The notes beneath the pieces were generated by a model that ran no database searches, was not told where the DNA came from, and saw nothing but the letters and a program-made list of their open reading frames with translations. Shown here in pieces: positions 1 to 64,000 of a stretch of DNA of 64,000 nt. Source of the stretch: Acidobacteriota bacterium. GTDB taxonomy: Bacteria > Acidobacteriota > Vicinamibacteria > Vicinamibacterales > CAVVIG01. Within the stretch, counting starts at the first letter, position 1. The number at the start of each line of letters is the position of its first letter. Where the stretch lies: the NCBI GenBank assembly GCA_003222395.1, contig QHWB01000031.1:188501-252500 (forward strand), written 5' to 3'. The position numbers were made by a program, and so were the translations under genes.

Positions 1-117
1 GGGCCCGATCAGGCCGAACATCTCACCGCGATCGATCGACAACGTCAGGTCGCGCAGCGCGATCGTGTCGGCGTAGCGCTTTGTGATGCGATCGAGAGCG
101 ATGGCTATTGCCGCCAT
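1..117 (-). CDS. ABC transporter ATP-binding protein, N-terminal fragment
   Basis: Only the first 39 codons lie in the window; the gene runs off the left edge. The translation starts MAAIAIALDRITKRY and reaches the residues leading into the Walker A loop (GEMFGLIGP), with the usual RDLTLSIDRGE lead-in of an ABC ATPase. It is downstream of and co-directional with an HlyD-type protein and a TetR regulator, the order seen in CecR/YbhG/YbhF-type efflux operons. It would energise an ABC-2 type exporter. Its permeases should lie further left. The ATG at 117-115 is the start that brings in the conserved N-terminus. The Walker B and signature motifs are outside the window. Confidence 0.8.
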   Translation of the reverse strand, partial: MAAIAIALDRITKRYADTIALRDLTLSIDRGEMFGLIGP

Positions 118-131
118 CTTTTTCTTATTTT

Positions 132-156
132 GCGGCGGGGCCCCGCCCCCGCCGCC
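132..156. repeat. GGGGCCCC-centred palindromic repeat
   Basis: The 90-bp gap between the HlyD gene and the ABC ATPase holds a G/C block centred on GGCGGGGCCCCGCC. Similar GGGGTGGGGCCCC or GGGGTGGGACCCC cores occur near 23883, 24140 and 27172. It may be a degenerate member of that interspersed family. Function unknown. Confidence 0.45.
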
Positions 157-207
157 TGCCGCGGCTCGCTCGATCGCTCGCCGCGGTTGGTCGATGCGTT
201 TGCTTGC

Positions 208-1233
208 TCATCGCGCGTCCTGGAAAGGGATCTCCGCTTCGACGGGCATGCCGGCCTTGAACACGCCTTTCCGGTTGTCGAGCGAGATTTTGAGACGATA
301 GACCAGCTTCGAGCGATCCTCGGCCGTCTGCACGTTGCGCGGCGTGAATTCCGCTTTCGACGAGATGTAACTGATGGTGCCGGACGCGCCCGGTCCGCCG
401 GCGTCGGTGAAGACGGTTGCCGGCTGGCCGAGCCGGATGCGCGGCACGAGCGGCTCGTCGATGTACACGTTGGCCCACGCGTGAACGAGATCGGTGATCA
501 CGACGAGAGGCGCGCGCGGCTGCAGCAGCTCACCCGCGTCAGCGAGCGTCTCCGTCACGACGCCAGGGGTCGGCGCGCTCACGGTTGCGTCGGCGATCGC
601 TTTTTCCGCGGCGGCGATCTGCGCGCTGATGGCCGTCACGCGCGCCTGCGCCGCTTCGATGTCTTCGCGGCGGGCCCCGGCGCGCAGCCGCGCCACGTTC
701 TCGCGCGCCGCCCGCACGCGATCGCGCGCGCCCTGCAGCCGCTCTTTCGCGACATCCCGCCTCGTCACCGCGTCGTCGCGCTGCTTGCGCGAGCCGGAGT
801 CCGCCGCGAGAAGCGCCTCGAAGCGATCGACGTCCGCCTGGGCGGCGGCCAGCTCGGCCTCCGCGGCGCGCACGTCGGTTTCAGCGGTCGCGGCCTGCGC
901 GTCGGCCTGCCGGATATCTTCCGGACGGGTGCCCGCGACGAGCAGCCGCCGCTGCGCGTCGGCTTGCGCGCGCTCGGCGCGCACCCTCGCGAGCGCGAGC
1001 TCGGCGTCCGCGGTGTCGAGGCGGGCGATGACGTCGCCGGCGTTGACGCGGTCGCCCTCGCGAACGCGCAGCTCGATCAACCGTCCGCCCACCTGCGCGG
1101 CCACCTGCACGTCGGTCGCTTCCACCTGGCCCGACACGCGCGCGCGATCGGCCGGCGGTCTCTGGCGACACGATGCGGCCGCGGCGACGGCCGCGGCCAG
1201 CCAGGCGATCGATGTTCGAGAGCGAACGTTCAC
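208..1233 (-). CDS. HlyD-family periplasmic adaptor lipoprotein
   Basis: Membrane-fusion (adaptor) subunit of an ABC efflux pump, expected to be anchored in the inner membrane and to span the periplasm. The start chosen is GTG 1233-1231, overlapping the TetR stop by four bases (GTGA), which suggests translational coupling. The 341-residue product begins with a hydrophobic stretch ending AAAASC, a lipobox-like signal. A biotinyl-lipoyl-like half (VSGQVEATDVQVAAQVGGR) follows, then a long Ala/Arg/Glu-rich coiled coil (about residues 85-210), the second lipoyl half (ATVSAPTPGVVTE) and a beta-barrel region (VNVYIDEP-like). Length and architecture match YbhG-type adaptors. The substrate cannot be read from sequence. 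A longer frame extends upstream but is non-homologous and overlaps tetR. Confidence 0.88.
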   Translation of the reverse strand: MNVRSRTSIAWLAAAVAAAASCRQRPPADRARVSGQVEATDVQVAAQVGGRLIELRVREGDRVNAGDVIARLDTADAELALARVRAERAQADAQRRLLVAGTRPEDIRQADAQAATAETDVRAAEAELAAAQADVDRFEALLAADSGSRKQRDDAVTRRDVAKERLQGARDRVRAARENVARLRAGARREDIEAAQARVTAISAQIAAAEKAIADATVSAPTPGVVTETLADAGELLQPRAPLVVITDLVHAWANVYIDEPLVPRIRLGQPATVFTDAGGPGASGTISYISSKAEFTPRNVQTAEDRSKLVYRLKISLDNRKGVFKAGMPVEAEIPFQDAR

Positions 1234-1862
1234 GATTTCGATCTCACCGGGTCGCGCATGAGCGACCGCCGCGCCGCCTCCTGCAGCTGCCGCACGAACT
1301 CGGCGGTCGAGAGCGACGACAGATCGACGACGTGCAGGTGCGCGATCTCCTTGCGGATCGGCGTGCCCGCCAGGAAGAACACGATCGGGGCGAGCATGCT
1401 GAAGTACGCGACGACGGGATGGACGGGGCGGAACTCGCCGGCGGCGACGCCCTCGCGGATGATCGCGGCCACCGCGCGCGGCACGGCGCCGAGCGCCTTG
1501 AGCGTCTCGCGATCGAGATGCATGCCGCCTTCGGCGACCTCGCGCAGCATGATGGCGGGAAAGAACGCGTGTTCGTCGATGAACGCCGCCATCGCCGCGA
1601 TGGCGCGATCGATCTTGACCGCCGGCGGATGGTGGCCGGCGGCGACGCTCTGCAGACGTTCGGCCGCGCGGGTGAACATGCGGCGGAGGAGGGTGCGGTA
1701 GAGGCGCTGCTTGCTCGTGAAATGGTAGTAGAGCATCGCCTTGTTCACCCTTGCGCGGTGGGCGATGCGGTCGACGCGAGCGCCCGCAAAGCCGCGCTCC
1801 GAGAACTCGAGCGCGGCGACAGCGAGGATACGGTCGGGCGAGACGCGCGCGGGCCTCGGCAT
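1230..1862 (-). CDS. TetR/AcrR-family transcriptional regulator
   Basis: A 210-residue DNA-binding regulator. The N-terminal helix-turn-helix spans about residues 10-56 (FSERGFAGARVDRIAHRA..NKAMLYYHF), the typical TetR signature ending in a YYHFTSK recognition segment. The rest is a helical ligand-binding domain with a hydrophobic C-terminal half. It is the first gene of a tetR-hlyD-ABC ATPase set and its stop overlaps the hlyD GTG, so it most likely represses its own operon and is released by an exported compound. A perfect 7-bp-arm inverted repeat lies 5 bp upstream of its ATG (1867-1882). Order and domains resemble CecR (YbiH), but I see no specific evidence for the same ligand. Confidence 0.9.
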   Translation of the reverse strand: MPRPARVSPDRILAVAALEFSERGFAGARVDRIAHRARVNKAMLYYHFTSKQRLYRTLLRRMFTRAAERLQSVAAGHHPPAVKIDRAIAAMAAFIDEHAFFPAIMLREVAEGGMHLDRETLKALGAVPRAVAAIIREGVAAGEFRPVHPVVAYFSMLAPIVFFLAGTPIRKEIAHLHVVDLSSLSTAEFVRQLQEAARRSLMRDPVRSKS

Positions 1863-1866
1863 TAGA

Positions 1867-1882
1867 AACTAACCAGTTAGTT
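1867..1882. promoter_or_regulatory. Candidate TetR operator between divergent genes
   Basis: AACTAAC-CA-GTTAGTT is a perfect 7-bp-arm palindrome. It lies in the 65-bp region between the divergent tetR (ATG 1862) and epimerase (ATG 1928) genes. Its size, symmetry and position next to the regulator start are what is expected of an autoregulatory TetR operator. Assignment is inference. Confidence 0.65.
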
Positions 1883-1927
1883 AACTTGAAGGCGCCGTGG
1901 ATGTCAACGGGCGTAAACTGACCTCCG

Positions 1928-2782
1928 ATGCGCATCGTCCTCTCCGGCGGCACCGGCTTTCTCGGCCGTCCGCTCGCCGCGGCGCTCACCGCCGTCGGCC
2001 ACGGGACGGTCGTCCTCCCCCGCGCGCAGACGGGATGGGCGAAGGAAATCGACGGCGCCGGCGCCGTCGTCAACCTCGCCGGCGAACCGATCGCCGCGCG
2101 CCGCTGGAGCGAAGCCCACAAGGCGCGGATCCTCGACAGCCGCCTGCAGGTGACGCGAACGATCGCCAACGCGATACGCGACGCCGCGTCGCCGCCGGCG
2201 GTGTTCATCAGCGGATCCGCGGTCGGCTATTACGGTCCGCTCCGCGACGAGATCGTCACCGAGGACGCGCCGCCAGGATCCGATTTCCTCGCGTCCGTCT
2301 GCGCGCAATGGGAAGCCGAGGCCATGCGCGCCGCAGATCGCGCGCGCGTCGTGTGCGTTCGAACAGGGCTCGCGCTCGAGCGGGACGGCGGCGCCTTGCC
2401 GCAAATGCTGCCGCCGTTCAAGTTCGGCGTGGGTGGCCCCGTCGGGTCGGGCCGCCAGTACTGGCCGTGGATTCACCGCGACGACTGGATCGCGCTCGTG
2501 CGGTGGGCGATCGACACGCCCTCGGTGACCGGTCCCGTCAACGCGACTGCGCCATCGCCGATCACGAACGCCGAGTTCGCGCGCGCGCTCGGACGCGCGC
2601 TGCATCGTCCGGCCTTCATGCCGGCGCCGGCCTTCGCGCTGCGGCTGCTGCTCGGAGAGATGGCGGATGCGCTGCTGCTCTCAGGTCAGCGTGCGGTGCC
2701 GGCAAAGGCGCAGAGGCTTGGATTCACGTTCCGCTACTCGCAGCTGGACGACGCGCTGCGCGCGATCTTTCCGCTCGGCTGA
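1928..2782 (+). CDS. TIGR01777-family NAD(P)-dependent epimerase/SDR-like protein
   Basis: A 284-residue extended-SDR protein of the YfcH/SulA-related TIGR01777 family. It has the nucleotide-binding motif GGTGFLG (residues 7-13), VNLAGEP (about 48-54), the SGSAVGYYG motif (about 91-99), and the conserved C-terminal LLLGEMADALLLSGQRAVPAKA segment typical of the family. The reaction is not established for the family; a role in nucleotide-sugar or cell-division-linked metabolism has been suggested elsewhere. It is transcribed away from tetR and shares the operator region, so it may be co-regulated with the efflux set. Its stop codon lies inside a GTAG-type REP element. Confidence 0.88.
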   Translation: MRIVLSGGTGFLGRPLAAALTAVGHGTVVLPRAQTGWAKEIDGAGAVVNLAGEPIAARRWSEAHKARILDSRLQVTRTIANAIRDAASPPAVFISGSAVGYYGPLRDEIVTEDAPPGSDFLASVCAQWEAEAMRAADRARVVCVRTGLALERDGGALPQMLPPFKFGVGGPVGSGRQYWPWIHRDDWIALVRWAIDTPSVTGPVNATAPSPITNAEFARALGRALHRPAFMPAPAFALRLLLGEMADALLLSGQRAVPAKAQRLGFTFRYSQLDDALRAIFPLG

Positions 2783-2794
2783 AAGCCTCGCTAC
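2771..2794 (-). repeat. GTAG REP-like element overlapping the epimerase stop
   Basis: Read on the minus strand this is GTAGCGAGGCTTTCAGCC followed by GAGCGG. It is a close match to the GTAG-headed hairpin family seen at 13950, 19588, 19608, 41715 and 41753. The last codons and TGA of the epimerase (2780-2782) lie inside it. Confidence 0.65.
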
Positions 2795-2820
2795 GTACGG
2801 AACCGCCAACGGTCCGCCGC

Positions 2821-2867
2821 GGCGACATTCTGTTCTAGATACGCGCGAGCGCTACGGCGCGAGCGCC
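2821..2867 (+). repeat. Interspersed element, copy A
   Basis: Begins GGCGACATTCTGTTCTAGAT and continues with an ACGCGCGAGCGCTACGGC-type string. The same sequence, slightly diverged, is at 27121 (plus) and 23977 (minus). This copy fills the gap between the epimerase and the 3' end of the anti-sigma gene and stops exactly at the latter's stop codon. Confidence 0.7.
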
Positions 2868-3659
2868 TCAGTGCGCCTGGCCTACCAGATACATCGCACC
2901 GGTTGGTGACGGGACACCAGCTTCAGGCTCGATGGTGACTGCCATCGCTGTCGGCTGCGCGATGTCGACCGGCGTCTCGAACATCACGCTGGCGCGGCCG
3001 TTCGGATCCGGCTTGAGCAGTCCCGCGCTGATCGGCGGCTGCTGCGCGGCAATCACCCACATCTGATACGTCCGACCCGCCGGAAGCGGCGGCAGGTTCG
3101 TCGCGTTCACCACGAGACCGCGCGAACGGCTCCAGTACGCGCGCGCCGACGCGGCGGGCGCGGCAGCCTGTCCTGCGAGATCCACGCGCGCGACGTCCGG
3201 CGCCGTGAGCACCGCGATCATCGACTGCGCCACGTTCCCGGCGCGGCGAGCGTCGGCCATCTGTCGCTCGCCGGCATCGGCCCGCAGCCTCGCCTCGCGC
3301 AGCTGCGCTTCGAGCGACGTCACGCGTCCGCGCAGCTGTGCGGCGTAGCCGGCGAGCGCCGCCGCAATCGCGATCGAGGCGGCTGCGGCAAGCCAGCTTC
3401 CCTGCCACGCCGCCGGGCGTCGGCTGCTGACACGCGGACCGCCGACGCGCGCCATCAGCCGATCGCGAACGGCAGGCGACGGCCCGGCAGACGGCGCGGA
3501 GTACGCGAGCGCCGCGATCGCCGGCGCGAGCGCACGCACCTCGGCGGCGCACGCCGCGCACCCCGCCAGATGCGCTTCGAACTCGGCCCGTTCGGCGGGC
3601 GTCAACGCGCCGACGACGTAGAGTTCCGCCTGATCGCCCAGCGGATGGTCCATTCCCAT
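2868..3659 (-). CDS. Zinc-binding anti-sigma factor (RskA-like)
   Basis: A 263-residue predicted single-pass inner-membrane anti-sigma factor. The N-terminal cytoplasmic part carries the ZAS motif H30-x3-C34-x2-C37 (AHLAGCAAC) that binds and sequesters an ECF sigma factor. A transmembrane segment spans about residues 88-109, followed by a short coiled coil (110-160) and a periplasmic RskA C-terminal-like domain (YWSRSRGLVV..LPPLPAGRTYQMWVI). Its ATG overlaps the sigma stop by one base (TAATG), the usual cognate arrangement. A second ATG two codons in (3653) could also be used. Release is probably by regulated proteolysis, as for RskA. Confidence 0.9.
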   Translation of the reverse strand: MGMDHPLGDQAELYVVGALTPAERAEFEAHLAGCAACAAEVRALAPAIAALAYSAPSAGPSPAVRDRLMARVGGPRVSSRRPAAWQGSWLAAAASIAIAAALAGYAAQLRGRVTSLEAQLREARLRADAGERQMADARRAGNVAQSMIAVLTAPDVARVDLAGQAAAPAASARAYWSRSRGLVVNATNLPPLPAGRTYQMWVIAAQQPPISAGLLKPDPNGRASVMFETPVDIAQPTAMAVTIEPEAGVPSPTGAMYLVGQAH

Positions 3660-4234
3660 TAGTCTTCTACGGCGCCCACCCGCGCAAAGATGTAGCCCGA
3701 CAGCTGCTGCCGCAGCGCCTGCATCCCCGCCCGAATGCGAGTCTTGACCGTGCCGAGCGGCAGCTTGAACTTGTCGGCGAGCTCGGACTGTGTCATTCCG
3801 AGAAAATATGCCTCTTCGATGAGCGTCCGCTGATCGGAGGGCAGCGACTCGAGCGCACGTGCGACGACGCGCTGCTGCTCGCTCGCCGCCGCCTGCGCTT
3901 CAGGGTTGTCGACGTTCGCCGCGGCCGGCGCCGATTCGACCGCCCGCAGCCGAACGGCATTCGCGCGCAGGCGATCGATGGCGCGGTTGCGCGCGATGCG
4001 CACGAGCCACGCCGCCGGCGATCCGAGCGCGACGTTGTAGGTTTCAGCGCGCGTCCACACGAGGACGAAGACCTCCTGCAGCACTTCTTCGGACTCGCTG
4101 CGATCGCGCAGGATGCGGAGGATGAGCCCGAACAGCAGGCGGTTGTGGCGATCGTACAACTCGCCGACCGCGTCGGCCTCACGGGCGACGATCCGTTCGA
4201 TGAGCGCGATGTCGGCGCGGACCTCTGCGTCCAT
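3659..4234 (-). CDS. ECF RNA polymerase sigma factor (SigK-like)
   Basis: A 191-residue extracytoplasmic-function sigma factor. Region 2 covers about residues 20-90 (ELYDRHNRLLFGLILRIL..SEEVLQEVFVLVW) and region 4 about residues 130-182 (LESLPSDQRTLIEEAYFLGM..ELADKFKLPLGTVKTRI), so a -10/-35 reader with the usual helix-turn-helix. It is coupled by one-base overlaps both to the E1 beta gene upstream (TGATG) and to the anti-sigma gene downstream (TAATG). The partner is therefore certain. Transcription with a dehydrogenase operon is unusual. No ECF autoregulatory promoter could be recognised directly upstream because the coding regions are contiguous. Confidence 0.93.
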   Translation of the reverse strand: MDAEVRADIALIERIVAREADAVGELYDRHNRLLFGLILRILRDRSESEEVLQEVFVLVWTRAETYNVALGSPAAWLVRIARNRAIDRLRANAVRLRAVESAPAAANVDNPEAQAAASEQQRVVARALESLPSDQRTLIEEAYFLGMTQSELADKFKLPLGTVKTRIRAGMQALRQQLSGYIFARVGAVED

Positions 4235-5217
4235 CAGTAGGCGGCGACGCGGCGCAGCGCGTCGGCAATCGTGTCCGCGTTCGGCAGGTTCGCCGCTTCG
4301 AGGACGTGGGAGAACGGACAGTGCGTGTCGGGATACGTGACGCGAACCACGGGCGCGTCGAGGCGATCGAACCGCTCCTCCGCGATGACGGCGGCCAGCT
4401 CGGCGCCGAGGCCGAGCGTCTTCACGTCTTCGTGGACGATGACGATGCGGCTGGTCTTCTCGAGCGAGCGGAAGATCGTGTCCCTGTCGTACGGCAGCAG
4501 CGTGCGGAGGTCGATCACTTCGACTTCGACCCCTTCCTTCGCCAGGCGGTCGGCCGCGTCGAGCGACGGCAGCGCCATCGCGCCGTACGTCAGCAGCGTG
4601 ATGTCCGATCCTTCGCGGCGCGTCGCCGCGACGCCGATCGGCACGATCTCATCCCCGTCGGGCACCGGTCCCTTCACCCGTCGATACAGATACTTGTGCT
4701 CGAAATATACGACGGGATTGTCGTCGCGGATTGCGGCCTTCAGCAGTCCCTTCGCGTCATAGGCGGTCGAGGGCGCGACGACTCTCAGGCCGGCGCGGTG
4801 GATGAACCAGCCCTCGGGATTCTGCGAATGATAGAGGCCACCGCCGACGTTGCCGCCGCTCGGCGCGCGGACGACGATCGGCACGGCCGATCGGCCGCCG
4901 TACCGGTAGCGCAGCGTCGCCGCCTGGTTGACGATCTGATCGAAGCCGCAGGAAATGAAGTCGGCGAACTGCATCTCGGCGACCGGCCGATAGCCACGCA
5001 GCGACGCCCCGATGCTGATGCCGACGATGGCCGACTCCGAAATCGGCGTATCGACGACGCGCATCTCGCCGAACTCGTCGTACAACCCCTGCGTGACGCC
5101 GAACGCGCCGCCGTACGCGCCGACGTCTTCGCCGAGGACGAACACCTTCGGATCGCGCCGCATCTCCTCGGCGAGCGCCTCGCGGATCGCTTCGAGGTAG
5201 CTCAGCTCCTTACCCAT
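4234..5217 (-). CDS. 2-oxo-acid dehydrogenase E1 component, beta subunit
   Basis: Beta subunit of a heterotetrameric thiamine-diphosphate E1 (pyruvate or branched-chain 2-oxo-acid dehydrogenase). It pairs with the alpha subunit 36 bp upstream and decarboxylates the 2-oxo acid for transfer to lipoyl-E2. The start chosen is ATG 5217 (MGKELSYLEAIREAL); an in-frame upstream extension of eight codons lacks homology. Family marks include GEDVGAYGGAF, DTPISESAIVG, the VRAPSGGNVGGGLYHSQ loop and a C-terminal domain with DLRTLLPYD. The product is 327 residues, the usual length. No E2 or E3 gene is nearby, so the physiological substrate is open. The alpha/beta pair could equally be annotated as pdhA/pdhB or bkd-type. 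Confidence 0.92.
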   Translation of the reverse strand: MGKELSYLEAIREALAEEMRRDPKVFVLGEDVGAYGGAFGVTQGLYDEFGEMRVVDTPISESAIVGISIGASLRGYRPVAEMQFADFISCGFDQIVNQAATLRYRYGGRSAVPIVVRAPSGGNVGGGLYHSQNPEGWFIHRAGLRVVAPSTAYDAKGLLKAAIRDDNPVVYFEHKYLYRRVKGPVPDGDEIVPIGVAATRREGSDITLLTYGAMALPSLDAADRLAKEGVEVEVIDLRTLLPYDRDTIFRSLEKTSRIVIVHEDVKTLGLGAELAAVIAEERFDRLDAPVVRVTYPDTHCPFSHVLEAANLPNADTIADALRRVAAY

Positions 5218-5253
5218 ACAGAGCTCAAACCGCGAAGACACGACGAACCGCGT

Positions 5254-6237
5254 CTACGCATACAGGTCAGTGACTGCATCCTCTGGCGCAGGGTCCGCCG
5301 CGTTCATCGCGAAGTCCACTGCCTCGTCGATCGTCGTCTTGACCTTTCCCTCGATCTCCTGCTGCTTCGCGTCATCGAGGACGTGCCGCGTCCGCAGGTA
5401 CGTCGTGAAGGTCGGGATCGGATCGCGGCTCTTCCACATCGCGAGCTCTTCGTCGGTCCTGTAGAACGCCTTGTCGTGCTCCGAATGCCCGTGCCAGCGA
5501 TAGGTCTTGCACTCGACGAGCGTCGGGCCGTCGCCGCCTCGCGCGCGCGCGAGCGCGCCCAGCGTCGCCTGATACACCGCGAGCACGTCGTTGCCGTTGA
5601 TCGCGACGCCGTCGAATCCGTACCCGTGCGCGCGATCGGCCACGTCGTCGATCGCCATGCTCTTCTCGCTCGGCACCGAGTAGGCGTACTGGTTGTTCTC
5701 GCAGATGAACACGACCGGCAGCTGCTGGACGCCGGCGAAGTTCAACGCCTCGTGGAAATCGCCGGTGTTGCTCGCGCCTTCGCCGAAGTAGGCGATGACC
5801 ACGTTGTCGGTCTTCTCCATCTTGAACGTCAGCGCGAGCCCCGCGGCCACGGGCAGGTTCGATCCGAGCATGCTCGTGTTGCCGAAGATGCCGAGCTCGT
5901 CGACGCCGCTGTGCAGCGCCGAATCGCGCCCCTTCGAGAGGCCGGTGACCTTGCCGAACATCTGCGACATCATCACGCGCGGCTCGACGCCCTTCATCAG
6001 GAACGATCCGAGATCGCGGTGCAGCGGGCAGATGAAATCCTCTCTGCGGAGTCCGTAACAGGTTCCGACGATGATCGCTTCCTGCCCGATGCCGGTGTAG
6101 ACGCCGCTGCGGACTTTCCCCTGCTTGACCAGGATGCTGAGCCGCTCGTCGAACGCGCGAATCAGCTTCAGCCAGTAAAACATCTCGAGCAGCTGTTCGG
6201 GAGCGAGCTTGAACTTCGTGCGTTTGATTGGAGGCAT
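5254..6237 (-). CDS. 2-oxo-acid dehydrogenase E1 component, alpha subunit
   Basis: A 327-residue alpha subunit containing the thiamine-diphosphate/Mg site: GEG at residues 152-154, followed about 26 residues later by ENN (180-182), the GDG-(x)n-NN motif with the common D-to-E variant. The RxFDE motif near residue 31, YTGIGQEA and HRDLGSFL are also present. The C-terminal phosphorylation-loop-like segment reads YRWHGHSEHDKAFYRT. It acts with the beta subunit just downstream. The start ATG 6237 gives MPPIKRTKFKLAPEQLLEMFYWL, typical of the family; a longer frame upstream is a shadow. The 104 bp upstream contain CGTG-rich repeats and no clear promoter. Confidence 0.93.
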   Translation of the reverse strand: MPPIKRTKFKLAPEQLLEMFYWLKLIRAFDERLSILVKQGKVRSGVYTGIGQEAIIVGTCYGLRREDFICPLHRDLGSFLMKGVEPRVMMSQMFGKVTGLSKGRDSALHSGVDELGIFGNTSMLGSNLPVAAGLALTFKMEKTDNVVIAYFGEGASNTGDFHEALNFAGVQQLPVVFICENNQYAYSVPSEKSMAIDDVADRAHGYGFDGVAINGNDVLAVYQATLGALARARGGDGPTLVECKTYRWHGHSEHDKAFYRTDEELAMWKSRDPIPTFTTYLRTRHVLDDAKQQEIEGKVKTTIDEAVDFAMNAADPAPEDAVTDLYA

Positions 6238-6245
6238 CGAGAATT

Positions 6246-6310
6246 GCGGAGACACGAAACCCTTAATGGATTTCGTGATTTTCGTGTTCTCTCGGTTTTC
6301 GTGCCAGGCG
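6246..6310. repeat. CGTG-rich degenerate repeat upstream of the E1 operon
   Basis: Strings such as GACACGAAACCC, TTTCGTGATTTTCGTG and GGTTTTCGTGCC occur in tandem and inverted form within 65 bp. Related strings lie at 5227-5250, 26155, 31625, 36691, 54961 and 60374, always at gene borders. Function unknown. Confidence 0.5.
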
Positions 6311-6341
6311 CGAACGGTGGCGAGTTCGCAGCGGCATGGCA

Positions 6342-7607
6342 CTAGATGAACGAGAGCGACCCCTTCCTGAAATCGCCGCCGAGGAGCTTGACCGAATCGG
6401 TGCCGAGCCAGCGGTCGGCGACCTGCGCGTACACCGAGCGGAAATCGGTTTCGTAGTGCACGTCGCCTGCGCTGTTCTCGAGCGTTGGATTCTGTGGATC
6501 GGTGTTGAGATTCGGGGCCGTGCCGTACAAGCCGCCGTTGACCCGCCCGCCCATCACCATCATCACCGAGGCGGCGCCGTGATCGGTTCCCGAGCTGCCG
6601 TTCTCGCTGATGCGCCGGCCGAATTCCGAGAAGCTGACGACGAGCGTGTCCGTGAGGAGACCCTGGTTGTTGAGATCCGTGTAGAAGGCGAGGAGCCCGT
6701 CGTTGAGCGTCGCCATCAGGCTGTAGTACGCGCCGTTGTTCTGGTTGACGTTCTGGGCCGAGTGCGTGTCGAAGCCGCCGGTCGTCACGTAGAAAATCTT
6801 CGTGCCGATCCCTTTCGACATCGCGCCGGCCACCGCGCGGAGCGCCTGGCCGAAGCCCGTGTTCGGATAGGTGAGCGTCGACGTGTACGCGCCGACCGTC
6901 GCGACGCGGTCGAGTGTCGCCATCGCCGCCTGTGCGCTGCCATAGACGAAGGCCAGCTCGGGTCGATCGACCGGAACGTGCGACGAGATGCGGAGCGCCG
7001 CGCTGCGCTCGGCGGTCAGCTCCGTTCCGCTGTTCGGGCTCGAAAATGCGTAGCCGGCAGCGCTCGGAATCGCGGGCACCGCCGTGCGCGCCGACTGCAG
7101 CACGTGCGGCAGGCTGCCGGTCGTATTCCAGCCGACGAGCGGATCGACAGGCGAGGGCAGCGAGTCGAGATAACGCCCCACCCAACCGAGTCCGGACGAA
7201 TTGTTCGGATCGGCCGTGGACCAGATGTCGGTGCCGAGGAAGTGGGATCGCGATTGGTTCTCGTAGCCCGTTCGCTGAATCAAGGCAAGGCGGCCCTGAT
7301 CGAAGATTTGCTTCAGGCCCGTCAGCCGCGGGTGAAGCCCGAGCGCAACGCTGGAGCGGTCGCTGCCGATCTGCAGCACCTGGCCCGCAGGCACGGCCAG
7401 CGTTGGCCGGCGGCTGTAGTAGAACGGATCGTTGTACGGGATCAGCATGCTGAGGGCGTCGTTGCCGCCGCTCAGATTCAAGACGACGAGATTGCGGACG
7501 TGCGCGCCCTGCGCGCGCGCGAGATCGGAGAGGAACTCCGGCGCCGCAAACGTCACCGTGAACGCCGCTACGCCGCCTTTGACGAATTGGCGTCTGGTGA
7601 CTTTCAT
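6342..7607 (-). CDS. DUF1501 domain-containing secreted protein
   Basis: A 421-residue protein with a twin-arginine signal (TRRQFVKGG, residues 4-12), so exported folded. The DUF1501 (sulfatase/alkaline-phosphatase-like fold) features are visible: NLVVLNLSGGNDALSMLIP near the N-terminus, GFDTHSAQ and the DTLVVSFSEFGRR..NGSSGTDHG block. The last resembles the metal-binding FGR...GRDHW segment of the family. It overlaps the DUF1800 gene by four bases (ATGA), and the two families nearly always occur together in Acidobacteriota, Planctomycetes and relatives. Enzymatic activity has not been defined for the pair. Confidence 0.92.
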   Translation of the reverse strand: MKVTRRQFVKGGVAAFTVTFAAPEFLSDLARAQGAHVRNLVVLNLSGGNDALSMLIPYNDPFYYSRRPTLAVPAGQVLQIGSDRSSVALGLHPRLTGLKQIFDQGRLALIQRTGYENQSRSHFLGTDIWSTADPNNSSGLGWVGRYLDSLPSPVDPLVGWNTTGSLPHVLQSARTAVPAIPSAAGYAFSSPNSGTELTAERSAALRISSHVPVDRPELAFVYGSAQAAMATLDRVATVGAYTSTLTYPNTGFGQALRAVAGAMSKGIGTKIFYVTTGGFDTHSAQNVNQNNGAYYSLMATLNDGLLAFYTDLNNQGLLTDTLVVSFSEFGRRISENGSSGTDHGAASVMMVMGGRVNGGLYGTAPNLNTDPQNPTLENSAGDVHYETDFRSVYAQVADRWLGTDSVKLLGGDFRKGSLSFI

Positions 7608-9067
7608 ATCAGTTGATACTCCGGCAATCCGGCAATGAGGTGCACGAGGCCGGCCGACTTCGTCTGCACCTGCGCGTCATTGCCGGTCCATGCTCCCGTG
7701 GCGCGCAGATACGTCATGAGCTCGCCGCGCACGCTGCTGTCGAGCGGCGCGGTGCGCAGCTCGTCGAGGTAGAAGGACAGCAGCGCTTCCGGCGTCGCGC
7801 CGTACTGCTTCGCGGACGTCAGCAAGTTGAACTTCTGGTTGTTCGCGAGCGACGCGGCGAAGTTCATGCGCGCCAGCATCGCGCCGGTCGAAAACCACGT
7901 CTGGCCGGCGTCCCAGCCGCTCACGTCCGGCGGCTCGTAGAGGGTCTGTCCCATGTTCGCCATCGGCGCGATCGCGTCGTTGACCGAGAAGCCGCGCCAC
8001 CCGATGTCCTTCAGCGAACGCACGATGAATTCCACCGGCCACGAGTAGCGGGCATAGTACGACCCGCCGTCCCAGAACTGCGGCGACAGGAGCACCTCGC
8101 GCACGACCTGGCGCATGTCGTAGCGGCGCTGCAGGTACACGCCGGCGATCCGATCGACGAACGCCGGATCGGGATCCCTGAACTCGCAGATGAAGAAGCG
8201 CCACAGCTTTCCTGCGAGATAGCGGCCGGTGTTCGAGTTCGCCGTCAGCGCGTTGATCAGATCGATGCCGTCCTGCATGCCGGCATCGGCCGACCGCGCC
8301 GGTATGGTCTTGTTGCCGTCCGCATAGATCGGAAAGCTGAAGGTCTTCGCCGTCGTCTCGTGGTTTGCGGCGCTGTAGAAGAATTCGTAACGGGCGCTGC
8401 CGTCGGCCACGTTGCCCGGACGCTGCAGGTTCCAGCCGCTGAACACGCGCGCGGCGGCGTACACGTCCGGTTCCGTGTAGTTGCCGACGCCCATCGTGAA
8501 CAGTTCCATGATCTCGCGGCCGAAGTTCTCCTGCGGCTTCGCTTTCGTGTTCGTGCGGCCGTCGAGCCACACGAGCATCGCCGTGTCCTTCGCGATGTTC
8601 AGCAGGATGTCGCGGAAGTTCCCGAGCGCGTTGTCGCGCAGCATCTCGATCTGGCCGCGGACTTTCGCCGGATCCTCCGACGCCTTCGCCGCCATGTAGC
8701 GCGCGCCTTCGGCGGCGCCGTACGCGCCCGCGATCTTGTTGTAGCCGGTGGCGAAGTGGTTGTGCCAGAAGAGCGTCATCTTCTCCTGAAGCGGACGGTC
8801 GCTGTGGACCATCCGGAACAACCAGCGCTGACGTGAATCGGTGATGTTCGAATTGGGCGAGAACACGCCGCGCGTCGTCGTCCCGACGTAGCCGTTCTGT
8901 CCGATGTGCATGTCGGCGTCGTCGGCGATCGCGTCGTAGTTGACGAGCGCGTCGACTGCGTCGGTGATCGACATCTGCGAGTAGAAGTCGATTTCGTCCG
9001 GACGCGCGCCGAATCCGGCGCGCCGCAGCAGGTGATCGATTTGCCGATCCGTAATGCCTTTCGCCAT
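7604..9067 (-). CDS. DUF1800 domain-containing protein
   Basis: A 487-residue protein of the DUF1800 family. It opens with the family's LLRRAGFGARPDEI motif and contains LFWHNHFATGYNKI, QENFGREIMELFTMGVGNYTE, AARVFSGW and the C-terminal WPVEFIVRSLKDIGWRG and DVSGWDAGQTWFSTG blocks. ATG 9067 (MAKGITDRQ) was preferred over a GTG 11 codons upstream because homology begins there and a GGGGCGGA purine run precedes it. The stop is inside the DUF1501 start (ATGA overlap), so the two are co-translated. Function unknown; partner of DUF1501. Confidence 0.9.
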   Translation of the reverse strand: MAKGITDRQIDHLLRRAGFGARPDEIDFYSQMSITDAVDALVNYDAIADDADMHIGQNGYVGTTTRGVFSPNSNITDSRQRWLFRMVHSDRPLQEKMTLFWHNHFATGYNKIAGAYGAAEGARYMAAKASEDPAKVRGQIEMLRDNALGNFRDILLNIAKDTAMLVWLDGRTNTKAKPQENFGREIMELFTMGVGNYTEPDVYAAARVFSGWNLQRPGNVADGSARYEFFYSAANHETTAKTFSFPIYADGNKTIPARSADAGMQDGIDLINALTANSNTGRYLAGKLWRFFICEFRDPDPAFVDRIAGVYLQRRYDMRQVVREVLLSPQFWDGGSYYARYSWPVEFIVRSLKDIGWRGFSVNDAIAPMANMGQTLYEPPDVSGWDAGQTWFSTGAMLARMNFAASLANNQKFNLLTSAKQYGATPEALLSFYLDELRTAPLDSSVRGELMTYLRATGAWTGNDAQVQTKSAGLVHLIAGLPEYQLI

Positions 9068-9117
9068 CAGCGTTCGTCCGCCCCAATGGTAGTGAGACAC
9101 GCCACGGCCGACAATAG

Positions 9118-10554
9118 TTACTTTGTCGATCCGGCGCGACGCCTCGCGCGACCCGCCGCCCGTTCGACCAACAGCCGTGCTGTGAGAAGCGGCGCGCGTG
9201 CCAGAATCCGGCGGCGCACGGCGCGATACGATCGCCGTCCGATCGCGAAGTCCAGGATGAGCCGGGTCAGGGCTCTTTCACGATTCGCGCCGTCGATCAC
9301 TCGCGCGATTCTGCGGCGATCGGCGAACAGATAGCGCTGAATCGAGACGGAATCCCGAAGTTCGCATCCAATTTCGTCATCGCAGGCCTTGCGATAGGCC
9401 GTTAGGAGCTTCGCCGGCTCGGCAGCCGTCGCGAGAACGGCGCGTGCCGCCAGCTCGCCCGAGACCATTGCGTAATAGATGCCTTCAGCGGTGAAGCCGT
9501 TGACAAAACCACCGGCATCGCCCGCGATCAGGACGCGGCCGCGTCCCGGGTGGCGCAGCGGCCCGCCCACGGGAATCAGGTACGGAGTGAAGTGTTCTCT
9601 TACCGAATCGCCGACGACGATGCCGCGTTCGCGAAGCCGGTCGACGAACCCGCGCTGCAGTTCGTAGGGCGCATCGGCGATCTCGCTCCGGAAATACGAG
9701 AGCACGTAACCGACGCCGATGTTCACATGGTCGCGCTTCGGGAAGATGTAGGCGTAGCCTTCTGCGGCGGGATTTGGGATTTGGGATTTGGGATTCGCAG
9801 AGCGTCCCGCGACTGCGGCAGGATTTGGGATTTGGGATTCGGGATTTGCAGAGCGTCCCGCGACTGCGGCAGGATTTGGGATTTGGGACTTGGGGTTCGC
9901 AGAGCATCCGGCGAATCCCGAATCCCGAGTCCCGAATCCCGGCTCGTATCCGTAAGAGACCCAGAGCGTCGAGGGATCGATGTCGCGCAGTTGCTCGCGC
10001 GGCGTTTCCTCCATCATGTCGAGCGCGATGGATGAAGCGGGCCATCCGGGATTCAGTCCAAGCCGCCGCGCGACGACGCTGTGCACGCCGTCGGCCGCGA
10101 TAACGATCGGCGCGGTGAACTGACGGCCGTCGCGCGCGACGAGAGCCACAGAGCGCGCATCCTGCCGCGCGTGCACGACGTCGACGCCGGGCACGAGCTC
10201 GGCTCCCTCCTCCACGGCCAGCGACACGAGGAGCGCATCGAACTCCACGCGGCGAATCATCAGCGCCGCCGGGCCGTCCGATTCGATCACTGTGGACGTT
10301 CCGGCCGGCCCTTCGAGATAGAGGCGGCTGATCTCGTGCGTCGAAATCCGACCGAGCTCGCGGGCGAGGTGAGGAAACCGCGGCAGCACGCGCATGCTGA
10401 TGCCGCCGCCGCACGGTTTGTTGCGAGGAAAGACCGACCGATCGAGAAGCTGGACGCGCACGCCGTTCGACGCCAGCGCCCACGCCGCCGTCGCTCCGGC
10501 CGGTCCGGCGCCGACCACGACGACCGCTTCGGCCGGCGAAGACCGGGCGATCAT
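9118..10554 (-). CDS. Geranylgeranyl reductase-family FAD oxidoreductase with in-frame repeat insertion
   Basis: A 478-residue flavoprotein of the geranylgeranyl reductase/digeranylgeranylglycerophospholipid reductase-like family. It has the FAD motif VVVVGAGPAGATAAW (about residues 11-25), the NKPCGGGISMRVLPRFP block (about 48-64), and the later GDAGGFVNGFTAEGI motif. The conserved stretch that should run from YGY to GYAYIFPKRDHVN is broken by about 60 residues (204-263) made of SANPKSQIPNPAA-like repeats. These are encoded by G-tract heptamers at 9766-9942 and keep the frame. The role is probably saturation of isoprenoid chains, substrate unknown. Whether the insertion is tolerated is an experimental question. 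Confidence 0.86.
   Translation of the reverse strand: MIARSSPAEAVVVVGAGPAGATAAWALASNGVRVQLLDRSVFPRNKPCGGGISMRVLPRFPHLARELGRISTHEISRLYLEGPAGTSTVIESDGPAALMIRRVEFDALLVSLAVEEGAELVPGVDVVHARQDARSVALVARDGRQFTAPIVIAADGVHSVVARRLGLNPGWPASSIALDMMEETPREQLRDIDPSTLWVSYGYEPGFGTRDSGFAGCSANPKSQIPNPAAVAGRSANPESQIPNPAAVAGRSANPKSQIPNPAAEGYAYIFPKRDHVNIGVGYVLSYFRSEIADAPYELQRGFVDRLRERGIVVGDSVREHFTPYLIPVGGPLRHPGRGRVLIAGDAGGFVNGFTAEGIYYAMVSGELAARAVLATAAEPAKLLTAYRKACDDEIGCELRDSVSIQRYLFADRRRIARVIDGANRERALTRLILDFAIGRRSYRAVRRRILARAPLLTARLLVERAAGRARRRAGSTK
9766..9942. repeat. G-tract heptamer repeats inserted in frame in a flavoprotein gene
   Basis: The plus strand carries GGATTTGGGATTTGGGATTC three times, separated by two nearly identical GCAGAGCGTCCCGCGACTGC spacers. 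It ends with the inverted form CGAATCCCGAATCCCGAGTC. Runs of G3 every 7 nt could fold as G-quadruplexes, and the opposed blocks could also pair. The array keeps the reading frame of the host gene. Confidence 0.85.
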
Positions 10555-10728
10555 CGACAAAATCGTGTAAAAACTGGCGGATTCGGCACGCGACGCGTCA
10601 TTATAGGTGAAGGCGCGAAACCGATCGGTTGGGTTGCGTCGCTGGCGGGCCTGTGGGATAGTGATGCCGACCCGCGACGACTCAGCAATTTTTTCATGCG
10701 CTGCTTGTCTCCGATTGTCCGGACGTGG

Positions 10729-11139
10729 ATGAAGGCGGGCGCCCTCATCGTCCTCGCCCTTTTCTGCGCATCGACGGCGGAGGCGGCGCGCGGTCCGCGG
10801 CGCGCTCGCGAGCGGCTCACGTCCGATCCGGCGACGACGAAGCTCAGTCACCTGCCGAGGGTGCCGAAAACCTACGGCGGTCCGGTCGCGAAGCTGTCGG
10901 ACCGGGTGCTTGCCGGCCTCGTCGACCCGATGACGCGCATGGACCGCGTCGTCCTCTCCGACGATCAGGACGACGACGAAGCGATACAAAACGACGCGCC
11001 GGCGGCGCACACCGACGCCGACGAGCACGCGATCCCCGTTCTCACGCCCATCGGCCTCTTCATCGGCGCCCTCGACACGCGGCTCAGCACGCGCGACTGC
11101 TCACCCAAATCTCCCCGAGGACCACCGCTGCCAGCCTGA
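10729..11139 (+). CDS. Small secreted protein of unknown function
   Basis: A 136-residue product from ATG 10729 with a clear signal peptide (MKAGALIVLALFCASTAEA), then a basic then acidic mature region. An alternative in-frame ATG at 10696 adds 11 residues before the signal. I recognise no domain. The segment LPRVPKTYGGPVAKLSDRVLAGLVDPMTRMDRVVL looks protein-like, and DDQDDDEA is strongly acidic. It is divergent from the flavoprotein gene and 46 bp ahead of the radical SAM gene, so it may be the first gene of that transcription unit. Coding status rests on the signal peptide and the lack of any competing frame. Confidence 0.5.
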   Translation: MKAGALIVLALFCASTAEAARGPRRARERLTSDPATTKLSHLPRVPKTYGGPVAKLSDRVLAGLVDPMTRMDRVVLSDDQDDDEAIQNDAPAAHTDADEHAIPVLTPIGLFIGALDTRLSTRDCSPKSPRGPPLPA

Positions 11140-11185
11140 CGCTCGTTTCTTGTTACAGGTGGCTTTCGTGGACTCGAGGTGATTG

Positions 11186-12592
11186 ATGCGAGCGGTTCTC
11201 GCAGATTTGAAATCCGATCGCGGGTTCGTCAGCAAGGACACCGTCGTCGGCGGCTACGGATCGCGCCTCGATCCGTTCTCGCGCGTCACGTCGGTTATTT
11301 GCTATCTCAAGAAACAGTTTCACGACGTGCCGAGCGTGCACATGGCCTACGTCGCGGCGATTCTCGCCCGCGCCGGCCATGAGGTGATCTGGACGCGCGA
11401 CGCCGGCGACACGCCGGACGCCGATGTGGCGCTCGTGCTGTCGTCGCTCGTCGACCACAGGAACGAGACGGCGTGGGCGGACCGCATGCGCGCGCGCGGC
11501 GTCAGCGTGGGCTTCCTCGGCATCACGGCGTCGAAGATGCCGGAGCTGTTCGCCGACCACTGCGACTTCATCTTCAACGGCGAGCCGGAATCGGCGGCGA
11601 TCCGTCTGGCGCAGACCGGGGAGCTTCCGTCGGGGATGGTCGTGAGCGAACAAATCAACGATCTCGATTCGCTGCCGTTCCCGCGCTGGGATCTGGTCAC
11701 GGAGGATCGCGGCCGCAGGTTCGGCATCAAGTGGTCGTCGCGTCCGGTCGGCGGCGGATACCCGCTGCTCGCCAGCCGCGGCTGCCCGGAATTCTGCACG
11801 TACTGTCCGCACCGCATCCTGGCGGGGTACCGCGCGCGATCGATCCCGAACATCGTCGACGAAATCGAGCGCCTGTCGGATCGCGTGCGCCATCCGTACG
11901 TCATCTTCCGCGATCCGCTGTTCACCGAGCAGCGCGATCGCTGCGTCGAGCTGTGCGATCAGATCGCGGCGCGCGGGCTGTCGTTCACGTTCGAGGCGGA
12001 GACGCGTCTCGATCGGCTCGACGTCGAGCTGCTCGATCGGCTGTACGGCGCAGGGTTCCGCGCGATGAGCTTCGGCGTCGAATCGACCGATCCGGCGACG
12101 CTGAAGAAATCCGGACGCCGGCCGATTCCGCAGCATCATCAGCGAACGATCATCGACCATTGCCGGAAAAAAGGAATCGTCACCGCCGCATTCTACGTGC
12201 TCGGATTCCTGCAGGACGACTGGAACTCGATCGCCGCCACCATCGATTACGCGACCGACCTGGGATCGACGTTCGCGCAGTTCAAGATCCTGACGCCGTA
12301 TCCCGGCACGCCGATGTTCAAGCAGATCGAGCCGCTGCTCTCGGAGACCGACTGGGAGAAGTTCGACGGCTACACGCCGACGTTCAAGCACCCGAACCTC
12401 ACCGGTTCCGAGCTGCGGTACCTGCTGGGCGCCGCGTACAAGCGCTTTTATATGCGGCCGTCGTACCTCGCGAACTTCCTGAAGATCCAGAACTCCGCGG
12501 TTCGCGACTGGGTCAGCCGCATGGACGAGCGCGTCAACGATCGTCACTCCCGCGAGGAAATTGCCGACGTGTCACGTCCGGTTGCGTGCTGA
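11186..12592 (+). CDS. B12-binding-type radical SAM protein
   Basis: A 468-residue class B-like radical SAM enzyme. The N-terminal half (about 30-165) resembles a cobalamin-binding Rossmann domain, without a clear DxHxxG. The radical SAM core starts with C200-PEF-C204-TY-C207, the CxxxCxxC 4Fe-4S ligands after LLASRGCP. FEAETRLDRLDVELLDRLYGAG, FGVESTDP and the YVLGFLQDD / LTPYPGTPMFKQ segments are typical of the family (lipid and hopanoid methylation, P-methylation, ring formation). ATG 11186 is preceded by GAGGTGATT. It is followed 32 bp later by a DegT aminotransferase. The substrate cannot be assigned. Confidence 0.88.
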   Translation: MRAVLADLKSDRGFVSKDTVVGGYGSRLDPFSRVTSVICYLKKQFHDVPSVHMAYVAAILARAGHEVIWTRDAGDTPDADVALVLSSLVDHRNETAWADRMRARGVSVGFLGITASKMPELFADHCDFIFNGEPESAAIRLAQTGELPSGMVVSEQINDLDSLPFPRWDLVTEDRGRRFGIKWSSRPVGGGYPLLASRGCPEFCTYCPHRILAGYRARSIPNIVDEIERLSDRVRHPYVIFRDPLFTEQRDRCVELCDQIAARGLSFTFEAETRLDRLDVELLDRLYGAGFRAMSFGVESTDPATLKKSGRRPIPQHHQRTIIDHCRKKGIVTAAFYVLGFLQDDWNSIAATIDYATDLGSTFAQFKILTPYPGTPMFKQIEPLLSETDWEKFDGYTPTFKHPNLTGSELRYLLGAAYKRFYMRPSYLANFLKIQNSAVRDWVSRMDERVNDRHSREEIADVSRPVAC

Positions 12593-12624
12593 ACGAGCCG
12601 TCACGCAGAGCCCGCTGAGCATCC

Positions 12625-13884
12625 ATGCTCACCGCCATCTCGCGCTACGGAGCGCGAGTCCTTCCCAATACCGAGAAGCTCGTCGCCGCCTGCAAGGCGC
12701 GCGGCGAGTTCATCCAGGGTGCCCAGATCGCCGAGTTCGAGGACGCGTTCGCGCGGCGCGCGGGCGGCGGCATCGCCGTGACGGCCGCTTACGGCCGCAT
12801 GGCCTTCTACTACATGCTGAAGGCGCTCGACCTGCCGCGCGGATCCGAGATCATCTTTCCGTCGCTCACCTTCTGGGTCGTGCCGGAGCTCGCAAAGGTC
12901 GCGGGCCTCGCGGTGGTGTTCGCCGACGTCGATCCGAAAACGTTCACGATCGATCCGGCATCGGTGGAACGGGTCATCACCGAGAAAACACGCGTGATCG
13001 TGCCGACGCACTTGTACGGGCTCTCGTGCGACATGGACAAGGTCGAAGCCATCGCCGCACGCCACAATCTCGTCGTCATCGAAGATTGCGCGCACGCGCT
13101 CGGCGCGACGTTCAAAGGCAGGGCCGTCGGCACGTTTGGATCGGGCGCGCTCTTCAGCTTCCAGACGCTCAAGCCGCTGAACTGCTACGGCGGCGGCGCG
13201 GCGCTGCTGCAGGATCGGGCGCTCGCAGCGAAGGTCCGCGCCGGGGTCGACGCGCTGCCGTGGCCGAGCGAGAAGCGCGTGACCGATCGGCTGCTGATGG
13301 GACGGCTGCAGCGAATCTTCATCAAGCCGTGGGTGTTCTCGATCTCGCTGTTTCCGGTCCTCTGGATCGCGGCGTGGATCGATGCGAACCCTGACGTGTT
13401 TCTGTGGGAGAAGATCCGATCGCTCGAGCCGCTGCCCGAGTCGTACGCCGAACGGTTTCCAAACGTGCAGGCAACGATTGGCCTCGAGGCGCTGAAGCAC
13501 CTGGACGAGTGGACCAGCCGGGCGCGCGCGCACGCCGAGTCGATGAACCGCGTGTTGAGTGCGACGCCGGGCGTTCAGGTGCCCGTCGTGCCGTCAGGCT
13601 GTTCGCACGTGTATTACCAGTACTGCGTGTACGGACCAGAGCGCGTCGATCGCGACGAGCTCGTCGTCCGATGTGTACGGCGCGGCGTCGATATCGAGAC
13701 GCTTCACGTCGACGTGCCGCCCGACATGGAGCTGTTTGCCGGCGCGGTTGCCGAAGCCACCGGCGCGCGCCGCGCCTCTCAGGCGATTCAGATCCCGGTG
13801 TATTCGAGCCTCACCGACGAGCAGGTCGCTCGTGTCGCGACCGTGGTACGCGACGTGCTCGCCGAATCTTCATCGCGGGCGTAG
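12625..13884 (+). CDS. DegT/DnrJ/EryC1/StrS-family PLP aminotransferase
   Basis: A 419-residue PLP enzyme of the sugar-aminotransferase family. Visible landmarks are RYGARVLPNTEKL near the start, the VIEDCAHALGA motif with D154 pairing to the PLP ring nitrogen, and FSFQTLKPLNCYGGG with K183 as the likely Schiff-base lysine. Such enzymes usually make amino-sugar nucleotides; some act on carbocyclic or other ketones. It follows the radical SAM gene and precedes DedA and 3D-domain genes, suggesting a cell-envelope or glycolipid setting, which is inference. Its TAG stop codon is the TAG of a GTAG-headed repeat unit (13881-13884). Confidence 0.88.
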   Translation: MLTAISRYGARVLPNTEKLVAACKARGEFIQGAQIAEFEDAFARRAGGGIAVTAAYGRMAFYYMLKALDLPRGSEIIFPSLTFWVVPELAKVAGLAVVFADVDPKTFTIDPASVERVITEKTRVIVPTHLYGLSCDMDKVEAIAARHNLVVIEDCAHALGATFKGRAVGTFGSGALFSFQTLKPLNCYGGGAALLQDRALAAKVRAGVDALPWPSEKRVTDRLLMGRLQRIFIKPWVFSISLFPVLWIAAWIDANPDVFLWEKIRSLEPLPESYAERFPNVQATIGLEALKHLDEWTSRARAHAESMNRVLSATPGVQVPVVPSGCSHVYYQYCVYGPERVDRDELVVRCVRRGVDIETLHVDVPPDMELFAGAVAEATGARRASQAIQIPVYSSLTDEQVARVATVVRDVLAESSSRA

Positions 13885-14014
13885 CGCGAGGGCTGACGCG
13901 CGCGTGACGCGAGGGCTGACGCGAGCGTGGCGCGAGGGCTGACGCGCGCGTAGCGCGAGGCTTTCAGCCGAGCGGGGTCGCTCGCCGGCTCGCTCGCCGA
14001 AAGGCTCGCGCTAC
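13881..14014. repeat. Tandem 23-bp GTAG/GTGA/GTGG units ending in an inverted REP pair
   Basis: Three 23-bp units start at 13881, 13904 and 13927 and share the core GCGAGGGCTGACGCG, with headers GTAG, GTGA and GTGG. A fourth, at 13950, is the standard GTAGCGCGAGGCTTTCAGCC element. An inverted partner (AAAGGCTCGCGCTAC) closes the array at 14014. The first header gives the upstream gene its stop codon. No spacers of CRISPR type exist. Confidence 0.85.
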
Positions 14015-14027
14015 AGAGTCTGTGCCG

Positions 14028-14543
14028 ATGCTGTCCTACCTCCCGATCTACATCGCCGCGATCCTCGAAGGGGAGATTTACTACAGCAAGGTGTGCGCGG
14101 ACGCCGTCGCCGGACGCCTGTTCTGGCCTGTCGTCCTGGCGTGCGGCGCCCTCGGCGGCGCCACCGGCGATCAGTTGTGGTTCTACGTCCTGCGCGGACG
14201 CATCCATTGGCTCGACCGCTTTCCGAGACTCGGTCGTTTCCGCGATCGCGTCATCCAGCACGTGCACTCGAGTGAAACAGGTTTGGTGCTCGTCAGCCGC
14301 TTTCTGCCCGGACTGCGCACGGCGATTCCCATCGCCTGCGCCTACGCCGGGATGCATCCCGCGAAGTTCAGCGTCCTCAACCTCGTCAGCGCGTTCGCCT
14401 GGGCCGCCGCGATCATGTTGTTCGTGAAGAGCGGCTCGACGGCGTTGAACGCATTCGGACTCAACGAATGGTGGGGTCCATTCGTTCCAGCGATTCTCGT
14501 CATCGTTTTCTTCAGATGGCTGAGCAGCCGACCGGCACGCTAA
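14028..14543 (+). CDS. DedA/SNARE-associated-family membrane protein
   Basis: A 171-residue multi-spanning protein of the DedA (VTT domain) family, related to undecaprenyl-phosphate and phospholipid flippases. It shows the E/G-rich first re-entrant region (AAILEGEIYY), then GALGGATGDQLWFYVLRGR, and the hallmark SRFLPGLRTAIPIACAYAGM (about residues 97-116) with the conserved R-x3-R/G-x-R arginines. A C-terminal hydrophobic helix ends in RWLSSRPAR. ATG 14028 was chosen over a GTG two codons upstream. At about 170 residues it is slightly shorter than typical 200-residue members. Confidence 0.85.
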   Translation: MLSYLPIYIAAILEGEIYYSKVCADAVAGRLFWPVVLACGALGGATGDQLWFYVLRGRIHWLDRFPRLGRFRDRVIQHVHSSETGLVLVSRFLPGLRTAIPIACAYAGMHPAKFSVLNLVSAFAWAAAIMLFVKSGSTALNAFGLNEWWGPFVPAILVIVFFRWLSSRPAR

Positions 14544-14562
14544 TTGAACGGGATCAGTTGCA

Positions 14563-14955
14563 ATGCAGACGGCCGTTGCCGCGCTCATCGTCTGCGCCGC
14601 GCTGAGCGATTCGACCGTGGCGGCTCAGCGGCGCGAGCGTCCGCGCGCGGCAGCCGGAACGCTTCGCGTCACCGCCACCGCATATTGCGTTGCCGGGAAG
14701 ACCGCATCGGGTACGCGCGCGCGGACCGGCATCGTCGCGGCCGATCCATCGGTGCTGCCCGTCGGATCGATCGTGCGCATCATCGATGGCACGCACTCGG
14801 GCATTTACACGGTCATGGACACCGGACCGGCGGTGAAGGGGCGCAAGATCGACATCTTCATGGCGAACTGCGAGCGCGCCGCGAAATTCGGCGAGCAGCA
14901 GCTGCGCATCCGCGTGCTGCGGCGCGGTTGGGACTCGAAAGCAGGCAGCGATTGA
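14563..14955 (+). CDS. Secreted 3D (Asp-Asp-Asp) domain double-psi beta-barrel protein
   Basis: A 130-residue exported protein: signal peptide (residues 1-21) and a 3D domain, a double-psi beta-barrel related to RlpA and MltA. Key residues are in VTATAYCV..GKTASGTRARTGIVAADP, LPVGSIVRI, GIYTVMDTGPAVKGRKIDIFM; the three aspartates are D of ADPS, D of MDTG and D of KIDIF. Such domains bind or cleave peptidoglycan glycans. It starts 19 bp after the DedA gene and is probably co-transcribed with it. Confidence 0.85.
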   Translation: MQTAVAALIVCAALSDSTVAAQRRERPRAAAGTLRVTATAYCVAGKTASGTRARTGIVAADPSVLPVGSIVRIIDGTHSGIYTVMDTGPAVKGRKIDIFMANCERAAKFGEQQLRIRVLRRGWDSKAGSD

Positions 14956-14998
14956 TTGCAACGTTAATCCCGCAGGACGTTGACCTGGCGCCGCTCAC

Positions 14999-15051
14999 GT
15001 AGCGCAGGGCTTCACCAGTCGCGGCGCGGCAGGCCTAAAGGCCTGCACTAC
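14999..15051. repeat. Inverted REP pair supplying the acyl-CoA ligase stop codon
   Basis: A plus-strand GTAGCGCAGGGCTTCACCAG at 14999-15018 faces a minus-strand GTAGTGCAGGCCTTTAGGCC at 15032-15051, which has a self-complementary GCAGGCC/GGCCTGC stem. The TAG within the minus-strand header (15048-15050) is the stop codon of the acyl-CoA ligase gene. Confidence 0.85.
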
Positions 15052-16619
15052 TGCGCCGAGATTGCCGCGCGCCTGCCGCGCAGCACGAACTTCTGAATCT
15101 TCCCCGTCGCCGTCTTCGGCAGCTCGGTGACGAACGTGACGCTGTGCGGCGCCTTGAAGTGCGCGAGCCGGTCGCGCGTGAACGCGCGGATCTCGTCGGA
15201 CGTCGCCGTTGCGCCCTGCTTGAGCACGACGAAGGCGTGGGGCGCCTCGCCCCACCGCGCGTCCGCCAGTCCGACGACCGCCGCCTCCTGAACCGCCGGA
15301 TGCCGCAGCAGTACGCCCTCGACCTCGACCGACGAAATGTTCTCGCCGCCGCTGATGATGACGTCCTTGATGCGGTCGCGCACCTCTACGTACCGATCCG
15401 GATGCATCACCGCGGCGTCGCCCGTGTGCATCCAGCCGCCGCGAAACGCCTGCGTCGTCGCATCCGGATCGTTGTAGTAGCCCTTCATGACCACGTTGCC
15501 GCGCACGACGATCTCACCGAGCGTCTGCCCGTCGGCCGGCACATCGTTCATCTGCTCGTCGACGACGCGGATTTCGCCCGACGTGATCAGCTCGACGCCC
15601 TGCCGCGCCTTGATGCGGGCACGGTCCGCCAACGCGAGCGCGGCATGATCGGGACGCGGCTCGCACACAGTAATGAACGGCGCCGTTTCGGTCATGCCGT
15701 ACACCTGCGTGACCGTCCACCCGAGCTCGCCTTCGATCCGCTCGATCGTCGCCGCTGCGGGCGGAGCGCCCGCGGTAATCACGTGCACGCCGGTCGGCGC
15801 GCCGGCGCGGACGCCGGCAGGCGCGTTTGCCAGCCCGATCAATACGGTGGGCGCCGCGCACATCATCGTGACGCGTTCGGCGGCGATCGTCTCGAACACT
15901 TTCACCGGCTCCACCTTGCGCAGGCACACGTGCGTCGCGCCGGACGCGGTCACCGCCCACACGTACGTCCACCCGTTGGCGTGAAACATCGCCAGCGTCC
16001 AGAGATAGCGGTCGGAGAGCCGCATCGGCAGGTGCACCAGCGTGCCGACGATGTTCAGGTAGGTGTTGCGATGCGTCATCATCACGCCCTTCGGCCGCGC
16101 CGTCGTGCCGCTCGTGTAATTGATCGTGATGACGTCGTTCTCGTCGATCGGCGGCGTATCGAACGATGGCGACGAGGACGCGACCAGCTGTTCGTAATCC
16201 AGCCATCCGGGCGCCGATCCTTCGAGCGCCACGAAGTGCCCGACGCCGGTCAGCTGTCCGCGAATCGCGTCGATGGCGGCGAGATAATCCTCGTGCGCGC
16301 AGACGACGCTCGCGCCCGAGTGGGTGATGATGTAAGCGAAATCGTCCGCGGTGAGACGGTAGTTGATCGGAACGAGCATCGCGCCGATCTGCGGCACGGC
16401 GTAGAACGATTCGAGTTGCGCGTGTGTATTCGGCGCGATGTACGCCACGCGGTCGCCCGGGCGGACGCCCAGCCGCTGCAGCGCCGCCGACCATCGGTCG
16501 CAGCGCTCGAAGAACTGGGCATAGGTCAACCGCAGGTTGCCGTCGACGAGCGCCTCGCGGTCCGGATACAACGCGCGCGTTCTGCGCGCGAATTCGAGCG
16601 GCGTCAAAGGCACGAGCAT
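15048..16619 (-). CDS. AMP-forming acyl-CoA synthetase
   Basis: A 523-residue ANL-superfamily ligase that activates a carboxylic acid as acyl-adenylate and transfers it to CoA. The P-loop-like motif YTSGTTARPKGVMMTH is at about residues 168-183, QVYGMTETAP (A5) in the middle, GWMHTGDAAV (A7), RIKDVIISGGENISS (A8), and the catalytic lysine lies in LPKTATGKIQKF near the C-terminus. The sequence is closest in style to medium/long-chain fatty acyl-CoA ligases; the substrate is not deducible. ATG 16619 is preceded by GGGAGGG and by a TATACT -10 at 16646-16641. The last codon is followed by a REP-derived TAG. Confidence 0.93.
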   Translation of the reverse strand: MLVPLTPLEFARRTRALYPDREALVDGNLRLTYAQFFERCDRWSAALQRLGVRPGDRVAYIAPNTHAQLESFYAVPQIGAMLVPINYRLTADDFAYIITHSGASVVCAHEDYLAAIDAIRGQLTGVGHFVALEGSAPGWLDYEQLVASSSPSFDTPPIDENDVITINYTSGTTARPKGVMMTHRNTYLNIVGTLVHLPMRLSDRYLWTLAMFHANGWTYVWAVTASGATHVCLRKVEPVKVFETIAAERVTMMCAAPTVLIGLANAPAGVRAGAPTGVHVITAGAPPAAATIERIEGELGWTVTQVYGMTETAPFITVCEPRPDHAALALADRARIKARQGVELITSGEIRVVDEQMNDVPADGQTLGEIVVRGNVVMKGYYNDPDATTQAFRGGWMHTGDAAVMHPDRYVEVRDRIKDVIISGGENISSVEVEGVLLRHPAVQEAAVVGLADARWGEAPHAFVVLKQGATATSDEIRAFTRDRLAHFKAPHSVTFVTELPKTATGKIQKFVLRGRRAAISAQ

Positions 16620-16662
16620 TGGACCCTCCCGGGAGGGCGTAGTATATGCCCGCGCGTAAGAG

Positions 16663-19536
16663 CTATCTTTGCGTGCTCGGCGTCCTCTGCGGTTGCTTCC
16701 CCACGGAAATAAGATTGGCGAGTATCTGGTACGCGCCATCGGTGCCGGCCGGCAGCTGACGCCACAGGTTGAGGCCGACGTAAATCCATTTCCCCTTGCC
16801 GTACGTCGCCTCGACGAGCGCGCCCGTCTTGACTCCGGCGTTGTACGGGAACGGATCCTCCAGCTGCACGAGATCGTGATAGCGCGAGTCCTTCTCGCCG
16901 AGGAAGTACAGGCCGCGCTCCTGGACCCACCCCTTCCAGGCCTGATCGGCGATTTCGTTCGGCGTCGTGAAAATCGGATCGTGCGGCGACAGAATTTTCA
17001 CCGGTGCGTTCTCGTCCGTCACGCGATCGGCGCTTACTTTCGCCGGATACGGTCCGTACTGGGCGTCGTTGAACTCGAACTTGTTGTACTGCACGATCGC
17101 CGTGCCGCCGTTGAAGACGTACTCGAGCAGGCGCCGGTTGTTCGCGCGGAGATCGTCGCGCCGCTCGTACGCGCGCACGCCGGTGACGATCGCGTCGAAC
17201 CGCGAGAGATTGCCCCACGCGAGATCGTCCCCCGTGATCATCTCGACCTTCGCGCCCAGCTGCTCGATCGCCGGCGGCACCTGATCGCCCACGCCCATCA
17301 CGTATCCGATCGTCAGGTTCGACGGCGTCCGCACGTCGATCACCTTCAACGTCGTCTGCGCCGGATCGTAGATGTGATACCGAGTGATGTGCGGGTACTC
17401 GATCGTTTGATAGCCGCGATCGAATGTCTGCGAGCCGGCTGTCACGGACGCCGTCACGCGGTACTCGCCGGCTTCCGCGTTCGGCGCCGGCTTCACCTGG
17501 AATCGCAGCGTCTGCGACTCATCCGACCGCGCGAAGCTCACCGGCTGCTGCGGCGGCGACGCCGTCCATCCCGGCGGCACGGCAAGCTCGACTGTCGCTT
17601 CGACGGCATCGGGCATGTCGTTGACGACAGTGACGCGCACTTCGCGCTCGGCGCTCGGCGGCGCGGCAGCGGCGGCGGCGGCCGGCGGTCGGGGTGGGGC
17701 TGCGTTGGGACGAACGGGTCTCGCAGGCGCACGCGCCGGCCGCGGACTGGCCGGCGGCGGTGTGCTGCGAATGGAGGCGGCGGGCACGATCGCGATCTCC
17801 GGCGACACGCGCACGGAGAACGCCGGGACGACGAGCAGCTCTGTGCGCTTTTCGCCGCTGAAGATGTTTCCTTCGTACCTGTGGCGGACGGGTACCGTGT
17901 CGAGCACCTCTTCGGCGCCGGGTCCGGCGCCGAACAGCAGCGTCGCCTGCACGTAGAACGTCGTGGGGCGGAACGGCAGGCCGAATGGCGCGTCGGCGTC
18001 GAACGTGTAGCGGCCGGCGTCGCCGGCGCGGTGCCAGTAGGGTTCGCTCACGCGCGCGCCGGACGGAATCTTCACCGTGGAGTCGCAGCGGACGACCTGA
18101 TCCTTCTTCAGCGTCGACGTCGCCTGCGCCTGGCCGGCCGCGCCCTGAGGCGCGGCGCCGCGTCCTCTGCCGCCGCCGAACGCGCCGAAGTCGGGCCGTG
18201 TCACCGCCGTCAGCGCGCATGCGGCGTCTCCGTCGAACCCTTCGAACTTGATGTTCTTCACCGTGACGTCCGCCGCGCCGCGATTGGCGACGACCACCGA
18301 CACTGCCGTCGTCTGTCCCGGAACGACGACGCCGTCGTCGGCGAGCGCTTCGAGCTGAACGCCGTTCGCCACGAGCAGCGCCTGCTGGAACTCGCGCTCC
18401 TTCTGGCGCAGCCGGAAATCGGTGTCGTAGCGCGCGCCCTCGTCAATCGACATCGTGCGCAGCTCGCGCCGCAGCACGCGAAGGGCGTACAAGCCGTCGA
18501 GGAGCGGTTTGACGGTCGCCTGATCGCCGATCGTGTCGAAGTTCTTCTGGGCTGTCAGCACCGCCGCCGAGATGACGGCGAGCCCTCCGGTCAAATCCCT
18601 GGGCGGCCGCGCGCCGGCGAACCGGGCGAGCCCCGCGATTGTCGTGTCGACGCCCTCGAACAGCGACGTTTCGTCCTTCTGCATCTGTCCTGGAATCGTC
18701 GACTCCACGAGCTGATAGATCGTCGTCATCGGCGCAGGCAGCGACAGCAGCTGCGCCATCCCCTGACACTTGTGCATGCTGCGCGCTTCGGTACCGATCT
18801 CCGCGGAGGTCTTGCCAAGCAGCTGGTCGTAAACCGAGACGTTGATGCGCGCGAGCGGACCCTGCGGCAGCTGCTCTCCCGGAAATCCGAACGCGGCGAG
18901 GTAGTACAGCTTTTTCGGCTGCCACGGACGCAAGCCGGCCTTGATCTGATCGGGAAATTTCGCGGCATCGCCGGCGAGCTTCACCGCCTCGCGCGTGATC
19001 AGCGCAGACGCCTGATGATGCTGGCCGCCGCCGGCTCCGCCGGGCGGCAGCGCGACGACCACGTCGGGCCGGATCATCCGGATCAGCCGCACGTAGTCGG
19101 CGACGATCTCGTCCTTTCCCCACTTATCGAACGTCTCTTCGACGCTGAACGAGAAGCCGAAGTCGACGGCTCGCGTGAAGTACTGCTCGGCGCCGTCGAA
19201 GCGGTGGAGCGCATCGAGCTCCTTCGTCCGCAGCACGCCGAGCGCCTCGAACAGCTCCGGTCCGATTTCATTCTGCCCGCCGTTGCCGCGCGTCGCCGTC
19301 GCCAGCGCGGTGCGATATCCCTGACCGCGATTCAGCAACACCAGCAGCGCGTTGTTCTCGTCGTCGGGATGCGCGGTCGTGTGCAGGAAGATGCCGGCGT
19401 TCGACAGATGACGAAGCGCGAGGCCGAGCGCGACGTGCCCACCCATTTCGTCGAGCGGCACGACGCGAAGCTGTGCGTGAGGAACGGAGAGGAAGGCGGC
19501 AAGTACTCCGCCAGCCGCTACGAAGGCGCGTCTCAT
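16663..19536 (-). CDS. PIG-L-family deacetylase with C-terminal amidotransferase-like domain
   Basis: A 957-residue secreted protein. After a signal peptide (1-21) comes a PIG-L/LmbE zinc-dependent N-acetyl-hexosamine deacetylase domain with TAHPDDENNALL (zinc-binding HPDDE at residues 56-60) and the distal QHHQASAL histidines. The middle (about 400-690) contains beta-sandwich domains resembling NEW3/NPCBM-associated modules, with a Pro/Ala-rich linker around 590-615. The C-terminal 220 residues (RYHIYDPAQ..VIDVRTPSN..IGYVMGVGDQVPPAIEQLG) look like a class-I-glutamine-amidotransferase-like fold. It probably removes acetyl groups from an extracellular or periplasmic glycan. The extreme C-terminus reads QPQRTPSTQR and appears to come from a degenerate border repeat. 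Confidence 0.88.
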   Translation of the reverse strand: MRRAFVAAGGVLAAFLSVPHAQLRVVPLDEMGGHVALGLALRHLSNAGIFLHTTAHPDDENNALLVLLNRGQGYRTALATATRGNGGQNEIGPELFEALGVLRTKELDALHRFDGAEQYFTRAVDFGFSFSVEETFDKWGKDEIVADYVRLIRMIRPDVVVALPPGGAGGGQHHQASALITREAVKLAGDAAKFPDQIKAGLRPWQPKKLYYLAAFGFPGEQLPQGPLARINVSVYDQLLGKTSAEIGTEARSMHKCQGMAQLLSLPAPMTTIYQLVESTIPGQMQKDETSLFEGVDTTIAGLARFAGARPPRDLTGGLAVISAAVLTAQKNFDTIGDQATVKPLLDGLYALRVLRRELRTMSIDEGARYDTDFRLRQKEREFQQALLVANGVQLEALADDGVVVPGQTTAVSVVVANRGAADVTVKNIKFEGFDGDAACALTAVTRPDFGAFGGGRGRGAAPQGAAGQAQATSTLKKDQVVRCDSTVKIPSGARVSEPYWHRAGDAGRYTFDADAPFGLPFRPTTFYVQATLLFGAGPGAEEVLDTVPVRHRYEGNIFSGEKRTELLVVPAFSVRVSPEIAIVPAASIRSTPPPASPRPARAPARPVRPNAAPPRPPAAAAAAAPPSAEREVRVTVVNDMPDAVEATVELAVPPGWTASPPQQPVSFARSDESQTLRFQVKPAPNAEAGEYRVTASVTAGSQTFDRGYQTIEYPHITRYHIYDPAQTTLKVIDVRTPSNLTIGYVMGVGDQVPPAIEQLGAKVEMITGDDLAWGNLSRFDAIVTGVRAYERRDDLRANNRRLLEYVFNGGTAIVQYNKFEFNDAQYGPYPAKVSADRVTDENAPVKILSPHDPIFTTPNEIADQAWKGWVQERGLYFLGEKDSRYHDLVQLEDPFPYNAGVKTGALVEATYGKGKWIYVGLNLWRQLPAGTDGAYQILANLISVGKQPQRTPSTQR

Positions 19537-19587
19537 GCGACTGATCTTACAGGAGAGGCACGCGCACGCAGCGCGAGCCTTTCTTCC

Positions 19588-19675
19588 GTAGCGCGAGGCT
19601 TTCAGCCGTAGCGCGAGGCTTTCAGCCGAGCGTCAACGTCGCGACAACGACGCTCACCTGAAAGGCTCGCGCTAC
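19588..19675. repeat. GTAG REP-like cluster (two direct, one inverted)
   Basis: GTAGCGCGAGGCTTTCAGCC occurs at 19588 and 19608 in direct orientation, and its complement lies at 19651-19675. The cluster fills most of the 150-bp gap between the TonB receptor and PIG-L genes. The head-to-head pair can form a long hairpin (REPIN-like). A decayed further unit precedes 19588. Confidence 0.85.
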
Positions 19676-19686
19676 GGCGCGGAGAG

Positions 19687-22599
19687 TCAGAACCGAACCT
19701 TGAAGCCGAGCTGGAACTTGCGCTGCTCGAATCCAACCGGGTTCGTGAACTGATACGGATCGGTCGGAATCGGCGCGAGCGCGTTGCCAGCGGCATCGAC
19801 CACCGTGTTCGTCGTGATGCCCGACAACTGCTCGATGTTGAACGCGTTCTTCAGCTCCGCGATGATCTCGCCGCGGACCGAGCCGCGCACAGGAATCCAC
19901 CGCGTGTACCGCACATCGACGTTCTTCCGCGCCGACAGATACAGCGGATTGCGCGCGACGAACAGCGGACGATCGCTGTTGATGCCGTCGCCGTTCAGAT
20001 CGCGGTTGGCCAGGATGTTCACCGGGAGGCCGCTGTTGATCTGGATCAGGACGCCGATCTGGTTGCCGTTGAGCAATTGCCGCACGACGGCGTTCGACGC
20101 GCTGCTCGTCGACAGATAAACGATGTTGCCGTTGACGCTGTGGCGCATGTCGAGCGGATTCGGTCCGCGGTCGCGATCGAGACTGCTCGGATCGGACCGG
20201 CCAGGCTCCGCCTGCACCGTGAGCTGCGTCAGCAGCGGCGTGTTGTCGAGGCCCTTGCCGAGCGAGTACTGCACGTTGAACGAGAGCCCTCTCGCGAACC
20301 GCTTCGACGTCCCGATCGTCAGCGACTTGAACGTCGAGTCGCCGATCGACTGCACCTGCTGAATCTGGTTGAAGCGCGGATCGAGCCGGGTCGCGGCGCT
20401 CGCGGTGGTGCTGAAGATCGGACGGCCGTCGGCGAGAGAGCCCGTCGGATTGATCGGGTTGATATTGGTAACGACCGGCAGGTCGCTACCCTTCGCGTAC
20501 ATCACTCCAACGGACGCCGAGAGGTCGTGGCCGAACGCACGTTCGAGCTGTGCGTTGGTCTGCCACGTGTGGCCGGCCACGAAGTTCGGGTCGACCGCCC
20601 ACGGCGACTGGGGGCTGAGCGTGCCCGTCGTGACGCCGTTGGGAAATGCCGGCGCGCCTGCGGCCGTGCCGCTGAACGTGTAGACCGGCGAACGCGGCGA
20701 ACCGCTCAGCTGCAGCGCCTGCTCGTACGGGCCAAGAATCGGCTGGTCGTACATCATGCCCGTGCTCGCGCGAAGGACCGTCTGCGCATCCATCGACCAC
20801 GCGACGCCGACGCGGGGACCGAAGTTGTTCTTGTCGATGTTGAACTCGTGCGTCTCTATCAGCGGCGCATCGGCAATCCCCTGCGGGTACTTGTAGAGAT
20901 CGTAGCGAACGCCGTAAAGAATTTTCACCGTCTGTGCAATCTGCCAGTCGTCCTGGACGAACCCGCTGAACACGTTCGTGGTCATGTTGAACGACAGGTT
21001 GCCGGTGATCTGCGACATGTTCGTGTAGCCGAACGCGTTCGTTCCCGCCTTGGCCGCCTGATACGCGGCGATGGTCGGGAAGGTGTACACGAACTGCGGT
21101 GCGTTGGTGCGCTCGTCGTAGATGTGCTGCCAGTCGAAGCCGAATTTGTAATTGTGCGCCGCCCGGATGAACGTGAAGTTGTCGATGACCTGCGTGATGT
21201 TCTGCTTGAAGTCGAATCCGGCGTTGCCTTGTCCGGTTTGGGACACCGGCGCGCCGAACCCGATGCTGGGATTGCTGATCGTGATGGCGGGACCCGAGCC
21301 CGAATCGGCGTTCGCCACCGAGCTCTGATGACGATGCGCGTACTGAAAGCGGAACTCGTTCAGCTTGCTGGCGCCGAACGACGACACGAGCTGGCCGGCG
21401 GTCGAGTCCATCGCGTCGAGGAAATCGGTCGCGCGTTCGATCGTCTGCGTGCCGCCGCCGCTGTTGTACGGCGCATCGTTGTGGAACCGGATCCACCGCG
21501 CGGTGAGCCGGTTGTTCGCGTCGACCTGGACGTCGGCCTTGCCGATCGCGAACTTCGCCGTCTGCACGTTCGGCACCGCCGCAGGCTGCGCCTTCAGGCC
21601 GAGCGTCGGCGCGATGTCGCGCACGCTCTGGTTGATGAGGCTCGTCGACGAGAGGTCGCGCCGTGTCTGCTCCCAGCCGCCGTAGAAGAACACCTTGTTC
21701 CTGACGATCGGACCGCCGACGTCCGCCGTCCCCGTATCGACGCGCGTTTCAGGCTTCTGCGCATCGGCGGCCGGAGGACCGCAGCTTGCGGCGACGCCGG
21801 TGCAGCCGAAGAAGAACGGGAACGCGCTGAACGGCTTCCGCCGGAACAGATAGCTTCCTTCGCCCTTGAACGTATTGGTGCCGGATGGCGTGACCGCGTT
21901 GTAAACCATCCCCATCGTCTGGCCGAACTCGGGCGCGAAGCCGGTGGTGACGACCTTCACTTCCTGGATCATCACTTCCGACATCGGCAGCAGCCGCAGT
22001 CCCGCGCGATCCTTCTCGGTATTCGTGTTGCCGTCGATTTGATAGTTGATGCGCATCGCCGCGCCGTTGGCCGCCAGGCGCGGCACGCCGAACTCCACGT
22101 TTTCGAAGCCGGTGACGCCGGGCTGAACGAGCGCGAAGTTGTACGGGTTGCGCGCGACGAGCGGCAGGTTGTGGACCTCCTGATCGCTCATCGTGTGGCC
22201 GATGTCGATGCGCGCGAGATCGAGCGCGGGGCTGTCGGCGCTGCTGACGGTGATCGTCTCGCTGACCGCGCCGATCGACAGCGTCGCGTTCACGACTGCC
22301 GTCTGGCCGACCGAGAGGTGGATATCGGTCTGTTCGAACTTCTTGAAACCGGGCAGCTCTGCGAGCACGCGATACGTGCCGAGCGGCAGCAGCGGCGCGC
22401 GATACAAACCTTTCTCGTTCGTAATCACGATTCGCTGCGTGCCGGTGTCGACGCTCGTAATGGTGACGGTGACGCCGGGCAGAACGCCGCCCGACGAGTC
22501 GGATACGGTGCCCTCGATGGCGCCGTTGGCGGCCTGCGACTGCGCCAGTGCCGGAACGGCCAGAGCCAGACAAATGAAGATGGAAAAAATTGTGCGCAT
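19687..22599 (-). CDS. TonB-dependent receptor with carboxypeptidase-regulatory-like domain
   Basis: A 970-residue outer-membrane protein. It has a signal peptide (MRTIFSIFICLALAVPALAQ), then a CarboxypepD-reg-like beta-sandwich (about 27-110; GAIEGTVSDSSGGVLPGVTV..LPLGTYRVLAELPGF). A plug domain follows (about 120-240; SDQEVHNLPLVARNPYNFALVQPGV, IDGNTNTEKDRAG) and then a long 22-strand-type barrel ending in the aromatic terminal residue F (FQLGFKVRF). This architecture (OmpA-like oar/TonB family) is massively expanded in Acidobacteriota. The substrate is unknown; it may take up glycans or peptides. ATG 22599 is used rather than a start five codons upstream because TATACT ends 8 nt before it. 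Confidence 0.92.
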   Translation of the reverse strand: MRTIFSIFICLALAVPALAQSQAANGAIEGTVSDSSGGVLPGVTVTITSVDTGTQRIVITNEKGLYRAPLLPLGTYRVLAELPGFKKFEQTDIHLSVGQTAVVNATLSIGAVSETITVSSADSPALDLARIDIGHTMSDQEVHNLPLVARNPYNFALVQPGVTGFENVEFGVPRLAANGAAMRINYQIDGNTNTEKDRAGLRLLPMSEVMIQEVKVVTTGFAPEFGQTMGMVYNAVTPSGTNTFKGEGSYLFRRKPFSAFPFFFGCTGVAASCGPPAADAQKPETRVDTGTADVGGPIVRNKVFFYGGWEQTRRDLSSTSLINQSVRDIAPTLGLKAQPAAVPNVQTAKFAIGKADVQVDANNRLTARWIRFHNDAPYNSGGGTQTIERATDFLDAMDSTAGQLVSSFGASKLNEFRFQYAHRHQSSVANADSGSGPAITISNPSIGFGAPVSQTGQGNAGFDFKQNITQVIDNFTFIRAAHNYKFGFDWQHIYDERTNAPQFVYTFPTIAAYQAAKAGTNAFGYTNMSQITGNLSFNMTTNVFSGFVQDDWQIAQTVKILYGVRYDLYKYPQGIADAPLIETHEFNIDKNNFGPRVGVAWSMDAQTVLRASTGMMYDQPILGPYEQALQLSGSPRSPVYTFSGTAAGAPAFPNGVTTGTLSPQSPWAVDPNFVAGHTWQTNAQLERAFGHDLSASVGVMYAKGSDLPVVTNINPINPTGSLADGRPIFSTTASAATRLDPRFNQIQQVQSIGDSTFKSLTIGTSKRFARGLSFNVQYSLGKGLDNTPLLTQLTVQAEPGRSDPSSLDRDRGPNPLDMRHSVNGNIVYLSTSSASNAVVRQLLNGNQIGVLIQINSGLPVNILANRDLNGDGINSDRPLFVARNPLYLSARKNVDVRYTRWIPVRGSVRGEIIAELKNAFNIEQLSGITTNTVVDAAGNALAPIPTDPYQFTNPVGFEQRKFQLGFKVRF

Positions 22600-22605
22600 C
22601 CCGCG

Positions 22606-22611
22606 AGTATA
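22606..22611 (-). promoter_or_regulatory. Probable -10 element of the TonB receptor gene
   Basis: On the minus strand GTATACTCGCGGGATG places a TATACT hexamer six bases before the ATG. Initiation about 7 nt after the hexamer would make the mRNA leaderless. No convincing -35 is visible. Coordinates are good to within two bases. Confidence 0.45.
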
Positions 22612-22629
22612 CAAACAAAATCCGCGGGC

Positions 22630-23871
22630 TCACCTGTGGAAACCGAAGACGTCGTCGCCTCGATCCAATTCACCGGAGTGGTGGCGGAGCAATACGCGAC
22701 TGGCGACGTACGCGCCGGTCACGCTGCGGCTCGAGTCGCCGAACGCGAACAGGTGATGCGGATAGTTCCGGTGCGGTCCGAGGTACGGGAGTCCTTCGGC
22801 CGTGCGCGCGTAATCGGCCGCCCATCCATAATCGGGACGGATGCCGGAAATTTCTGGATAGAGCGTTGAGAGCTCATACATCAACTGACCGGTGCGCTGC
22901 ACGATGACTTTGTCGCGCAGCCGCGGCGCGATCGCTTCCGAATCGGCGCCCGTGATCAAGATCCGATCATCGTCTATCCACCGGATGATGTGCGGCGGCT
23001 GCGCCGAATCGCGAACGACATCAGTGGAGCGTGAGGCTCGAGCCGGGCGTCCGAATCCGATCTGCTGACGAATCTTCGCCGGCACCGGCTCGGTCTGAAC
23101 GGCGTACGTCGTGTGAAACCAGAAGTGCCGCGCGAGCGCCTTGAAGAGCGGCGTCGGCATCCCGGTCGCAACGACGACGCGCCTCGTGCGGATCCGACCG
23201 TTCGCGGTCATCACCGTCGCGATCTTCCGGTTGAACGTGATCTTGCGCACCGGCGATCGCTCGGAGAGCACGGCGCCGCGGTCGGCCGCGGCGGCGGCCA
23301 GACCGACGCAGGCGCGATACGGATCGAGCGTCGCGCCATGTTTACTGCGAATGGCTGCACTCGCATCGAGTCCGAGATCGGTCTTGATGGCGAGGGGGTT
23401 CATCATCGAGACGTCGAAGCCGGCCTCGCGCCGCGCCTTCTGATCGCGCTTCAACCGCGCCGCCTGTTCGGTGGTCGCGGCGACGATGGCGCTGCCGCGT
23501 TCTTCGAGATGACACTTGATGTCGAGGCGCCGCAGCAGCGAGATGAAATCGAGCGCCGCCCGCCGCCACACCTGCCACGCATACCGCGCTCCGCGCAGGC
23601 CGACCGCTTTCTCGAGATCGGCAAACGCGACACCCGGCTCTTCGGCGATCCACCCGGACGAGTACGCCGTCGCACCGCGGCCGATCTGATCCGCTTCGAG
23701 CAGCAGCACCTTCAGTCCTGCCGCCGCAAACGCATACGCGGTCGTGCAGCCGGTCAGCCCGCCGCCGACGACGACGGCCTCGGTCTGCATGTCGCCGCGG
23801 TGGCGGGGATAGGCGGGAACGCGGGACGTTGGAAAGGCATCGAGCCAGGGAGAACGGCCGTATTTCGTCAT
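22630..23871 (-). CDS. FAD-dependent amino-acid/amine oxidoreductase (DAO family)
   Basis: A 413-residue flavoprotein of the D-amino-acid-oxidase/glycine-oxidase superfamily. It starts at ATG 23871 with the conserved leader MTKYGRSPWLDAFPTSRVPAYPRHRG, then the FAD motif VVVGGGLTGCTTAYAFA (about 32-48). SRSTDVVRDSAQPPHIIRW and the late YGWAADYARTAEGLPYLGPH and FGDSSRSVTGAYVASRVLLRHHSGE segments support the assignment. It oxidises an amine or amino acid, substrate unknown. The gene is monocistronic, 30 bp upstream of the TonB receptor on the same strand. Confidence 0.87.
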   Translation of the reverse strand: MTKYGRSPWLDAFPTSRVPAYPRHRGDMQTEAVVVGGGLTGCTTAYAFAAAGLKVLLLEADQIGRGATAYSSGWIAEEPGVAFADLEKAVGLRGARYAWQVWRRAALDFISLLRRLDIKCHLEERGSAIVAATTEQAARLKRDQKARREAGFDVSMMNPLAIKTDLGLDASAAIRSKHGATLDPYRACVGLAAAAADRGAVLSERSPVRKITFNRKIATVMTANGRIRTRRVVVATGMPTPLFKALARHFWFHTTYAVQTEPVPAKIRQQIGFGRPARASRSTDVVRDSAQPPHIIRWIDDDRILITGADSEAIAPRLRDKVIVQRTGQLMYELSTLYPEISGIRPDYGWAADYARTAEGLPYLGPHRNYPHHLFAFGDSSRSVTGAYVASRVLLRHHSGELDRGDDVFGFHR

Positions 23872-24224
23872 TCTTGCTTTCTCGCGGGGCCCCACCCCCG
23901 CTCGCCTCGCTCGCGCATACGCGCTCGTTCGGGCCGCAGGCGCTGTGCTCGCGCGTATCCAGAACAGAACGTCGCCGTGGGCACTATGGGGTCTCGAGGC
24001 CGGCTGTCTGGGCCTCGAGGAGAAGCGGGATCAGCAGTCCCGCGAAGGGGAGTCGCATGCGGCGAGCATTGTACCAAGGAGCGCCTGCGGCCCGCGCGAG
24101 GAGAGCGAGTCTTCGAGCGCCGCAGCGCGAGCGAGCGGGGGTGGGGCCCCGCGAGCCGTAGGAGATGATGGGTTCCTGCCCATCCGGCCTATCCTGCCCA
24201 TCCCGGCCTCCTGCCCTTCGGAGA
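23872..24224. repeat. 353-bp gene-free region with long inverted repeat and interspersed element copy B
   Basis: No gene is recognised here. The left end carries GCGGGGCCCCACCCCCGCTC (from 23884), matched by its complement GAGCGGGGGTGGGGCCCCGC at 24134-24153, so an arm pair of over 30 bp with one 3-nt gap closes a loop of about 220 bp. Inside, on the minus strand from 23977, lies GCGACGTTCTGTTCTGGATA followed by CGCGCGAGC, copy B of the interspersed element. A smaller CTCGAGGCC / GGCCTCGAG pair lies near 23993-24020. Short direct CCTGCCCATCC repeats occupy 24174-24205. Confidence 0.75.
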
Positions 24225-24923
24225 TCAGCGCGCGTCGTGAAAGATGATGCCGAGCGACATGCGCGCGCCCGAACGGATCGTGCTCACTCCGTGCCGCATG
24301 ACGACGCGGTAAGTGCCGCGGCTGCCGGCGACGGGACGCTGGCTGGTCGCGAAGATGACGCCCGCTCCCTGCTCGATCGCGAGCGCATGCCCGCGCGACT
24401 GCGCGCGCGGCCGCTGCTCGACGAGCAGGAATTCGCCGCCGCTGTAATCGACGTCGCGTCGGCTCAAGGCGAAGACCACCTGCAGCGGGAACGCCAGGTC
24501 GCCATAGAGATCCTGATGCAGGCAGTTGTAGCCACCCGCGGAGTACGTCAGCAGCAGCGGCGTCGGCCGCGTCTGGCCAGCCGCGTGGCACTTCTTCAGG
24601 AATTCGTCGAGCGTGCTTGGGTACTGTAGTGGCCGACCAACGTGTCGGCCTGCCGCCATCCATCGATTTGCGATCGGCGCGAGCCGGGCGTAGAGCTCTT
24701 CCCGCAGCGCCCGGACGATCAGCGGCAGCGGCGACGCGAAGTACTTGTATTCGCCGACACCGAACCGGAAGCGCGCCATGTCGATGCGGCTGCGAAAGCG
24801 CCCATCATCTGTATAGAGCGCCGCAAGCTCACCGCATTGATCCGGCGCCATCAGCGCCGGCAATCGCGCGAAGCCATCGGCGTCCAGCGACCGCTCGATG
24901 GCCTGCCAATCCAAGCTCTCCAT
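24225..24923 (-). CDS. Fe(II)/2-oxoglutarate oxygenase of the Oxygenase-NA type (alkylation repair)
   Basis: A 232-residue dioxygenase. The facial triad is visible as H136-x-D138 (NCLHQDLYGD) and H211 (MRHGVS), with R217 or R221 for 2-oxoglutarate. The conserved blocks FGVGEYKYFASPLP, CHAAGQTRPTPLLL, GGEFLLVEQRPRAQSR and MSLGIIFHDAR match the family described as oxygenases acting on damaged DNA (Oxygenase-NA, PF09859). It lies 77 bp downstream of ada on the same strand, so a role in reversing alkylation damage, parallel to AlkB, is well supported by context. Direct demethylation of DNA has not been shown here. Confidence 0.87.
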   Translation of the reverse strand: MESLDWQAIERSLDADGFARLPALMAPDQCGELAALYTDDGRFRSRIDMARFRFGVGEYKYFASPLPLIVRALREELYARLAPIANRWMAAGRHVGRPLQYPSTLDEFLKKCHAAGQTRPTPLLLTYSAGGYNCLHQDLYGDLAFPLQVVFALSRRDVDYSGGEFLLVEQRPRAQSRGHALAIEQGAGVIFATSQRPVAGSRGTYRVVMRHGVSTIRSGARMSLGIIFHDAR

Positions 24924-24949
24924 CACGGGGCACACGGAGGAAAAATTCT

Positions 24950-25003
24950 GTGGGCGAGCTTCCCCGTGGTGGCGAGCTTCCATGTGGTGGCAAGCCTCGA
25001 TCA
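24950..25003. repeat. Three 18-bp tandem repeats between ada and the oxygenase
   Basis: Units GTGGGCGAGCTTCCCCGT, GGTGGCGAGCTTCCATGT and GGTGGCAAGCCTCGATCA run head to tail from 24950. The last includes the ada stop codon. The array fills the spacer between two co-directional repair genes. Function unknown. Confidence 0.7.
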
Positions 25004-26071
25004 TCGCCGCTCGCGCTCGAGCAGCGCTTTCTTGCGCGAGGCGCCCCATCTGTATCCGCTCGTGCTGCCGTCCGAAGCGACGACGCGATGACAGGGGATT
25101 GCGAGCGCGACGGGATTGCTCGCGCACGCGCGCGCGACGGCGCGGGACGCGCCCGGCCGCCCGATCGTCTGCGCGACGTCGCGATAGGTCCGCGTTTCGC
25201 CGTACGGGATTGCCGCCAGCGCCTCCCACACCTGCCATTGAAACGCCGTCGCCTGGATGTCGAGCGGCAGATCGAGCCGCGGCCGCCGTCCCTCGAGATG
25301 CGCGACGATCGCGGTCGTCCATTTCGCGAGGCCACCCTTGTCGGTCGCGATCGTCGCGGCGGGATACTCGCGCGTCAGCGCGCGCGTGAGATCGCCATCG
25401 GACGTTCCCATCGCGACAGCGCACACACCACGCTCGGTGGCGGCGACGAGCAGGCGTCCCATGGGTGAATCGACGATGGTGTAACCGATATTCATGCCCG
25501 CTCCTCCCCGCCGATACGTCGACGGCGACATGCCGAGCTTCGGCGCCGCGCGCTCGTAGAAGCGGCTGCTCGATCCGTAGCCGGCGTCGAACATCGCGGC
25601 GGTCACATCGCCGCCGCCGCGCAGCCTTCTTTTCACCTTGCGCAGCCGGATTGCGTCCGCGTACTCGCGCGGCGTGACGCCGACCAGTCGCTTGAAGTTG
25701 CGCTGGACGTGATAGGGACTGCCGCCGAGCCGCGCCGCGAGCGTCGCCAACGACGGGTGACCGTCGACGTTCGCGAGGTACACGCACGCGCGGCGGATCT
25801 TGTCGATCCACGGATCGGCCGAAGCAATGGCGTCGGGGTGGCAGCGGCGGCACGCGCGGAAGCCGGCGCGCTGCGCCTCGGTCGGCGTCTCGAAGAAGGT
25901 CACCCGGTCGCGCCGGGCACGGCGGCTCGGACACGACGGCCGGCAGTAGACGCCTGTCGAGCTGACCGCGTACACGAAGACGCCGTCGGCGCCGCGGTCA
26001 CGGGTAACAACCGATTGCCATCGCGTATCGTCTATTGAGCTGGTCGAGCGCACGTTCGTTTGCATCATCAT
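25001..26071 (-). CDS. ada: Bifunctional transcriptional activator/O6-methylguanine-DNA methyltransferase Ada
   Basis: A 356-residue full-length Ada. The N-terminal zinc domain has C43, C47, C74 and C77 (VYCRPSCPSR, FRACRRCHP); C43 corresponds to the methylphosphotriester acceptor C38 of E. coli. An AraC-type helix-turn-helix follows (about 85-185; LATLAARLGGSPYHVQRNFKRLVGVTPREY). The C-terminal methyltransferase carries the acceptor cysteine C327 in NPVALAIPCHRVV. It removes methyl groups from O6-methylguanine and phosphotriesters and activates the adaptive response once methylated. Three consecutive ATGs (26071, 26068, 26065) make the exact start uncertain. The downstream dioxygenase is probably in its regulon. 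Confidence 0.95.
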   Translation of the reverse strand: MMMQTNVRSTSSIDDTRWQSVVTRDRGADGVFVYAVSSTGVYCRPSCPSRRARRDRVTFFETPTEAQRAGFRACRRCHPDAIASADPWIDKIRRACVYLANVDGHPSLATLAARLGGSPYHVQRNFKRLVGVTPREYADAIRLRKVKRRLRGGGDVTAAMFDAGYGSSSRFYERAAPKLGMSPSTYRRGGAGMNIGYTIVDSPMGRLLVAATERGVCAVAMGTSDGDLTRALTREYPAATIATDKGGLAKWTTAIVAHLEGRRPRLDLPLDIQATAFQWQVWEALAAIPYGETRTYRDVAQTIGRPGASRAVARACASNPVALAIPCHRVVASDGSTSGYRWGASRKKALLERERR

Positions 26072-26197
26072 GCGGCCAGTTTGCCGGTCCTCACGTCGAC
26101 GCGCCATCCGCCGCTTGCGATCAAATTATGACCCACGATTTCCGCCGGTCGTGTGTTTCGGGTTCTCGTGCCGTTCGTGCTTTGCTACGATGCGGCG

Positions 26198-27202
26198 GTG
26201 AAAATCGCTATCGTCGGTGCCGGCGGCGTCGGCGGCTACTTCGGCGGACGCCTCGCCGCCGCCGGCGCCGACGTCCATTTTCTCGCGCGCGGCGCGCATC
26301 TCCAGGCGCTGCGCACGACCGGCCTTCGCATCGAGAGCCCGAAGGGCAACGTTCATCTGCCGCGCGTCGAGGCGACCGACGACCCGGCGGCGATCGGTCC
26401 GTCCGACGTCGTGTTCTTCACCGTCAAGCTGTACGACAGCGAATCGGCGATCGGCGCGCTGAAGCCGCTGCTCGGTCCCGATACCGCGGTCATTCCGTTT
26501 CAGAACGGCGTCGAAAGCGTCGGGATGCTGACACGCGCAATCGGTCCGCGTCACACGGCGGGCGGCACCGCCTACGTCGCCGCGGTCATCGTGGAGCCCG
26601 GCCTGATCCGCCACACGTCGATGGACTCGCTGTTCTTCGGCGAGCTCGACGGACGCCCGTCGACCCGGCTCGAGCGATTGCTCGACGCGTGCAGTGCCGC
26701 CGGCTTCTCGACGACTCTGAGCCGCGATATCAACGTCGACATCTGGACGAAGTTCGTCCGCCTTTCCGTCTTCAGCGGCATCACGACGGTGACGCGCTGT
26801 CCGATCGGACCGATCGTCTCGGATCCGGCGCTGTTCGCCATGCTGTTCGAAGCGTTGAAGGAAGCCTACGCCGTTGCACGAGGCCGCGGCATCGACGTCG
26901 CTTCATCCGTCGTCGACGAGAACGCCGTGCGCAAAGGCTACGCGGCGATGCCACCCGAAGCGAAGTCGTCGATGCTCCAGGATCTCGAGCGCGGTCGCCC
27001 GCTCGAATTGCCATGGCTGAGCGGTGCCGTCGTGCGCCTCGGCGAACAAGTCGGCGTGCCCACCCCGACGCATCGCTTCATCACGACTGTGTTACGACCC
27101 CATGTCGATGGACTGCCGGAGCGACGTTCTGTTCTGGATACACGCGAGCGCTACGGCACGAGCGTGTCTGCGCATGGGGTGGGACCCCATGCGCGTAGAT
27201 AA
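26198..27202 (+). CDS. panE: 2-dehydropantoate 2-reductase (ketopantoate reductase)
   Basis: A 334-residue NADPH-dependent reductase of the ApbA/PanE family, which converts ketopantoate to pantoate in pantothenate synthesis. The GTG start at 26198 places the Rossmann motif IAIVGAGGVGGYFGG at residues 3-17. Also present are FFTVKLYDSE, IPFQNGVES, the TAYVAA segment, and a C-terminal helical domain with MLQDLERGRPLELPWLSGAVVRLGEQVGVPTPTH. The family normally ends just after the ..VLRPHVDG-like residues. Here 27-28 extra residues (from about 307) are encoded by interspersed element copy C. TACGAT precedes the GTG by 6 nt. The stop overlaps the ADOP start (TAATG). Confidence 0.88.
   Translation: MKIAIVGAGGVGGYFGGRLAAAGADVHFLARGAHLQALRTTGLRIESPKGNVHLPRVEATDDPAAIGPSDVVFFTVKLYDSESAIGALKPLLGPDTAVIPFQNGVESVGMLTRAIGPRHTAGGTAYVAAVIVEPGLIRHTSMDSLFFGELDGRPSTRLERLLDACSAAGFSTTLSRDINVDIWTKFVRLSVFSGITTVTRCPIGPIVSDPALFAMLFEALKEAYAVARGRGIDVASSVVDENAVRKGYAAMPPEAKSSMLQDLERGRPLELPWLSGAVVRLGEQVGVPTPTHRFITTVLRPHVDGLPERRSVLDTRERYGTSVSAHGVGPHARR
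27121..27198 (+). repeat. Interspersed element, copy C, forming the panE 3' end
   Basis: Begins GCGACGTTCTGTTCTGGATA, then a CACGCGAGCGCTACGGCACG-type string and the palindrome GCGCATGGGGTGGGACCCCA with its TGCGC closing arm. Copies A (2821) and B (23977, minus) share the first 30 bases. All of it is translated as the tail of PanE and it ends 4 bp before the ADOP ATG. Confidence 0.85.
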
Positions 27203-29625
27203 TGAAGCACGCTCTTCGGGCGCTCGCCGCAAAACCCGGATTCACCATCGTCGCCGTGCTGACGCTCGCGATCGGCTTCGGGGTCAACGCGGCAATCTTC
27301 TCGATGACCCGCACGATCGTGCTGCGGCCGCTTCCCTATCGCGACGTCGATCGCCTTGCCCTCGTCGGCGAAGCGAGCCCCTCTCGCGGACTGTGGTACG
27401 CCGGCGTCGTGCCGGCCAACTACATCGAATGGCGACAACGCGTCACGGCGTTCGAGGCGACGGCGGCATGGCGCGTCGTGTACTTCGCGCTGTCGGGCGA
27501 AACGGACCGCCCGATGCGCGTGCAGGGCGTGCTGACCGAGCCGGCGTTCTTCTCGATCCTCGGCGTGACGCCGTCGATCGGCCGGCCGTTCACCAGCGAC
27601 GATGGCCGGCCGGGCGGCGACGGCGTGGTCATTCTGAGTCATGGCTTCTGGAGTCGTCAGTTTGGCGCGGACCCGCGCATCGTTGGCCGATCGCTGAACG
27701 TCGACGGAACGGCGTGCACGATCATCGGCGTCCTGCCGGAGAGCTTCAAGTTCTTCCACGTCCTCAACCGCGAGCTCGATGTCTGGCGCCCCTTCGTGCT
27801 CGCGCCGACGGATCGCGAGCATTCGATCAGCCTGTACGCCAAGTTGAAGAACGGGGTCTCGCTGGAAGCCGCGAGAGCCGAGCTCGTCACCGCTTACGGC
27901 GCTCTCCCAAAAGAAGGTTTCCGCGATGGATGGACGGCGAGCATCGAGGATCTGTCCACCCGCTTCAGCGCGAATCAGCGCCCGATTCTGGCAGCGTTGG
28001 AAGTCGCCGTCGCGCTCGTCCTGTGCATTGCCGCGGCTAACGTGGCCACGCTGATGGTGGCGCGCGCCGCAGAGCGGCGCAGAGAATCTGCGGTTCGCGT
28101 GGCGCTCGGCGCGACCTGGTGGCAGCTCGCGCGGGAGCTCGGCCGCGAGGCGCTGCTGGTGTCGGCCGCGGGCGCCGGAGCGGGCGTGCTGCTGGCGACG
28201 TGGACCGTCGATATTCTCAATCGGTCGGTCAGCTACCAGGACATCAATCGGCTCGAGGCTTTCCGCGTCGACCTGTGGGTCGTGGGCTTCACGTTCGCGC
28301 TGGCGATTGGATGCGCGTCGCTGTTCACGCTGCTCCCGTCACGGCGGATCGTAGAGGCTGACGTGGTCGATGCGCTCAACGATTCGGCCTACGGTTCGAC
28401 CGCTGGCGTCACGCATCGACGTCTCCGTGGCGCGCTCGTGGTCGCCGAGCTCGCGCTGTCTATCGTTCTTCTGACATCCGGGCTGCAGCTCGCGAGGCAC
28501 GCCTTCGCGCTCAACATGATGAATCGCGGCGTCGACGCCGAGCGCGTCATGACCGCGCAGCTGTCGTTGAACGCCCCGTCGTACGACGACACGACTCGCC
28601 TCACACAATTTGCCGAGCGCGTCGTCCGCCGAATGACCGCGGCTCCGGGCGTGGCGGTAGCATCGCTCGTCAACTACGCGCCGCTGTCGTTCGTTGCGAC
28701 CTCGTTTCCAATCGAGATCGATGGTCGCCCGCAAAAGCCGGGAAGCGAACCGCTGGCGCTCTGCTGGATCGTCGCACCCCGATATTTCGAGACAGTCGGC
28801 ATCCCGACGCTCGCAGGCCGGGACTTCGGCGCCGCCGACACGAACGATCGTCTCGGCGTCGCGATCGCGAGCAGATCGCTCGCGCGCCGATTCTGGGGCC
28901 GCATGGACGTCGTCGGCGAACGGCTGCGCGTGCTGTTTCCGCAGAGTGACGCGTTTTGGATCCCGCGCGCGATCCCTCGCGCGCTGACGATAGTCGGTGT
29001 CGTGGGCGACGTCCGCGAAGACGGCGTCGGACCGAGTCAGAGGGAGAACGATCCGCAGCTGTACCTGCCGTATGCACAGAATCCGACGCGCATCATGACG
29101 CTCGTCGTTCGCGCTGCTGGTCCACCGGAGACGACCGTCCCGCTGATTCGCGATGCTGTCCGAACCGTCGATCCTGATCAACCGACATTCGACGAGCGGA
29201 CGCTCGACGATGTACGCGCGGAGACGTTCGCGCGAGCGCGAGAACTGGCTTGGCTCATCGGTGCATTCGCCGCGCTCGCGCTTCTTCTGTCGGCGATTGG
29301 CGTTTACGGCGTGATGGCATCGCTCACCGCGGCTCGCCGGCGCGAAATGGCGATTCGGCTTGCGCTCGGCGCGTCGAGGGGCGACGTGATCAGCCTTGTC
29401 GTCGGCGCCGCATTGCGTCTCGCGGCCGTTGCCGTCGTCGTCGGCATGGCCGCGACCCCGGTCGCGATGAAGCTCGCAGCCGCCCGGATTGCCGGGCTGG
29501 ACGGGTGGCATCCCGGAACGATGGTCGCGATTGCCGCGCTCCTTGCGGTTGTTAGCGCGTGCGCCGCAACCGTTCCCGCGTACCGGACGGCCCGCGTTGG
29601 CGAGCTTGTTGCTCTTCGTGAGTGA
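27202..29625 (+). CDS. ADOP-type FtsX/MacB-like permease
   Basis: An 807-residue permease of the acidobacterial duplicated orphan permease class. Its layout is TM1 near the N-terminus (GFTIVAVLTLAIGFGVNAAIF), a MacB-type periplasmic domain, a first FtsX bundle (about 270-425), a second TM and periplasmic domain (about 425-670), and a second FtsX bundle ending VPAYRTARVGELVALRE. RREMAIRLALGASRGDVISLVVG is the signature of the second module. ADOPs lack a linked ATPase gene and their substrates are unknown. It starts on the A of the panE TAA (TAATG), so it is translationally coupled to a gene whose 3' end is repeat-derived. Confidence 0.93.
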   Translation: MKHALRALAAKPGFTIVAVLTLAIGFGVNAAIFSMTRTIVLRPLPYRDVDRLALVGEASPSRGLWYAGVVPANYIEWRQRVTAFEATAAWRVVYFALSGETDRPMRVQGVLTEPAFFSILGVTPSIGRPFTSDDGRPGGDGVVILSHGFWSRQFGADPRIVGRSLNVDGTACTIIGVLPESFKFFHVLNRELDVWRPFVLAPTDREHSISLYAKLKNGVSLEAARAELVTAYGALPKEGFRDGWTASIEDLSTRFSANQRPILAALEVAVALVLCIAAANVATLMVARAAERRRESAVRVALGATWWQLARELGREALLVSAAGAGAGVLLATWTVDILNRSVSYQDINRLEAFRVDLWVVGFTFALAIGCASLFTLLPSRRIVEADVVDALNDSAYGSTAGVTHRRLRGALVVAELALSIVLLTSGLQLARHAFALNMMNRGVDAERVMTAQLSLNAPSYDDTTRLTQFAERVVRRMTAAPGVAVASLVNYAPLSFVATSFPIEIDGRPQKPGSEPLALCWIVAPRYFETVGIPTLAGRDFGAADTNDRLGVAIASRSLARRFWGRMDVVGERLRVLFPQSDAFWIPRAIPRALTIVGVVGDVREDGVGPSQRENDPQLYLPYAQNPTRIMTLVVRAAGPPETTVPLIRDAVRTVDPDQPTFDERTLDDVRAETFARARELAWLIGAFAALALLLSAIGVYGVMASLTAARRREMAIRLALGASRGDVISLVVGAALRLAAVAVVVGMAATPVAMKLAAARIAGLDGWHPGTMVAIAALLAVVSACAATVPAYRTARVGELVALRE

Positions 29626-29626
29626 C

Positions 29627-30508
29627 ATGTCGCAGCCACAGATCAAGTCCGAACCGAAGCCTCCATTCCCAAAACAAAAGCTCGACAAGCCGGGAATCGA
29701 AGCCGAGCTCGAGCCGCGGCCGAAGTACGAAGCGCCGCGATACAAACCGGCCGGCAAGCTTTCGGGAAAGGTCGCGCTCGTCACCGGCGGCGACTCGGGA
29801 ATCGGCCGCGCGGTCGCAGTCATCTACGCGCGCGAAGGCGCGGACGTCGCGATCACCGCGCTTGCGGCCGAACGGCAGGATGCGGAGGAGACGCGCGAGG
29901 CGATCGAGCGCGCAGGACGGCGCTGCCTCGTGATCGAGGGCGACCTCAGCGATCCGAACGTCTGCCGCGATGCGGTTGAACGGACGGTGTACGAGATGGG
30001 ACATCTCGACATCCTCGTGCACAACGCCGCGCATCAGAACCGCAAGAAGACGCTCGAGGACGTCGAGGATCAGGAGTGGGATCGGACGTTCAAGACGAAC
30101 GTCTACGCGTACTACTGGCTCGTCAAGGCGGCGCTGCCGCACCTGCGAGCCGGCGCGTCCATCATTGCGACCGGGTCGATCACCGGCATCCAGGGATCGT
30201 CCGAGCTGCCCGACTACTCGGCGACGAAAGGCGCGATCCACACGCTGACGAAAACGCTCGCGCAGAATCTCGTGAAGAAAGGGATTCGCGTGAACTGCAT
30301 CGCGCCCGGTCCGGTGTGGACGCCGCTGAACGCGGCCGACGAAGGCGCGACGCTGGACAAGGTGGCCGAATTCGGCAAGAAGACGCCGCTCGAGCGGCCG
30401 GCGCAGCCGGAAGAAATCGCTCCAGCGTACGTGTTCTTCGCGTCGGATGCGGACTCGAGTTTCATCACTGGCGTGGTGTTGCCTGCGCTAGGTGGCGAAA
30501 CAATCTAG
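29627..30508 (+). CDS. SDR-family oxidoreductase (YghA/YhxD-like)
   Basis: A 293-residue classical SDR with the 45-residue N-terminal extension typical of stress-associated YghA/YhxD-type members (KPPFPKQKLDKPGIEAELEPRP). The cofactor motif TGGDSGIG is at residues 53-60, LVHNAAHQ (about 130-137) follows, and the catalytic S184, Y197 and K201 are in TGSITGIQGSSELPDYSATKG. The N-terminal DSG and the region after beta-2 fit NAD(P)H use. The substrate is unknown. ATG 29627 follows the ADOP TGA by one base. The 3' end overlaps the convergent DUF763 gene by 44 bp. Confidence 0.9.
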   Translation: MSQPQIKSEPKPPFPKQKLDKPGIEAELEPRPKYEAPRYKPAGKLSGKVALVTGGDSGIGRAVAVIYAREGADVAITALAAERQDAEETREAIERAGRRCLVIEGDLSDPNVCRDAVERTVYEMGHLDILVHNAAHQNRKKTLEDVEDQEWDRTFKTNVYAYYWLVKAALPHLRAGASIIATGSITGIQGSSELPDYSATKGAIHTLTKTLAQNLVKKGIRVNCIAPGPVWTPLNAADEGATLDKVAEFGKKTPLERPAQPEEIAPAYVFFASDADSSFITGVVLPALGGETI

Positions 30509-31613
30509 GTTGCTGGTCGTGTGGGGCGGGCCTTTCAGGCCCGCCAAATGCCGCGAGGCGCCGGAACGCTTTCACCTTCTCCGATCGATCGATCGCCGAG
30601 CGGTTGATCGCCTTGTTCAGGATCTCGATCGTCTTGTCGTAGGTCAGCTTGTCCACCGGGAAGGGCGTGCCATCCTTGCCGCCGTGCGCGAACGAGAAGC
30701 GCGCCGGATCGCGCATTGCGGCGGCCGTTCCGTGCACCAGCTCCGATGCGAGCGCGAGGGCTCGCAGCGTTTTCGGACCCACGCCCGGCATCCCCAGCAG
30801 CGTCTCGAAGTTCTCCGGCCTGCGCTCGTAGGTCTTCAGCAGAATCTTCTCGAGATACGGGCTGGCGACGTCGAGCTCCGGCAGCAGCTCATGGCGCCGG
30901 GGCATCGTGAGAACTCGGCCGACCGCGTTCAGCGTGACCTCGGGACGCTCGCATGCGAGCTCCGCCGATGCGCGGCGGACCGGATCGTTTTCGTGCGCGA
31001 CCAGGTTGAGCGTCAGCTGCCCGCGCGCGTCGCAGCAGACAGCCTCGTGCGGCTCGTCGACGAAGCTCGCGACGTGCTCCGACAGCCAGTGATACCGCCG
31101 CGCCATCCGGTTGTCGTCGCACATCCCCTGCTGCACGACACACCAGTCGCCCTTCGCGGTGAAGAAGAAGGCGTGGTGATACAGCTGATAACCGTCCTGC
31201 ACGGCGGCGCTGTCGACTTTCGCGGCCGTCCTGCTCGCATGGACCAGCGGTCGCGGATCGCGGCCGGCGATCTCGCACGATGCCGCGATCTCATCGGGCG
31301 CTTTGCGCGACGTGCGCCCCTTGCCGCCGGCGACGAACAATCCCAGCTCGCGATCGAGATCCTTCAGTCCTTCCTTCACCGCGCCGCACACCGTCGTCGT
31401 CACGCCGCTCGAATGCCAGTCGAAGCCGAGCACGCAGCCGAAAGCCTGAAACCAGTACGGATCCGAAAGACGCCGCAGCACTTCGTGCGTTGAGTATTCG
31501 CTGGCGAGATAAACGATGATCTCGCGCGACAGCCGCACCATGCGGCCGAAGAGCCAGGCTGGAGCCCTGCCGCCGTGAAGCGGAAGGGATGCGTACCCTG
31601 TGTGCCGGGACAT
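30465..31613 (-). CDS. DUF763 domain-containing protein
   Basis: A 382-residue protein of the DUF763 family, found mainly in archaea and some bacteria. It shows HTGYASLPLHGGRAPAWLFGRM at the start, LHHAFFFTAKGDWCVVQQGMCDD-like central residues (YQLYHHAFFFT..DWCVVQQGM), HENDP, and a helix-hairpin-helix-like segment GMPGVGPKTLRALALASELVHG (about 273-294) that suggests nucleic-acid binding. Function is not established. The last 25 residues are atypical: they are encoded by a GTGG REP (30521-30545) and by DNA antisense to the end of the SDR gene, so a natural stop has probably been lost. Start ATG 31613. Confidence 0.88.
   Translation of the reverse strand: MSRHTGYASLPLHGGRAPAWLFGRMVRLSREIIVYLASEYSTHEVLRRLSDPYWFQAFGCVLGFDWHSSGVTTTVCGAVKEGLKDLDRELGLFVAGGKGRTSRKAPDEIAASCEIAGRDPRPLVHASRTAAKVDSAAVQDGYQLYHHAFFFTAKGDWCVVQQGMCDDNRMARRYHWLSEHVASFVDEPHEAVCCDARGQLTLNLVAHENDPVRRASAELACERPEVTLNAVGRVLTMPRRHELLPELDVASPYLEKILLKTYERRPENFETLLGMPGVGPKTLRALALASELVHGTAAAMRDPARFSFAHGGKDGTPFPVDKLTYDKTIEILNKAINRSAIDRSEKVKAFRRLAAFGGPERPAPHDQQPRLFRHLAQATPRQ
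30521..30545 (+). repeat. GTGG REP-like hairpin inside the DUF763 3' end
   Basis: GTGGGGCGGGCCTTTCAGGC closed by CCGCC forms a GGCGGGCCT/AGGCCCGCC stem with a 4-nt loop. The GTGG header is the common variant of GTAG in REP families. Confidence 0.75.
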
Positions 31614-31661
31614 TGGGCGACTGTACCTGCCCTTTGTATCTTTGGTGTCTTTGGTGCCTGA

Positions 31662-32867
31662 TCAGCGTTGCCCAGCAGCCGTCGACATCGGCTTCAGCGA
31701 CGCGAGCATCTTCCCGACGATGTCGTTGAACGCGCCGCCGCCGCGCACCCAGCGCAGCACCGCGACGACGTCGTTGTCCCAATCGATATAAATAATGTTG
31801 GCGCCGTTGCCCTCGAAGTACACGACCGATTCTGGCGCCGACGGCAGCGCCTTCTTCTTCGTGTTCAGGAACCAGTTCGCGTAGCCGTAGCCCTCGTTCG
31901 CGACGCCGGGCGTCCGCGCCATCTGGATCCACTTCTCCGACACGAGCGTCTTGTCCTTCCACTTGCCGTTGCGCAGGAACAGGTACCCGAACCGCGCCAT
32001 GTCGTACGAGTTGATGAACATGCCGCCGCCCCAATGGCCGCCGCCGCTCACCGACTGCACTTTCCTGCCGTCGATCTCGACCCACGAGTTGTCGTAGCCG
32101 TACCAGCGCCATGTCGACGAAGCGCCAATCGGCTCCATGATGTACTCGTTGAGGACTTCCGGCAGCGGCCGCCGCCACACCTGCAGCGCCGCGAGCGCCA
32201 TCACGTTCACGCGCACGTCGTTGTACTTGTAGTGCGTGCCCGGCTCGTACATCTTGCGGTTCTGCCACTCCTCCGCTTTCTGCCCTTCGGGACGATCGCC
32301 CCAGTCCGGCTTGCCCCACAGCGTGCCCGACCAGTCGCTCGTCTGCCGCAGCAGGTGATCCCATTTGATCTTCTGATTGTGTTCCGCCTCGAACAGATCC
32401 ACGTGCGGCGGCATGTAGTCGCGCGCGTAATCGTTGACGTCGCGGATCAGCCCGCGCTGCCACGCGAGGCCGACGACTGTCGTCAGAAACGTCTTCGTCA
32501 CGCTGTTGGTGATGTCGACGCGCTTCGGATCGCCCCATTCGGCGACGATGTAGCCGTGCCGCGTGATGAGGCCGCTCGCGCCGCCGCGATCCTTCACGGG
32601 ACCGACGATGGCGTCGAACGGCTCCTTGCCGAAGCTGTTCTGGAGGAACAACACCATGTCCTTCGGTCCCTGCGTCTCCGACGCGAGCGCGGTCTGTATC
32701 GCCTGATCGACGAGCGCCGGATCCATGCCGACTTCTGCCGGCTTCTTGTGCTGCCAGTCGAACCGCTCCGGGAAGTACGGCGCAGGCGAAGCCGTCGGCC
32801 GCTGCGCGATGAGCGTGCCCGACGCAATGCCGACGGCGACCGCGATGACGGCAAAGGCTTTTTTCAT
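31662..32867 (-). CDS. Secreted serine hydrolase, beta-lactamase/class C family
   Basis: A 401-residue exported hydrolase of the class C beta-lactamase-like (PBP4*/esterase EstB) family. A signal peptide spans 1-21. The nucleophile is S122 in SVTK (S-x-x-K with K125), the YKYND motif (about 216-220) supplies the Y-x-N-like tyrosine, and GGHWGGGMFI takes the HxG place. Likely substrates are D-amino peptides or esters; true beta-lactamase activity is not implied. The ATG at 32867 is only 27 bp from the divergent start at 32895, and a TATACT lies six bases upstream of it. Confidence 0.88.
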   Translation of the reverse strand: MKKAFAVIAVAVGIASGTLIAQRPTASPAPYFPERFDWQHKKPAEVGMDPALVDQAIQTALASETQGPKDMVLFLQNSFGKEPFDAIVGPVKDRGGASGLITRHGYIVAEWGDPKRVDITNSVTKTFLTTVVGLAWQRGLIRDVNDYARDYMPPHVDLFEAEHNQKIKWDHLLRQTSDWSGTLWGKPDWGDRPEGQKAEEWQNRKMYEPGTHYKYNDVRVNVMALAALQVWRRPLPEVLNEYIMEPIGASSTWRWYGYDNSWVEIDGRKVQSVSGGGHWGGGMFINSYDMARFGYLFLRNGKWKDKTLVSEKWIQMARTPGVANEGYGYANWFLNTKKKALPSAPESVVYFEGNGANIIYIDWDNDVVAVLRWVRGGGAFNDIVGKMLASLKPMSTAAGQR

Positions 32868-32873
32868 TGGTGC

Positions 32874-32881
32874 AGTATAGT
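32874..32881. promoter_or_regulatory. Overlapping divergent -10 elements
   Basis: The 8-bp string AGTATAGT contains TATAGT on the plus strand (32876-32881) and TATACT on the minus strand (32879-32874). Each faces one of two divergent genes whose start codons are only 27 bp apart. This fits a symmetric bidirectional promoter. The -35 regions would lie inside the opposite coding sequence and are not obvious. Confidence 0.55.
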
Positions 32882-32894
32882 GCAGGAGCGACCT

Positions 32895-34541
32895 ATGCGG
32901 CCTTTGGTTCGAGTTGCCGTGATCGTTCTCGGCATCGGCGCCGTGCTCGCCCCCGTGATCGGAGAGGAGCGCGTCACGCTCAATCTGCTCCTCGATCGCG
33001 CCGCGTGGTATCTCGATTACTTCATCGATCAGTTCGAGAACGTCGTCGCCGAGGAAAACTACATGCAGGACTCGAGCGTCCTGCTTCCGAGCTTCAGCCC
33101 GTTCACCGGCCGCGGCGGACTCGCGACGGCGCCGCCGTCGGCGGCCGACATCGCTCGCGCGCGCCACCGTGATCTCCGATCGGATTTTCTCCTCGTGAAG
33201 GCGCCCGACACGCTCAACCTCGTGCCGTTCCGCGACGTGCTGCAGGTCGACGGCGTCGCGGTGCGCGATCGCGAGCAGCGGCTCGCAAAACTCTTCCTGC
33301 ATCCGTCGAAGGACGCGATGGCGCACGCCGAGCAGATCCGCGAGGAAGGAGCGCGCTACAACCTGGGCAGCATCCGTACGACGCTCGGCAACCCGGTGCT
33401 CGGCATCTCGGTGCTCCAGCTCGCGTATCAGCCGCGATTCAGGTTCTCGCTCGGCAAGGAAGATCGGACCGTCGGCCCGGGCGTGTGGTCGATCGACTTC
33501 CAGGAGACCGCGTCGCCCGCGATGATCAAGGGCGAAGTCGGCCGCGATCTCTTCTCGCACGGCCGGTTGTGGCTTGAAGCGGCGACCGGGCGCGTCTTCA
33601 AGACAGAGCTGCGCGTCGAGCAGCCGTCGGTGCGGGCGCTCGTCACCACGACATTCCGGTTCGACGATCGGTTCGCGATCGCCGTCCCGCAGGAAATGCG
33701 CGAGTCTTACACCCTGCTGAACGGAAACAAGGTGAACACCGTCGCGAGCTACGGACGCTTCCGGCGCTTCGACGTCACCGCCGACGAAGACATCCGGCTG
33801 CCAACGCGCACGATCGCCGATCCCGTCAGCGGCGTGACGCTCATCGAGATCCCCGCCGGCCGCTTCACGATGGGCAGCACTTCGGACGAAGCGGGGCGAC
33901 AGGCGGACGAGACGCTGCACGACGTCGAGCTGACCCATCCGTTCCTGCTCTCGCGCTTCGAGGTGACGCAGCAGGAATGGCGGACGGTGATGGGAACGGC
34001 ACCGAGCCATTTCGCCGATTGCGGGCCGCGGTGTCCGGTCGAGAACGTCACGTTCTTCGACGTCCAGCAATTCGTCGCGAAGCTGAATGAGCGAAGCGGT
34101 CAGGGCGGGTCTGGCGGTCAGGGCGGGTCCAAAGACCCGCTCCTACACTACAGGCTGCCGACCGAAGCCGAGTGGGAGTACGCGTGCCGCGCCGGCACGA
34201 CCGGTCCGTACTCGACCGGCGAGGCACTGACGAGCGCGCAGGCGAATTACAAAGGCAAATCGCCGGTGCCGGTCGGATCGTACGGGTTGAACCCGTGGGG
34301 TCTGGCCGACATGCACGGCAACGTCTGGGAATGGACCGCCGACTGGTACGGTCCGTACGAAGAACACGCGATCGCGAACATCGACCCGCGCGGTCCTTCG
34401 TCGGGCGAGAAGCGCATCATCCGCGGCGGCAGCTGGTACTTCGACAAGGACAGCGCGCGATGCGGCCTCCGCTACACGCACGCGCCGAAGGACAAAGGGT
34501 TCAGCCTCGGCTTCCGGGTAGCTGCGGATCGGGTGCGGTAA
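32895..34541 (+). CDS. Formylglycine-generating-enzyme (SUMF1)-like secreted protein
   Basis: A 548-residue protein. A signal peptide (1-23) leads to an unrecognised N-terminal domain of about 290 residues (LDYFIDQFENVVAEENYMQ..). The C-terminal SUMF1/FGE-sulfatase domain (about 305-548) is clear: VTLIEIPAGRFTMGS, RFEVTQQEWRTVMG, PVENVTFFDVQQFVAKLNER, YRLPTEAEWEYACRAGTTGP, DMHGNVWEWTADWYG, IIRGGSWYFDK and a final GFRVAADR. The catalytic cysteine pair of true FGE is not evident, so it may be a non-catalytic or different-function member. Residues 403-417 (SGGQGGSKDPLLH) come from a REP insertion between two conserved motifs. The RBS is AGGAG at 32883-32887. Confidence 0.88.
   Translation: MRPLVRVAVIVLGIGAVLAPVIGEERVTLNLLLDRAAWYLDYFIDQFENVVAEENYMQDSSVLLPSFSPFTGRGGLATAPPSAADIARARHRDLRSDFLLVKAPDTLNLVPFRDVLQVDGVAVRDREQRLAKLFLHPSKDAMAHAEQIREEGARYNLGSIRTTLGNPVLGISVLQLAYQPRFRFSLGKEDRTVGPGVWSIDFQETASPAMIKGEVGRDLFSHGRLWLEAATGRVFKTELRVEQPSVRALVTTTFRFDDRFAIAVPQEMRESYTLLNGNKVNTVASYGRFRRFDVTADEDIRLPTRTIADPVSGVTLIEIPAGRFTMGSTSDEAGRQADETLHDVELTHPFLLSRFEVTQQEWRTVMGTAPSHFADCGPRCPVENVTFFDVQQFVAKLNERSGQGGSGGQGGSKDPLLHYRLPTEAEWEYACRAGTTGPYSTGEALTSAQANYKGKSPVPVGSYGLNPWGLADMHGNVWEWTADWYGPYEEHAIANIDPRGPSSGEKRIIRGGSWYFDKDSARCGLRYTHAPKDKGFSLGFRVAADRVR
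34104..34146 (-). repeat. GTAG REP inserted in frame in the SUMF1-domain gene
   Basis: On the minus strand GTAGGAGCGGGTCTTTGGAC leads into CCGCC, a GCGGGTC/GACCCGC hairpin with the GTAG header (34122-34146). Upstream lies a partial second copy (GGCGGGTC-like). The host protein keeps its frame between KLNERS and YRLPTEAEWEY. Confidence 0.8.
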
Positions 34542-34559
34542 GAACGATTGACAATTGAA

Positions 34560-35084
34560 TTAGCCGGCTGAATCGACCACGAACGCGTACTGCATCTGGT
34601 CGGTCAGCCGTCCGTCCTTGATCGCGCTGTTCCGCAATCTGCCCTCGAGCACGTAGCCGGCCTTCTCCAGCACGCGGCACGACGCGACGTTCCACGCGAA
34701 CGGCACCGCGTAGATGCGCGTGAGCCCGTGGCTCTCGATCGCGTACTTCGTCACCGCGCGCAGCGCGTCGGTCGTGATGCCGCGCCCCCAGAACGGCTCG
34801 GCGAGCCAGTAGCCGATCTCCGCCGAGACCCGTTCCACGTCGGGATGCAGCACGAACCCGATGCCGCCGACCGCCTGATCGTCGACCGCGATCGCGAACG
34901 ACGTCTCGGGAACCCGGTGGCGCGTCGCGCGGATGTAATCACGCGCGTTCGTCTTCGTGTAGGGATGCGGAAACGCGTCGCGCAGGTTGAGCCAGATGTT
35001 GCGGTTGTTCGCGTGCGCCGCGAGCGAATCGACGTCCGACGTGCGCCACGACCGGACGTCGCCCGTCGAGAGCTTCAGCTGCAT
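34560..35084 (-). CDS. GNAT-family N-acetyltransferase (RimJ/RimL type)
   Basis: A 174-residue acetyltransferase of the RimJ/RimL-like Acetyltransf_3 group. The acetyl-CoA binding region is IGYWLAEPFWGRGITTDALRAVTKYA (about 90-115), followed by YAVPFAWNVASCRVLEKAGYVLEGRLR with the N-x-x-S-x-x-V-x-E-K-x-G-F/Y motif. It acetylates an N-terminus, a small-molecule amine or an antibiotic; the substrate is unknown. It begins five bases after the DUF1992 stop and ends the run of co-directional genes that starts with the dipeptidase. Confidence 0.9.
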   Translation of the reverse strand: MQLKLSTGDVRSWRTSDVDSLAAHANNRNIWLNLRDAFPHPYTKTNARDYIRATRHRVPETSFAIAVDDQAVGGIGFVLHPDVERVSAEIGYWLAEPFWGRGITTDALRAVTKYAIESHGLTRIYAVPFAWNVASCRVLEKAGYVLEGRLRNSAIKDGRLTDQMQYAFVVDSAG

Positions 35085-35089
35085 CGCGA

Positions 35090-35416
35090 TCAGCGGCGGC
35101 GCCTGCGTTTGCGATCGAGGAGGATCGCCAGCCGCAGGCGGCGGTCGCGCAGGCGGCGGCGGAGCTGCGCGTGTGCGTCGCTGTCGACGGCCGTCTCGCC
35201 GAGCTCCCGGTCGAGCGCGGCAACCTCGTTCATCAACTCGACTTCTTCGGGCAGGCAGCGCGCGCTCTTCAGGATCGAGTACGCCATCCGCAGCTCTTCC
35301 GGCGTCCTGAAATACTCCTCGAGATCGATCGGCCTGCCCCCGCCGGGCAGGTTGTCGAACTCACCGCGCGCAATCGCGTCGCGGATCTTCTGTTCGGCGA
35401 TCCTCTCGAGGCTCAC
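35090..35416 (-). CDS. DUF1992 (DnaJ-C28-like) domain protein
   Basis: A 108-residue protein with the DUF1992 signature IAEQKIRDAIARGEFDNLPGGGRPIDLEEYF, known from YhdN-type bacterial proteins and from DNAJC28. The C-terminus is very basic (LDRKRRRRR). GTG 35416 is the only sensible start; a nearby ATG is out of frame. It sits between the flavoprotein and GNAT genes with gaps of 18 and 5 bp. The molecular role of the family is unknown. Confidence 0.85.
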   Translation of the reverse strand: MSLERIAEQKIRDAIARGEFDNLPGGGRPIDLEEYFRTPEELRMAYSILKSARCLPEEVELMNEVAALDRELGETAVDSDAHAQLRRRLRDRRLRLAILLDRKRRRRR

Positions 35417-35434
35417 GCCATCGATTGTCGCACG

Positions 35435-36652
35435 TCAGACGACGTAGCGCTCGCCGGTGGCGCGGGCCTTCGCGCGGGCGAAACGTTCGAGCGCGAACGG
35501 CGTGACGTCGAACGCCGGATCGCGGCCGGCGATCAGGTCGGCGACGATCCGGCCGGCGGCCGGCGAGTGCTGGAATCCGTGCCCGCTGAATCCGTTGACG
35601 AGGAACAATCCGCCGACCTCACGCGCCGGGCCGACGATCGGATTGCCGTCGGCCGTCATCTCGTAGAGTCCGGCCCACGCGTGCGACACCGACGCGTCGG
35701 CCAGCGCCGGCAGGCGCCGAACGGCCACGTCGATCACCTTCGGCAGAAAATCCCATTGCACGGTCATGTCGAACGTCGGCGTCTCGTCGGGATCGCCCAT
35801 GCCGAACAGGAGACCGGCGCCTTCGCGATGGAAGTAGAACGTGGTGTCGAAGTCGATGACCATGATGCGCGAATGGGGCCAGTCGGGTTCGGGTTTCCGG
35901 GTTCCGGGTTCGGGGTTGTTGGTTCTGGGTTCGGCGTTCTTGGGTTCCGGGTTCGAGGACGCGATGAAGATGTGGCGGCGAATGGGATCGACCGGGACGT
36001 CGAGCCCGGCCATCCGTCCGATCGCTCGCGCGTGTGGACCCGCGGCGTTGACGACGGCGCGTGTCTCGATCGTTCCCCGCGTTGTCTCGACGGCGGCGAT
36101 ACGTCCCGAGTCGACGCGCAGCGACACGACTTCGGTGTCGCGCTCGATTGCGGCGCCCGCCGCCTGCGCCGCCTTCGCGAACCCCATCGTGACGCCGTTC
36201 GGATCGGCGATGCCGTCGCGCGCGCAGAACGTGGCGGCGATCACGCCGGTTGCGTCGAGACCCGGCGCCAGCCGCAGTGCGTCTGCGGCGTCGAGCCACT
36301 CCACGTCGACGCCGAGACTGCGCTGCAGCGCCACGTTCCTCCGGAACACGTCGACGCTCGCCGGCGACGAGAGCAGGAAGAGATAGCCGTCCTGGTGAAA
36401 GTCGATGCTCTGACCGACCTCGTCGGCGAAGCGTTCCAGAAGGCGAATCGATTCGAGCGACAGCTTGATGTTCGCTTCGTTCGAGAACTGATGCCGCACG
36501 CCGCCGGCGTTGCGCCCTGTCGATCCCGTCGCGAGCAGCTTCTCGCGCTCGACGAGCACGACGTCCGTGATGCTCCGCCGCGTCAGATGATAGGCGACGC
36601 TCGCGCCCATACATCCGCCGCCGATGATGACGACGTCGGCGGTGCGCTTCAT
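35435..36652 (-). CDS. FAD-dependent oxidoreductase (sarcosine oxidase beta/DadA-like) with in-frame repeat insertion
   Basis: A 405-residue flavoprotein of the DAO/sarcosine oxidase beta group. The FAD motif VVIIGGGCMGASVAYHL is at about residues 7-23, followed by LLATGSTGRNAGGVRHQF, and it ends with DGNPIVGP and LFLVNGFSGHGFQHSPAAGRIVADLI. It oxidises a secondary amine or amino acid; the substrate is unknown. Between RRHIFI and RIMVIDFDTTFYF, where homologues have a short loop, lie about 25 residues (233-257; NPEPKNAEPRTNNPEPG and so on) encoded by G-rich heptamers at 35884-35965. The upstream gap carries a 40-bp-arm inverted repeat. Confidence 0.88.
   Translation of the reverse strand: MKRTADVVIIGGGCMGASVAYHLTRRSITDVVLVEREKLLATGSTGRNAGGVRHQFSNEANIKLSLESIRLLERFADEVGQSIDFHQDGYLFLLSSPASVDVFRRNVALQRSLGVDVEWLDAADALRLAPGLDATGVIAATFCARDGIADPNGVTMGFAKAAQAAGAAIERDTEVVSLRVDSGRIAAVETTRGTIETRAVVNAAGPHARAIGRMAGLDVPVDPIRRHIFIASSNPEPKNAEPRTNNPEPGTRKPEPDWPHSRIMVIDFDTTFYFHREGAGLLFGMGDPDETPTFDMTVQWDFLPKVIDVAVRRLPALADASVSHAWAGLYEMTADGNPIVGPAREVGGLFLVNGFSGHGFQHSPAAGRIVADLIAGRDPAFDVTPFALERFARAKARATGERYVV
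35884..35965 (+). repeat. GGGTTCG/GGGTTCC heptamer array inside a flavoprotein gene
   Basis: The plus strand reads as G3 tracts every 7 nt (GGGTTCGGGTTTCCGGGTTC and onward) up to about 35965. The host gene is on the minus strand and stays in frame. The array is of the same type as, but different in sequence from, the GGGATTT array at 9766-9942. Confidence 0.8.
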
Positions 36653-36674
36653 GTGTGCGCGGGTGGCGGTGCCG

Positions 36675-36829
36675 AGCCCGCAGGATTACAACCACAGAGA
36701 CACAGAGACACGGAGCGCCTCGGATTCGACGCGGCGCGAAGCGCCGATCGGCGTTTCCTCTGCGGGCTCTGCGTTCTCTGCGATTGAATCTCCGTGTCTC
36801 CGTGTCTCTGTGGCAAGATCCTGCGGGCT
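36675..36829. repeat. Long imperfect inverted repeat with CACAGAGACACGGAG core
   Basis: Left arm 36675-36715 runs AGCCCGCAGGAT..ACCACAGAGACACAGAGACACGGAG. Right arm 36790-36829 is CTCCGTGTCTCCGTGTCTCTGTGG..ATCCTGCGGGCT. About 36 of 40 positions pair, around a 74-nt centre with CTCTGCG-type repeats. It fills the whole gap between the dipeptidase stop and the flavoprotein start. It could form a very stable RNA hairpin and affect downstream expression. The arms are broken up here for brevity. Confidence 0.85.
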
Positions 36830-38038
36830 TCACCGACGTGACTGCGCGGCTCGTTCTACTGCCTCCATCACGCGCAGCAGGTTGCCGCCGAGAATCTTCT
36901 CGACGTCCGGCTCCGAGTACCCTTTCTTCAGCAGCGCGTCGGTGATCTTCGGCAGCATCGAGGCATCGTCCATCCCGAGCGGCATCGTCGCGCCGTCGAA
37001 GTCGGAGCCGAGGCCGACGTGGTCGGCGCCGGCGACCTTCACCGCGTGGTCGATGTGCTCGACGATCTTCTCCCACGTCACTTTCGGCAGCTGTCCCTTC
37101 TCCATCGCCTCGCGGTTGATCTTCGATTCCTCGAGCGTGGCGCACGCCTCGTCGCCGCCGCACTTCTTCGACATCGCCGCCAGGCGCGCGACGACGTCGC
37201 CCGATTTCTTCTCGCTCGCGACGCGATACTCTTCGCTCAGGAAGCTCGCCTCGTAGTTGATCATCGCCACGCCGCCGTTCGTGGCGAGCGCGCGCAGCAT
37301 CTCGTCCGTCATGTTGCGCGCGTGATGCGAGATGACGCGGCAGGAGGAATGCGAGGCGATCACCGGCGCGGTCGTCACCTCCAGCGCGTCGTAGAACGTC
37401 TTGTCGGCCACGTGCGAGATGTCGACCATCACGCCGAGCCGATTCAGCTCGCGGACGACGTCCCTGCCGAACGCCGTCAACCCGTTGTGCGCCGGTTTGT
37501 CGGTCGACGAGTCGGCCCAGTTGTTGTTCTTGAAATGCGTCAACGTGAGGTACCGGACGCCGAGCGCCGCGTAGAGGCGCAGCAGCCGCAGATCGTCGTC
37601 GATCATGTGGCCGCCTTCCATGCCCATGAGCGCGGCGATCTTGTGATCCGCGGCCGCCTTCCGAACGTCGGCGGCCGTGGTCGCGAGCATCAGGTCGTTG
37701 GGATGCGTGCGCGCCGCTTCGCGGACGGCATCGATCAGATCCATCGCCCGCTTCACCGCCGGCGGACCGGTCAGGTCGCTCGGCACCCAGATCGAGAAGA
37801 ACAACGCGTCGAGGCCGCCTTCCTTCATGCGCGGGATGTCGATGTTCCCGTTGGCGTGGCGGACGCCGATGTCGAACCCCTTCTCGAACAGGAGTCGCTG
37901 CGTCGTGTCGTCGTGCGAGTCGATGACGATCGCGCGCTCGTGCAGCTGCTTCGCGCGCGGCGAGACGGTGTCGGATGGGGATTGCGCGAGAACGAGAGCG
38001 GAGCCGGCCACGATGCAGGCCAAGATGCGCGTCGTCAT
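36830..38038 (-). CDS. Membrane dipeptidase (renal dipeptidase, peptidase M19)
   Basis: A 402-residue secreted zinc dipeptidase. After a signal peptide (1-19), the M19 binuclear zinc ligands appear in order: DSHDD (H42, D44 area), the bridging glutamate in GMEGGH, the histidines of DISHVAD and SHSSCR, and the aspartate in GLGSDFDG. It hydrolyses dipeptides, including D-residue ones, in the periplasm or outside the cell. It leads the run dipeptidase, flavoprotein, DUF1992, GNAT. A plausible shared pathway is release and oxidation of amino acids, which is inference. The upstream gap contains a nested inverted repeat (38107-38156) and a decayed REP (38063-38087). Confidence 0.93.
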   Translation of the reverse strand: MTTRILACIVAGSALVLAQSPSDTVSPRAKQLHERAIVIDSHDDTTQRLLFEKGFDIGVRHANGNIDIPRMKEGGLDALFFSIWVPSDLTGPPAVKRAMDLIDAVREAARTHPNDLMLATTAADVRKAAADHKIAALMGMEGGHMIDDDLRLLRLYAALGVRYLTLTHFKNNNWADSSTDKPAHNGLTAFGRDVVRELNRLGVMVDISHVADKTFYDALEVTTAPVIASHSSCRVISHHARNMTDEMLRALATNGGVAMINYEASFLSEEYRVASEKKSGDVVARLAAMSKKCGGDEACATLEESKINREAMEKGQLPKVTWEKIVEHIDHAVKVAGADHVGLGSDFDGATMPLGMDDASMLPKITDALLKKGYSEPDVEKILGGNLLRVMEAVERAAQSRR

Positions 38039-38106
38039 GGGTGCATCTTACATCGCTCGTGTCGCTCGCCTGAAAGCTCGCGCGACAACCGGGGGGCCCT
38101 TCTCGA

Positions 38107-38156
38107 CGGTATCGAGGCGTGGGCGGTTTAGTACGATTATGTACTATTCGATACCG
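38107..38156. promoter_or_regulatory. Nested inverted repeats upstream of the dipeptidase
   Basis: Outer arms are CGGTATCGA (38107-38115) and TCGATACCG (38148-38156). The inner arms are TAGTAC (38129-38134) and GTACTA (38141-38146) around GATTAT. The minus strand reads TACATAATCGTACTA, with CATAAT as a possible -10. This is an operator-like A/T island in GC-rich DNA about 75 bp from the dipeptidase ATG. The regulator is unknown. Confidence 0.5.
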
Positions 38157-38212
38157 GACGACATCTTACACGATTTTGCGAGCGGCCAAAAACCAGCCGG
38201 AGCGCGATCGAT

Positions 38213-39570
38213 CTACGCTTCCTCCCACCGGAACTGCGCCGCGGCAACGGCGCCGAAGAGCGCCGCAAAGGCGAGGAGGATCAGCGTCGGCAGGATGGCG
38301 CCGGTGAGACCGATGCCGCGCCACGTCATGGCGTCGAGGCCGTCGACGGCCCACCGCGCCGGCACGACCAGCGTCGCCTGCTGCAGCCACGCGGGGAAGA
38401 TGAACGTCGGCACCCACGCGCCGCCGAGCATCACCATCATCAGGACCGCGAGCGTCGTCACGCCGCGCGGCGACGCCGGCGTCTTGCCGAGCGCCGCGAC
38501 GAGCAGACCGAACGTCGCCGCCATCAGCGAGCACGCGAGCGATACGGCGAGGAATCCGACCACGCTCCCCGAGATGCGCACCTTGAAGACGACGATGGCG
38601 AAGCCGAACGAGACGAACAGCGTCATCAGCGAGATGATCGTGCCGCTGATCGTCTTGCCCGCGAGCAGCGTCGTCCGCGACACCGGTGCGCTGCGCAGCC
38701 GTTTCCAAAGCCCCTGCTGCCGTTCGAGCAGCACCTCGATGCCGAGATTGGCCATCGCGAACAGCAGGAACTGGATGCCCATCCCGGCAAACGAGTGCGC
38801 GTAGCCGTTGTAGCCGGCGGTGGTGTTCGCAGTCATCGCCTGCTCGCGGACCGTGTACGGCATCGACAGCCCGGGTCCGGCGGCCTGCGCGGTCTGATTC
38901 GGGCGGTTGTAGAACTCCTGCACCATCGCAGCATCTCCGTGAGCAGCCGCTTTTGATCCGGCGGCAGCGACTGCGATGCCTCGATCTGCGGCAGCATCCG
39001 CTCGACGTACTGGCGGCCCTGCGCCCCGCCGAATATCTCGCGGCTCACCGCCTGCATCACGTGTTCGGTGAGCATGCCGCGAACCATCGCCACCTCGGCG
39101 CTGCGCGACAGATCGTAGAGCCGGTCGAGCGCCGGCTTCGGCGCGCTGCCGAAGAACGCCTGACCGGCGGCGTCGCCGAAGCCGCTCGGGATGATGGCGG
39201 CGACGCTCGTGCGTCCGTGCTTCACCGACGCGCGCGCGTCGTCTTCAGTCGGCAACGCGACCTGCAGGTTCCGGTCGCCTTGCAGCCCCGAGACGATCGC
39301 CCTCGAGATCGTGCTGCCGTCGTCGTCGATGATGGCAATCGCGATCCGCGCCGGCTCGGCGTCGCTCGAGGATCCCGAGAACACCGAACCGAAGAATGAA
39401 GCGATGAGGATCGGCAACGCGGACGCCATGATCACCGACCGGCGATCGGCGAAGAACAGCAGCAGATCTTTGCGGACCATCGACGAATCGAACTGCGACT
39501 CGTGTTCGTACCTTTCGACGTTTTCCAGACGCGAATCATCCGCGAGCGGCCGCGTCAACAGCGGCTTCAT
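38213..39570 (-). pseudogene. ABC-2 type permease split by a frameshift
   Basis: One ABC-2 membrane-protein family permease is spread over two frames. The first part (39570-38833, 245 codons) has the N-terminal TM (SVIMASALPILIASFFGSVF) and the large extracytoplasmic domain (IAIIDDDGSTISRAIVSGL). It runs out of homology after LLTEMLR. The second (38926-38213) begins MVQEFYNRPNQ and carries the five remaining TMs (FAGMGIQFLLFAMANLGIEVLLERQQGLWKRLRSAPVSR). Restoring one base near 38927-38932 would join them. The ATG at 38926 has GGAG eight bases upstream, so two polypeptides are also conceivable. No slippery site is visible. Its start overlaps the MFS stop (ATGA). A sequencing error is possible. 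Confidence 0.75.
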
Positions 39571-40910
39571 CGATCGTCGACCGTCAGGACCAGGGCAGCG
39601 CCAGCCACCATCATCGCGGCGATCGCGTAGAGCCCGATCGCAAAGCTGTGCGTCGCGTCGTTGATCGCACCCAGGAGGTACGGGCCGACGAACCCGCCCG
39701 TATTGCCCACCGAGTTCACCAGCGCGATCGACGCCGCAGCGGCCGTGTTCGAGAGCGCCGACCGAGACGTGGTCGCGAGGGCCCAGAACGGGCCGAACAT
39801 CGACGCCAACCCGATCATCGCGATCGACAGCGTCACGATCGACCAGACGATGCCGGTGCCGGCGGTGCTGACCGCCAGCGCGGCGCCCCCGACCGTCGCC
39901 GCAACCGCAAAATGCCAACGGCGTTCGCCGGTGCGATCCGAATGCCGGCCCGCGAGCACCATCGCGACGGCGCCGAAAGCATATGGAATCGCGCTCAACA
40001 TACCGACCGTGAAGTCGCTTCCGTCCGACGCCCGCCCCGAGCCCTGCCGAAGGGCGGCCTTGATCATCTGCGGCAGCCAGAAGCCGAGTCCGTAGAGCAT
40101 CACCGGAATGGTGAAATGCGCGATTGCGAGCAGCCACGTCCGTCCGTTGCCGAGCGCTCTCCACGGCGATGCGTGCTGCCGGTCGGTCCGCGTGCGAACG
40201 TCCTCCTCGAGGCACGCGACGAGCGCCGCCCGTTCCGGGTCGGCGAGCCAGCGCGCGTGCTCGGGCCGATCCGTCAGCACGCGGAGGACGACGAAGCCGA
40301 GCGCGATCGCCGGCGCGCCCTCGAGCAGGAACAGCCACTGCCACCCCGCGAGGCCGGCCGCGCCGTGCAGGGAGAGCAGCGCGCCGGAAATCGGACCGCC
40401 GATCACGCCGGCCGTCAGCGTCGCGGTCATGAACATGGCAATGGTCCGCGCGCGCTCTCGCGCGGGAAACCATTGAGTGAGATAGAAGATCAGGCCGGGA
40501 AAGAAGCCGGCTTCGGCGGCGCCCAGCAGAAACCGCAGCGTATGAAATCCCGCCGGGCTGCGCACGAACATCATCGACGACGAGACGATGCCCCACGTGA
40601 TCATGATCCGCGCGATCCACAGTCGCGCGCCAATCCGCGCGAGGATGACGTTGCTCGGAATCTCGAACAGCACGTAGCTGAGGAAGAACATCCCGGCGCC
40701 CAATCCGTAGGTCGTCGCCGAGAAGCCGAGCGCCTGGTTCATCTGCAGCGCGGCGAACCCGACGTTGATGCGATCCAGATACGCGACGATGTAGAGCAGG
40801 AAGAGAAAGGGAATCAGACGGCGACGGACTTTCGAGAGGACGGTGGGTGCAATTCGCCTGACGCCGGACGCCACGTCCTCGGACGCCATGGAGATCGACG
40901 GCTTGTTCAT
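39567..40910 (-). CDS. MFS transporter, anion:cation symporter family
   Basis: A 447-residue 12-TM transporter of the ACS group (glucarate, tartrate, phthalate permease-like). Marks are LFLLYIVAYLDRINVGFAALQMN in TM1, the RxxLGAAEAGFFPGLIFYLTQWFPARERART loop after TM4, and a long central loop at 205-260. Start ATG 40910 overlaps the GNAT stop, and its stop overlaps the ABC-2 permease start, both as ATGA, so three unrelated genes appear translationally chained. The likely substrate is an organic anion imported with protons. Confidence 0.9.
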   Translation of the reverse strand: MNKPSISMASEDVASGVRRIAPTVLSKVRRRLIPFLFLLYIVAYLDRINVGFAALQMNQALGFSATTYGLGAGMFFLSYVLFEIPSNVILARIGARLWIARIMITWGIVSSSMMFVRSPAGFHTLRFLLGAAEAGFFPGLIFYLTQWFPARERARTIAMFMTATLTAGVIGGPISGALLSLHGAAGLAGWQWLFLLEGAPAIALGFVVLRVLTDRPEHARWLADPERAALVACLEEDVRTRTDRQHASPWRALGNGRTWLLAIAHFTIPVMLYGLGFWLPQMIKAALRQGSGRASDGSDFTVGMLSAIPYAFGAVAMVLAGRHSDRTGERRWHFAVAATVGGAALAVSTAGTGIVWSIVTLSIAMIGLASMFGPFWALATTSRSALSNTAAAASIALVNSVGNTGGFVGPYLLGAINDATHSFAIGLYAIAAMMVAGAALVLTVDDR

Positions 40911-41695
40911 CGGGCGTCGTCGTAGCCATTGGTCAGGAACGCCCACGGCCCGCGCGCGAACGCGACTATTTCGCCGACCGCGGTGAAGCCCAGACGTTCG
41001 GCGAGCCGCAGCGAGGCGCGGTTCGATTCGACTGCGGCCCACACCGGCTCTCGTCCTTCACGGCGCATGCCCGCCATCATGAATTGCACGACATGAGCCG
41101 CGAGGCCGCGGCCGCGGTGCGTCGACAGCGTGTCGATCGACACGTCCCACAACGACTCCGAGGTCCAGCACGGATAGCAGAACGATGCCGCGACGCCGTC
41201 GACGAACGCGCCGGCAACCGGCGCGACCTCGCGCGCGTGCATCATCTCGAACCGCAGGCCGGCAGGAAGATGATCGAGCGCATCGTCCTCGGAGAGCAGG
41301 CGGATTGCGACGTCGCGATCCGGCGGCGTCACCACCGGGAACGATCCATGCGCGTGGACGATGACCCGCTCGCGTCGCCAATCGCCCTCGGGCCGAGTGC
41401 CGCCGCTCCCAATCGCGCGCTCGACATAGTCGGCGTTGTCGGTCTGCGTGAGGAGCGGCGTCATTCCGGTCGTGCCCTCGAGCGCCGCGGCGATCGCGCC
41501 GCCCGGCGGGCATCCGACGACGGCGACGACCGAGAAGGCGCCGTGCAGCATGCGGACCGCGAAGCCGGACTCGATCGTCGTCCCGCCGAACACGGTCGCG
41601 TGCCCCGACCGCAGCATCGCTCGCGTCTCGAGCCAGCGCGGCTCGTCGGGCAGCTCCGCGGCGAGCCGCGCGGGAAGATCTCGAACGAAGGACAC
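40907..41695 (-). CDS. GNAT-domain acetyltransferase
   Basis: A 262-residue protein whose C-terminal 110 residues form a GNAT fold: SLWDVSIDTLSTHRGRGLAAHVVQFMMAGM (acetyl-CoA motif R-G-x-G-L-A/G) and PVWAAVESNRASLRLAERLGFTAVGE. The N-terminal half has no recognised motif but reads as a regular domain (RSGHATVFGGTTIESGFAVRM). Start GTG 41695 is used. It heads the GNAT, MFS, ABC-2 permease chain. The substrate is unknown. Confidence 0.82.
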   Translation of the reverse strand: MSFVRDLPARLAAELPDEPRWLETRAMLRSGHATVFGGTTIESGFAVRMLHGAFSVVAVVGCPPGGAIAAALEGTTGMTPLLTQTDNADYVERAIGSGGTRPEGDWRRERVIVHAHGSFPVVTPPDRDVAIRLLSEDDALDHLPAGLRFEMMHAREVAPVAGAFVDGVAASFCYPCWTSESLWDVSIDTLSTHRGRGLAAHVVQFMMAGMRREGREPVWAAVESNRASLRLAERLGFTAVGEIVAFARGPWAFLTNGYDDAR

Positions 41696-41714
41696 GGGGC
41701 GCGATTATAAGCGC

Positions 41715-41777
41715 GCTCGCCTGAAAGGCTCGCGCTACGTGGATTGCGTTATGTAGCGCGAGACTTTCGGCCGAGCG
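41715..41777. repeat. GTAG REPIN-like inverted pair
   Basis: A minus-strand GTAGCGCGAGCCTTTCAGGC (ending at 41738) and a plus-strand GTAGCGCGAGACTTTCGGCC (from 41753) face each other across 14 bp. The pair lies between the GNAT gene and the decayed ADOP gene. Confidence 0.85.
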
Positions 41778-41783
41778 TCGGCC

Positions 41784-42866
41784 TCATTCGGTGAGCGCCA
41801 CGATTGGGTCGATGCGTGTCGCGCGCCGGGCCGGCAGCGCGCACGCCGCGACCGCGACGACGGCGAGCACGGCGGTGACGGCGATCAGCACGGACGGATC
41901 GGTCGCGCTGATGGCGAACAGCTGACTCTGCAGGCTCTTGCGCAGCGCGACCGCACCGGCGGCGCCGAGCAGGAAGCCGCCGGCGACGACCCGAAACTGA
42001 CCGACAGCATCACCGGCGATCTCCGGCTGATCAGCGACTTGTCGGTCCGCTCCTCCATCGTCTGCGAGTCGAATACCGGCAGCTCGCGATCGAGGCTTCG
42101 AATGGCCTCGCGCACCGGCGTCGCCAGCGCCGCCGGATCGGTGGCCGTCCGGATGGCGAACGTGAGCCCGCGCGACGTGTCCTGCGAGAGCGGATAGAAG
42201 TACGAACCGACGGCGCCGTTCCCTTCGACAAGGTCCGCGAGCTTGATGTCGTGCACGACACCGACGACCGTCAGGAATCTCGTCCTCTCGTTGACCGCAA
42301 TCAGGTTGTTCAGATCGGTCGGCCGGTACATGCGGCGGCCGACCGGATCCTGATTCGGCCAGAAGCGATGCGCGAGCTTCTCATCGACGATGATGACGAG
42401 CGGCGAGGTCGGACCGTCGCGATCGTCGAAGAAGCGGCCGCGAACCAGCTTCGCGCGCATGGCTTCGAAATATCCTGGCGAGACGTCGACCGCGTTCGGC
42501 GAGATGAGCGACTCGCCCGGCTGCCACCGGTAGCCCTCGGCCAGGATGACGCTGTCGCTGTGGTTGCCGCCGAATGGAATCGTGGCGCCGGCGCCGGCGA
42601 CGCTGGGCAGCGCGCGCAGGCGGCGCAGCGCCTCGTTCGTGAAGGCAACCAGCGCCGCGTCAGTCGAAGTAGTCGGGCGCGCCGGAGTTCTCGCCGATGT
42701 CGGCCCCCGCGCCCGGATACCGGTTGCCCATCAGCGCGATGCCATCTGCGTCCGGAAATGGCAGCGGCCGGAGCAGCACGTGGTGGACGACCGAGAACAG
42801 CGCCGTGTTCGCCCCGATGCACATCGCGAGCGTCAGCGTGGCCGTAAGGGTGAATGCTCGCTTCAC
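41784..42866 (-). pseudogene. Degenerate ADOP permease with two internal deletions
   Basis: Three ADOP segments lie in order but in different frames. First, a GTG at 42866 (overlapping the ADOP stop, GTGA) starts VKRAFTLTATLTLAMCIGANTALF and runs to GAPDYFD then TGA. Second, from about 42657, AALVAFTNEALRRLRALPSV..YFEAMRAKLVRGRFF..SLISRRSPVMLSVS (the second periplasmic domain) follows. Third, from about 41998, FRVVAGGFLLGAAGAVALRK..RRATRIDPIVALTE. The first MacB/FtsX module and the first helices of the second are missing. Intact neighbours of this class are 800-900 residues, so this is a remnant, probably a decaying tandem copy of the gene just upstream. Confidence 0.88.
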
Positions 42867-45349
42867 TCGGTCCGCAGCGCGATGCACGGATCGACGCGGG
42901 CGGCGCGCCAGGCGGGCACGAGGTTGGCCAGCGCCGAGACGGTCAGGATGATGACGGCGGCGGAAATCCACGACAGCGGGTCGCCGGCGGCGACGCCGTA
43001 CAACGCGCGCGAAACGGCCAGCGCGGCGGCGACGGCGAAGACGCAGCCCGCGCCGAGACCTGCCACCGCCACGACGAGTCCCTGCCGCATCACGTTGCCG
43101 AGAACCGCCGACGGCCGCGCGCCGAGCGCGATACGGATGCCGATCTCGCGCGTCCGCCTCGCGACCGAATAGGCGATGACGCCGTACAGACCGACCGCGG
43201 CAAGCAGCATCGCGATGCTGCCGACGGCGGCGACGAGCCACGCGCTCGCGCGTGCGGGAAACAGCGTCGTCGCGACCTCGGCGGACATGGTCTGGTTCTC
43301 GAAGAACACGATGTTCGGCTCGAGCGCGAGCAGCTCGCGCCGCATGTCGCGCAGCAGCGCCGACGCGTCGCCGCGCGTGCGCGCGATGATCGCGCAGTAC
43401 GGATTCGGCCGCTGCATGCGCGCGATGTGCAGGAACGGCGTGGCCGCTTCGCCGATCGTCATCACTTTGTGATCGCGCGACATGCCGACAATCTGGAACA
43501 GCGGCCCATCGGAGCCGCGAGTACGAAACGTCTTGCCGACCGCGCTCTCGCCCGGCCAGAAGCGGTGCGCCAGCGTTTCGTTCACGACGGCCACGCGCGG
43601 CGTGTCCGGGCGATCGTCGTACGCGAATCCGCGGCCTTCCAGAATCGGCACGCCGATCGTCTTGAAGTACTCGGGCGAGACTGTCGTCACCTCGACGGTG
43701 TCGCCGTGTCCACCGACCTGGTGCCGGCCGGGAATCCAGATTTCCCACCGGTTGTAATTCGGGGAGAACGGCACGCGTGTCGCCAGACCGACCGATTCGA
43801 CGCCGGGAATTGTCGCCACGCGCGCCATCGCTTCGTCGTAGAACCGGCGGCTGCGGTCGTCCGAGTAGTTCAGCATCGCCGTGTCGGTTGACACGAGCGC
43901 CAGCCGTTCGACCGGCAGGCCGACGTTGGTCCGCTCTGCCGCGACGAGACTCCGCGTGAGCAATGCCGCCACGACCAGCAGCACCGCCGTGACCGCCATC
44001 TGACCCGCCACCAGAAAGTCTCGCATCGTCCACCGTCGCCGTCCGACGTGAGCCGTCGTCGCCTCGCCGCGCAGGTCGGCGATCAGGCTCGGCCGCGATG
44101 CCTGCAGCGCGGGCGCGAGGCCGGCGACGACGCCGGCGATGAACGACGCCGCGAGCGTGAACAAGAGAACGCGGCGGTCGATGCGCAGGTCGAACGCGAG
44201 CGGAATGGCCATGGGCAGCCGCACGGCAGCCAGCGCCGAAATGGCCCACCATGCGAGCAGCAATCCGAGCACGGCGCCGAGGAACGACATGACGACGGCT
44301 TCGGTAACGAGCTGGCGAATGAGGCGTCCGCGGCTCGCGCCGAGCGCGAGGCGGATGCCGATTTCCTTCTGCCGTCCCGACGCCCGCGCCAGCAGCATGC
44401 TCGTCACGTTCGCACAGGCTATCAGCAGCACGAGGCCGACGATCGTCATCAGCCCGAGCGCAATCTGCACGATCATCGAGTCGGCCTCGGGATGCAGGTG
44501 CACGTCGCGCGTCGGCTTCAGCGTGACGTGCCGTCCCCTGTTGGTCGCAGGGAATTCCGACGAGAGGCGCGCCATCAGCAGATCGAGGTTCGCGCGCGCT
44601 TCCGCAATCGTCTTGCCCCGCTTCAGGCGGCCGCGCACGAACATCCAGCGGTCGGCGCGGCGCTCGAGCCGGTTGCTGCCGGTCGGCGACGGAATCGTGT
44701 CGTGCATGCCGACCGGCTCGGTTTCGAGCGACGCATTGACGGGCACCCACAGCTCGGGCGCCAGTACGGGGACCATGCCGGTGAAGCTCGCCGGCGCGAC
44801 ACCGACGATCGTGAACCCGCTGCCGCGGATGCGAATCGTCCGGCCGACGACGTCGGAAGCGGACCCGAGATCGCGCCTCCAGTAGCGATACGACACCATC
44901 GCCACGCGCGGCGCGCCGACCACGTCGTCCTGCGGACCGATCGTGCGGCCGACCGCCGCCGCGACGCCGAGCGTGCGGAAGTAGTTGCCGGTGACGATCT
45001 CGCCGAGCGCGAGCCGCGAACCGCTGTCGAGGTTGATCGGGGCGAACATCGGCGAGTAGCCGACGAGATCTTCGAAGACGCCGTTCTGCCCTTTCAGGTC
45101 GAGATAATCGGCGTACGACGAAGTGCTGAACTCGACGGTGCCGGTGGAATCGCTGGTGAAGACGTCGACCAGCCGCTCGGGCTCCGCCACCGGCAGCGGC
45201 TTGAAGATCAGGGCGTCGGCAACCGTGAAGAGCGTGGTGTTGAAGCCGATGCCGACCGCCAGAGACACGACCGCCACCAGCGTAAAGCCGGGACTTTTTC
45301 GCAGCCAGCGCAGCGCGAACCGAACATCGGAAACCAGTGATTCCAGCAA
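42863..45349 (-). CDS. ADOP-type FtsX/MacB-like permease
   Basis: About 828 residues in the two-module ADOP layout: DVRFALRWLRKSPGFTLVAVVSLAVGIGFN, a MacB periplasmic domain with FRTLGVAAAVGRTI, a first FtsX bundle ([47 protein letters not shown]), a second periplasmic domain and a second bundle ([23 protein letters not shown]) ending ARVDPCIALRTE. No ATPase gene is linked. The start is uncertain: TTG 45349 fits the family N-terminus and follows a perfect TATAAT (45362-45357) by 7 nt, while an in-frame ATG at 45415 would add 22 residues of low plausibility. The decayed copy downstream overlaps its stop. Confidence 0.9.
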   Translation of the reverse strand: MLESLVSDVRFALRWLRKSPGFTLVAVVSLAVGIGFNTTLFTVADALIFKPLPVAEPERLVDVFTSDSTGTVEFSTSSYADYLDLKGQNGVFEDLVGYSPMFAPINLDSGSRLALGEIVTGNYFRTLGVAAAVGRTIGPQDDVVGAPRVAMVSYRYWRRDLGSASDVVGRTIRIRGSGFTIVGVAPASFTGMVPVLAPELWVPVNASLETEPVGMHDTIPSPTGSNRLERRADRWMFVRGRLKRGKTIAEARANLDLLMARLSSEFPATNRGRHVTLKPTRDVHLHPEADSMIVQIALGLMTIVGLVLLIACANVTSMLLARASGRQKEIGIRLALGASRGRLIRQLVTEAVVMSFLGAVLGLLLAWWAISALAAVRLPMAIPLAFDLRIDRRVLLFTLAASFIAGVVAGLAPALQASRPSLIADLRGEATTAHVGRRRWTMRDFLVAGQMAVTAVLLVVAALLTRSLVAAERTNVGLPVERLALVSTDTAMLNYSDDRSRRFYDEAMARVATIPGVESVGLATRVPFSPNYNRWEIWIPGRHQVGGHGDTVEVTTVSPEYFKTIGVPILEGRGFAYDDRPDTPRVAVVNETLAHRFWPGESAVGKTFRTRGSDGPLFQIVGMSRDHKVMTIGEAATPFLHIARMQRPNPYCAIIARTRGDASALLRDMRRELLALEPNIVFFENQTMSAEVATTLFPARASAWLVAAVGSIAMLLAAVGLYGVIAYSVARRTREIGIRIALGARPSAVLGNVMRQGLVVAVAGLGAGCVFAVAAALAVSRALYGVAAGDPLSWISAAVIILTVSALANLVPAWRAARVDPCIALRTE

Positions 45350-45724
45350 AAAGAAAATTATAATTCGCGGGACCGCGGGCGACGCCCCACGGACGGGCAA
45401 AAAGATGTTCAGCATTCGACTGGTCTTCTCACGATTGCGCTCTTTTGTCTCAGCTCAGCACAGTCGCCGCGGGTGTCGGTTTCACACTAAATAAGATCCT
45501 CGACGATCCGTTTCCCGACGATCTCGACATGCACGTCGCCGAACGATCGGATTACGTTGCACGCCGCATCACACCCTATCGCGTCGGAGACCGACAGGAA
45601 CCGACAAGCCTGTCGTTCGCGCCGAGGACTGCGGACCGCGCCCGCTCGCATTTGCAACTGCCTGGTGCCGCAACAGTCGAGTTCTCCGGGGGCGGCGGTT
45701 CTTGAAAAAGGAGGCCGTGTCACA
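45350..45724. other. Gene-free divergent region between ADOP and DUF488 genes
   Basis: It holds the likely ADOP promoter (TATAAT on the minus strand at 45362-45357, in an A/T-rich patch AAAATTATAATT). Near the right end a strong ribosome binding site AAAGGAGG (45709-45716) serves the DUF488 gene. An 86-codon plus-strand frame (45445-45705) shows no recognisable protein features. A short ACCGACAGG / CCTGTCG pairing lies around 45587-45615. No RNA gene is recognised. Confidence 0.6.
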
Positions 45725-46096
45725 ATGAATGATGTGGCAACGAAGAAAACCGTTCAGGTGAAGCGCGCATACGATCCGCCGTCGGACAACGACGGCGTGC
45801 GCGTCCTCGTCGATCGGCTGTGGCCGCGCGGCTTGAGCAAGACGAAAGCGGCGGTCGATCTCTGGTTGAAGGACATCGCGCCGAGCGTGGATCTGCGCCG
45901 CTGGTTCAACCACGATCCCTCGCGATGGAGTGAATTCGTGAAGCGATACAGCGATGAGCTCGATAAGAAGCACACCGCTGTGAGCGCGCTCATCGGCGCC
46001 GTGCGCCGTGGACGCGTCACGCTGCTGTTCGGTGCGCGCGATCCGCGGCACAACAACGCCGTGGCGCTTCACCGCTACCTCACAGAACGCGTGTAA
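45725..46096 (+). CDS. DUF488 family protein
   Basis: A 123-residue cytosolic protein with the DUF488 signature KRAYDPPSDNDGVRVLVDRLWPRGLSK near the start, WFNHDPSRWSEFVKRY in the middle and VTLLFGARDPRHNNAVALHRYL at the end. The family is of uncertain function; the conserved R/D/W and HN positions suggest an enzyme. It is monocistronic, with a strong AAGGAGG ribosome binding site nine bases before ATG 45725. Confidence 0.9.
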   Translation: MNDVATKKTVQVKRAYDPPSDNDGVRVLVDRLWPRGLSKTKAAVDLWLKDIAPSVDLRRWFNHDPSRWSEFVKRYSDELDKKHTAVSALIGAVRRGRVTLLFGARDPRHNNAVALHRYLTERV

Positions 46097-46198
46097 AAGG
46101 TCCAAATTCTGTCGGTCCGGGCCGGCGCCTTCGCCTTGTTTTCCTAAACAGACGGGCTGGCACATCCCTTGCGCCGGGGTGCTGCCGGGAGGAAATCA

Positions 46199-47152
46199 AT
46201 GCGAATCGCACGAATGACCTTTTGCGCGATGACGATGGTCGCGTTGTCGGTCGCAGCGGTGCACGCAGACGGCAAAGGCCACGGCAACAGCAGCCAGCCG
46301 GCGACGACCTCGCACGGCGGCAGCTCGCATACAACGGTCGCAGCGACCACGACGGCACACGGCTCGCAGGCGTCCGCGCCGACAACGACGACGAAGCACG
46401 GCGGCTCGACGCACGAGAGCAAGCACACGACGACTGCGGCAGCGCAGACGTCGACGCGCGCGCATCACGAGACCGAGCATCACGCGACCTCGACGAAGGG
46501 CAAGCCGCCGAAGTCGGCTTCCACGACCACCGCGGGCGGCACGACGACGGGTGGAACGGCGACCGGTGGCACGGCCACTGGCGGAGCCACGCCCGGTGGT
46601 ACAGCAACCGGCACGACTCAACTCAATCCGATTGCCCAGAAGCTTTCGTCCAAGCCGCACCTCGCCGCCAAAATCCAGAAGCTGCTCCCGGCCGGCATGA
46701 CGCTGAACCAGGCGTCGGCGGGCTTCAAGAATCAGGGTCAGTTCATCGCGGCGCTGCACGTCGCGAAGAACCTGAACATCCCGTTTGCGGATCTCAAGGC
46801 GCTCATGGTCGGCGCTCCGGCCGGCACCGGCACGACCGGGGGAACGACGACGGGTGGAACGACCACTGGCGGCACAACAAGCGGAGGCACGACGACCGGT
46901 GGAACGACGACCGGCGGAACGGCAACCGGCGGAACGGCAACCGGCGGAACGGCAACCGGTGGAACGACCACGACGACGACCAGCTCGACGATGAGCCTCG
47001 GTCAGGCGATTCACAAGCTGCAGCCGACGGCGAACTCGACGACCGAAGCCGAGCACGCGACGACGCAGGCGGTCACCGACCTGACGTCGACGGCCACCAC
47101 CAGCACGACGAGCACGAGCACGACGCCGCCGGCGAAGAAGCGCGGCAAATGA
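46199..47152 (+). CDS. Secreted Gly/Thr-repeat protein with a conserved central domain
   Basis: A 317-residue exported protein of unknown function. A signal peptide (about 1-23, ending VHADGKGHGNS) leads to a Ser/Thr/His-rich low-complexity segment (about 25-112). A first GTTTG-type pentapeptide array follows (114-138), then a compact helical domain of about 65 residues (LNPIAQKLSSKPHLAAKIQKLLPAG..LNIPFADLKALMVG). A second pentapeptide array (about 215-254) and a basic C-terminus (PPAKKRGK) close the protein. The RBS is GGGAGGAAA. The stop overlaps the next gene (ATGA). The mature N-terminus shares KGHGNS with that gene's product. The layout, a folded core between flexible arms, suggests a surface or matrix component, which is inference. 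Confidence 0.82.
   Translation: MRIARMTFCAMTMVALSVAAVHADGKGHGNSSQPATTSHGGSSHTTVAATTTAHGSQASAPTTTTKHGGSTHESKHTTTAAAQTSTRAHHETEHHATSTKGKPPKSASTTTAGGTTTGGTATGGTATGGATPGGTATGTTQLNPIAQKLSSKPHLAAKIQKLLPAGMTLNQASAGFKNQGQFIAALHVAKNLNIPFADLKALMVGAPAGTGTTGGTTTGGTTTGGTTSGGTTTGGTTTGGTATGGTATGGTATGGTTTTTTSSTMSLGQAIHKLQPTANSTTEAEHATTQAVTDLTSTATTSTTSTSTTPPAKKRGK
46538..46612 (+). repeat. 15-bp tandem repeats, first array (5 units)
   Basis: Five 15-bp units of the form GGMACGRCNACNGGY encode GTTTG/GTATG/GATPG pentapeptides. The units are diverged from one another, so this array is older than the second. Confidence 0.85.
46841..46960 (+). repeat. 15-bp tandem repeats, second array (8 units)
   Basis: Eight units encode GTTTG or GTATG pentapeptides. 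The units at 46916 and 46931 are identical (GGAACGGCAACCGGC) and the one at 46946 differs by one base, which points to recent slippage. Copy number should vary between strains without loss of frame. Confidence 0.9.
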
Positions 47153-48009
47153 ACGGGCAGACATTCGCGGCGGGCGTCATCGCGATGGCGCTCGCCGCTC
47201 CTGCTCTCGCAGAAAGCAACAAGATCAAAGGGCACGGCAACAGCGCGCCGCCGAGCCGGAATGAGCTCGCACCGGTCGCCGTTGTCACGCCCGTCGTGAG
47301 CGCTACGCCGCTCGCGTGGATCGACGATGCCACGCTGCTCGATCCGGGCACGATGGTGTTGTCGATGTCGGCGGTGCGGTGGCAGGGCGCCGGTCTCAGC
47401 GAAGTCGACTTTCCGATCAGCGACGTCGCGATCGGCCTCGCGCGGCGCGTGCAGCTGTCGGCGAGCGTGCCGCGGATCGTGGGCAGCGCCGATCCCGGCG
47501 GCGCGGCCGGAGGCGTCGGCACGAGCTTCTTCAGTGCGAAGGTCGCCGTCGCCAGCAACCGCGAACACACCGCGAAGCTCGCCGTCGCGCCGACCATGCA
47601 GCTGCTCGGCGAAGGCGTGGCTGCGGCGCTCGGCCCCAATCAGAGCCGCGTGCGCTGGGGATTGCCGGTAAGCGCCGAGGTCGATCGCGGTCCGCTGCGC
47701 GTGTACGGCGGCGGCGGATACTTCTCGCCCGGCTTGTGGTACACGGGCGCCGCCTTCGGACTGCAGACGAGCCCGAAGGTGACGATCAACGGCGGCTTCA
47801 GCCGGGCATGGCGCGGCGCGAACGGCCTCGACATCCCGCTGTCCGATCGCGATCGCAAGGAGATCTCCGGCGGCGCGGCCTACTCGCTCTCGCCGCATCT
47901 GACCGCGTTCGGATCGATCGGCACGACCGTGAGAACCTTCGACGACAACGGCGCCGGCACGACCTTGAGCGGCGGCGTGTCGTTCTGGTTCGCGACGGCT
48001 CACCGCTGA
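47149..48009 (+). CDS. Secreted or outer-membrane beta-barrel-like protein of unknown function
   Basis: A 286-residue exported protein: signal peptide 1-21 (MNGQTFAAGVIAMALAAPALA), mature N-terminus ESNKIKGHGNSAPPSRNELAP. The body is rich in alternating hydrophobic residues with Gly/aromatic turns (VRWQGAGLSEVDFPISDVAIGLARRVQLSASVPRIVG, GYFSPGLWYTGAAFGLQTSPKVTINGGFSRAW). It ends TTLSGGVSFWFATAHR, which resembles a small outer-membrane barrel with a penultimate aromatic strand. ATG 47149 overlaps the preceding stop (ATGA), so the two proteins are probably made in fixed ratio. No family is recognised. Confidence 0.8.
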   Translation: MNGQTFAAGVIAMALAAPALAESNKIKGHGNSAPPSRNELAPVAVVTPVVSATPLAWIDDATLLDPGTMVLSMSAVRWQGAGLSEVDFPISDVAIGLARRVQLSASVPRIVGSADPGGAAGGVGTSFFSAKVAVASNREHTAKLAVAPTMQLLGEGVAAALGPNQSRVRWGLPVSAEVDRGPLRVYGGGGYFSPGLWYTGAAFGLQTSPKVTINGGFSRAWRGANGLDIPLSDRDRKEISGGAAYSLSPHLTAFGSIGTTVRTFDDNGAGTTLSGGVSFWFATAHR

Positions 48010-48024
48010 AGGCAGATCTCGCCG

Positions 48025-48053
48025 TTGACATATGTATGACTCACACATATGCT
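48025..48053 (+). promoter_or_regulatory. Consensus promoter overlapped by a PadR-type operator
   Basis: TTGACA (48025-48030) and TATGCT (48048-48053) are spaced 17 bp. The palindrome with arms CATATGTATGA and TCACACATATG around one C (48029-48051) has a single mismatch in 11 bp and covers both hexamers. It stands 8 nt before the padR ATG. Autorepression by PadR is the straightforward reading, and the mRNA would be nearly or fully leaderless. Confidence 0.8.
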
Positions 48054-48061
48054 GACGGCGT

Positions 48062-48397
48062 ATGTCCGAGGATCGCGAGCTGCGCAAGGGCAGCGCTGAA
48101 ACGGTCATCCTCGCGCTCCTCGAAGAGCGCGACCGCCACGGATACGAAATCGCGAAGCTGATCGACCAGAGGTCCGACGGTGCCCTGAAGTTCCACGTGG
48201 CGTCGCTCTATCCGACGCTGTACCGCCTCGAGCGACGCGGGCTCATCCAGGGCCGCTGGGTGGAGCGCAGCAACACGCGCCGGCGCCGCTTCTACCGACT
48301 CACGGCGCAGGGCCAGAAAACGCTCGAGGCGCAGCGCCGGAGCTGGAAGGCGTTCTTCGCGGCGCTGAATCGCGTCGCGCGCATCAGCCATGCGTGA
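48062..48397 (+). CDS. PadR-family transcriptional regulator
   Basis: A 111-residue winged-helix regulator. The PadR pattern is clear: [26 protein letters not shown], then [23 protein letters not shown] and [22 protein letters not shown]. It overlaps the ADOP gene by 8 bp, the standard PadR-ADOP arrangement of Acidobacteriota. It should repress the operon through the palindrome at 48029-48051 and respond to a compound handled by the permease. ATG 48062 is just 8 nt from the -10 hexamer. Confidence 0.95.
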
Positions 48398-51098
48398 GGC
48401 CGACGACGTCGACGACGTCGATTTCAGGGCGCTCGTCCGCGCCCGGCTCGAACCGCTCGACGTCGACGCGGCGCGCGCCGCCGACATCGTCGACGAGCTG
48501 GCGCAGCACTGCGCGCAGCAGTACGCCGATCTCGTCGCATCCGGCGTGGACCAACGTGATGCGCTGACGCGCGCTCTGGCGCCGCTCGAGAACCGGCGGC
48601 GCGTGGTCGACGAAATCGCGCGCGCGGATCGGCCGCGCCGCTCCGCTCCGCCGCCGCCGGCGTCCTCGACCCATCTCGTCGTCGACCTGTGGCGCGACGT
48701 CCGCTACGGGCTCCGGCTGCTGCACCGCAGTCCCGGCTTCACGGCCGTCGCCGTCATGACGCTCGCGCTCGGCATCGGCGCGAACGCGGCGATCTTCAGC
48801 GTGGTCAACGCGGTGCTGCTCCGGCCGTTGCCGTTCGCCGATCCGGCGCGGCTCGTCGACGTCGGCGAACCCGGCCCCGACGGCCGCGCCGGAAACGTCG
48901 GCTTCACGACGGTGGTCGACTGGCGCGAACGGACGCACGCATTCGACGAGATCGCGATGATCCGATCGTGGTATCCGACGCTCATCGCGAACGGCCAGCC
49001 CGAGCGGATTCCCGCGATGCGCGTGTCGGCGAACTTCTTGCGCACGCTCGGCGTCGCTCCGGCGCTGGGACGCGACTTCGCCGCCGCCGACGACACGCCG
49101 GCCGGATGGCGCGTGCTGATACTGAGCGACGGCCTGTGGCGGCGGCGGTTCAACGCCGATCCGGCGGTCATCGGCCGCGTCGTAACGATGAACGATCAGC
49201 CGTACACGGTTGGCGGCGTGATGCCGCCGTCGTTCGCGCCGATCATCTCGGAGCATTTCTACGAACCTGCGCAGATGTGGGCGCTCCTCGGCTACGACCG
49301 GTCGCAGCCATTCGCGTGCCGCAGCTGCCAGCACCTGAAGGCGATCGCCCGGCTCGAGCCGGACACGGCGATCGGCGCGGCGCTCGTCGACGTCAACGGC
49401 GTCCACGCTGCCCTCCGCCGCGAGCATCCTGCCGAGTACGGCGCCGCGACTGCCATCGCCGTGACGCCTCTCGCCGACGAGCTCGCCGGAAACGTTCGCG
49501 CGCCGCTCTTCGCGTTGATGGGCGCCGTGGCGATCGTGCTGCTGATCGCGGCGGCCAACGTCGCGAGCCTTCTGCTCGCACGCGTCGCCGATCGCGAGCG
49601 CGATCTCGCGCTGCGGACTGCGCTCGGCGCGAGCCGCGGCCGCATCGTGCGGCAGCTGCTCGTCGAGAGCTCGCTCGTCGCGTGGCTCGGCGGTCTCGCC
49701 GGCATCGCGCTCGCGGCCGCGGTCGTGCCGCTCGTCGCCGACTTGTCGCCGGTACCCATCGCGCGTCTCGCCACGGCGCGCGTCGACGTCGCCGTCGTCA
49801 TCTTCGCCCTGGCCGTTTCCTTCGGCACCACCGTGGTATTCGGTCTTGCGCCGGCGCTCCGAGCCTCGCGCGTCGATCTTCAGACGACGCTGCGCGCCGA
49901 AGCGCGTCACAGCGCGGCGAACCCGACGTCGGTCGCACGCCGGCTCCTGATTGCCGCCAACGTCGCGCTCGCCGTCGTCCTGCTGGCCGGTGCCGGGTTG
50001 ATGATCAAGAGCGTCGGCCGGCTCCTCGGCGTCGATCCCGGGTTCGATCCCGATCACGTGCTCACGATGCAGATCTCGATGGTGGGCAAGGCGTACGCGA
50101 AGAACGAGGCGGTCGTCGCGAAGGGCGATGAAATGCTCGCCGCGCTTCGACGCCTGCCGGGCGTCGAGTCCGTTGCGCTCGCGGGTCAAATCCCGCTCGC
50201 AGGCAACGTCGATCGCTGGGGTCTGCACGTCGAAGGAAGGCCGGTGACGCCCGACGATCCATTCGTCGAGCGGTACTCGGTGACGCCGACCTACTTCGCA
50301 GTCATGCGGATTCCGCTTCGGCGAGGACGATTGATTACCGATGCGGATCGCGCCAGCACCGAACCGGTGATGGTCATCGGCGATCGCACCGCGCGGACGG
50401 TCTGGCCGAACGGCGATCCGATCGGTCAGCACGTCCGGATCGGCGGAAGCGACGGCCCGATGTACACGATCGTCGGCATCGTCGGCGACGTGCGGCATGT
50501 CGCGCTGGCGGCGCCGCCGACGCTGCAGATGTACACCGCGCAGGCGCAGCTGACCGACTCGTTTCTCACCGTCGTGATGCGATCGGCGAGCGATTTCGGC
50601 CTGCTCGCGCCGGCGGCGCGCCAGGCGATCTGGTCCGCCGCGAGCGACGTGCCCGTCTACCGCGTCGATGCGATGCGGACCCTGGTCGCGCGATCGGTCG
50701 GCGCGCGGCGGTTCGTCGCGATCCTCCTCGAGCTCTTCGGCGCCGTAGCGCTCGTCATGACCGCCGTCGGCGTCTACGGCGTCATCTCGTACTCCGTCGC
50801 CGAACGCACGCGCGAGATCGGCATCCGCTCGGCCCTCGGCGCGTCGCGCGCCGACATCGTGCGGCTGGTCCTCGCAAACGGACTCGCCCTCGTCTTCGCA
50901 GGACTCGCGACAGGCATCGTGCTCGCCGTCGCGACGACGCGGTTTCTGGACAACTCGCTCTACGGCGTCAGCGCGACGGATCCGGCAACGCTCGCGGCTG
51001 TCGCGTCGGTGCTCTTCACCGTCGCCGCAGCCGCGCATCTCGTCCCGATCGCCCGCGCCATGCGCGTGGATCCGGCGATCGCTCTGCGCCAGGACTAA
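48390..51098 (+). CDS. ADOP-type permease with N-terminal prefix domain, PadR-linked
   Basis: A 902-residue permease. An N-terminal cytosolic prefix domain (1-95; [37 protein letters not shown]) is followed by [34 protein letters not shown], MacB periplasmic domain 1, FtsX bundle 1 ([45 protein letters not shown]), periplasmic domain 2, and bundle 2 ([26 protein letters not shown]) ending [12 protein letters not shown]. The prefix domain is a hallmark of the PadR-associated ADOP subgroup (TIGR03434-like). Substrate and energy source are unknown. It starts inside the padR 3' end. Confidence 0.95.
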
Positions 51099-51123
51099 TC
51101 CTGGACTAATCCGGCCTCCATCT

Positions 51124-51147
51124 CTCCTGACAGGACGCTGTCAGGAG
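51124..51147. terminator. Perfect 10-bp stem hairpin after the ADOP gene
   Basis: CTCCTGACAG and CTGTCAGGAG enclose a GACG tetraloop 26 bp after the ADOP stop. The following tract (CCGGGTGTTATTCCTTAAT) is only moderately T-rich, so it is a probable but not ideal intrinsic terminator. Confidence 0.6.
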
Positions 51148-51207
51148 CCGGGTGTTATTCCTTAATCGCGTTGAGAGCTACCAGACGTGAACATGGTGGC
51201 GGCACAT

Positions 51208-51241
51208 GTAGCGCGGGCCTTCACGCCTGCCGACGGCCGCC
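51208..51241 (+). repeat. GTAG REP-like element upstream of the VOC gene
   Basis: GTAGCGCGGGCCTTCACGCC continues TGCCGACGGCCGCC. The GTAG header is followed by a degenerate hairpin related to the 15032-15051 and 55939-55967 elements. Confidence 0.65.
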
Positions 51242-51271
51242 ACGAAACATCTCAATGCGAAGGGAGACGGT

Positions 51272-51622
51272 ATGCAGCATCCTGTGATGTGGTTCGAGGT
51301 CCTCGGTCGCGACGCCGCCACGCTGTGTCAGTTCTACGGCGGTCTCTTCGGCTGGAGATTCAATGGCGACCCGACGAAGTACGGCATGGTCGACGAGGTG
51401 AATCGCGGGATTCCCGGTGGTGTCGGCGAGAGCTATCCGGGCACGCGCCCGTGGGTGACGTTCTACGTCGAGACGCCCGACGTGACGGCGTCGCTCGCTC
51501 AGGCGGAGCGCCTCGGGGGCAAGGTCGTCATGCCGCGGACCGCGCTGCCAGGGGTGACGCTCGGCGTGTTCGAAGACCCGGAAGGACACGCCGTCGGCCT
51601 CGTCGAGGGCAAGGCCGCCTGA
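51272..51622 (+). CDS. VOC (glyoxalase/bleomycin resistance)-family protein
   Basis: A 116-residue single-module VOC protein: MQHPVMWFEVLGRDAATLCQFYGGLFGWRF gives the first beta-alpha-beta-beta-beta unit, and YVETPDVTASLAQAERLGGKVVMPRTALP..GVFEDPEGHAVGLVE the second. Candidate metal ligands are H3 and E111 (GLVEG). Proteins of this small type (VOC/CarF-like) bind small molecules or a metal; the specific reaction is unknown. The RBS is AGGGAGA before ATG 51272. It precedes the WYL regulator by 81 bp. Confidence 0.88.
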   Translation: MQHPVMWFEVLGRDAATLCQFYGGLFGWRFNGDPTKYGMVDEVNRGIPGGVGESYPGTRPWVTFYVETPDVTASLAQAERLGGKVVMPRTALPGVTLGVFEDPEGHAVGLVEGKAA

Positions 51623-51703
51623 CGGACAATGGAGCGGAGCGGGGCGAAGGGGTCCCGCGGAGCGCGTCCGGGGGACAGGGGCCTCCGGATTGAGCGAAGC
51701 CCG

Positions 51704-52408
51704 ATGCGCCGCGCCGACCGTCTCTTTCAAATCGTCCAGTTGCTGCGCCGGCGGCGCACGGCGACAACGGCGACGCTCATCGCCGACCGGCTCGGCGTCT
51801 CGGAGCGCACGGTGTATCGCGACATTCGCGATCTCGTGCTCGCCGGGACGCCGATCGACGGTGAGGCGGGCGTTGGCTACCGCATCCGGCCCGGCTACGA
51901 CCTCCCGCCGCTGATGTTCGATCGCGACGAGATCCAGGCGCTGGTGCTCGGCGCGCGGATCGTGCGCCAGTTCGGCGATCCAGCGCTCGCGCGCGCAAGC
52001 GACGCGATTCTGAACAAGGTCGCGGCCGTCATCCCGAAGGATCTCGCGCCGCTCGTCGCCGAGACGCGTCTCTTCGTGCCGACGACGATCGGCGGCGGTC
52101 GATCGGCCGACGCCCTGATCGTCGCGCGCGAAGCGCTCATCGCACGTCGCAAGCTGCAACTGTCGTACGCGAGCGCGAGCGGCGCCGGGTCGGAGCGGAC
52201 CGTGCGTCCACTCGGCCTCTTTTTCTGGGGACGAACGTGGACGCTCGCGGCGTGGTGCGAGCTGCGCTGCGATTTCCGGAACTTCCGGCTCGATCGCGTC
52301 AGCCAATCGACGATGCTCGATCAGAGCTTCGACGACGAGCCCGGGAAGACGCTGAAGGATCTGCTGACGCGGTACGGACCCGATGCGGTCCGCCTGCTGG
52401 ACAGCTAA
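51704..52408 (+). CDS. YafY-type HTH/WYL-domain transcriptional regulator
   Basis: A 234-residue regulator: N-terminal HTH_11 (about 4-55; ADRLFQIVQLLRRRRTATTATLIADRLGVSERTVYRDIRDL), then GTPIDGEAGVGYRIRPGYDLPPLMFDRDEIQAL, and a C-terminal WYL domain (about 140-205). In this domain the WYL tripeptide reads WTL (LGLFFWGRTWTLAAWC). It binds a ligand, possibly a nucleotide or single-stranded nucleic acid, and regulates nearby genes. VOC proteins are often neighbours of YafY regulators. Ends 10 bp from a convergent gene. Confidence 0.9.
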   Translation: MRRADRLFQIVQLLRRRRTATTATLIADRLGVSERTVYRDIRDLVLAGTPIDGEAGVGYRIRPGYDLPPLMFDRDEIQALVLGARIVRQFGDPALARASDAILNKVAAVIPKDLAPLVAETRLFVPTTIGGGRSADALIVAREALIARRKLQLSYASASGAGSERTVRPLGLFFWGRTWTLAAWCELRCDFRNFRLDRVSQSTMLDQSFDDEPGKTLKDLLTRYGPDAVRLLDS

Positions 52409-52418
52409 CGGCGGGACT

Positions 52419-52982
52419 TCACGTCGACTTCAGATACCTCTGAAACTGAAACCGGTTCTCGAGGAGCGAGAGATCCGTCACGAACTGCGCCGGCCCGACG
52501 GCGTCGACCTTTGCGACCAGCGTTGTCAACGCGCCGGCGGACAGCGCCTCGTCGAACGCCTTCGTGAACTCTGCGATCGTGCGGACGGCGCCGGTGCGCG
52601 GAATGCCGGCCGCCGCCGCAATCGCGGCCAGGTCGCTGCCCGTCGACGTCGCGGTCGGGAAGCCGCCGACCGAGAGGAGGCTCTCGTTGTCGAACACGAC
52701 ATGTACGAGGTTCTTCGGCCTGTATCGCGCCAGCGTCGTCAGGCCGCCGAGATTCATCAGCACGGAGCCGTCGCCGTCGAACACGACGACCTGCGTGTCC
52801 GGCTTGGTCAGAGCGATGCCGAGCCCCATGGACGAGGCCAGACCCATCGCGTGCTGCAGGTAGAAGAAGTTGGGCCGGTGTCCGAGCGACTGCAGCTCCG
52901 CCGCAACGGCGCCCATGATGGTGACGACGACCAGGTGCTCGAGACGATCGTAAACAGCGCGCAGCGCATCGATTCGAAGCAC
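52419..52982 (-). CDS. Sulfopyruvate decarboxylase-like ThDP protein, beta subunit
   Basis: A 187-residue protein corresponding to the C-terminal, cofactor-binding half of a thiamine-diphosphate decarboxylase. The motif GDGSVLMNLGGLTTLARY..DNES gives the ThDP/Mg site (GDG then DN after about 25 residues). The GTG start at 52982 overlaps the stop of the alpha subunit by one base (TAGTG). Split alpha/beta decarboxylases of this size include ComDE (sulfopyruvate, coenzyme M pathway) and phosphonopyruvate decarboxylases. The bacterial substrate here is unknown. A divergent organic-anion transporter suggests it is imported. Confidence 0.87.
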   Translation of the reverse strand: MLRIDALRAVYDRLEHLVVVTIMGAVAAELQSLGHRPNFFYLQHAMGLASSMGLGIALTKPDTQVVVFDGDGSVLMNLGGLTTLARYRPKNLVHVVFDNESLLSVGGFPTATSTGSDLAAIAAAAGIPRTGAVRTIAEFTKAFDEALSAGALTTLVAKVDAVGPAQFVTDLSLLENRFQFQRYLKST

Positions 52983-53500
52983 TAATTCTCTTCCCACATC
53001 AGATCGCGACAGAGCAACAGCGCGACCGGTTTGTTGGCCGACAGCGAGAGCGTCTGCGCCTTCGCGATGCGCGCAGCGACGTGACCGACGTTGTCGAGAT
53101 ACGAAAACGGGATGCGCAGCGCGCGCAGCAGATCTTCGGTGACGCCGCCGCCTTCGGTCTGCCACGGATCGCGCTCGCCGAACTCGCCGCGATAGCTGAT
53201 CAGCATCAGCAATGGAATGCGATAGAGCTGCGCGCACGACACGATGCCGTTGATCGACGCGAGCAGGCCGTGATTCTGCATCAGCATCGCCGACTTGACG
53301 CCGGCGAGGTGCGCGCCGGCGGAAATGCCAACGCCTTCTTCCTCTTTCGCGAGGCGCACGAGGATCATCTCGGGATCCTCCTCGGCCATCCGAATGAGGT
53401 GCACGAGCCACGTCTCGGGCAGCGCCGACACGAGGCGGACGCCGGTTGCCTTCAGCGCGTCGTAGACAATCCGCGAGCTCGTGACCGACACAGGCGACAT
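52982..53500 (-). CDS. Sulfopyruvate decarboxylase-like ThDP protein, alpha subunit
   Basis: A 172-residue pyrimidine-binding half (ComD-like) of the split decarboxylase: SRIVYDALKATGVRLVSALPETWL at the start, the catalytic glutamate in RLAKEEEGVGISAGAHLAG, then MLMQNHGLLASINGIVS and LLMLISYRGEFGERDPWQTEGG, all strongly diagnostic. Start ATG 53500. It is divergent from an MFS transporter (ATG 53527) with 26 bp between start codons, so both promoters must overlap. Together with the beta subunit it decarboxylates a 3-sulfo- or 3-phosphono-pyruvate-like acid; which one is not decidable here. Confidence 0.88.
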   Translation of the reverse strand: MSPVSVTSSRIVYDALKATGVRLVSALPETWLVHLIRMAEEDPEMILVRLAKEEEGVGISAGAHLAGVKSAMLMQNHGLLASINGIVSCAQLYRIPLLMLISYRGEFGERDPWQTEGGGVTEDLLRALRIPFSYLDNVGHVAARIAKAQTLSLSANKPVALLLCRDLMWEEN

Positions 53501-53526
53501 GCGATGATCGCGTAGCATACACTGCG

Positions 53527-54915
53527 ATGTCCGCCACACGCGTGCGCGCGAAGGTCCTCGCGTTTGCGTTCCTGCTCGCCGCCGTCACCTACCTCGATCG
53601 CATCTGCATCTCGGCGGCGGCGCCGTTCATCATGGACGATCTCCATCTTTCGGTCGTGCAGATGAGCGTCGTCTTCAGCGCGTTCACGCTCGCGTACTCG
53701 CTGTTCGAGATCCCGTCCGGATGGCTGGGCGACGTGCGCGGTCCGCGCCGGGTGCTGACGCGCATCGTCCTGTGGTGGTCGGCGTTCACGATGCTGACCG
53801 GCGCGGCGCGCGGATTCGCGCCGCTCGTCGCGATTCGGTTTCTGTTCGGCGCCGGCGAGGCCGGCGCATTCCCGAACATCGCGCGCAGCTTCTCGAAGTG
53901 GTTTCCCCCGCGCGAGCGCGGGCGCGCCAACGGCGTCATGTTCCTCGGATCGCGCATCGGCGGCATGCTGTCGGCGCCGATCGCGCTGCTGCTCGTCGCG
54001 CGATGGGGATGGCGGCCGAGCTTCGTCGCGTTCGGCGCGCTCGGCGTCGTGTGGGCAATCGCATGGTACGCGTGGTACCGCGATCGGCCCGAACAGCATC
54101 CGTCGGTGAGCGACGAAGAGATTGCGTTGATTCGCGGGGCTAAAGGCCCCGCGCCACAATCCACGGTTGTGGCGCCACGGTCCGCGGATGTGGGGCCAGA
54201 ACGTGCGGATGTGGAGCCACAACCTGCGGCTGTGGCGCGGCCCTTTAAGGGCCGCGATCTCTGGCGCGCACTGCTGCGAAGTCGAAACCTCTACGCCATC
54301 TGCGGGATGTACTTCGCGTTCGGGTACGGCTTGTACTTCTACTTCACGTGGCTGCCGACGTACCTGATCAAGGTGCTCGGCTTCTCGCTGCTCGGCGGCG
54401 GGCTGTTCGCCGCCTTGCCGTTCCTCCTCGCCGGCATCGCCGACGTCGCCGGCGGATGGCTGACGGACCGCTGGTCGCGCGCCCGCGGGCTGCGCGCCGG
54501 CCGCTGTCACCTCGGCTTCGTCGCGTTCTTCACGTGCGCGATGCTGGTGTTCGCGTCGACGCTGCCGGTGCCGGCCGTCGTGAAAGCGTCGCTGCTCGCG
54601 ATGGCGCTCGCCTCCGCCGACCTCGCCCTCGGCGCGTGCTGGGCGGTTCCAATCGACGTCGCGCCGGATCACGCCGGCGTCATCACCGGCTGCATGAACA
54701 CGCTCGGGAACCTCGGCGGGCTCGTCGGACCGCTCGTGCTCGGCTTCGCCGTCGATCGCTGGCAGTCGTGGACGTTTCCGTTCTACGTCACGGCGATCAT
54801 CTACGTAGCCGGCGCGCTTGCGTGGCTCGCGATCGATCCGACCCGGCCGATTCACGTCGTCGCCGAGGCGGCCGACGCGTCGCAAACGCGAACCACCGCC
54901 ACCGCGCCGCGGTAG
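53527..54915 (+). CDS. MFS transporter (ACS family) with in-frame REP pair
   Basis: A 462-residue 12-TM transporter of the hexuronate/glucarate/phthalate permease group. Marks are FAFLLAAVTYLDRICISAAAPFI in TM1, FEIPSGWLGDVRGPRRVL, and LFGAGEAGAFPNIARSFSKWFPPRERGRANGVMF. The cytosolic loop between TM6 and TM7 (about 190-250) is enlarged by about 40 residues (GAKGPAPQSTVVAPRSADVGPERADVEPQ and so on) encoded by an inverted REP pair at 54133-54256. TM7 resumes with NLYAICGMYFAFGYGLYFYFTWLPTYLIK. The likely job is import of the acid used by the divergent decarboxylase. Confidence 0.9.
   Translation: MSATRVRAKVLAFAFLLAAVTYLDRICISAAAPFIMDDLHLSVVQMSVVFSAFTLAYSLFEIPSGWLGDVRGPRRVLTRIVLWWSAFTMLTGAARGFAPLVAIRFLFGAGEAGAFPNIARSFSKWFPPRERGRANGVMFLGSRIGGMLSAPIALLLVARWGWRPSFVAFGALGVVWAIAWYAWYRDRPEQHPSVSDEEIALIRGAKGPAPQSTVVAPRSADVGPERADVEPQPAAVARPFKGRDLWRALLRSRNLYAICGMYFAFGYGLYFYFTWLPTYLIKVLGFSLLGGGLFAALPFLLAGIADVAGGWLTDRWSRARGLRAGRCHLGFVAFFTCAMLVFASTLPVPAVVKASLLAMALASADLALGACWAVPIDVAPDHAGVITGCMNTLGNLGGLVGPLVLGFAVDRWQSWTFPFYVTAIIYVAGALAWLAIDPTRPIHVVAEAADASQTRTTATAPR
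54133..54256. repeat. GTGG REPIN-like pair inside the MFS gene
   Basis: A minus-strand GTGGCGCGGGGCCTTTAGCC..CCGCG (54157-54133) faces a plus-strand GTGGCGCGGCCCTTTAAGGG..CCGCG (54232-54256). Between them are three units of about 21 bp with GCGGATGTGG / GCGGCTGTGG cores. Both hairpins and the centre keep the reading frame open. Confidence 0.88.
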
Positions 54916-54993
54916 GAGTTCGGTCGCCTTCCCTCCGGCGGCGTCTCTTGCTATTTATTCTTCTTCGGGACTTCGTGTCTTCGTGGTCGCGTT

Positions 54994-55932
54994 TCAGTTC
55001 CCGCTGCCCGCCGTCGATTTCGAGGCCGTCACGTGCGTGCCGAGGAACTTTTCGATCGCGGTGTACGCGCGCTGCCACTGATCCAGCGAGAAGTTGCCGT
55101 GGCCGCCGCCCGGAACCGTCACGAGCTCGTGCGCGACGCCCGCTTTCTGGAGCGCGTCGTTCAACCGCGTCGAGTGCGCGTACGGCACCAGCGGATCGGC
55201 GTCGCCGTGAATCGCGATCGTCGGCGGGACGCCCGCCCGCACGTACGTCAGCGGCGACGCGGCTCTGGCAACCGCATCGCGGTTCGCCTGGTTGCCGAGC
55301 CACTGCACCGTGTACGGCCACGTCTCCGGGAACGGCTTCTTGTTCGGGCCGTCGAGCAGGTCGGCCACGTCGGTGATGCCGAAGAAGTCGACGATCGCGG
55401 CGATGCGCGGCTCGCCCTGTTCCTGGCAGATGCGATCGAAGCCGGCGCTGGTCGGAATCATGCCGGTGGTGAGCGCGAGGTGGCCGCCCGCCGACGCGCC
55501 GGCGATCACGATCCGGCCGACGTCGAAGTTGTAGTCCTTCGCGTGTCCGACGACCCATCGCAGCGCGCAGCGGCAGTCTTCGATCGCCGCCGGCGCCAGC
55601 GAGACGTCCGCGAGCCGGTACTCGACGTTCACGACCGAGTACCCCATCGCGAGATACGGCAAGGCCGACAGCACGCTGCCGTCTTTCGAGCCGCGCACCC
55701 AGCCGCCTCCGTGGATGTAAATCACCACTGGTGTCGACGTCTGCGTCCGCTGCGCGTACACGTCGAGCTTTCCTTCCCATCCGTTCGCGCGGAGATACAC
55801 GACGTTTGCCACGGTGCGGACGTTCTGAAACAGCGCGACGGTCGATTGCACGTTCGGCGGCGTCTGCGCCGCGGCCGAAGCGATGAGCGCGAGGAGGACG
55901 ACGACGACGGCGAGCGGGAGACGCTTCATCAT
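54994..55932 (-). CDS. Secreted alpha/beta hydrolase (BD-FAE/esterase type)
   Basis: A 312-residue exported esterase. Signal peptide 1-22. The oxyanion-hole motif HGGGW is at 74-78, the nucleophile S147 in GASAGG, the acid in HGDADPLVPYAHS and the histidine in GGGHGNF. VEYRLAD and RWVVGHAKDYNFDVGRI are typical of the BD-FAE/carboxylesterase family, which often deacylates plant polysaccharides. Convergent with the MFS gene across a 78-bp gap that holds a CTTCGTGTCTTCGTGG-type string. Confidence 0.9.
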   Translation of the reverse strand: MMKRLPLAVVVVLLALIASAAAQTPPNVQSTVALFQNVRTVANVVYLRANGWEGKLDVYAQRTQTSTPVVIYIHGGGWVRGSKDGSVLSALPYLAMGYSVVNVEYRLADVSLAPAAIEDCRCALRWVVGHAKDYNFDVGRIVIAGASAGGHLALTTGMIPTSAGFDRICQEQGEPRIAAIVDFFGITDVADLLDGPNKKPFPETWPYTVQWLGNQANRDAVARAASPLTYVRAGVPPTIAIHGDADPLVPYAHSTRLNDALQKAGVAHELVTVPGGGHGNFSLDQWQRAYTAIEKFLGTHVTASKSTAGSGN

Positions 55933-55938
55933 GGCGAT

Positions 55939-55967
55939 CCTTCGGCAGGCCTAAAGGCCTGCGCTAC
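55939..55967 (-). repeat. GTAG REP-like hairpin between the amidase and esterase genes
   Basis: Minus strand GTAGCGCAGGCCTTTAGGCC then TGCCGAAGG. The GCAGGCC/GGCCTGC stem is identical to the one at 15032-15051. Confidence 0.85.
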
Positions 55968-56001
55968 GCTACCTACCTGACCCACCCGACCTACCGGCCT
56001 G

Positions 56002-57714
56002 TCACCGAAATTCCGGCGGCGGGACACGTTTCTTCGTCGCCTGCTCGAACGCGTAGGCGATCGACAGCAGCTTCGGTTCGCTGCAGGCCAGTCCGCTGAA
56101 GCTGACGCCCATCGGGCCTGGCTTCGCGTTGAACCCCGACGGAAATGGCGGCGTCGGTTCGTTCGCGACGAGCGCGAACGGCACGATGACGGTCGGATAG
56201 CCAGGCTTCGCCGCGATCGCGGCGCCGCTCGCACCCGGAAAGAACATCGCGTCGAGGCGCTCGGCTTTCATCACGGCGTCGATGCCAGTGGTGGCCGACA
56301 GGCGAAGGTCTTTCGCGCGATCGGCTTCGTACCGCGCGCGATCGCCATCGACGTCCATTTCGTCGGAGATGTCGAGCTGCGACTGGCCGTACTTGATCGC
56401 GCCGGCCTTCTCGTGCGCCTTGTTGAACTCGCGCAGCTCGGCGAGCGATTTCAGCGGCGCGGCGGCGCCGAGCGACGCGAGCCATTTGTTGAAGTCGCGC
56501 TTCATGCCGTACTTGAGCACGACCGAACAATCCTGATCCTTGCCCTTCACGTTGGTCACGCCGGAGCAGGTGGTCCAGCGGACGAAGTTGTTCGTCGGAT
56601 CCTTCTCGGCGATGCTCGGGATGTTCGCCGGATCGACGACGATCGCGCCTTCCTGTGTGAGCACCGCGATCGCGTCCTCCATCGCTTTCTTCTGCGCGGC
56701 AGTCAGCCCACCGCGATTGCCCTCCGGCATCGCGTCGAGGCGATCGAAATAGAACGCGCGCGGGACGCCGATGCGCGCTCCCTTCAGCCCGTCGCGCTTC
56801 AGGTACACGGTGTAGTCGCGGTTCGGCGCCGGCGTGCACTTCGTCGTCGCCGGATCGTTTGGATCGGGCGTGGCGCTCTCCATCGCGCCGAACATGATCG
56901 CGACGTCGGTCACGCTCTTGGCCATCGGACCGGCCGTGTCCTGATCCGCGGTGATCGGAATCACGCCGTAGCGGCTGATGCGTCCGACGGTCGGCTTGAC
57001 GGCCGCGAGCATGTTCTGGTTCGAGGGGCTCAGGATCGATCCGGACGTCTCGGTGCCGACGTTGCCGGCCCAGAAGTTCGCCGCCGTGCCGACGCCGGAG
57101 CTCGATCCGCCGGTGCCGAGCGCGGGGCGTCCGTCGAAGGTCGCCTCGCGCGGGTCTTTTCTTGGATCGTACGGGTTGTAGCCCTGGCCGCCGACGGCGT
57201 TGTAGTTGCCCGGCATCGGCGTCGGCGCGCCGGCCACCCAGTTGGCGAGCTCGGTCATGCCGCTCTTCGCGATGATGATCGCGCCGGCGTCGACGAGGTT
57301 CTTCGTCAGCGTCGCGTCGTACGGCGGCACCAGGTTCTCGAACGCGAGCGCCCCGCCGGTCGTGCGCATGAACGTCGTGTGCACGTTGTCCTTCAACGCG
57401 ATCGGAATGCCGTGCAGCGGACCGCGGATTCGTCCCTGCTGGCGCTCGCGATCGCGCTCGTCGGCGAGCGCGATCGCATTCGGATTCACCGTGATCGCCG
57501 CGTGAAGGCGATCTTCGTACATGCCGATGCGCGTCAGGTACTGCTCGACGATCTGCCGCGACGTCGCGCGCTTCTGGTCGAGCGCGGCGCGCATGTCGGC
57601 AATCGTCGCCTCGACGACCGTGAACGGCTTGCGTCCGTTCTGCGCGCGGATGGTGAGCGCGGCGGCCGCGACGGCCAGCCCGAGGAGTATCGAGAGGCGT
57701 TTCATGGCGGTCAT
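56002..57714 (-). CDS. Secreted amidase-signature family protein
   Basis: A 570-residue amidase with an N-terminal signal (MKRLSILLGLAVAAAALTIRAQ, preceded by MTA). The Ser-cisSer-Lys triad is visible: K108 in ALKDN, the cis-Ser in LGTGGSSSGVG (about 204-206), and the nucleophile in TETSGSI (about 224). It hydrolyses an amide, perhaps peptide- or aryl-amides, outside the cytosol. ATG 57714 overlaps the stop of the M28 remnant upstream (ATGA), the relic of a coupled operon. At 570 residues it is longer than cytosolic GatA-like enzymes but usual for the exported group. Confidence 0.92.
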   Translation of the reverse strand: MTAMKRLSILLGLAVAAAALTIRAQNGRKPFTVVEATIADMRAALDQKRATSRQIVEQYLTRIGMYEDRLHAAITVNPNAIALADERDRERQQGRIRGPLHGIPIALKDNVHTTFMRTTGGALAFENLVPPYDATLTKNLVDAGAIIIAKSGMTELANWVAGAPTPMPGNYNAVGGQGYNPYDPRKDPREATFDGRPALGTGGSSSGVGTAANFWAGNVGTETSGSILSPSNQNMLAAVKPTVGRISRYGVIPITADQDTAGPMAKSVTDVAIMFGAMESATPDPNDPATTKCTPAPNRDYTVYLKRDGLKGARIGVPRAFYFDRLDAMPEGNRGGLTAAQKKAMEDAIAVLTQEGAIVVDPANIPSIAEKDPTNNFVRWTTCSGVTNVKGKDQDCSVVLKYGMKRDFNKWLASLGAAAPLKSLAELREFNKAHEKAGAIKYGQSQLDISDEMDVDGDRARYEADRAKDLRLSATTGIDAVMKAERLDAMFFPGASGAAIAAKPGYPTVIVPFALVANEPTPPFPSGFNAKPGPMGVSFSGLACSEPKLLSIAYAFEQATKKRVPPPEFR

Positions 57715-57946
57715 GATAATTGGTTCGCAACCGCGAGCGCGAGATCGGCGGCGCCCTTCGCAAACCGCGACACGGCGCCGACGTTCACCGCATCCGGCCG
57801 GCGGTCGCGGGGATTGTGGAACCACTCGTTCGCGCCGATCAACGAAATGAACCGCCCGCCTTCGCGGCCGACTGTCGCCGCTGACCTCCGTTTGGCGACG
57901 GACGCGAAGCCGCCGTCTTCAGCAGACCGCGTCGGGTCATGCGCAT
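57711..57946 (-). pseudogene. M28-type peptidase remnant (internal deletion)
   Basis: From ATG 57946 the frame reads MRMTRRGLLKTAA, a twin-arginine signal, and then becomes nonsense. After a frame change, GRFISLIGANEWFHNPRDRRPDAVNVGAVSRFAKGAADLALAVANQLS ends at TGA 57713. The second part resembles the C-terminus of secreted M28 aminopeptidases (NEWFH-P-D). The catalytic core is gone, leaving about 80 codons from a gene that should have over 400. Its stop still overlaps the amidase ATG. Confidence 0.65.
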
Positions 57947-57955
57947 GCGGACAAC

Positions 57956-58114
57956 CTACTGCCGTTCGGCGACGACTGCAACGTCGCCCGGCAGCAGACG
58001 ATACGAGCCGTACGAGCGGCGCATCGAGAACGCGAACCCGGCGGCGCTCAGCGCCCGGCCGATCTCGTCGCGGCTGAAAATGCGCACGCGATGCACTTCG
58101 TGCTCAAAAGTCAT
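57956..58114 (-). pseudogene. C-terminal remnant of a class I methyltransferase
   Basis: A 52-codon frame from ATG 58114: MTFEHEVHRVRIFSRDEIGRAL..AAGFAFSMRRSYGSYRLLPGDVAVVAERQ. This has the look of the last 50 residues of a SAM-dependent methyltransferase (R-I-F/Y-S-x-x-E-I-x-x-x-L-x-x-A-G-F). The upstream part is missing: the 3' end of the 732-residue protein gene overlaps its first codons, so the boundary is a rearrangement junction. It may not be expressed. Confidence 0.6.
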
Positions 58115-60302
58115 TCGAGCTGAGCACGGTCGTCGTCTTCCCGACGGTGAACGACAGCGTGCGCGTGACGCCGGGCAGATACACCGACTTCCTCGCGAGG
58201 TCGAGGAGCAGCACGCCGAGCGCGCGCACCTGGTGCGACTGGTCGGACATCCGGCTCATGTGCTGAAACGATTTCTCGATGACGCCGCGCTCGTCGGTCG
58301 GGCTCGCCAGCGCGTCGGCAAGGTTCTTCGCGCCGCGCAGGCAGTCGGCGATGTCGGGGCGCGTGTCGTCGTTCTTCTCGGCGAGGCCGGCGGCGGTCAG
58401 ACGATCGTCGACGGCCGCGAACCCGGCTCTTTCCAGCCGCGCGGTCGCCGGCGCGTCGCCGCGCAAATGATCGTACGCAAACTGCGCGACGCCGGTGGCG
58501 CCCACCGCAGAGTTCTGCAGATAGTGCTGCCACACCGGAAAGTACAGCTGGCGCCGCCGCGCGACGCTGGCGATCGTACCGCCCACGCTGCGGTTCCACT
58601 CGACGGCCGCGGCGAGCGCCGGCGCGAAATCGACGGCCGACAGCGCCGCAAGTCGCGCCCACAGATCCTTCTTCAACGCTTCGTCGTTGATCGTCATCTG
58701 CGCCGCCCACGACACGTCTTTCGTCCCGATGCTCGGGAACTTCGCCTTCAGCGCGTCGGCCTGCCCTTCGCGGCACACGCCCCACAGCACCGCCATGTCG
58801 GCGCAGTAGTCGGATTGATGCTCGTCGAAGACCTTCGGCTGCTCTGACGACAGCAAGTGCAAACCGTACGCGAAGCTCGAAGCCGTGACCGGTGCGCCCG
58901 GCGGCACGAACGCCGGCGTCTCCGCCTTCAGGCTCATGCTCCAGTTGCGCCGCGTCATGTCGTACGCGTGGAGGACCGCGTAGCTGCGCGACGTGCCCGG
59001 CGTTCCTTCGCGGATGGATCGCGTCGTCCGGTTCGTATCTTTGCTGAACACCTTCCTGTCACCGATGCCGAGCGTGAAGCCCCACGCGCGCGTGCGTGTG
59101 ACGGTCGTCTCGTTCAGGTACTTCTCGATGCCGACGCCGTTCGGCGCGGCGAGCACGGGCGCGAGGTTCCGGCGGACGAGCGGCGCGTGCATCGCCGCCA
59201 GCGCCTCGTCCGTCAGCGTCGCCTGCAGCAGCGTCGCATTTTCTTCGATGCGGCCGTACTCGAATGCGAAGCCGCTGTCGATTTTCGCTTTCACCGCGCC
59301 GGCGATCTTGTCGGCGACGGAGGCCTCGAGCGTGTCGATCGCTTTCGACAGGGCCGCGGGCGTGAGGTTGCGGACCCCGAGGCGTTCGGCGACGTCCTGA
59401 ATCGACTGCTGCTCGGCCGGCGTCAGCGCGCTCGTCGCGCGCGCGAGCAGCGGCCTGACCTTCGAGAGCTCCGCGTCGAGCAGGCCGCTCACCGCCGCCG
59501 CGACGACTTCCGGCTGGGCGGCCTGGACCGTGGCCGTGACGCCGACGGTCGCACGGGCGTCGCTGATCTTCGCCTTGCGGACGAAGACTCGATACGCCGC
59601 TCCATCGTCGTCGCGCGTGAAGGTGAGCGCGAACTCGTCGTTCACCGATATCGATGCCGTTGCCTTCACGCCGGCGTCGATTCGAATGCCAATCGACGCC
59701 GGCGCGCGCAGCAGGCGCGCGAGGCTGCCGATTTCGCTCGTGAACACGTCGGCCCACGACACTTCGATGCTCGCCTGCAGCGTGCCCGCCGAGCGGACGG
59801 CGAGCGCATCGCCAGGCTGCAGCGCTCTGACGCTGTCGACCAGCGCGATCAGCCGCGGACGCTCGATATCGCGCGGGATTGCGAGAGCGACCGGCTCGTC
59901 GACGTCGTGGCGGCGGTAGTCGCACAGGCGCACCTGTTCCGCCGCCTGGATCTGACCGGCGGCGGAGCCGGCGTCGAGATTGGCAGTGGCGCGCGCCATT
60001 GCCTGAACGGAGTACTTGAGCCACGCAGACCCGCCCGCGAACCGGATCGGCGCCTCGTCGCTGCCGATGACGCCGTCGGCGTCTTTCTGGCCGGCGGCGT
60101 TGAAGCCGTCGATGCGCGACGTCGCGCCGGCGTCGATCTCGAGCGCGAGCGGCACCCCCTGGCCGAGCGAAATCGGCGCCGCGACCGCGGCCGATGCGAG
60201 ATCGAGGCCGATTCGCACGTCGTTCAGTTTCGCGCGCGGCCCCGGCACCTGCGCCACGATGTCTTCCCACTTGACGATCGTCGTCGTGATTTCAGCGGCC
60301 AT
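58104..60302 (-). CDS. Large soluble protein of unknown function, 732 residues
   Basis: I do not recognise a family. The product has no signal peptide and no transmembrane segment. The N-terminal third (1-240) reads as beta-rich (DVRIGLDLASAAVAAPISLGQGVPLALEIDAGATSRIDGF; SAGTLQASIEVSWADVF). The middle (about 250-360) is helical with a regular coiled-coil-like stretch (ERLGVRNLTPAALSKAIDTLEASVADKIAGAVKAKIDSGFAFEYG). The C-terminal part (about 360-732) is mixed, with YLNETTVTRTRAWGFTLGIGDRKVFSKD and YDMTRRNWSMSLKAETPAF. It begins 109 bp after a three-TM membrane protein on the same strand. The pair may form a membrane-tethered complex. The stop overlaps a methyltransferase remnant. Confidence 0.85.
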   Translation of the reverse strand: MAAEITTTIVKWEDIVAQVPGPRAKLNDVRIGLDLASAAVAAPISLGQGVPLALEIDAGATSRIDGFNAAGQKDADGVIGSDEAPIRFAGGSAWLKYSVQAMARATANLDAGSAAGQIQAAEQVRLCDYRRHDVDEPVALAIPRDIERPRLIALVDSVRALQPGDALAVRSAGTLQASIEVSWADVFTSEIGSLARLLRAPASIGIRIDAGVKATASISVNDEFALTFTRDDDGAAYRVFVRKAKISDARATVGVTATVQAAQPEVVAAAVSGLLDAELSKVRPLLARATSALTPAEQQSIQDVAERLGVRNLTPAALSKAIDTLEASVADKIAGAVKAKIDSGFAFEYGRIEENATLLQATLTDEALAAMHAPLVRRNLAPVLAAPNGVGIEKYLNETTVTRTRAWGFTLGIGDRKVFSKDTNRTTRSIREGTPGTSRSYAVLHAYDMTRRNWSMSLKAETPAFVPPGAPVTASSFAYGLHLLSSEQPKVFDEHQSDYCADMAVLWGVCREGQADALKAKFPSIGTKDVSWAAQMTINDEALKKDLWARLAALSAVDFAPALAAAVEWNRSVGGTIASVARRRQLYFPVWQHYLQNSAVGATGVAQFAYDHLRGDAPATARLERAGFAAVDDRLTAAGLAEKNDDTRPDIADCLRGAKNLADALASPTDERGVIEKSFQHMSRMSDQSHQVRALGVLLLDLARKSVYLPGVTRTLSFTVGKTTTVLSSNDF

Positions 60303-60411
60303 ATCGCTTTCTCCTCGGAGTCGGTGGAATTACTGAGAGCAGATCCTTGTCCCAGTCGCGGCCGCGCATTCAAGGTTTTCGTGTGTGTCGTGGTCTCGGG
60401 CGTTTCGTGGT

Positions 60412-61497
60412 CTACACGCGCGTTGCCGCGGACGGACCGGCCGCCGGCGCCGGTGCCGCAGATTGCTTTTCCTGATCGATTGCCGATGCCACCGTCGTCT
60501 TCAGAGAGGTCAGTCCTTTGAGCGCGTGGAACCAGAAAGGCGATCCCAGACTGAGCAGCGCCGCGCCGATCAGGATGCCGACGATTCCGGCGCCCCAGCC
60601 CGTCGCGCCGAAGCGGCGGACGTGCTCCGGCCACGTCGGCACGTCGAGCTGAAACTGCGCGACCGCGAGCTTCGACCGCAGCTCGCGCGCCTCGGTCGAG
60701 AGATCGTCGATCGTCCGCGTCTGCTTGTTCGAGAGATCCTGTTCGGCCTGCGTCTGAACCGCGCCGGCCATGCTCACCAGCGAATCGCGCACGCTCTTGT
60801 CGGCGGCGACCTTGTTGTACAAGTCGATCGCGTCGAAGTGCATCAGGATTGCGACGGCGACGGCGATGCCCGCGGTCCAGACGCGGACGTTCAGCGTGAA
60901 CCGCTGCGAGACGCGGTTCATCGCCGCGTCGAACCATTCGTCGATTCGCGCGTCGACGCCGCTGATGCTGCTGACGGCGCTGTCGATCGACGACTGCAGC
61001 CGCGCCGCCGCGGCCGGCGTGAGCCCCTTCTTCAGCTCGTCGAGCGTGACGCGCGCGCGACCGAGCAGCCTGTCGGGATCTTTTCCCAGCGCGGTCGCAA
61101 GCGCCGCATGCCACGGTTCGCTGCTGTTCGCGCCGGCCGCGACGAGCTCGCGCAATATGGCCTTGAGCTCGTTCGGGCGGACCGCGCTTGCGCACCGCCA
61201 ATGGCCTGCGAGCGCCGGCATCCGCTTCTCGACCCAATCCTTCGCCTTGAAGGGACTCTGCTGCGAAAACGCCGAATCGGACAAGAGCGGATGCGTCACG
61301 ACTCTTGCGACGATCGCGTCGGCGTGCGCCTCGAGGCCCGGATCGGCGGTCTTCAGCAGCGTCACGAGCCCGGCGCGCAGATGCGAACCGCGAAGGTTCA
61401 GCAAGGAGCTGATCATCTGCGTCAGAATCGTGACGAACAGACTGACTCCGAGCAGCACGACGACGATAGCGATGGCGACGTCGAGTTGTTGCAGCAT
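60412..61497 (-). CDS. Three-TM membrane protein of unknown function
   Basis: A 361-residue protein: TM1 at about 7-30 (DVAIAIVVVLLGVSLFVTILTQMI) followed by SSLLNLRGSHLRAGLVTLL. A soluble helical region of about 175 residues comes next, then TM2 near 222-240 (VWTAGIAVAVAILMHFD), a charged helical segment (LSNKQTRTIDDLSTEARELRSKLAVAQ), TM3 at about 310-330 (GWGAGIVGILIGAALLSLGSPFWFHALKGL) and a short Ala/Pro-rich tail. Proteins with this N-terminal TM-RG-x-x-L-x-x-G and C-terminal LSLGxPFWF pattern occur as uncharacterised proteins in several phyla, to my recollection. Good SD (GGAGG) before ATG 61497. It is probably co-transcribed with the 732-residue gene. Confidence 0.85.
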   Translation of the reverse strand: MLQQLDVAIAIVVVLLGVSLFVTILTQMISSLLNLRGSHLRAGLVTLLKTADPGLEAHADAIVARVVTHPLLSDSAFSQQSPFKAKDWVEKRMPALAGHWRCASAVRPNELKAILRELVAAGANSSEPWHAALATALGKDPDRLLGRARVTLDELKKGLTPAAAARLQSSIDSAVSSISGVDARIDEWFDAAMNRVSQRFTLNVRVWTAGIAVAVAILMHFDAIDLYNKVAADKSVRDSLVSMAGAVQTQAEQDLSNKQTRTIDDLSTEARELRSKLAVAQFQLDVPTWPEHVRRFGATGWGAGIVGILIGAALLSLGSPFWFHALKGLTSLKTTVASAIDQEKQSAAPAPAAGPSAATRV

Positions 61498-61618
61498 GGC
61501 GGCCTCCAGTGGGGCGGGTCGGACGGGAGGCGCATCATAGCAGCAGATGCGCCTCTGCGACTTTCCACGCGCGGCCTGGGCCGTCAATGGGTCATCGGGG
61601 CGGCAGGACTCAGTCAGA

Positions 61619-62251
61619 TTACAGAAGCGCGATCCACGCTGCAGTCGCCGCGGCTTTCTCATCGGCGCGCCACGGGCTGCCCAGTGTCTTTCCGAACGCC
61701 GACAGGGCGCGCGTGATCCGGCCGTCCGGCTGCTTCAACGCGGCCGCCGCACGCGTCGCGAGCTGCTTCTCGACGATGACGTCGCACTTCACGCCTCGCG
61801 CGGCCAGCGCCTCCTCGAGCACCGTACGGAACAGACGCCCTTCATACGCGTGCGCGCGGATGTGCGGGTTGCCGATTGTCTCCGGATCGATGACGCTGCC
61901 CACCACCAGCGCGGCGCGAAGGGTCTCGTGGGATCGCTCGGCTGAAGCCGCGCTGCACGTCTGAAGCAGCGCCGCGACCGACGCCTTCGCGCAGCGCTCG
62001 ATGATCGTCGACCGGCGCGCGATTTCGCGGCGATCCTGCATCTCGACGCCGAGGCCGTCGTGATGCGGCTGGCGCGTTTCAGGAACGTCGGGATCGCTGA
62101 GCGCGACGATGTGGCGCGCCACCGGCTTCGGATCGGACGCGGGACCGCCGAGCACGACGGCGATCGCGTAGCCGGATTTCACGCGCAGACCGATCGCTCG
62201 GCTAACGCCTTCGCGCGCCGTCCGAGCCGAGCCGTCGCGCTCCATTGTCAT
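61619..62251 (-). CDS. Hypothetical protein, 210 residues
   Basis: Unrecognised family. The N-terminal segment AIGLRVKSGYAIAVVLGGP resembles the first strand-turn-strand of an RNase-H-like fold, followed by LSDPDVPETRQPHHDG. The C-terminal half is helical (EERLFRTVLEEAL-like; EGRLFRTVLEEALAARGVKCDVIVEKQLATRAAAAL). ATG 62251 overlaps the stop of the upstream PEP mutase-family gene (ATGA), so it is co-translated with it. No signal peptide or TM. Followed by a 121-bp gap in which nothing is recognised. Confidence 0.78.
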   Translation of the reverse strand: MTMERDGSARTAREGVSRAIGLRVKSGYAIAVVLGGPASDPKPVARHIVALSDPDVPETRQPHHDGLGVEMQDRREIARRSTIIERCAKASVAALLQTCSAASAERSHETLRAALVVGSVIDPETIGNPHIRAHAYEGRLFRTVLEEALAARGVKCDVIVEKQLATRAAAALKQPDGRITRALSAFGKTLGSPWRADEKAAATAAWIALL

Positions 62252-63063
62252 CGCATCAGCTCGTTGACGTCGTCGTACGGCAGCGCGTGGTCGAGGAAGC
62301 CGTACGTGCCGCGCGTCTTCAGCTCGCGCGCGATGTCGCGCATGAGCGCGAGCGCGGCGCGCGCCGGCCCCGATCCGATGCTGACGCGCGCGACACCCAT
62401 CGCTTCGAGCTCCTGAACCGGCGGCGTCCCGGCGGTCGCGAGGATGTTCACCGGACCGCGGATCGAGCGGACCAACGCCGCGATCGTTTCGCGATCGCGC
62501 ACGCCTGGAACGAAGACGCAGTCGGCGCCCGCGGCGAGAAACGCGTTGCCGCGCTCGATGGCGACCGGCAGGCGCGTCGGCAGCAGGCCGATGCCGCGGA
62601 GGAACACGTCGGTGCGCGCGTTGATGACCACTCGCACGCCGCTCTTCGCCGACGACTTGGCGATCGTGGCGATCTTGTCGCATTGGAGCGACAGCGGCTC
62701 CAGATCGGTGGTGCCCGGCACGCAGTCCTCGATGTTCACGCCGACCGCGCCCGCCGCGATGACGCGCTGCACGACGTCGGCGGCCGCGTTCGGCGTCGCC
62801 GCGTATCCGTGCTCGATGTCGGCGGTCACCGGCACCGACACCGCGCGCGCGATCCGCGCGATCGCCTCGATCATTTCGTGAGGCGGAACCGCTCCCCCAT
62901 CCGGATGGCCGAGCGCCGCGGCGACGCCGGCGCTCGTCGTCGCGACCGCGGAAAAGCCTTCGGCCTCCACGATCCGCGCCGTCGCCGCGTCCCACGCGTT
63001 GGGTAAAACGAGAATGGGCGGGCTCTTGTGCAGAGCCCGCAGGCGTTCCGCCTTGTCGGGCAT
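62248..63063 (-). CDS. Isocitrate lyase/phosphoenolpyruvate mutase superfamily protein
   Basis: A 271-residue TIM-barrel enzyme of the ICL/PEPM superfamily: LVLPNAWDAATARIVEAEGFSAVATTSAGVAAALG at the N-terminus, metal-binding ADIEHGYAATP (the D-x-E-x-G-Y motif), GVNIEDC, INARTDVFLRG and the C-terminal GVARVSIGSGPARAALALMRDIA. It probably cleaves or forms a C-C (or C-P) bond of a 2-oxo or 2-hydroxy acid. Members of this non-canonical group (YqgA/YtnB-like, oxaloacetate decarboxylase-like) lack assigned substrates. Start ATG 63063. A four-base overlap links it to the 210-residue hypothetical gene. Confidence 0.9.
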   Translation of the reverse strand: MPDKAERLRALHKSPPILVLPNAWDAATARIVEAEGFSAVATTSAGVAAALGHPDGGAVPPHEMIEAIARIARAVSVPVTADIEHGYAATPNAAADVVQRVIAAGAVGVNIEDCVPGTTDLEPLSLQCDKIATIAKSSAKSGVRVVINARTDVFLRGIGLLPTRLPVAIERGNAFLAAGADCVFVPGVRDRETIAALVRSIRGPVNILATAGTPPVQELEAMGVARVSIGSGPARAALALMRDIARELKTRGTYGFLDHALPYDDVNELMR

Positions 63064-63143
63064 GGCGGAAGAGTATACCCGCGGTTTCTGTTGATTCGCG
63101 CGCGGCCGCGGCGATCGACGCCGAACGGGCTGATATCGACAAT

Positions 63144-64000
63144 TTACTCCGCGCGTAAAGTCGTCACCGGATCGAGCATGATGGCGCGGCGCGCCGGCAC
63201 GAGGCACGCGCAGCAGCCGACGAGCGCGAGGGCGATTGTGACCACGGCGAACGTCGCCGCGTCGGTCGCGCTGATGCCGAATACCTGGCTCGCCATCACG
63301 CGCGTCGCCGCGGCGGCCCCTGCGAGTCCCAGCGCCGTGCCGGCGAGCACGAGCGCCATGCCGTCGGCGACGATCATCGCGAGCACGTGGCGCGGCCGCG
63401 CGCCGAGCGCCAGCCGGACGCCAATCTCGTGGGTGCGCTCCGCGACCGCAAACGCGACGATGCCGTAGATGCCGATGGCCGCCAGCGTCACCGCCAGCGC
63501 GGCGAAGAGAGACAGCAGCAGCGTATTGAACCGGCGCCGCCCCAGCGATTCCCCGATTCGATCCTCCATCGTCCGCACGCTCGAGATCGGCTGATCGGGA
63601 TCGATCGATGCGACGACTTCGCGCACGGCGCCGGCGGCCGAGGTCGGCTGGAACGATGTCCTCACGACGATGAACATCGGCCGCGCTGTCCAGCCCTGGA
63701 AGAGCGGCTGCGAGTACGGGACGTACAGCTCGGGCTTCTCGGCTGCATCCAGCGTGCGATGGCGGATGTTCCCGGCGACGCCGACGACTTCGTACCACGC
63801 CGGTTCCTGGCGATCGAACGCGACGCGCTTGCCGATCGGATCCTCATGGGGCCAGTACTTGTTCGCGAGCGCCTCGTTGACGACCGCGACACGCGGCGAC
63901 CGTAGCGTGTCGCGGGGCGTGACCTCGCGGCCGACCCGCAGCGGGATCCGCATCGCCGAGAAGTAGCCGGCGCTGACGAAGCGCACCTGCTCGTCCGGCT
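63144..64000 (-). CDS. ADOP-type permease, C-terminal part
   Basis: The gene enters from the right edge; 285 codons are visible. It shows the end of the second periplasmic domain (VRFVSAGYFSAMRIPLRVGREVTPRDT, VAVVNEALANKYWPHEDPIGKRVAF, YEVVGVAGNIRHRTLD) and the complete second FtsX bundle (LSLFAALAVTLAAIGIYGIVAFAVAERTHEIGVRLALGARPRHVLAMIVADG), ending ARRAIMLDPVTTLRAE. It is the fifth ADOP of the window. The 5' part, any PadR gene and the promoter are outside. Located 80 bp upstream of the PEP mutase-family gene on the same strand. Confidence 0.92.
   Translation of the reverse strand, partial: PDEQVRFVSAGYFSAMRIPLRVGREVTPRDTLRSPRVAVVNEALANKYWPHEDPIGKRVAFDRQEPAWYEVVGVAGNIRHRTLDAAEKPELYVPYSQPLFQGWTARPMFIVVRTSFQPTSAAGAVREVVASIDPDQPISSVRTMEDRIGESLGRRRFNTLLLSLFAALAVTLAAIGIYGIVAFAVAERTHEIGVRLALGARPRHVLAMIVADGMALVLAGTALGLAGAAAATRVMASQVFGISATDAATFAVVTIALALVGCCACLVPARRAIMLDPVTTLRAE

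Follow-up and report, generated by a model that had tools for sequence, protein, structure and literature searches.

The window, a stretch of 64,000 nucleotides from a Vicinamibacterales member of the Acidobacteriota (assembly GCA_003222395.1, contig QHWB01000031.1, positions 188,501 to 252,500), carries on its minus strand a gene for a flavoprotein of the geranylgeranyl reductase family, and within this gene lies an array of heptamers. The features are listed below by their positions in the window.

9118 to 10554, minus strand: gene of a geranylgeranyl-reductase-family FAD protein of 478 amino acids, the carrier of the array (open reading frame; TIGR02032; FAD_binding_3)
9769 to 9796, plus strand: arm 1, an extra copy, (GGGATTT)3 GGGATTC (sequence; Tandem Repeats Finder)
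9797 to 9819, plus strand: spacer copy 1, a duplicate of 9848 to 9870 (sequence; Tandem Repeats Finder)
9820 to 9847, plus strand: arm 2, four heptamers, an extra copy (sequence; Tandem Repeats Finder)
9848 to 9870, plus strand: spacer copy 2 (sequence; Tandem Repeats Finder)
9871 to 9898, plus strand: arm 3, four heptamers that make up the core palindrome together with the inverted arm (sequence; Tandem Repeats Finder; RNA folding)
9899 to 9912, plus strand: core spacer of 14 nt, the hairpin loop (sequence; RNA folding)
9913 to 9940, plus strand: inverted arm, GAATCCC GAATCCC GAGTCCC GAATCCC (sequence; Tandem Repeats Finder)
35884 to 35955, strand not given: second array of a related, GGGTTC-like unit, in frame in gene 35435-36652 on the minus strand (Tandem Repeats Finder)

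Direct reading of the sequence resolves the array at 9769 to 9940 into four blocks of exactly four heptamers. On the plus strand, three G-rich blocks follow one another with a period of 51 and are closed by one inverted block; read on the gene strand, a single palindrome (four heptamers, a 14-nt spacer, and four heptamers in inverted orientation) comes first, and the unit of spacer and arm is then repeated twice in tandem. Tandem Repeats Finder returned a 51-bp unit in 3.0 copies at 9762 to 9914 (score, 257), a copy number known from the assembly only, and further 7-bp arrays at 9769 to 9795 and 9912 to 9941. The reading frame of the host gene stays open across the array. The sequence-only reading, which had described a heptamer array with duplicated spacers, an inverted block, and an open frame, is thus borne out, and the array is confirmed as a real feature. 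A search of Rfam gave no match at the gathering thresholds. As for the second array, its gene resembles those of FAD-dependent oxidoreductases (named by eye from the translation), and the array encodes NPEPKNAEPRTNNPEPGTRKPEP in the protein.

The host protein matched TIGR02032 (GG-red-SF) with 189 bits (cutoff, 158.8; 1.5e-55), in line with the gene identity first proposed; it scored below the cutoffs for BchP/ChlP and MenJ and also matched the FAD_binding_3 domain. Its orthologues are mostly from Acidobacteriota MAGs. Comparison of 31 orthologous loci (L039 to L069, from 39 found; L063 ends before the loop) revealed a loop of variable length between LWVSYG and GYAYIFPK, with 5 residues in distant orthologues, 16 to 36 in close ones, and 63 here. 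Three close orthologues have heptamer palindromes in this loop with about four units per arm, of GCGGATT-like heptamers in L043 and L044 and of AAGTCTG heptamers in L039; in L040, L041, L042, L045, and L046, the loop is long but shows no clear array. Loci L044, L043, and L039 are the same DNA as genomes G024, G026, and G017, respectively, and the loop unit recurs elsewhere in its own genome: GCGGANT has 19 matches in G024 and 14 in G026 (control, 0), where GGGATT has 0, and GAAGTNN has 223 in G017 (control, 65), where GGGATT has only 3.

In an AlphaFold2 model of the host protein (25 sequences; mean pLDDT, 84.5), residues 210 to 254 of the insert have a pLDDT below 50 and lie between strands 196 to 201 and 266 to 272. 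Since the insert is disordered and flanked by strands in this model, the enzyme core is predicted to be unbroken, with the loop lengthened instead; the site of the array is a length-tolerant loop between two conserved strands and is predicted to be disordered here. It had been claimed that the array splits a conserved segment. Conserved strands do lie on both sides, but the interrupted stretch itself is the length-variable loop, and the view that a conserved enzyme core is broken is not supported, given orthologous loops of 5 to 36 residues, of which three contain palindromes of other heptamers, and a predicted fold that is intact. The idea that all orthologues might contain an equivalent loop applies to the close ones, which have a long loop, but not to the distant ones with their 5 residues. 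The copy in the host enzyme is probably harmless. Cycles of GGGATTC and GAATCCC are free of stop codons in every frame, but those of AGCTGAT and GATTGCT do contain stops on one strand.

The source genome (G000), a 7.74-Mb assembly in 118 contigs, contains 241 matches to GGGATTNGGGATTN compared to 9 for the reversed control pattern, and the array is therefore not a product of chance; a similarity search found 87 places that resemble it. Most copies are convergent blocks of four units, and by the strict GGGATT rule exactly four units are present in 20 of 30 left arms and 22 of 30 right arms. The G-rich arm comes first in 30 of the 31 palindromic clusters, the remaining one being mixed and none reversed, and 12 of 42 clusters are single arms. 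Of 312 units, 292 have a T and 4 have an A at position 5, and the outer flanks of the elements retain a partial heptamer, GA.TC. The convergent four-unit architecture recurs in G014 and G142, the latter with two reversed pairs. Across the class, GGGATTNGGGATTN was found in 60 of 149 genomes, with counts from 364 (G142) down to 0 that vary also within one family. In G142 (loci L270 to L283), the inner ends of the GGGATT arms run on into GGAAG-like sequence, unlike in G000, which hints at a lineage-specific core.

Gene positions come from a gene caller of our own making, which predicted 1,103 genes. By these calls, 65 of 99 array clusters are intergenic (46 between tandem, 13 between convergent, and 6 between divergent genes), 30 are intragenic, and 4 lie at edges. 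GGGATT-type arrays, with AACCCCG arrays counted in, make up 19 of the 30 intragenic clusters, which fits their stop-free cycles. Edges that face a stop codon are at a median distance of about 7.5 nt from it, and 50 of 72 are within 15 nt, 10 of these slightly overlapping the stop; in the atpH-atpA gap (named by eye), the array sits between stop and start. RNA folding of eight elements with and without G3 runs gave minimum free energies of −39 to −74 kcal/mol, with z values of −3.8 to −12 for all eight.

GGGATTN is not the only heptamer of the source genome. Families of GAAGTNN, GATTGCN, GCTGGNN, AGCTGNN, AGGGCAN, and GCGGATT are found beside it, and GAAGTNN and GATTGCN, which have no G3 runs, nevertheless have the same period and inverted layout. 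A census covered 1,252,500 bases, made up of 852,500 bases (the window and contig stretches, among them 20 kb of contig 26 that had been selected because of the arrays there) and 400,000 bases chosen for GGGATT arrays. It gave 107 arrays of period 7 compared to 0 to 15 for periods 4 to 6 and 8 to 11; the corresponding numbers in the 852,500-base subset are 41 and 0 to 10. An inverted partner lies within 160 nt of 93 of 146 arrays, and polarity is nearly fixed, with G exceeding C in 49 of 50 left arms and C exceeding G in 42 of 43 right arms. Under a 5-of-7 match rule, by which a partial outer unit is counted and arrays below about 2.5 units are undetectable, the peak at four to five units holds 72 of 95 arrays with G3 or C3 runs and 28 of 50 without. 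In all seven families of the source genome with enough units, departures within arrays cluster in one to three of the seven columns (chi-square P values of 2e-36 to 0.02, somewhat favored by phase words that were picked after looking). GAAGTNN has 127 matches in this genome compared to 241 for GGGATT and is equally patchy across genomes; GAAGTNNGAAGTNNGAAGT was found in 48 of the 149 class genomes, a few of which, e.g., G010, G024, and G017, gave high control counts.

The G-first polarity holds in G000 and G014 and, counted by eye among the pairs listed, in 11 of 11 GAAGTNN pairs within 140 nt and 13 of 13 GCGGANT pairs within 230 nt. As a general rule it fails, twice in G142 and in the Luteitalea-like genomes (G029 and G041; L166 to L185), where G exceeds C in three left arms and C exceeds G in four. 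In 400 kb of the latter genomes, there are 48 arrays of period 7, with units such as CGAACGC, ACCTGAG, and ACCCGGT in up to 14 copies, and these arrays are mostly direct, an inverted partner being present for 15 of 62.

The unit at a given site differs between species, as seen when 20 stretches of DNA from 19 members of the family were set against a 20-kb block of the source genome. At the linker at 13.75 kb, 7 of the 15 genomes that cover it have arrays, of GGGATT (G000, G014, and G001), CAGCCAC (G026 and G002), or GGGCTGA or its complement (G005 and G024). The atpG-atpD gap (genes named by eye from their ends) holds arrays in 4 of 14 genomes, namely, GGGATT in G014 and G023, GAACTCA in G020, and GAGCCCT in G022, and none in G000. 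A third site, at 15.1 kb, is occupied in 4 of 13 genomes by GGGATT (G000), CAGCCCC (G014 and G024), or CCAGCCA (G026). G024 and G026 belong to one genus and are about 85% identical around the geranylgeranyl reductase gene, and their units differ at 13.75 kb as well as at 15.1 kb, the two sites at which each of them has an array. The shared occupancy of sites may reflect merely which gaps tolerate inserts. In one further intergenic gap (near 700 to 1140 of L039, L040, L042, L043, and L044), the kind of repeat varies among several species, with GTGTCAGAC palindromes in L039, CACAGAG-type repeats in L040, AATTCTG heptamers in L043, and GCCCTCA heptamers in L044.

Short tandem heptamers in many copies are familiar from the STRR repeats of heterocystous cyanobacteria. 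Among G-rich heptamer repeats, the closest are GGGAATC or GGGANTN in Xanthomonas and GGGGAYT in Nostoc (Rehm et al. 2015, PMC4692102), and the kinship suggested by the sequence-only reading is supported by the architecture shared with them as described in the available text of that paper. Two Xanthomonas genomes have 70 and 75 convergent inverted pairs, and the repeats there have four units in the majority of cases and are likewise dispersed genome-wide, near the upstream open reading frame, and mostly intergenic near gene ends, as are 65 of the 99 clusters here. The convergent four-unit architecture is hence already published for GGGAATC, and nearly every feature is common to both. The differences are that our repeats come from another phylum, with several non-G3 units of the same period, some of them also inverted, in a single genome and different units at orthologous sites; that GGGATTN fits the GGGANTN form whereas GGGAATC itself is rare here; and that the intragenic share is 30 of 99 compared to 7 to 11% in Xanthomonas, figures that are not strictly comparable because callers and repeat sets differ. 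The TAACTGA repeats of Beggiatoaceae and cyanobacteria (MacGregor 2015, PMC4679880) are, by the part of the paper available, also heptamers in 2 to 6 copies, mostly intergenic at gene borders and with variant heptamers within sets, but they are direct with one inverted exception, lie upstream of starts, and have a single unit. REP/REPIN elements with their RAYTs resemble our elements as dispersed palindromes that form hairpins beside stop codons (PMC12306157, in its available part); unlike them, the heptamer elements have no GTAG/CGTC tag, and the RAYT-like gene of the source genome has GTAG repeats of its own. In the open literature, neither heptamer repeats of this type in Acidobacteriota nor non-G units arranged in this way were found to have been described, a weak negative with subscription journals mostly outside its range. 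What is new is that, in one and the same genome, non-G3 heptamers (GAAGTNN and GATTGCN) follow the period and the inverted arrangement of the G-rich ones.

Taken together, we consider it likely that the array is an intragenic copy of a dispersed, nonautonomous inverted heptamer repeat that is tolerated in an enzyme loop and has REP-like intergenic copies. This reading builds on the observed anatomy, dispersal, architecture, and differing units at orthologous sites and on the tolerance of the loop as it appears in the prediction. The element consists of two arms of four heptamers each, the first G-rich and the second inverted, on either side of a short spacer that varies, and it may have entered, or been inherited at, the length-tolerant loop between two beta strands of the flavoprotein, where it would be tolerated because arrays of GGGATTC and GAATCCC are stop free and the encoded peptide is predicted to be disordered. 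Two 51-bp tandem duplications would later have enlarged the array, if we infer the order of events correctly. Most copies are intergenic, typically with the stop-facing edge 7 to 8 nt from the stop, and are able to form a strong RNA hairpin; by analogy, they probably act, if at all, like the REPs of Escherichia coli by stop codons, on mRNA stability or ribosome exit, and not via G-quadruplexes. Dispersal of short palindromic blocks in trans appears to be the most likely mode of copying, and we give it somewhat less than an even chance. The single arms in the source genome, the mostly direct arrays of the Luteitalea-like genomes, and the reversed pairs of G142 speak against the main reading.

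A copied palindrome should show a target-site duplication, a shared spacer, or likeness of its arms, unless it is old, and the absence of these counts against copying. Target-site duplications were not found among 30 elements (mean longest shared flank word, 3.57 compared to 3.60 shuffled), nor did the 30 spacers share more 8-mers than shuffled ones once heptamers were masked (5 compared to 3.5). An earlier excess without masking (25 shared 9-mers compared to 1.7 shuffled in the source genome) was inflated by heptamers inside the spacers. Within an element, the two arms resemble each other no more than do arms taken from different elements (0.870 compared to 0.881 shuffled in the source genome), their likeness in composition at the free position is not clear (P values of 0.73, 0.89, and 0.07 in G000, G014, and G142), and neither covariation nor compensatory change between arms was seen. 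No terminal motif common to the heptamer families was seen; TGA-containing words enriched outside the GGGATT arms are probably stop codons. A nonautonomous transposon (MITE or REPIN-like), in which the 28-bp arms are the terminal inverted repeats for a transposase in trans, would account for inverted arms, high copy number, patchy bursts, and five to six fixed positions per unit, as if recognized. Against it stand the missing target-site duplication, the unrelated spacers, the common single arms, and the many recognizers that many units would require. Furthermore, the one PF01797 match in the source genome, a RAYT-like Y1 transposase gene at L186, sits among GTAGCGCGAG GTAG-type repeats in a 3.3-kb locus without a heptamer array, and no GTAG/CGTC tag was found in the outer flanks of the heptamer elements. 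We hold such a transposon to be rather unlikely. A link to a reverse transcriptase was rejected as well: the loci of the three PF00078 matches in the source genome have no heptamer arrays. It would be quite improbable, on our estimate, that the arms are made de novo by an RNA- or repeat-templated polymerase that, where a chromosome has broken, extends the 3′ ends by about four heptamers before the ends are joined with a random spacer. The scar would be a convergent block pair, formally a head-to-head fusion of short telomere-like tracts. If true, this would account for the fixed polarity, the independent arms, the random spacers, the single arms, the lack of a target duplication, the GA.TC partial heptamer at the outer junction, and the genome-specific units.

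Function offers further alternatives. The elements may be RNA hairpins selected by the host to tune translation or mRNA stability at stop codons, as E. coli REPs do, with the copy in the geranylgeranyl reductase gene as a by-product. Their closeness to stops, the array between atpH and atpA, and the strong folds with and without G3 runs are in favor of this, as is the report, in the available part of PMC12306157, that REPs less than 16 nt from a stop reduce translation. However, compensatory arm changes are absent, orthologues often have no element in the same gap, anything inserted into a short gap of an operon should likewise lie close to a stop, and 30 of the 99 clusters lie inside called genes; selection of this kind is possible but not what we expect. 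The sequence-only reading pointed to a G-quadruplex pattern. That four G3 runs per arm were chosen to form one G-quadruplex on DNA or RNA seems improbable to us. Four units are the minimum for a G-quadruplex, and (GGGAATC)4-type oligonucleotides fold into one in vitro according to the available text of PMC4692102, but units without G3 runs share the period, a similar mode of four to five units, and in several families the convergent pairs; G-poor GAAGTNN is as patchy and half as abundant in the source genome, and an ordinary strong RNA hairpin competes. Because the period and the inverted layout are also those of non-G3 heptamers within one genome, the potential to form G-quadruplexes is not what unites this repeat class. 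Plain local slippage at the host gene, unconnected with other copies, is very unlikely: the 51-bp unit does certainly stem from tandem duplication at the site, but the same heptamer occurs at many unrelated sites, four-unit blocks and fixed polarity are unexpected from slippage alone, and the loop unit of each heptamer-bearing relative is also present elsewhere in its genome. An assembly artefact is hardly credible. The assembly is a 118-contig draft from which a 51-bp triplication is unprovable, but the frame is open and like elements occur in dozens of other assemblies and in single-contig genomes, two of which (7.48 and 6.47 Mb) were in the comparison.

A repeat class so far explained by its G runs thus comprises, in Vicinamibacterales, many heptamers, several of them without G runs, that have the same period, are often inverted, and are swapped between species at the same genomic sites. 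The question moves from G-quadruplexes to what copies or maintains 7-base units with five to six fixed and one to two free positions. By lengthening loops of ordinary enzymes in frame, heptamer repeats also supply bacterial proteins with disordered insertions.

The window contains other repeats. GTAG-type REP palindromes, GTAGCGCGAGNCTTTCAG, lie at 13950 to 14014, 19568 to 19675, and 41721 to 41770, with 9 matches in the window at up to three mismatches compared to 0.28 expected, and the same repeat surrounds the RAYT-like gene at L186. A 15-bp minisatellite of 8.9 copies (46835 to 46968) is inside the called gene 46222-48009, and a 21-bp direct repeat of 4.2 copies (54151 to 54238) is inside the called gene 53527-54915.

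Follow-up and report, generated by a model that had tools for sequence, protein, structure and literature searches.

The window, i.e. the whole stretch of 64,000 nucleotides that was analysed, belongs to an acidobacterial genome of 7.7 Mb in 118 contigs and carries on its minus strand the genes M and B, in this order. M (60412-61497) codes for a 361-aa membrane protein with three transmembrane segments (TMs), as seen in the ORF, the TM scan, the alignment and the model, and is followed after 109 bp by B (58104-60302), coding for a 732-aa soluble beta-rich protein with helical parts (ORF, alignment and model). Both genes start with ATG and are preceded on the same strand by a Shine-Dalgarno sequence, GGAGG (61507-61503) for M and GAGGAG (60316-60311) for B. 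ORFs and the GGAGG motif confirmed the original prediction of two genes at these coordinates, in one orientation and with a strong ribosome site on M. The GC3 values of M (0.854) and B (0.885) match those of other genes, as 40 long ones in the window gave 0.853 +/- 0.039. Homologues elsewhere presented roughly 20-37 % identity in the M and B frames. As the frames keep this identity in other genomes, M and B are real genes, and on the same ground the long antisense ORFs are by-products of the high GC content. Neighbours of the pair were a PEP mutase, a 208-aa gene, an amidase-signature enzyme and an esterase. No enzyme of the CHAT, caspase or TIR class was present in the window operon, no defence-island genes flanked the pair, and neither an NTPase switch nor an endolysin-like neighbour was seen beside it.

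A related genome (G010) has an empty site: the flanking genes are in the same order with 58-88 % identity, and a 72-aa gene replaces M and B. The empty site shows that the pair is a lineage-specific insertion, and it supports the variable, rearrangement-prone site that had been suspected. Two minus-strand genes outside the module, both with an order kept in G010, form the borders of the insertion: the 208-aa gene on the outer side (61619-62245) and the amidase-signature gene (56002-57714, Pfam Amidase) on the other. The 208-aa protein next to the PEP mutase is conserved, has no Pfam match and is kept in several genomes of the family. Between the amidase-signature gene and B, gene remnants had been proposed at 57711-58114. 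A 52-aa ORF (57956-58114, minus strand) may be the C-terminal remnant of a methyltransferase, judged by its position and a weak similarity to the end of the methyltransferase in L170; the local score of 38 was not significant against shuffled sequences (28 +/- 5, maximum 49), and Pfam found nothing in this ORF. Possible remnants of the start and end of a second gene lie at 57711-57950 on the minus strand, where the start TRRGLLKTAA is like VTRRELFGMAAAATLA at the same place in L170 and the frame is broken. Behind the 208-aa gene, G009 has small genes, a methyltransferase and a gene with a twin-arginine-like start; these resemble the remnants beside M and B, with a sequence similarity that is not significant by itself. 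Remnants are plausible with weak support, at a score within the range of the shuffles and without a Pfam match.

M was assigned to a family defined here by an N-terminal TM, a WFDxxMDRVS motif before TM2 and SLGAPFW in TM3. The window protein has WFDxxMNRVSQRFT ahead of TM2 and SLGSPFWF within TM3, and its membership was seen in an alignment of 37 members and in reciprocal profile hits. The TM scan confirmed the three predicted TMs (approximately 7-25, 203-221 and 305-323), and the scaffold-like layout that had been described fits the all-helical model (pLDDT 86). Neither the sequence nor the profile of 37 M proteins had a significant match in Pfam, NCBIfam or the PDB sequences. PADLOC profiles gave only coiled-coil-like matches (E 0.008-0.0095) and no significant match to a defence system, and in the comparison of the model with the PDB Foldseek returned nothing at E <= 0.001 and VIA a Z of at most 4.7. 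Positive charges follow TM1 and TM3.

For B, a superfamily was defined by full-length similarity to the compact B or by homology to the N-terminal half of a large B of ~1000 aa. The window protein belongs to it. Compact B shares a homologous region of ~245 residues with large B (hhalign 96.9 %, E 1.9e-10), and several proteins were hit by the profiles of both. The TM scan found no TMs in B, as predicted. In the model (mean pLDDT 80), strands at 36-260 and helices at 264-342 are followed by a second block of strands (346-491) and further helices (494-704), so that a beta-rich N-terminus with a coiled-coil-like middle was a fair, though incomplete, description. The strands are long and antiparallel, many with one hydrophobic and one polar face. 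B had no significant match in Pfam, NCBIfam, PADLOC or the PDB sequences, and a profile of seven B proteins none in Pfam, NCBIfam or the PDB sequences. Against the PDB, Foldseek returned nothing at E <= 0.001, and TM-scores were ~0.2. The lipid-binding sheet of ApoB came closest, with a weak fold resemblance (Z 13.5, rmsd 5.8 over 217 residues), followed by outer-membrane barrels (VIA Z ~10), the superposition being poor in both cases. The long antiparallel strands recall weakly the ApoB/vitellogenin sheets and these barrels; unlike them, B lacks an export signal, and it had no Foldseek hit at the above threshold. For M as for B, a missing fold match is not equivalent to a new fold; B was modelled as a whole chain. 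In sum, neither product falls into a Pfam or NCBIfam family, and the structural searches gave no confident match to a housekeeping pair, a possibility rejected also because the profiles of seven B and 37 M proteins found nothing in Pfam, NCBIfam and the PDB sequences.

M and B are patchy, undescribed families. Among 396 genomes of the phylum, M was present in 28, compact B in nine and large B in 16; M occurred also in Methylococcales, Sphingomonadales, Verrucomicrobia, Cyanobacteria and Chloroflexi. For all DNA other than the window, genes were called with a simple script. M and the B superfamily were found together in ten genomes versus 1.7 expected (p 6e-7) and, after removal of the query genomes, in five versus 1.1 (p 0.003), both values being uncontrolled for genome size and relatedness. 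Outside the window, M is immediately preceded by a large B in four lineages (G283, G128, L111, G019), and a remnant of a large B lies beside M in a fifth (G003). In L118, a B homologue is located three genes from M on the opposite strand, with a patatin-TPR-S gene beyond it. The predicted neighbourhood of the two families was thus found again in other genomes, but with the larger B as partner: compact B adjoins M only in the window, and in G029 the B and M homologues are ~1.6 Mb apart. Most M genes and many B genes occur without the other, and most other M genes of the phylum are solitary among ordinary neighbours. A cargo of phages or plasmids was rejected, as B had no match in phages or plasmids and M none in plasmids, with a single M relative in the viral contigs of IMG/VR.

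In the relatives, the neighbouring enzymes have lipids (patatin, alpha/beta-hydrolase), peptidoglycan (Amidase_2, GH19) or proteins (CHAT, caspase, clostripain, papain) as their targets, or are of the TIR class. M was accompanied by Amidase_2-type genes in 13 loci, by patatins that are often fused to TPR-S, by a CHAT protein in G004, and in G029 by an amidase-caspase fusion and a divergent TIR gene. TPR-S (PF20308) with a patatin or an alpha/beta-hydrolase was located directly beside M in several loci of Methylococcales and Acidobacteria. Around B, we observed two CHAT proteins, an astacin and a papain-family protease in G273, CHAT with hydrolases in G114, CHAT with a clostripain in G193, patatins in G107 and G254, and a GH19 gene in G029. 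Within two genes of M or B (257 genes), there were 13 amidases, eight patatins, six TPR-S and three CHAT genes, compared to 0, 3, 2 and 1 among 674 genes farther off. For CHAT the difference was not significant (p 0.07), and the enrichment p-values are generous, since the patatin, CHAT and TPR-S profiles were built from nearby genes. The 13 amidases were in part confirmed by Pfam, the rest by a profile built from those amidases.

Next to the amidases, M has a peculiar end. A C-terminal GExG tail was present in 13 of 13 M genes that precede an amidase, in contrast to one of 41 others (Fisher p 1e-11, overstated because related loci are not independent). The 13 loci span Acidobacteria, Methylococcales and Dankookia (L016, L067, L068, L081, L095, L096, L099, L104, L110, L111, L112, L114, L120), and in nearly all of them the amidase starts 7-17 nt past the tailed M. 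The tail is a candidate docking peptide. Its origin as a by-product of the ribosome site of the amidase was rejected, as this site lies past the stop codon and the tail codons vary. The sole exception, L097, has a tail and no amidase: M is followed by MLKQ, the first amidase residues of its relatives, and then by unrelated sequence. A missed amidase gene was rejected, since the translation gave only these first codons before the unrelated sequence. It looks as if the amidase had been lost by recombination, or as if the contig were chimeric. At L097:3917-3975, MLKQ runs into CFVVQGYGKKT, which is similar to the second gene past M in L094. In the window, M lacks both the tail and a downstream amidase and stands outside this amidase-linked subgroup.

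From the recurrence of the two families together and from their enzyme neighbours we infer a function in biological conflicts: M and B may form the non-enzymatic core of an envelope-directed self-killing module, a reading to which we assign a probability of about 0.4. M would be an inner-membrane protein whose large middle domain and C-terminal tail face the cytosol, a topology proposed on the basis of the positive charges after TM1 and TM3, and would gather the enzymes of the module at the membrane. The GExG tail would serve as a docking site for amidases that lack an apparent signal peptide. B, as a beta-sheet protein of the cytosol, would bind to M or to lipid and would either keep the enzymes in check or, after a trigger has been sensed, act on the membrane. 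The window pair, inserted without an enzyme, might use partners encoded at a distance, act alone at the membrane or be a relic. The absence of an effector neighbour is the main weakness of this reading for the window; the window M is also tail-less, most M genes of the phylum are solitary, and compact B adjoins M in the window only. Of the undescribed system proposed originally, the undescribed families and the side-by-side homologues were recovered, while the case for a system is entirely one of gene neighbourhood.

A bolder version, to which we give distinctly less credence, sees M as a membrane platform of a new class, whose cytosolic domain and tail recruit killing enzymes that can replace one another (lipase, amidase, caspase-like protease, TIR), and B as a large beta-sheet partner of a new kind, which would gate these enzymes or insert into membranes; together they would be a modular self-destruction apparatus of several phyla. 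If the proposed core is right, two families without Pfam or NCBIfam entry would be what links killing enzymes, so far known separately, to the membrane in soil Acidobacteria as well as in methanotrophs. The correlation of tail and amidase offers a sharp and cheap handle on a possible interaction of M with the amidase.

Caspase, TIR and related effectors have been described in bacterial conflict and programmed-cell-death systems (Kaur et al. 2020, PMC7159879; 2021, PMC8195603). The relatives of M and B are likewise patchy, with several alternative enzymes (CHAT, caspase, TIR, lipases, proteases) encoded beside conserved non-enzymatic proteins. M and B are not among the named parts of those systems as far as tested, and the two texts do not mention patatin, amidase, TPR-S or CHAT domains. 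TPR-S with patatin or alpha/beta-hydrolase occurs beside M in relatives and is absent beside the window pair; the TPR-S literature searched does not describe M or B with TPR-S, and a search on combinations of TPR-S, patatin and CHAT, covering few subscription papers, found nothing relevant. Bacterial gasdermins share with the B relatives a soluble, beta-rich protein beside caspase-like proteases, but B is far larger and has another order of elements; it had no PADLOC match, and gasdermins were not listed among the PDB fold matches, an absence that leaves room for such a fold.

The strongest competitor, though considerably less probable than the self-killing core, is a complex for envelope maintenance, in which M anchors lipid- and peptidoglycan-remodelling enzymes and B binds or carries lipid, for membrane turnover or stress repair and not for self-killing. 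Housekeeping also makes use of patatin, alpha/beta-hydrolase and amidase activities, the best, weak fold resemblance of B is to a lipid-binding sheet, and the many solitary M genes are expected of a general membrane protein. The patchy distribution and the insertion at a variable site argue against such a role, as do the neighbours CHAT, caspase, TIR and TPR-S, all typical components of conflict systems. For the window itself, decay is improbable: an inserted module that lost enzyme and tail would agree with the probable gene remnants alongside, with the missing tail, amidase and effector, and with the decayed large B beside M in G003, but neither ORF is broken, the ribosome sites are good, codon usage is window-like, and the family motifs are preserved. 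A lysis cassette, with M as a holin-like lesion through which the signal-less amidase reaches the wall, among other uses for a release of contractile particles, appears rather remote. As in holin-endolysin cassettes, M relatives precede an N-acetylmuramoyl-L-alanine amidase without apparent signal, directly so in 13 loci; in L095, M is the last gene of an operon that contains Baseplate_J and DUF6519 genes, and it adjoins similar genes in L126 and is divergent from a tail-sheath gene in L074. However, the size and large soluble, cytosolic domain of M are atypical of a holin and its tail is family-specific, the window M and many others lack an amidase, contractile-particle genes were found at three loci only, and M is almost absent from viral contigs. 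That two unrelated genes became neighbours by chance in the window would agree with the G029 homologues 1.6 Mb apart and the single case of compact B adjoining M, but is very unlikely given that four other lineages have a B-superfamily gene next to M and a fifth has a remnant there.

Further genes recurred or stood out near the two families. The contractile-particle-type genes by M (Baseplate_J, DUF6519, tail sheath) are located at L095:2876-11074, L126:2763-11245 and L074:6173-10039, and in two of these three loci the M homologue ends a same-strand run. Similar, secreted-looking proteins are encoded directly after M in two distant genomes (L088:6465-7400, L074:10036-10986). An unnamed helical family (KLWDFEKLQWKRYTDLL; L011:7350-8654, L015:8129-9424, L016:3477-4349) without Pfam match is encoded upstream of B in G029 and close to M in G003; G004 has a partial relative in the vicinity of M. 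At L157:38-5013, the genes after a B-superfamily member code for a 111-aa membrane-like protein and an endonuclease/exonuclease/phosphatase-family protein, possibly another effector pairing.
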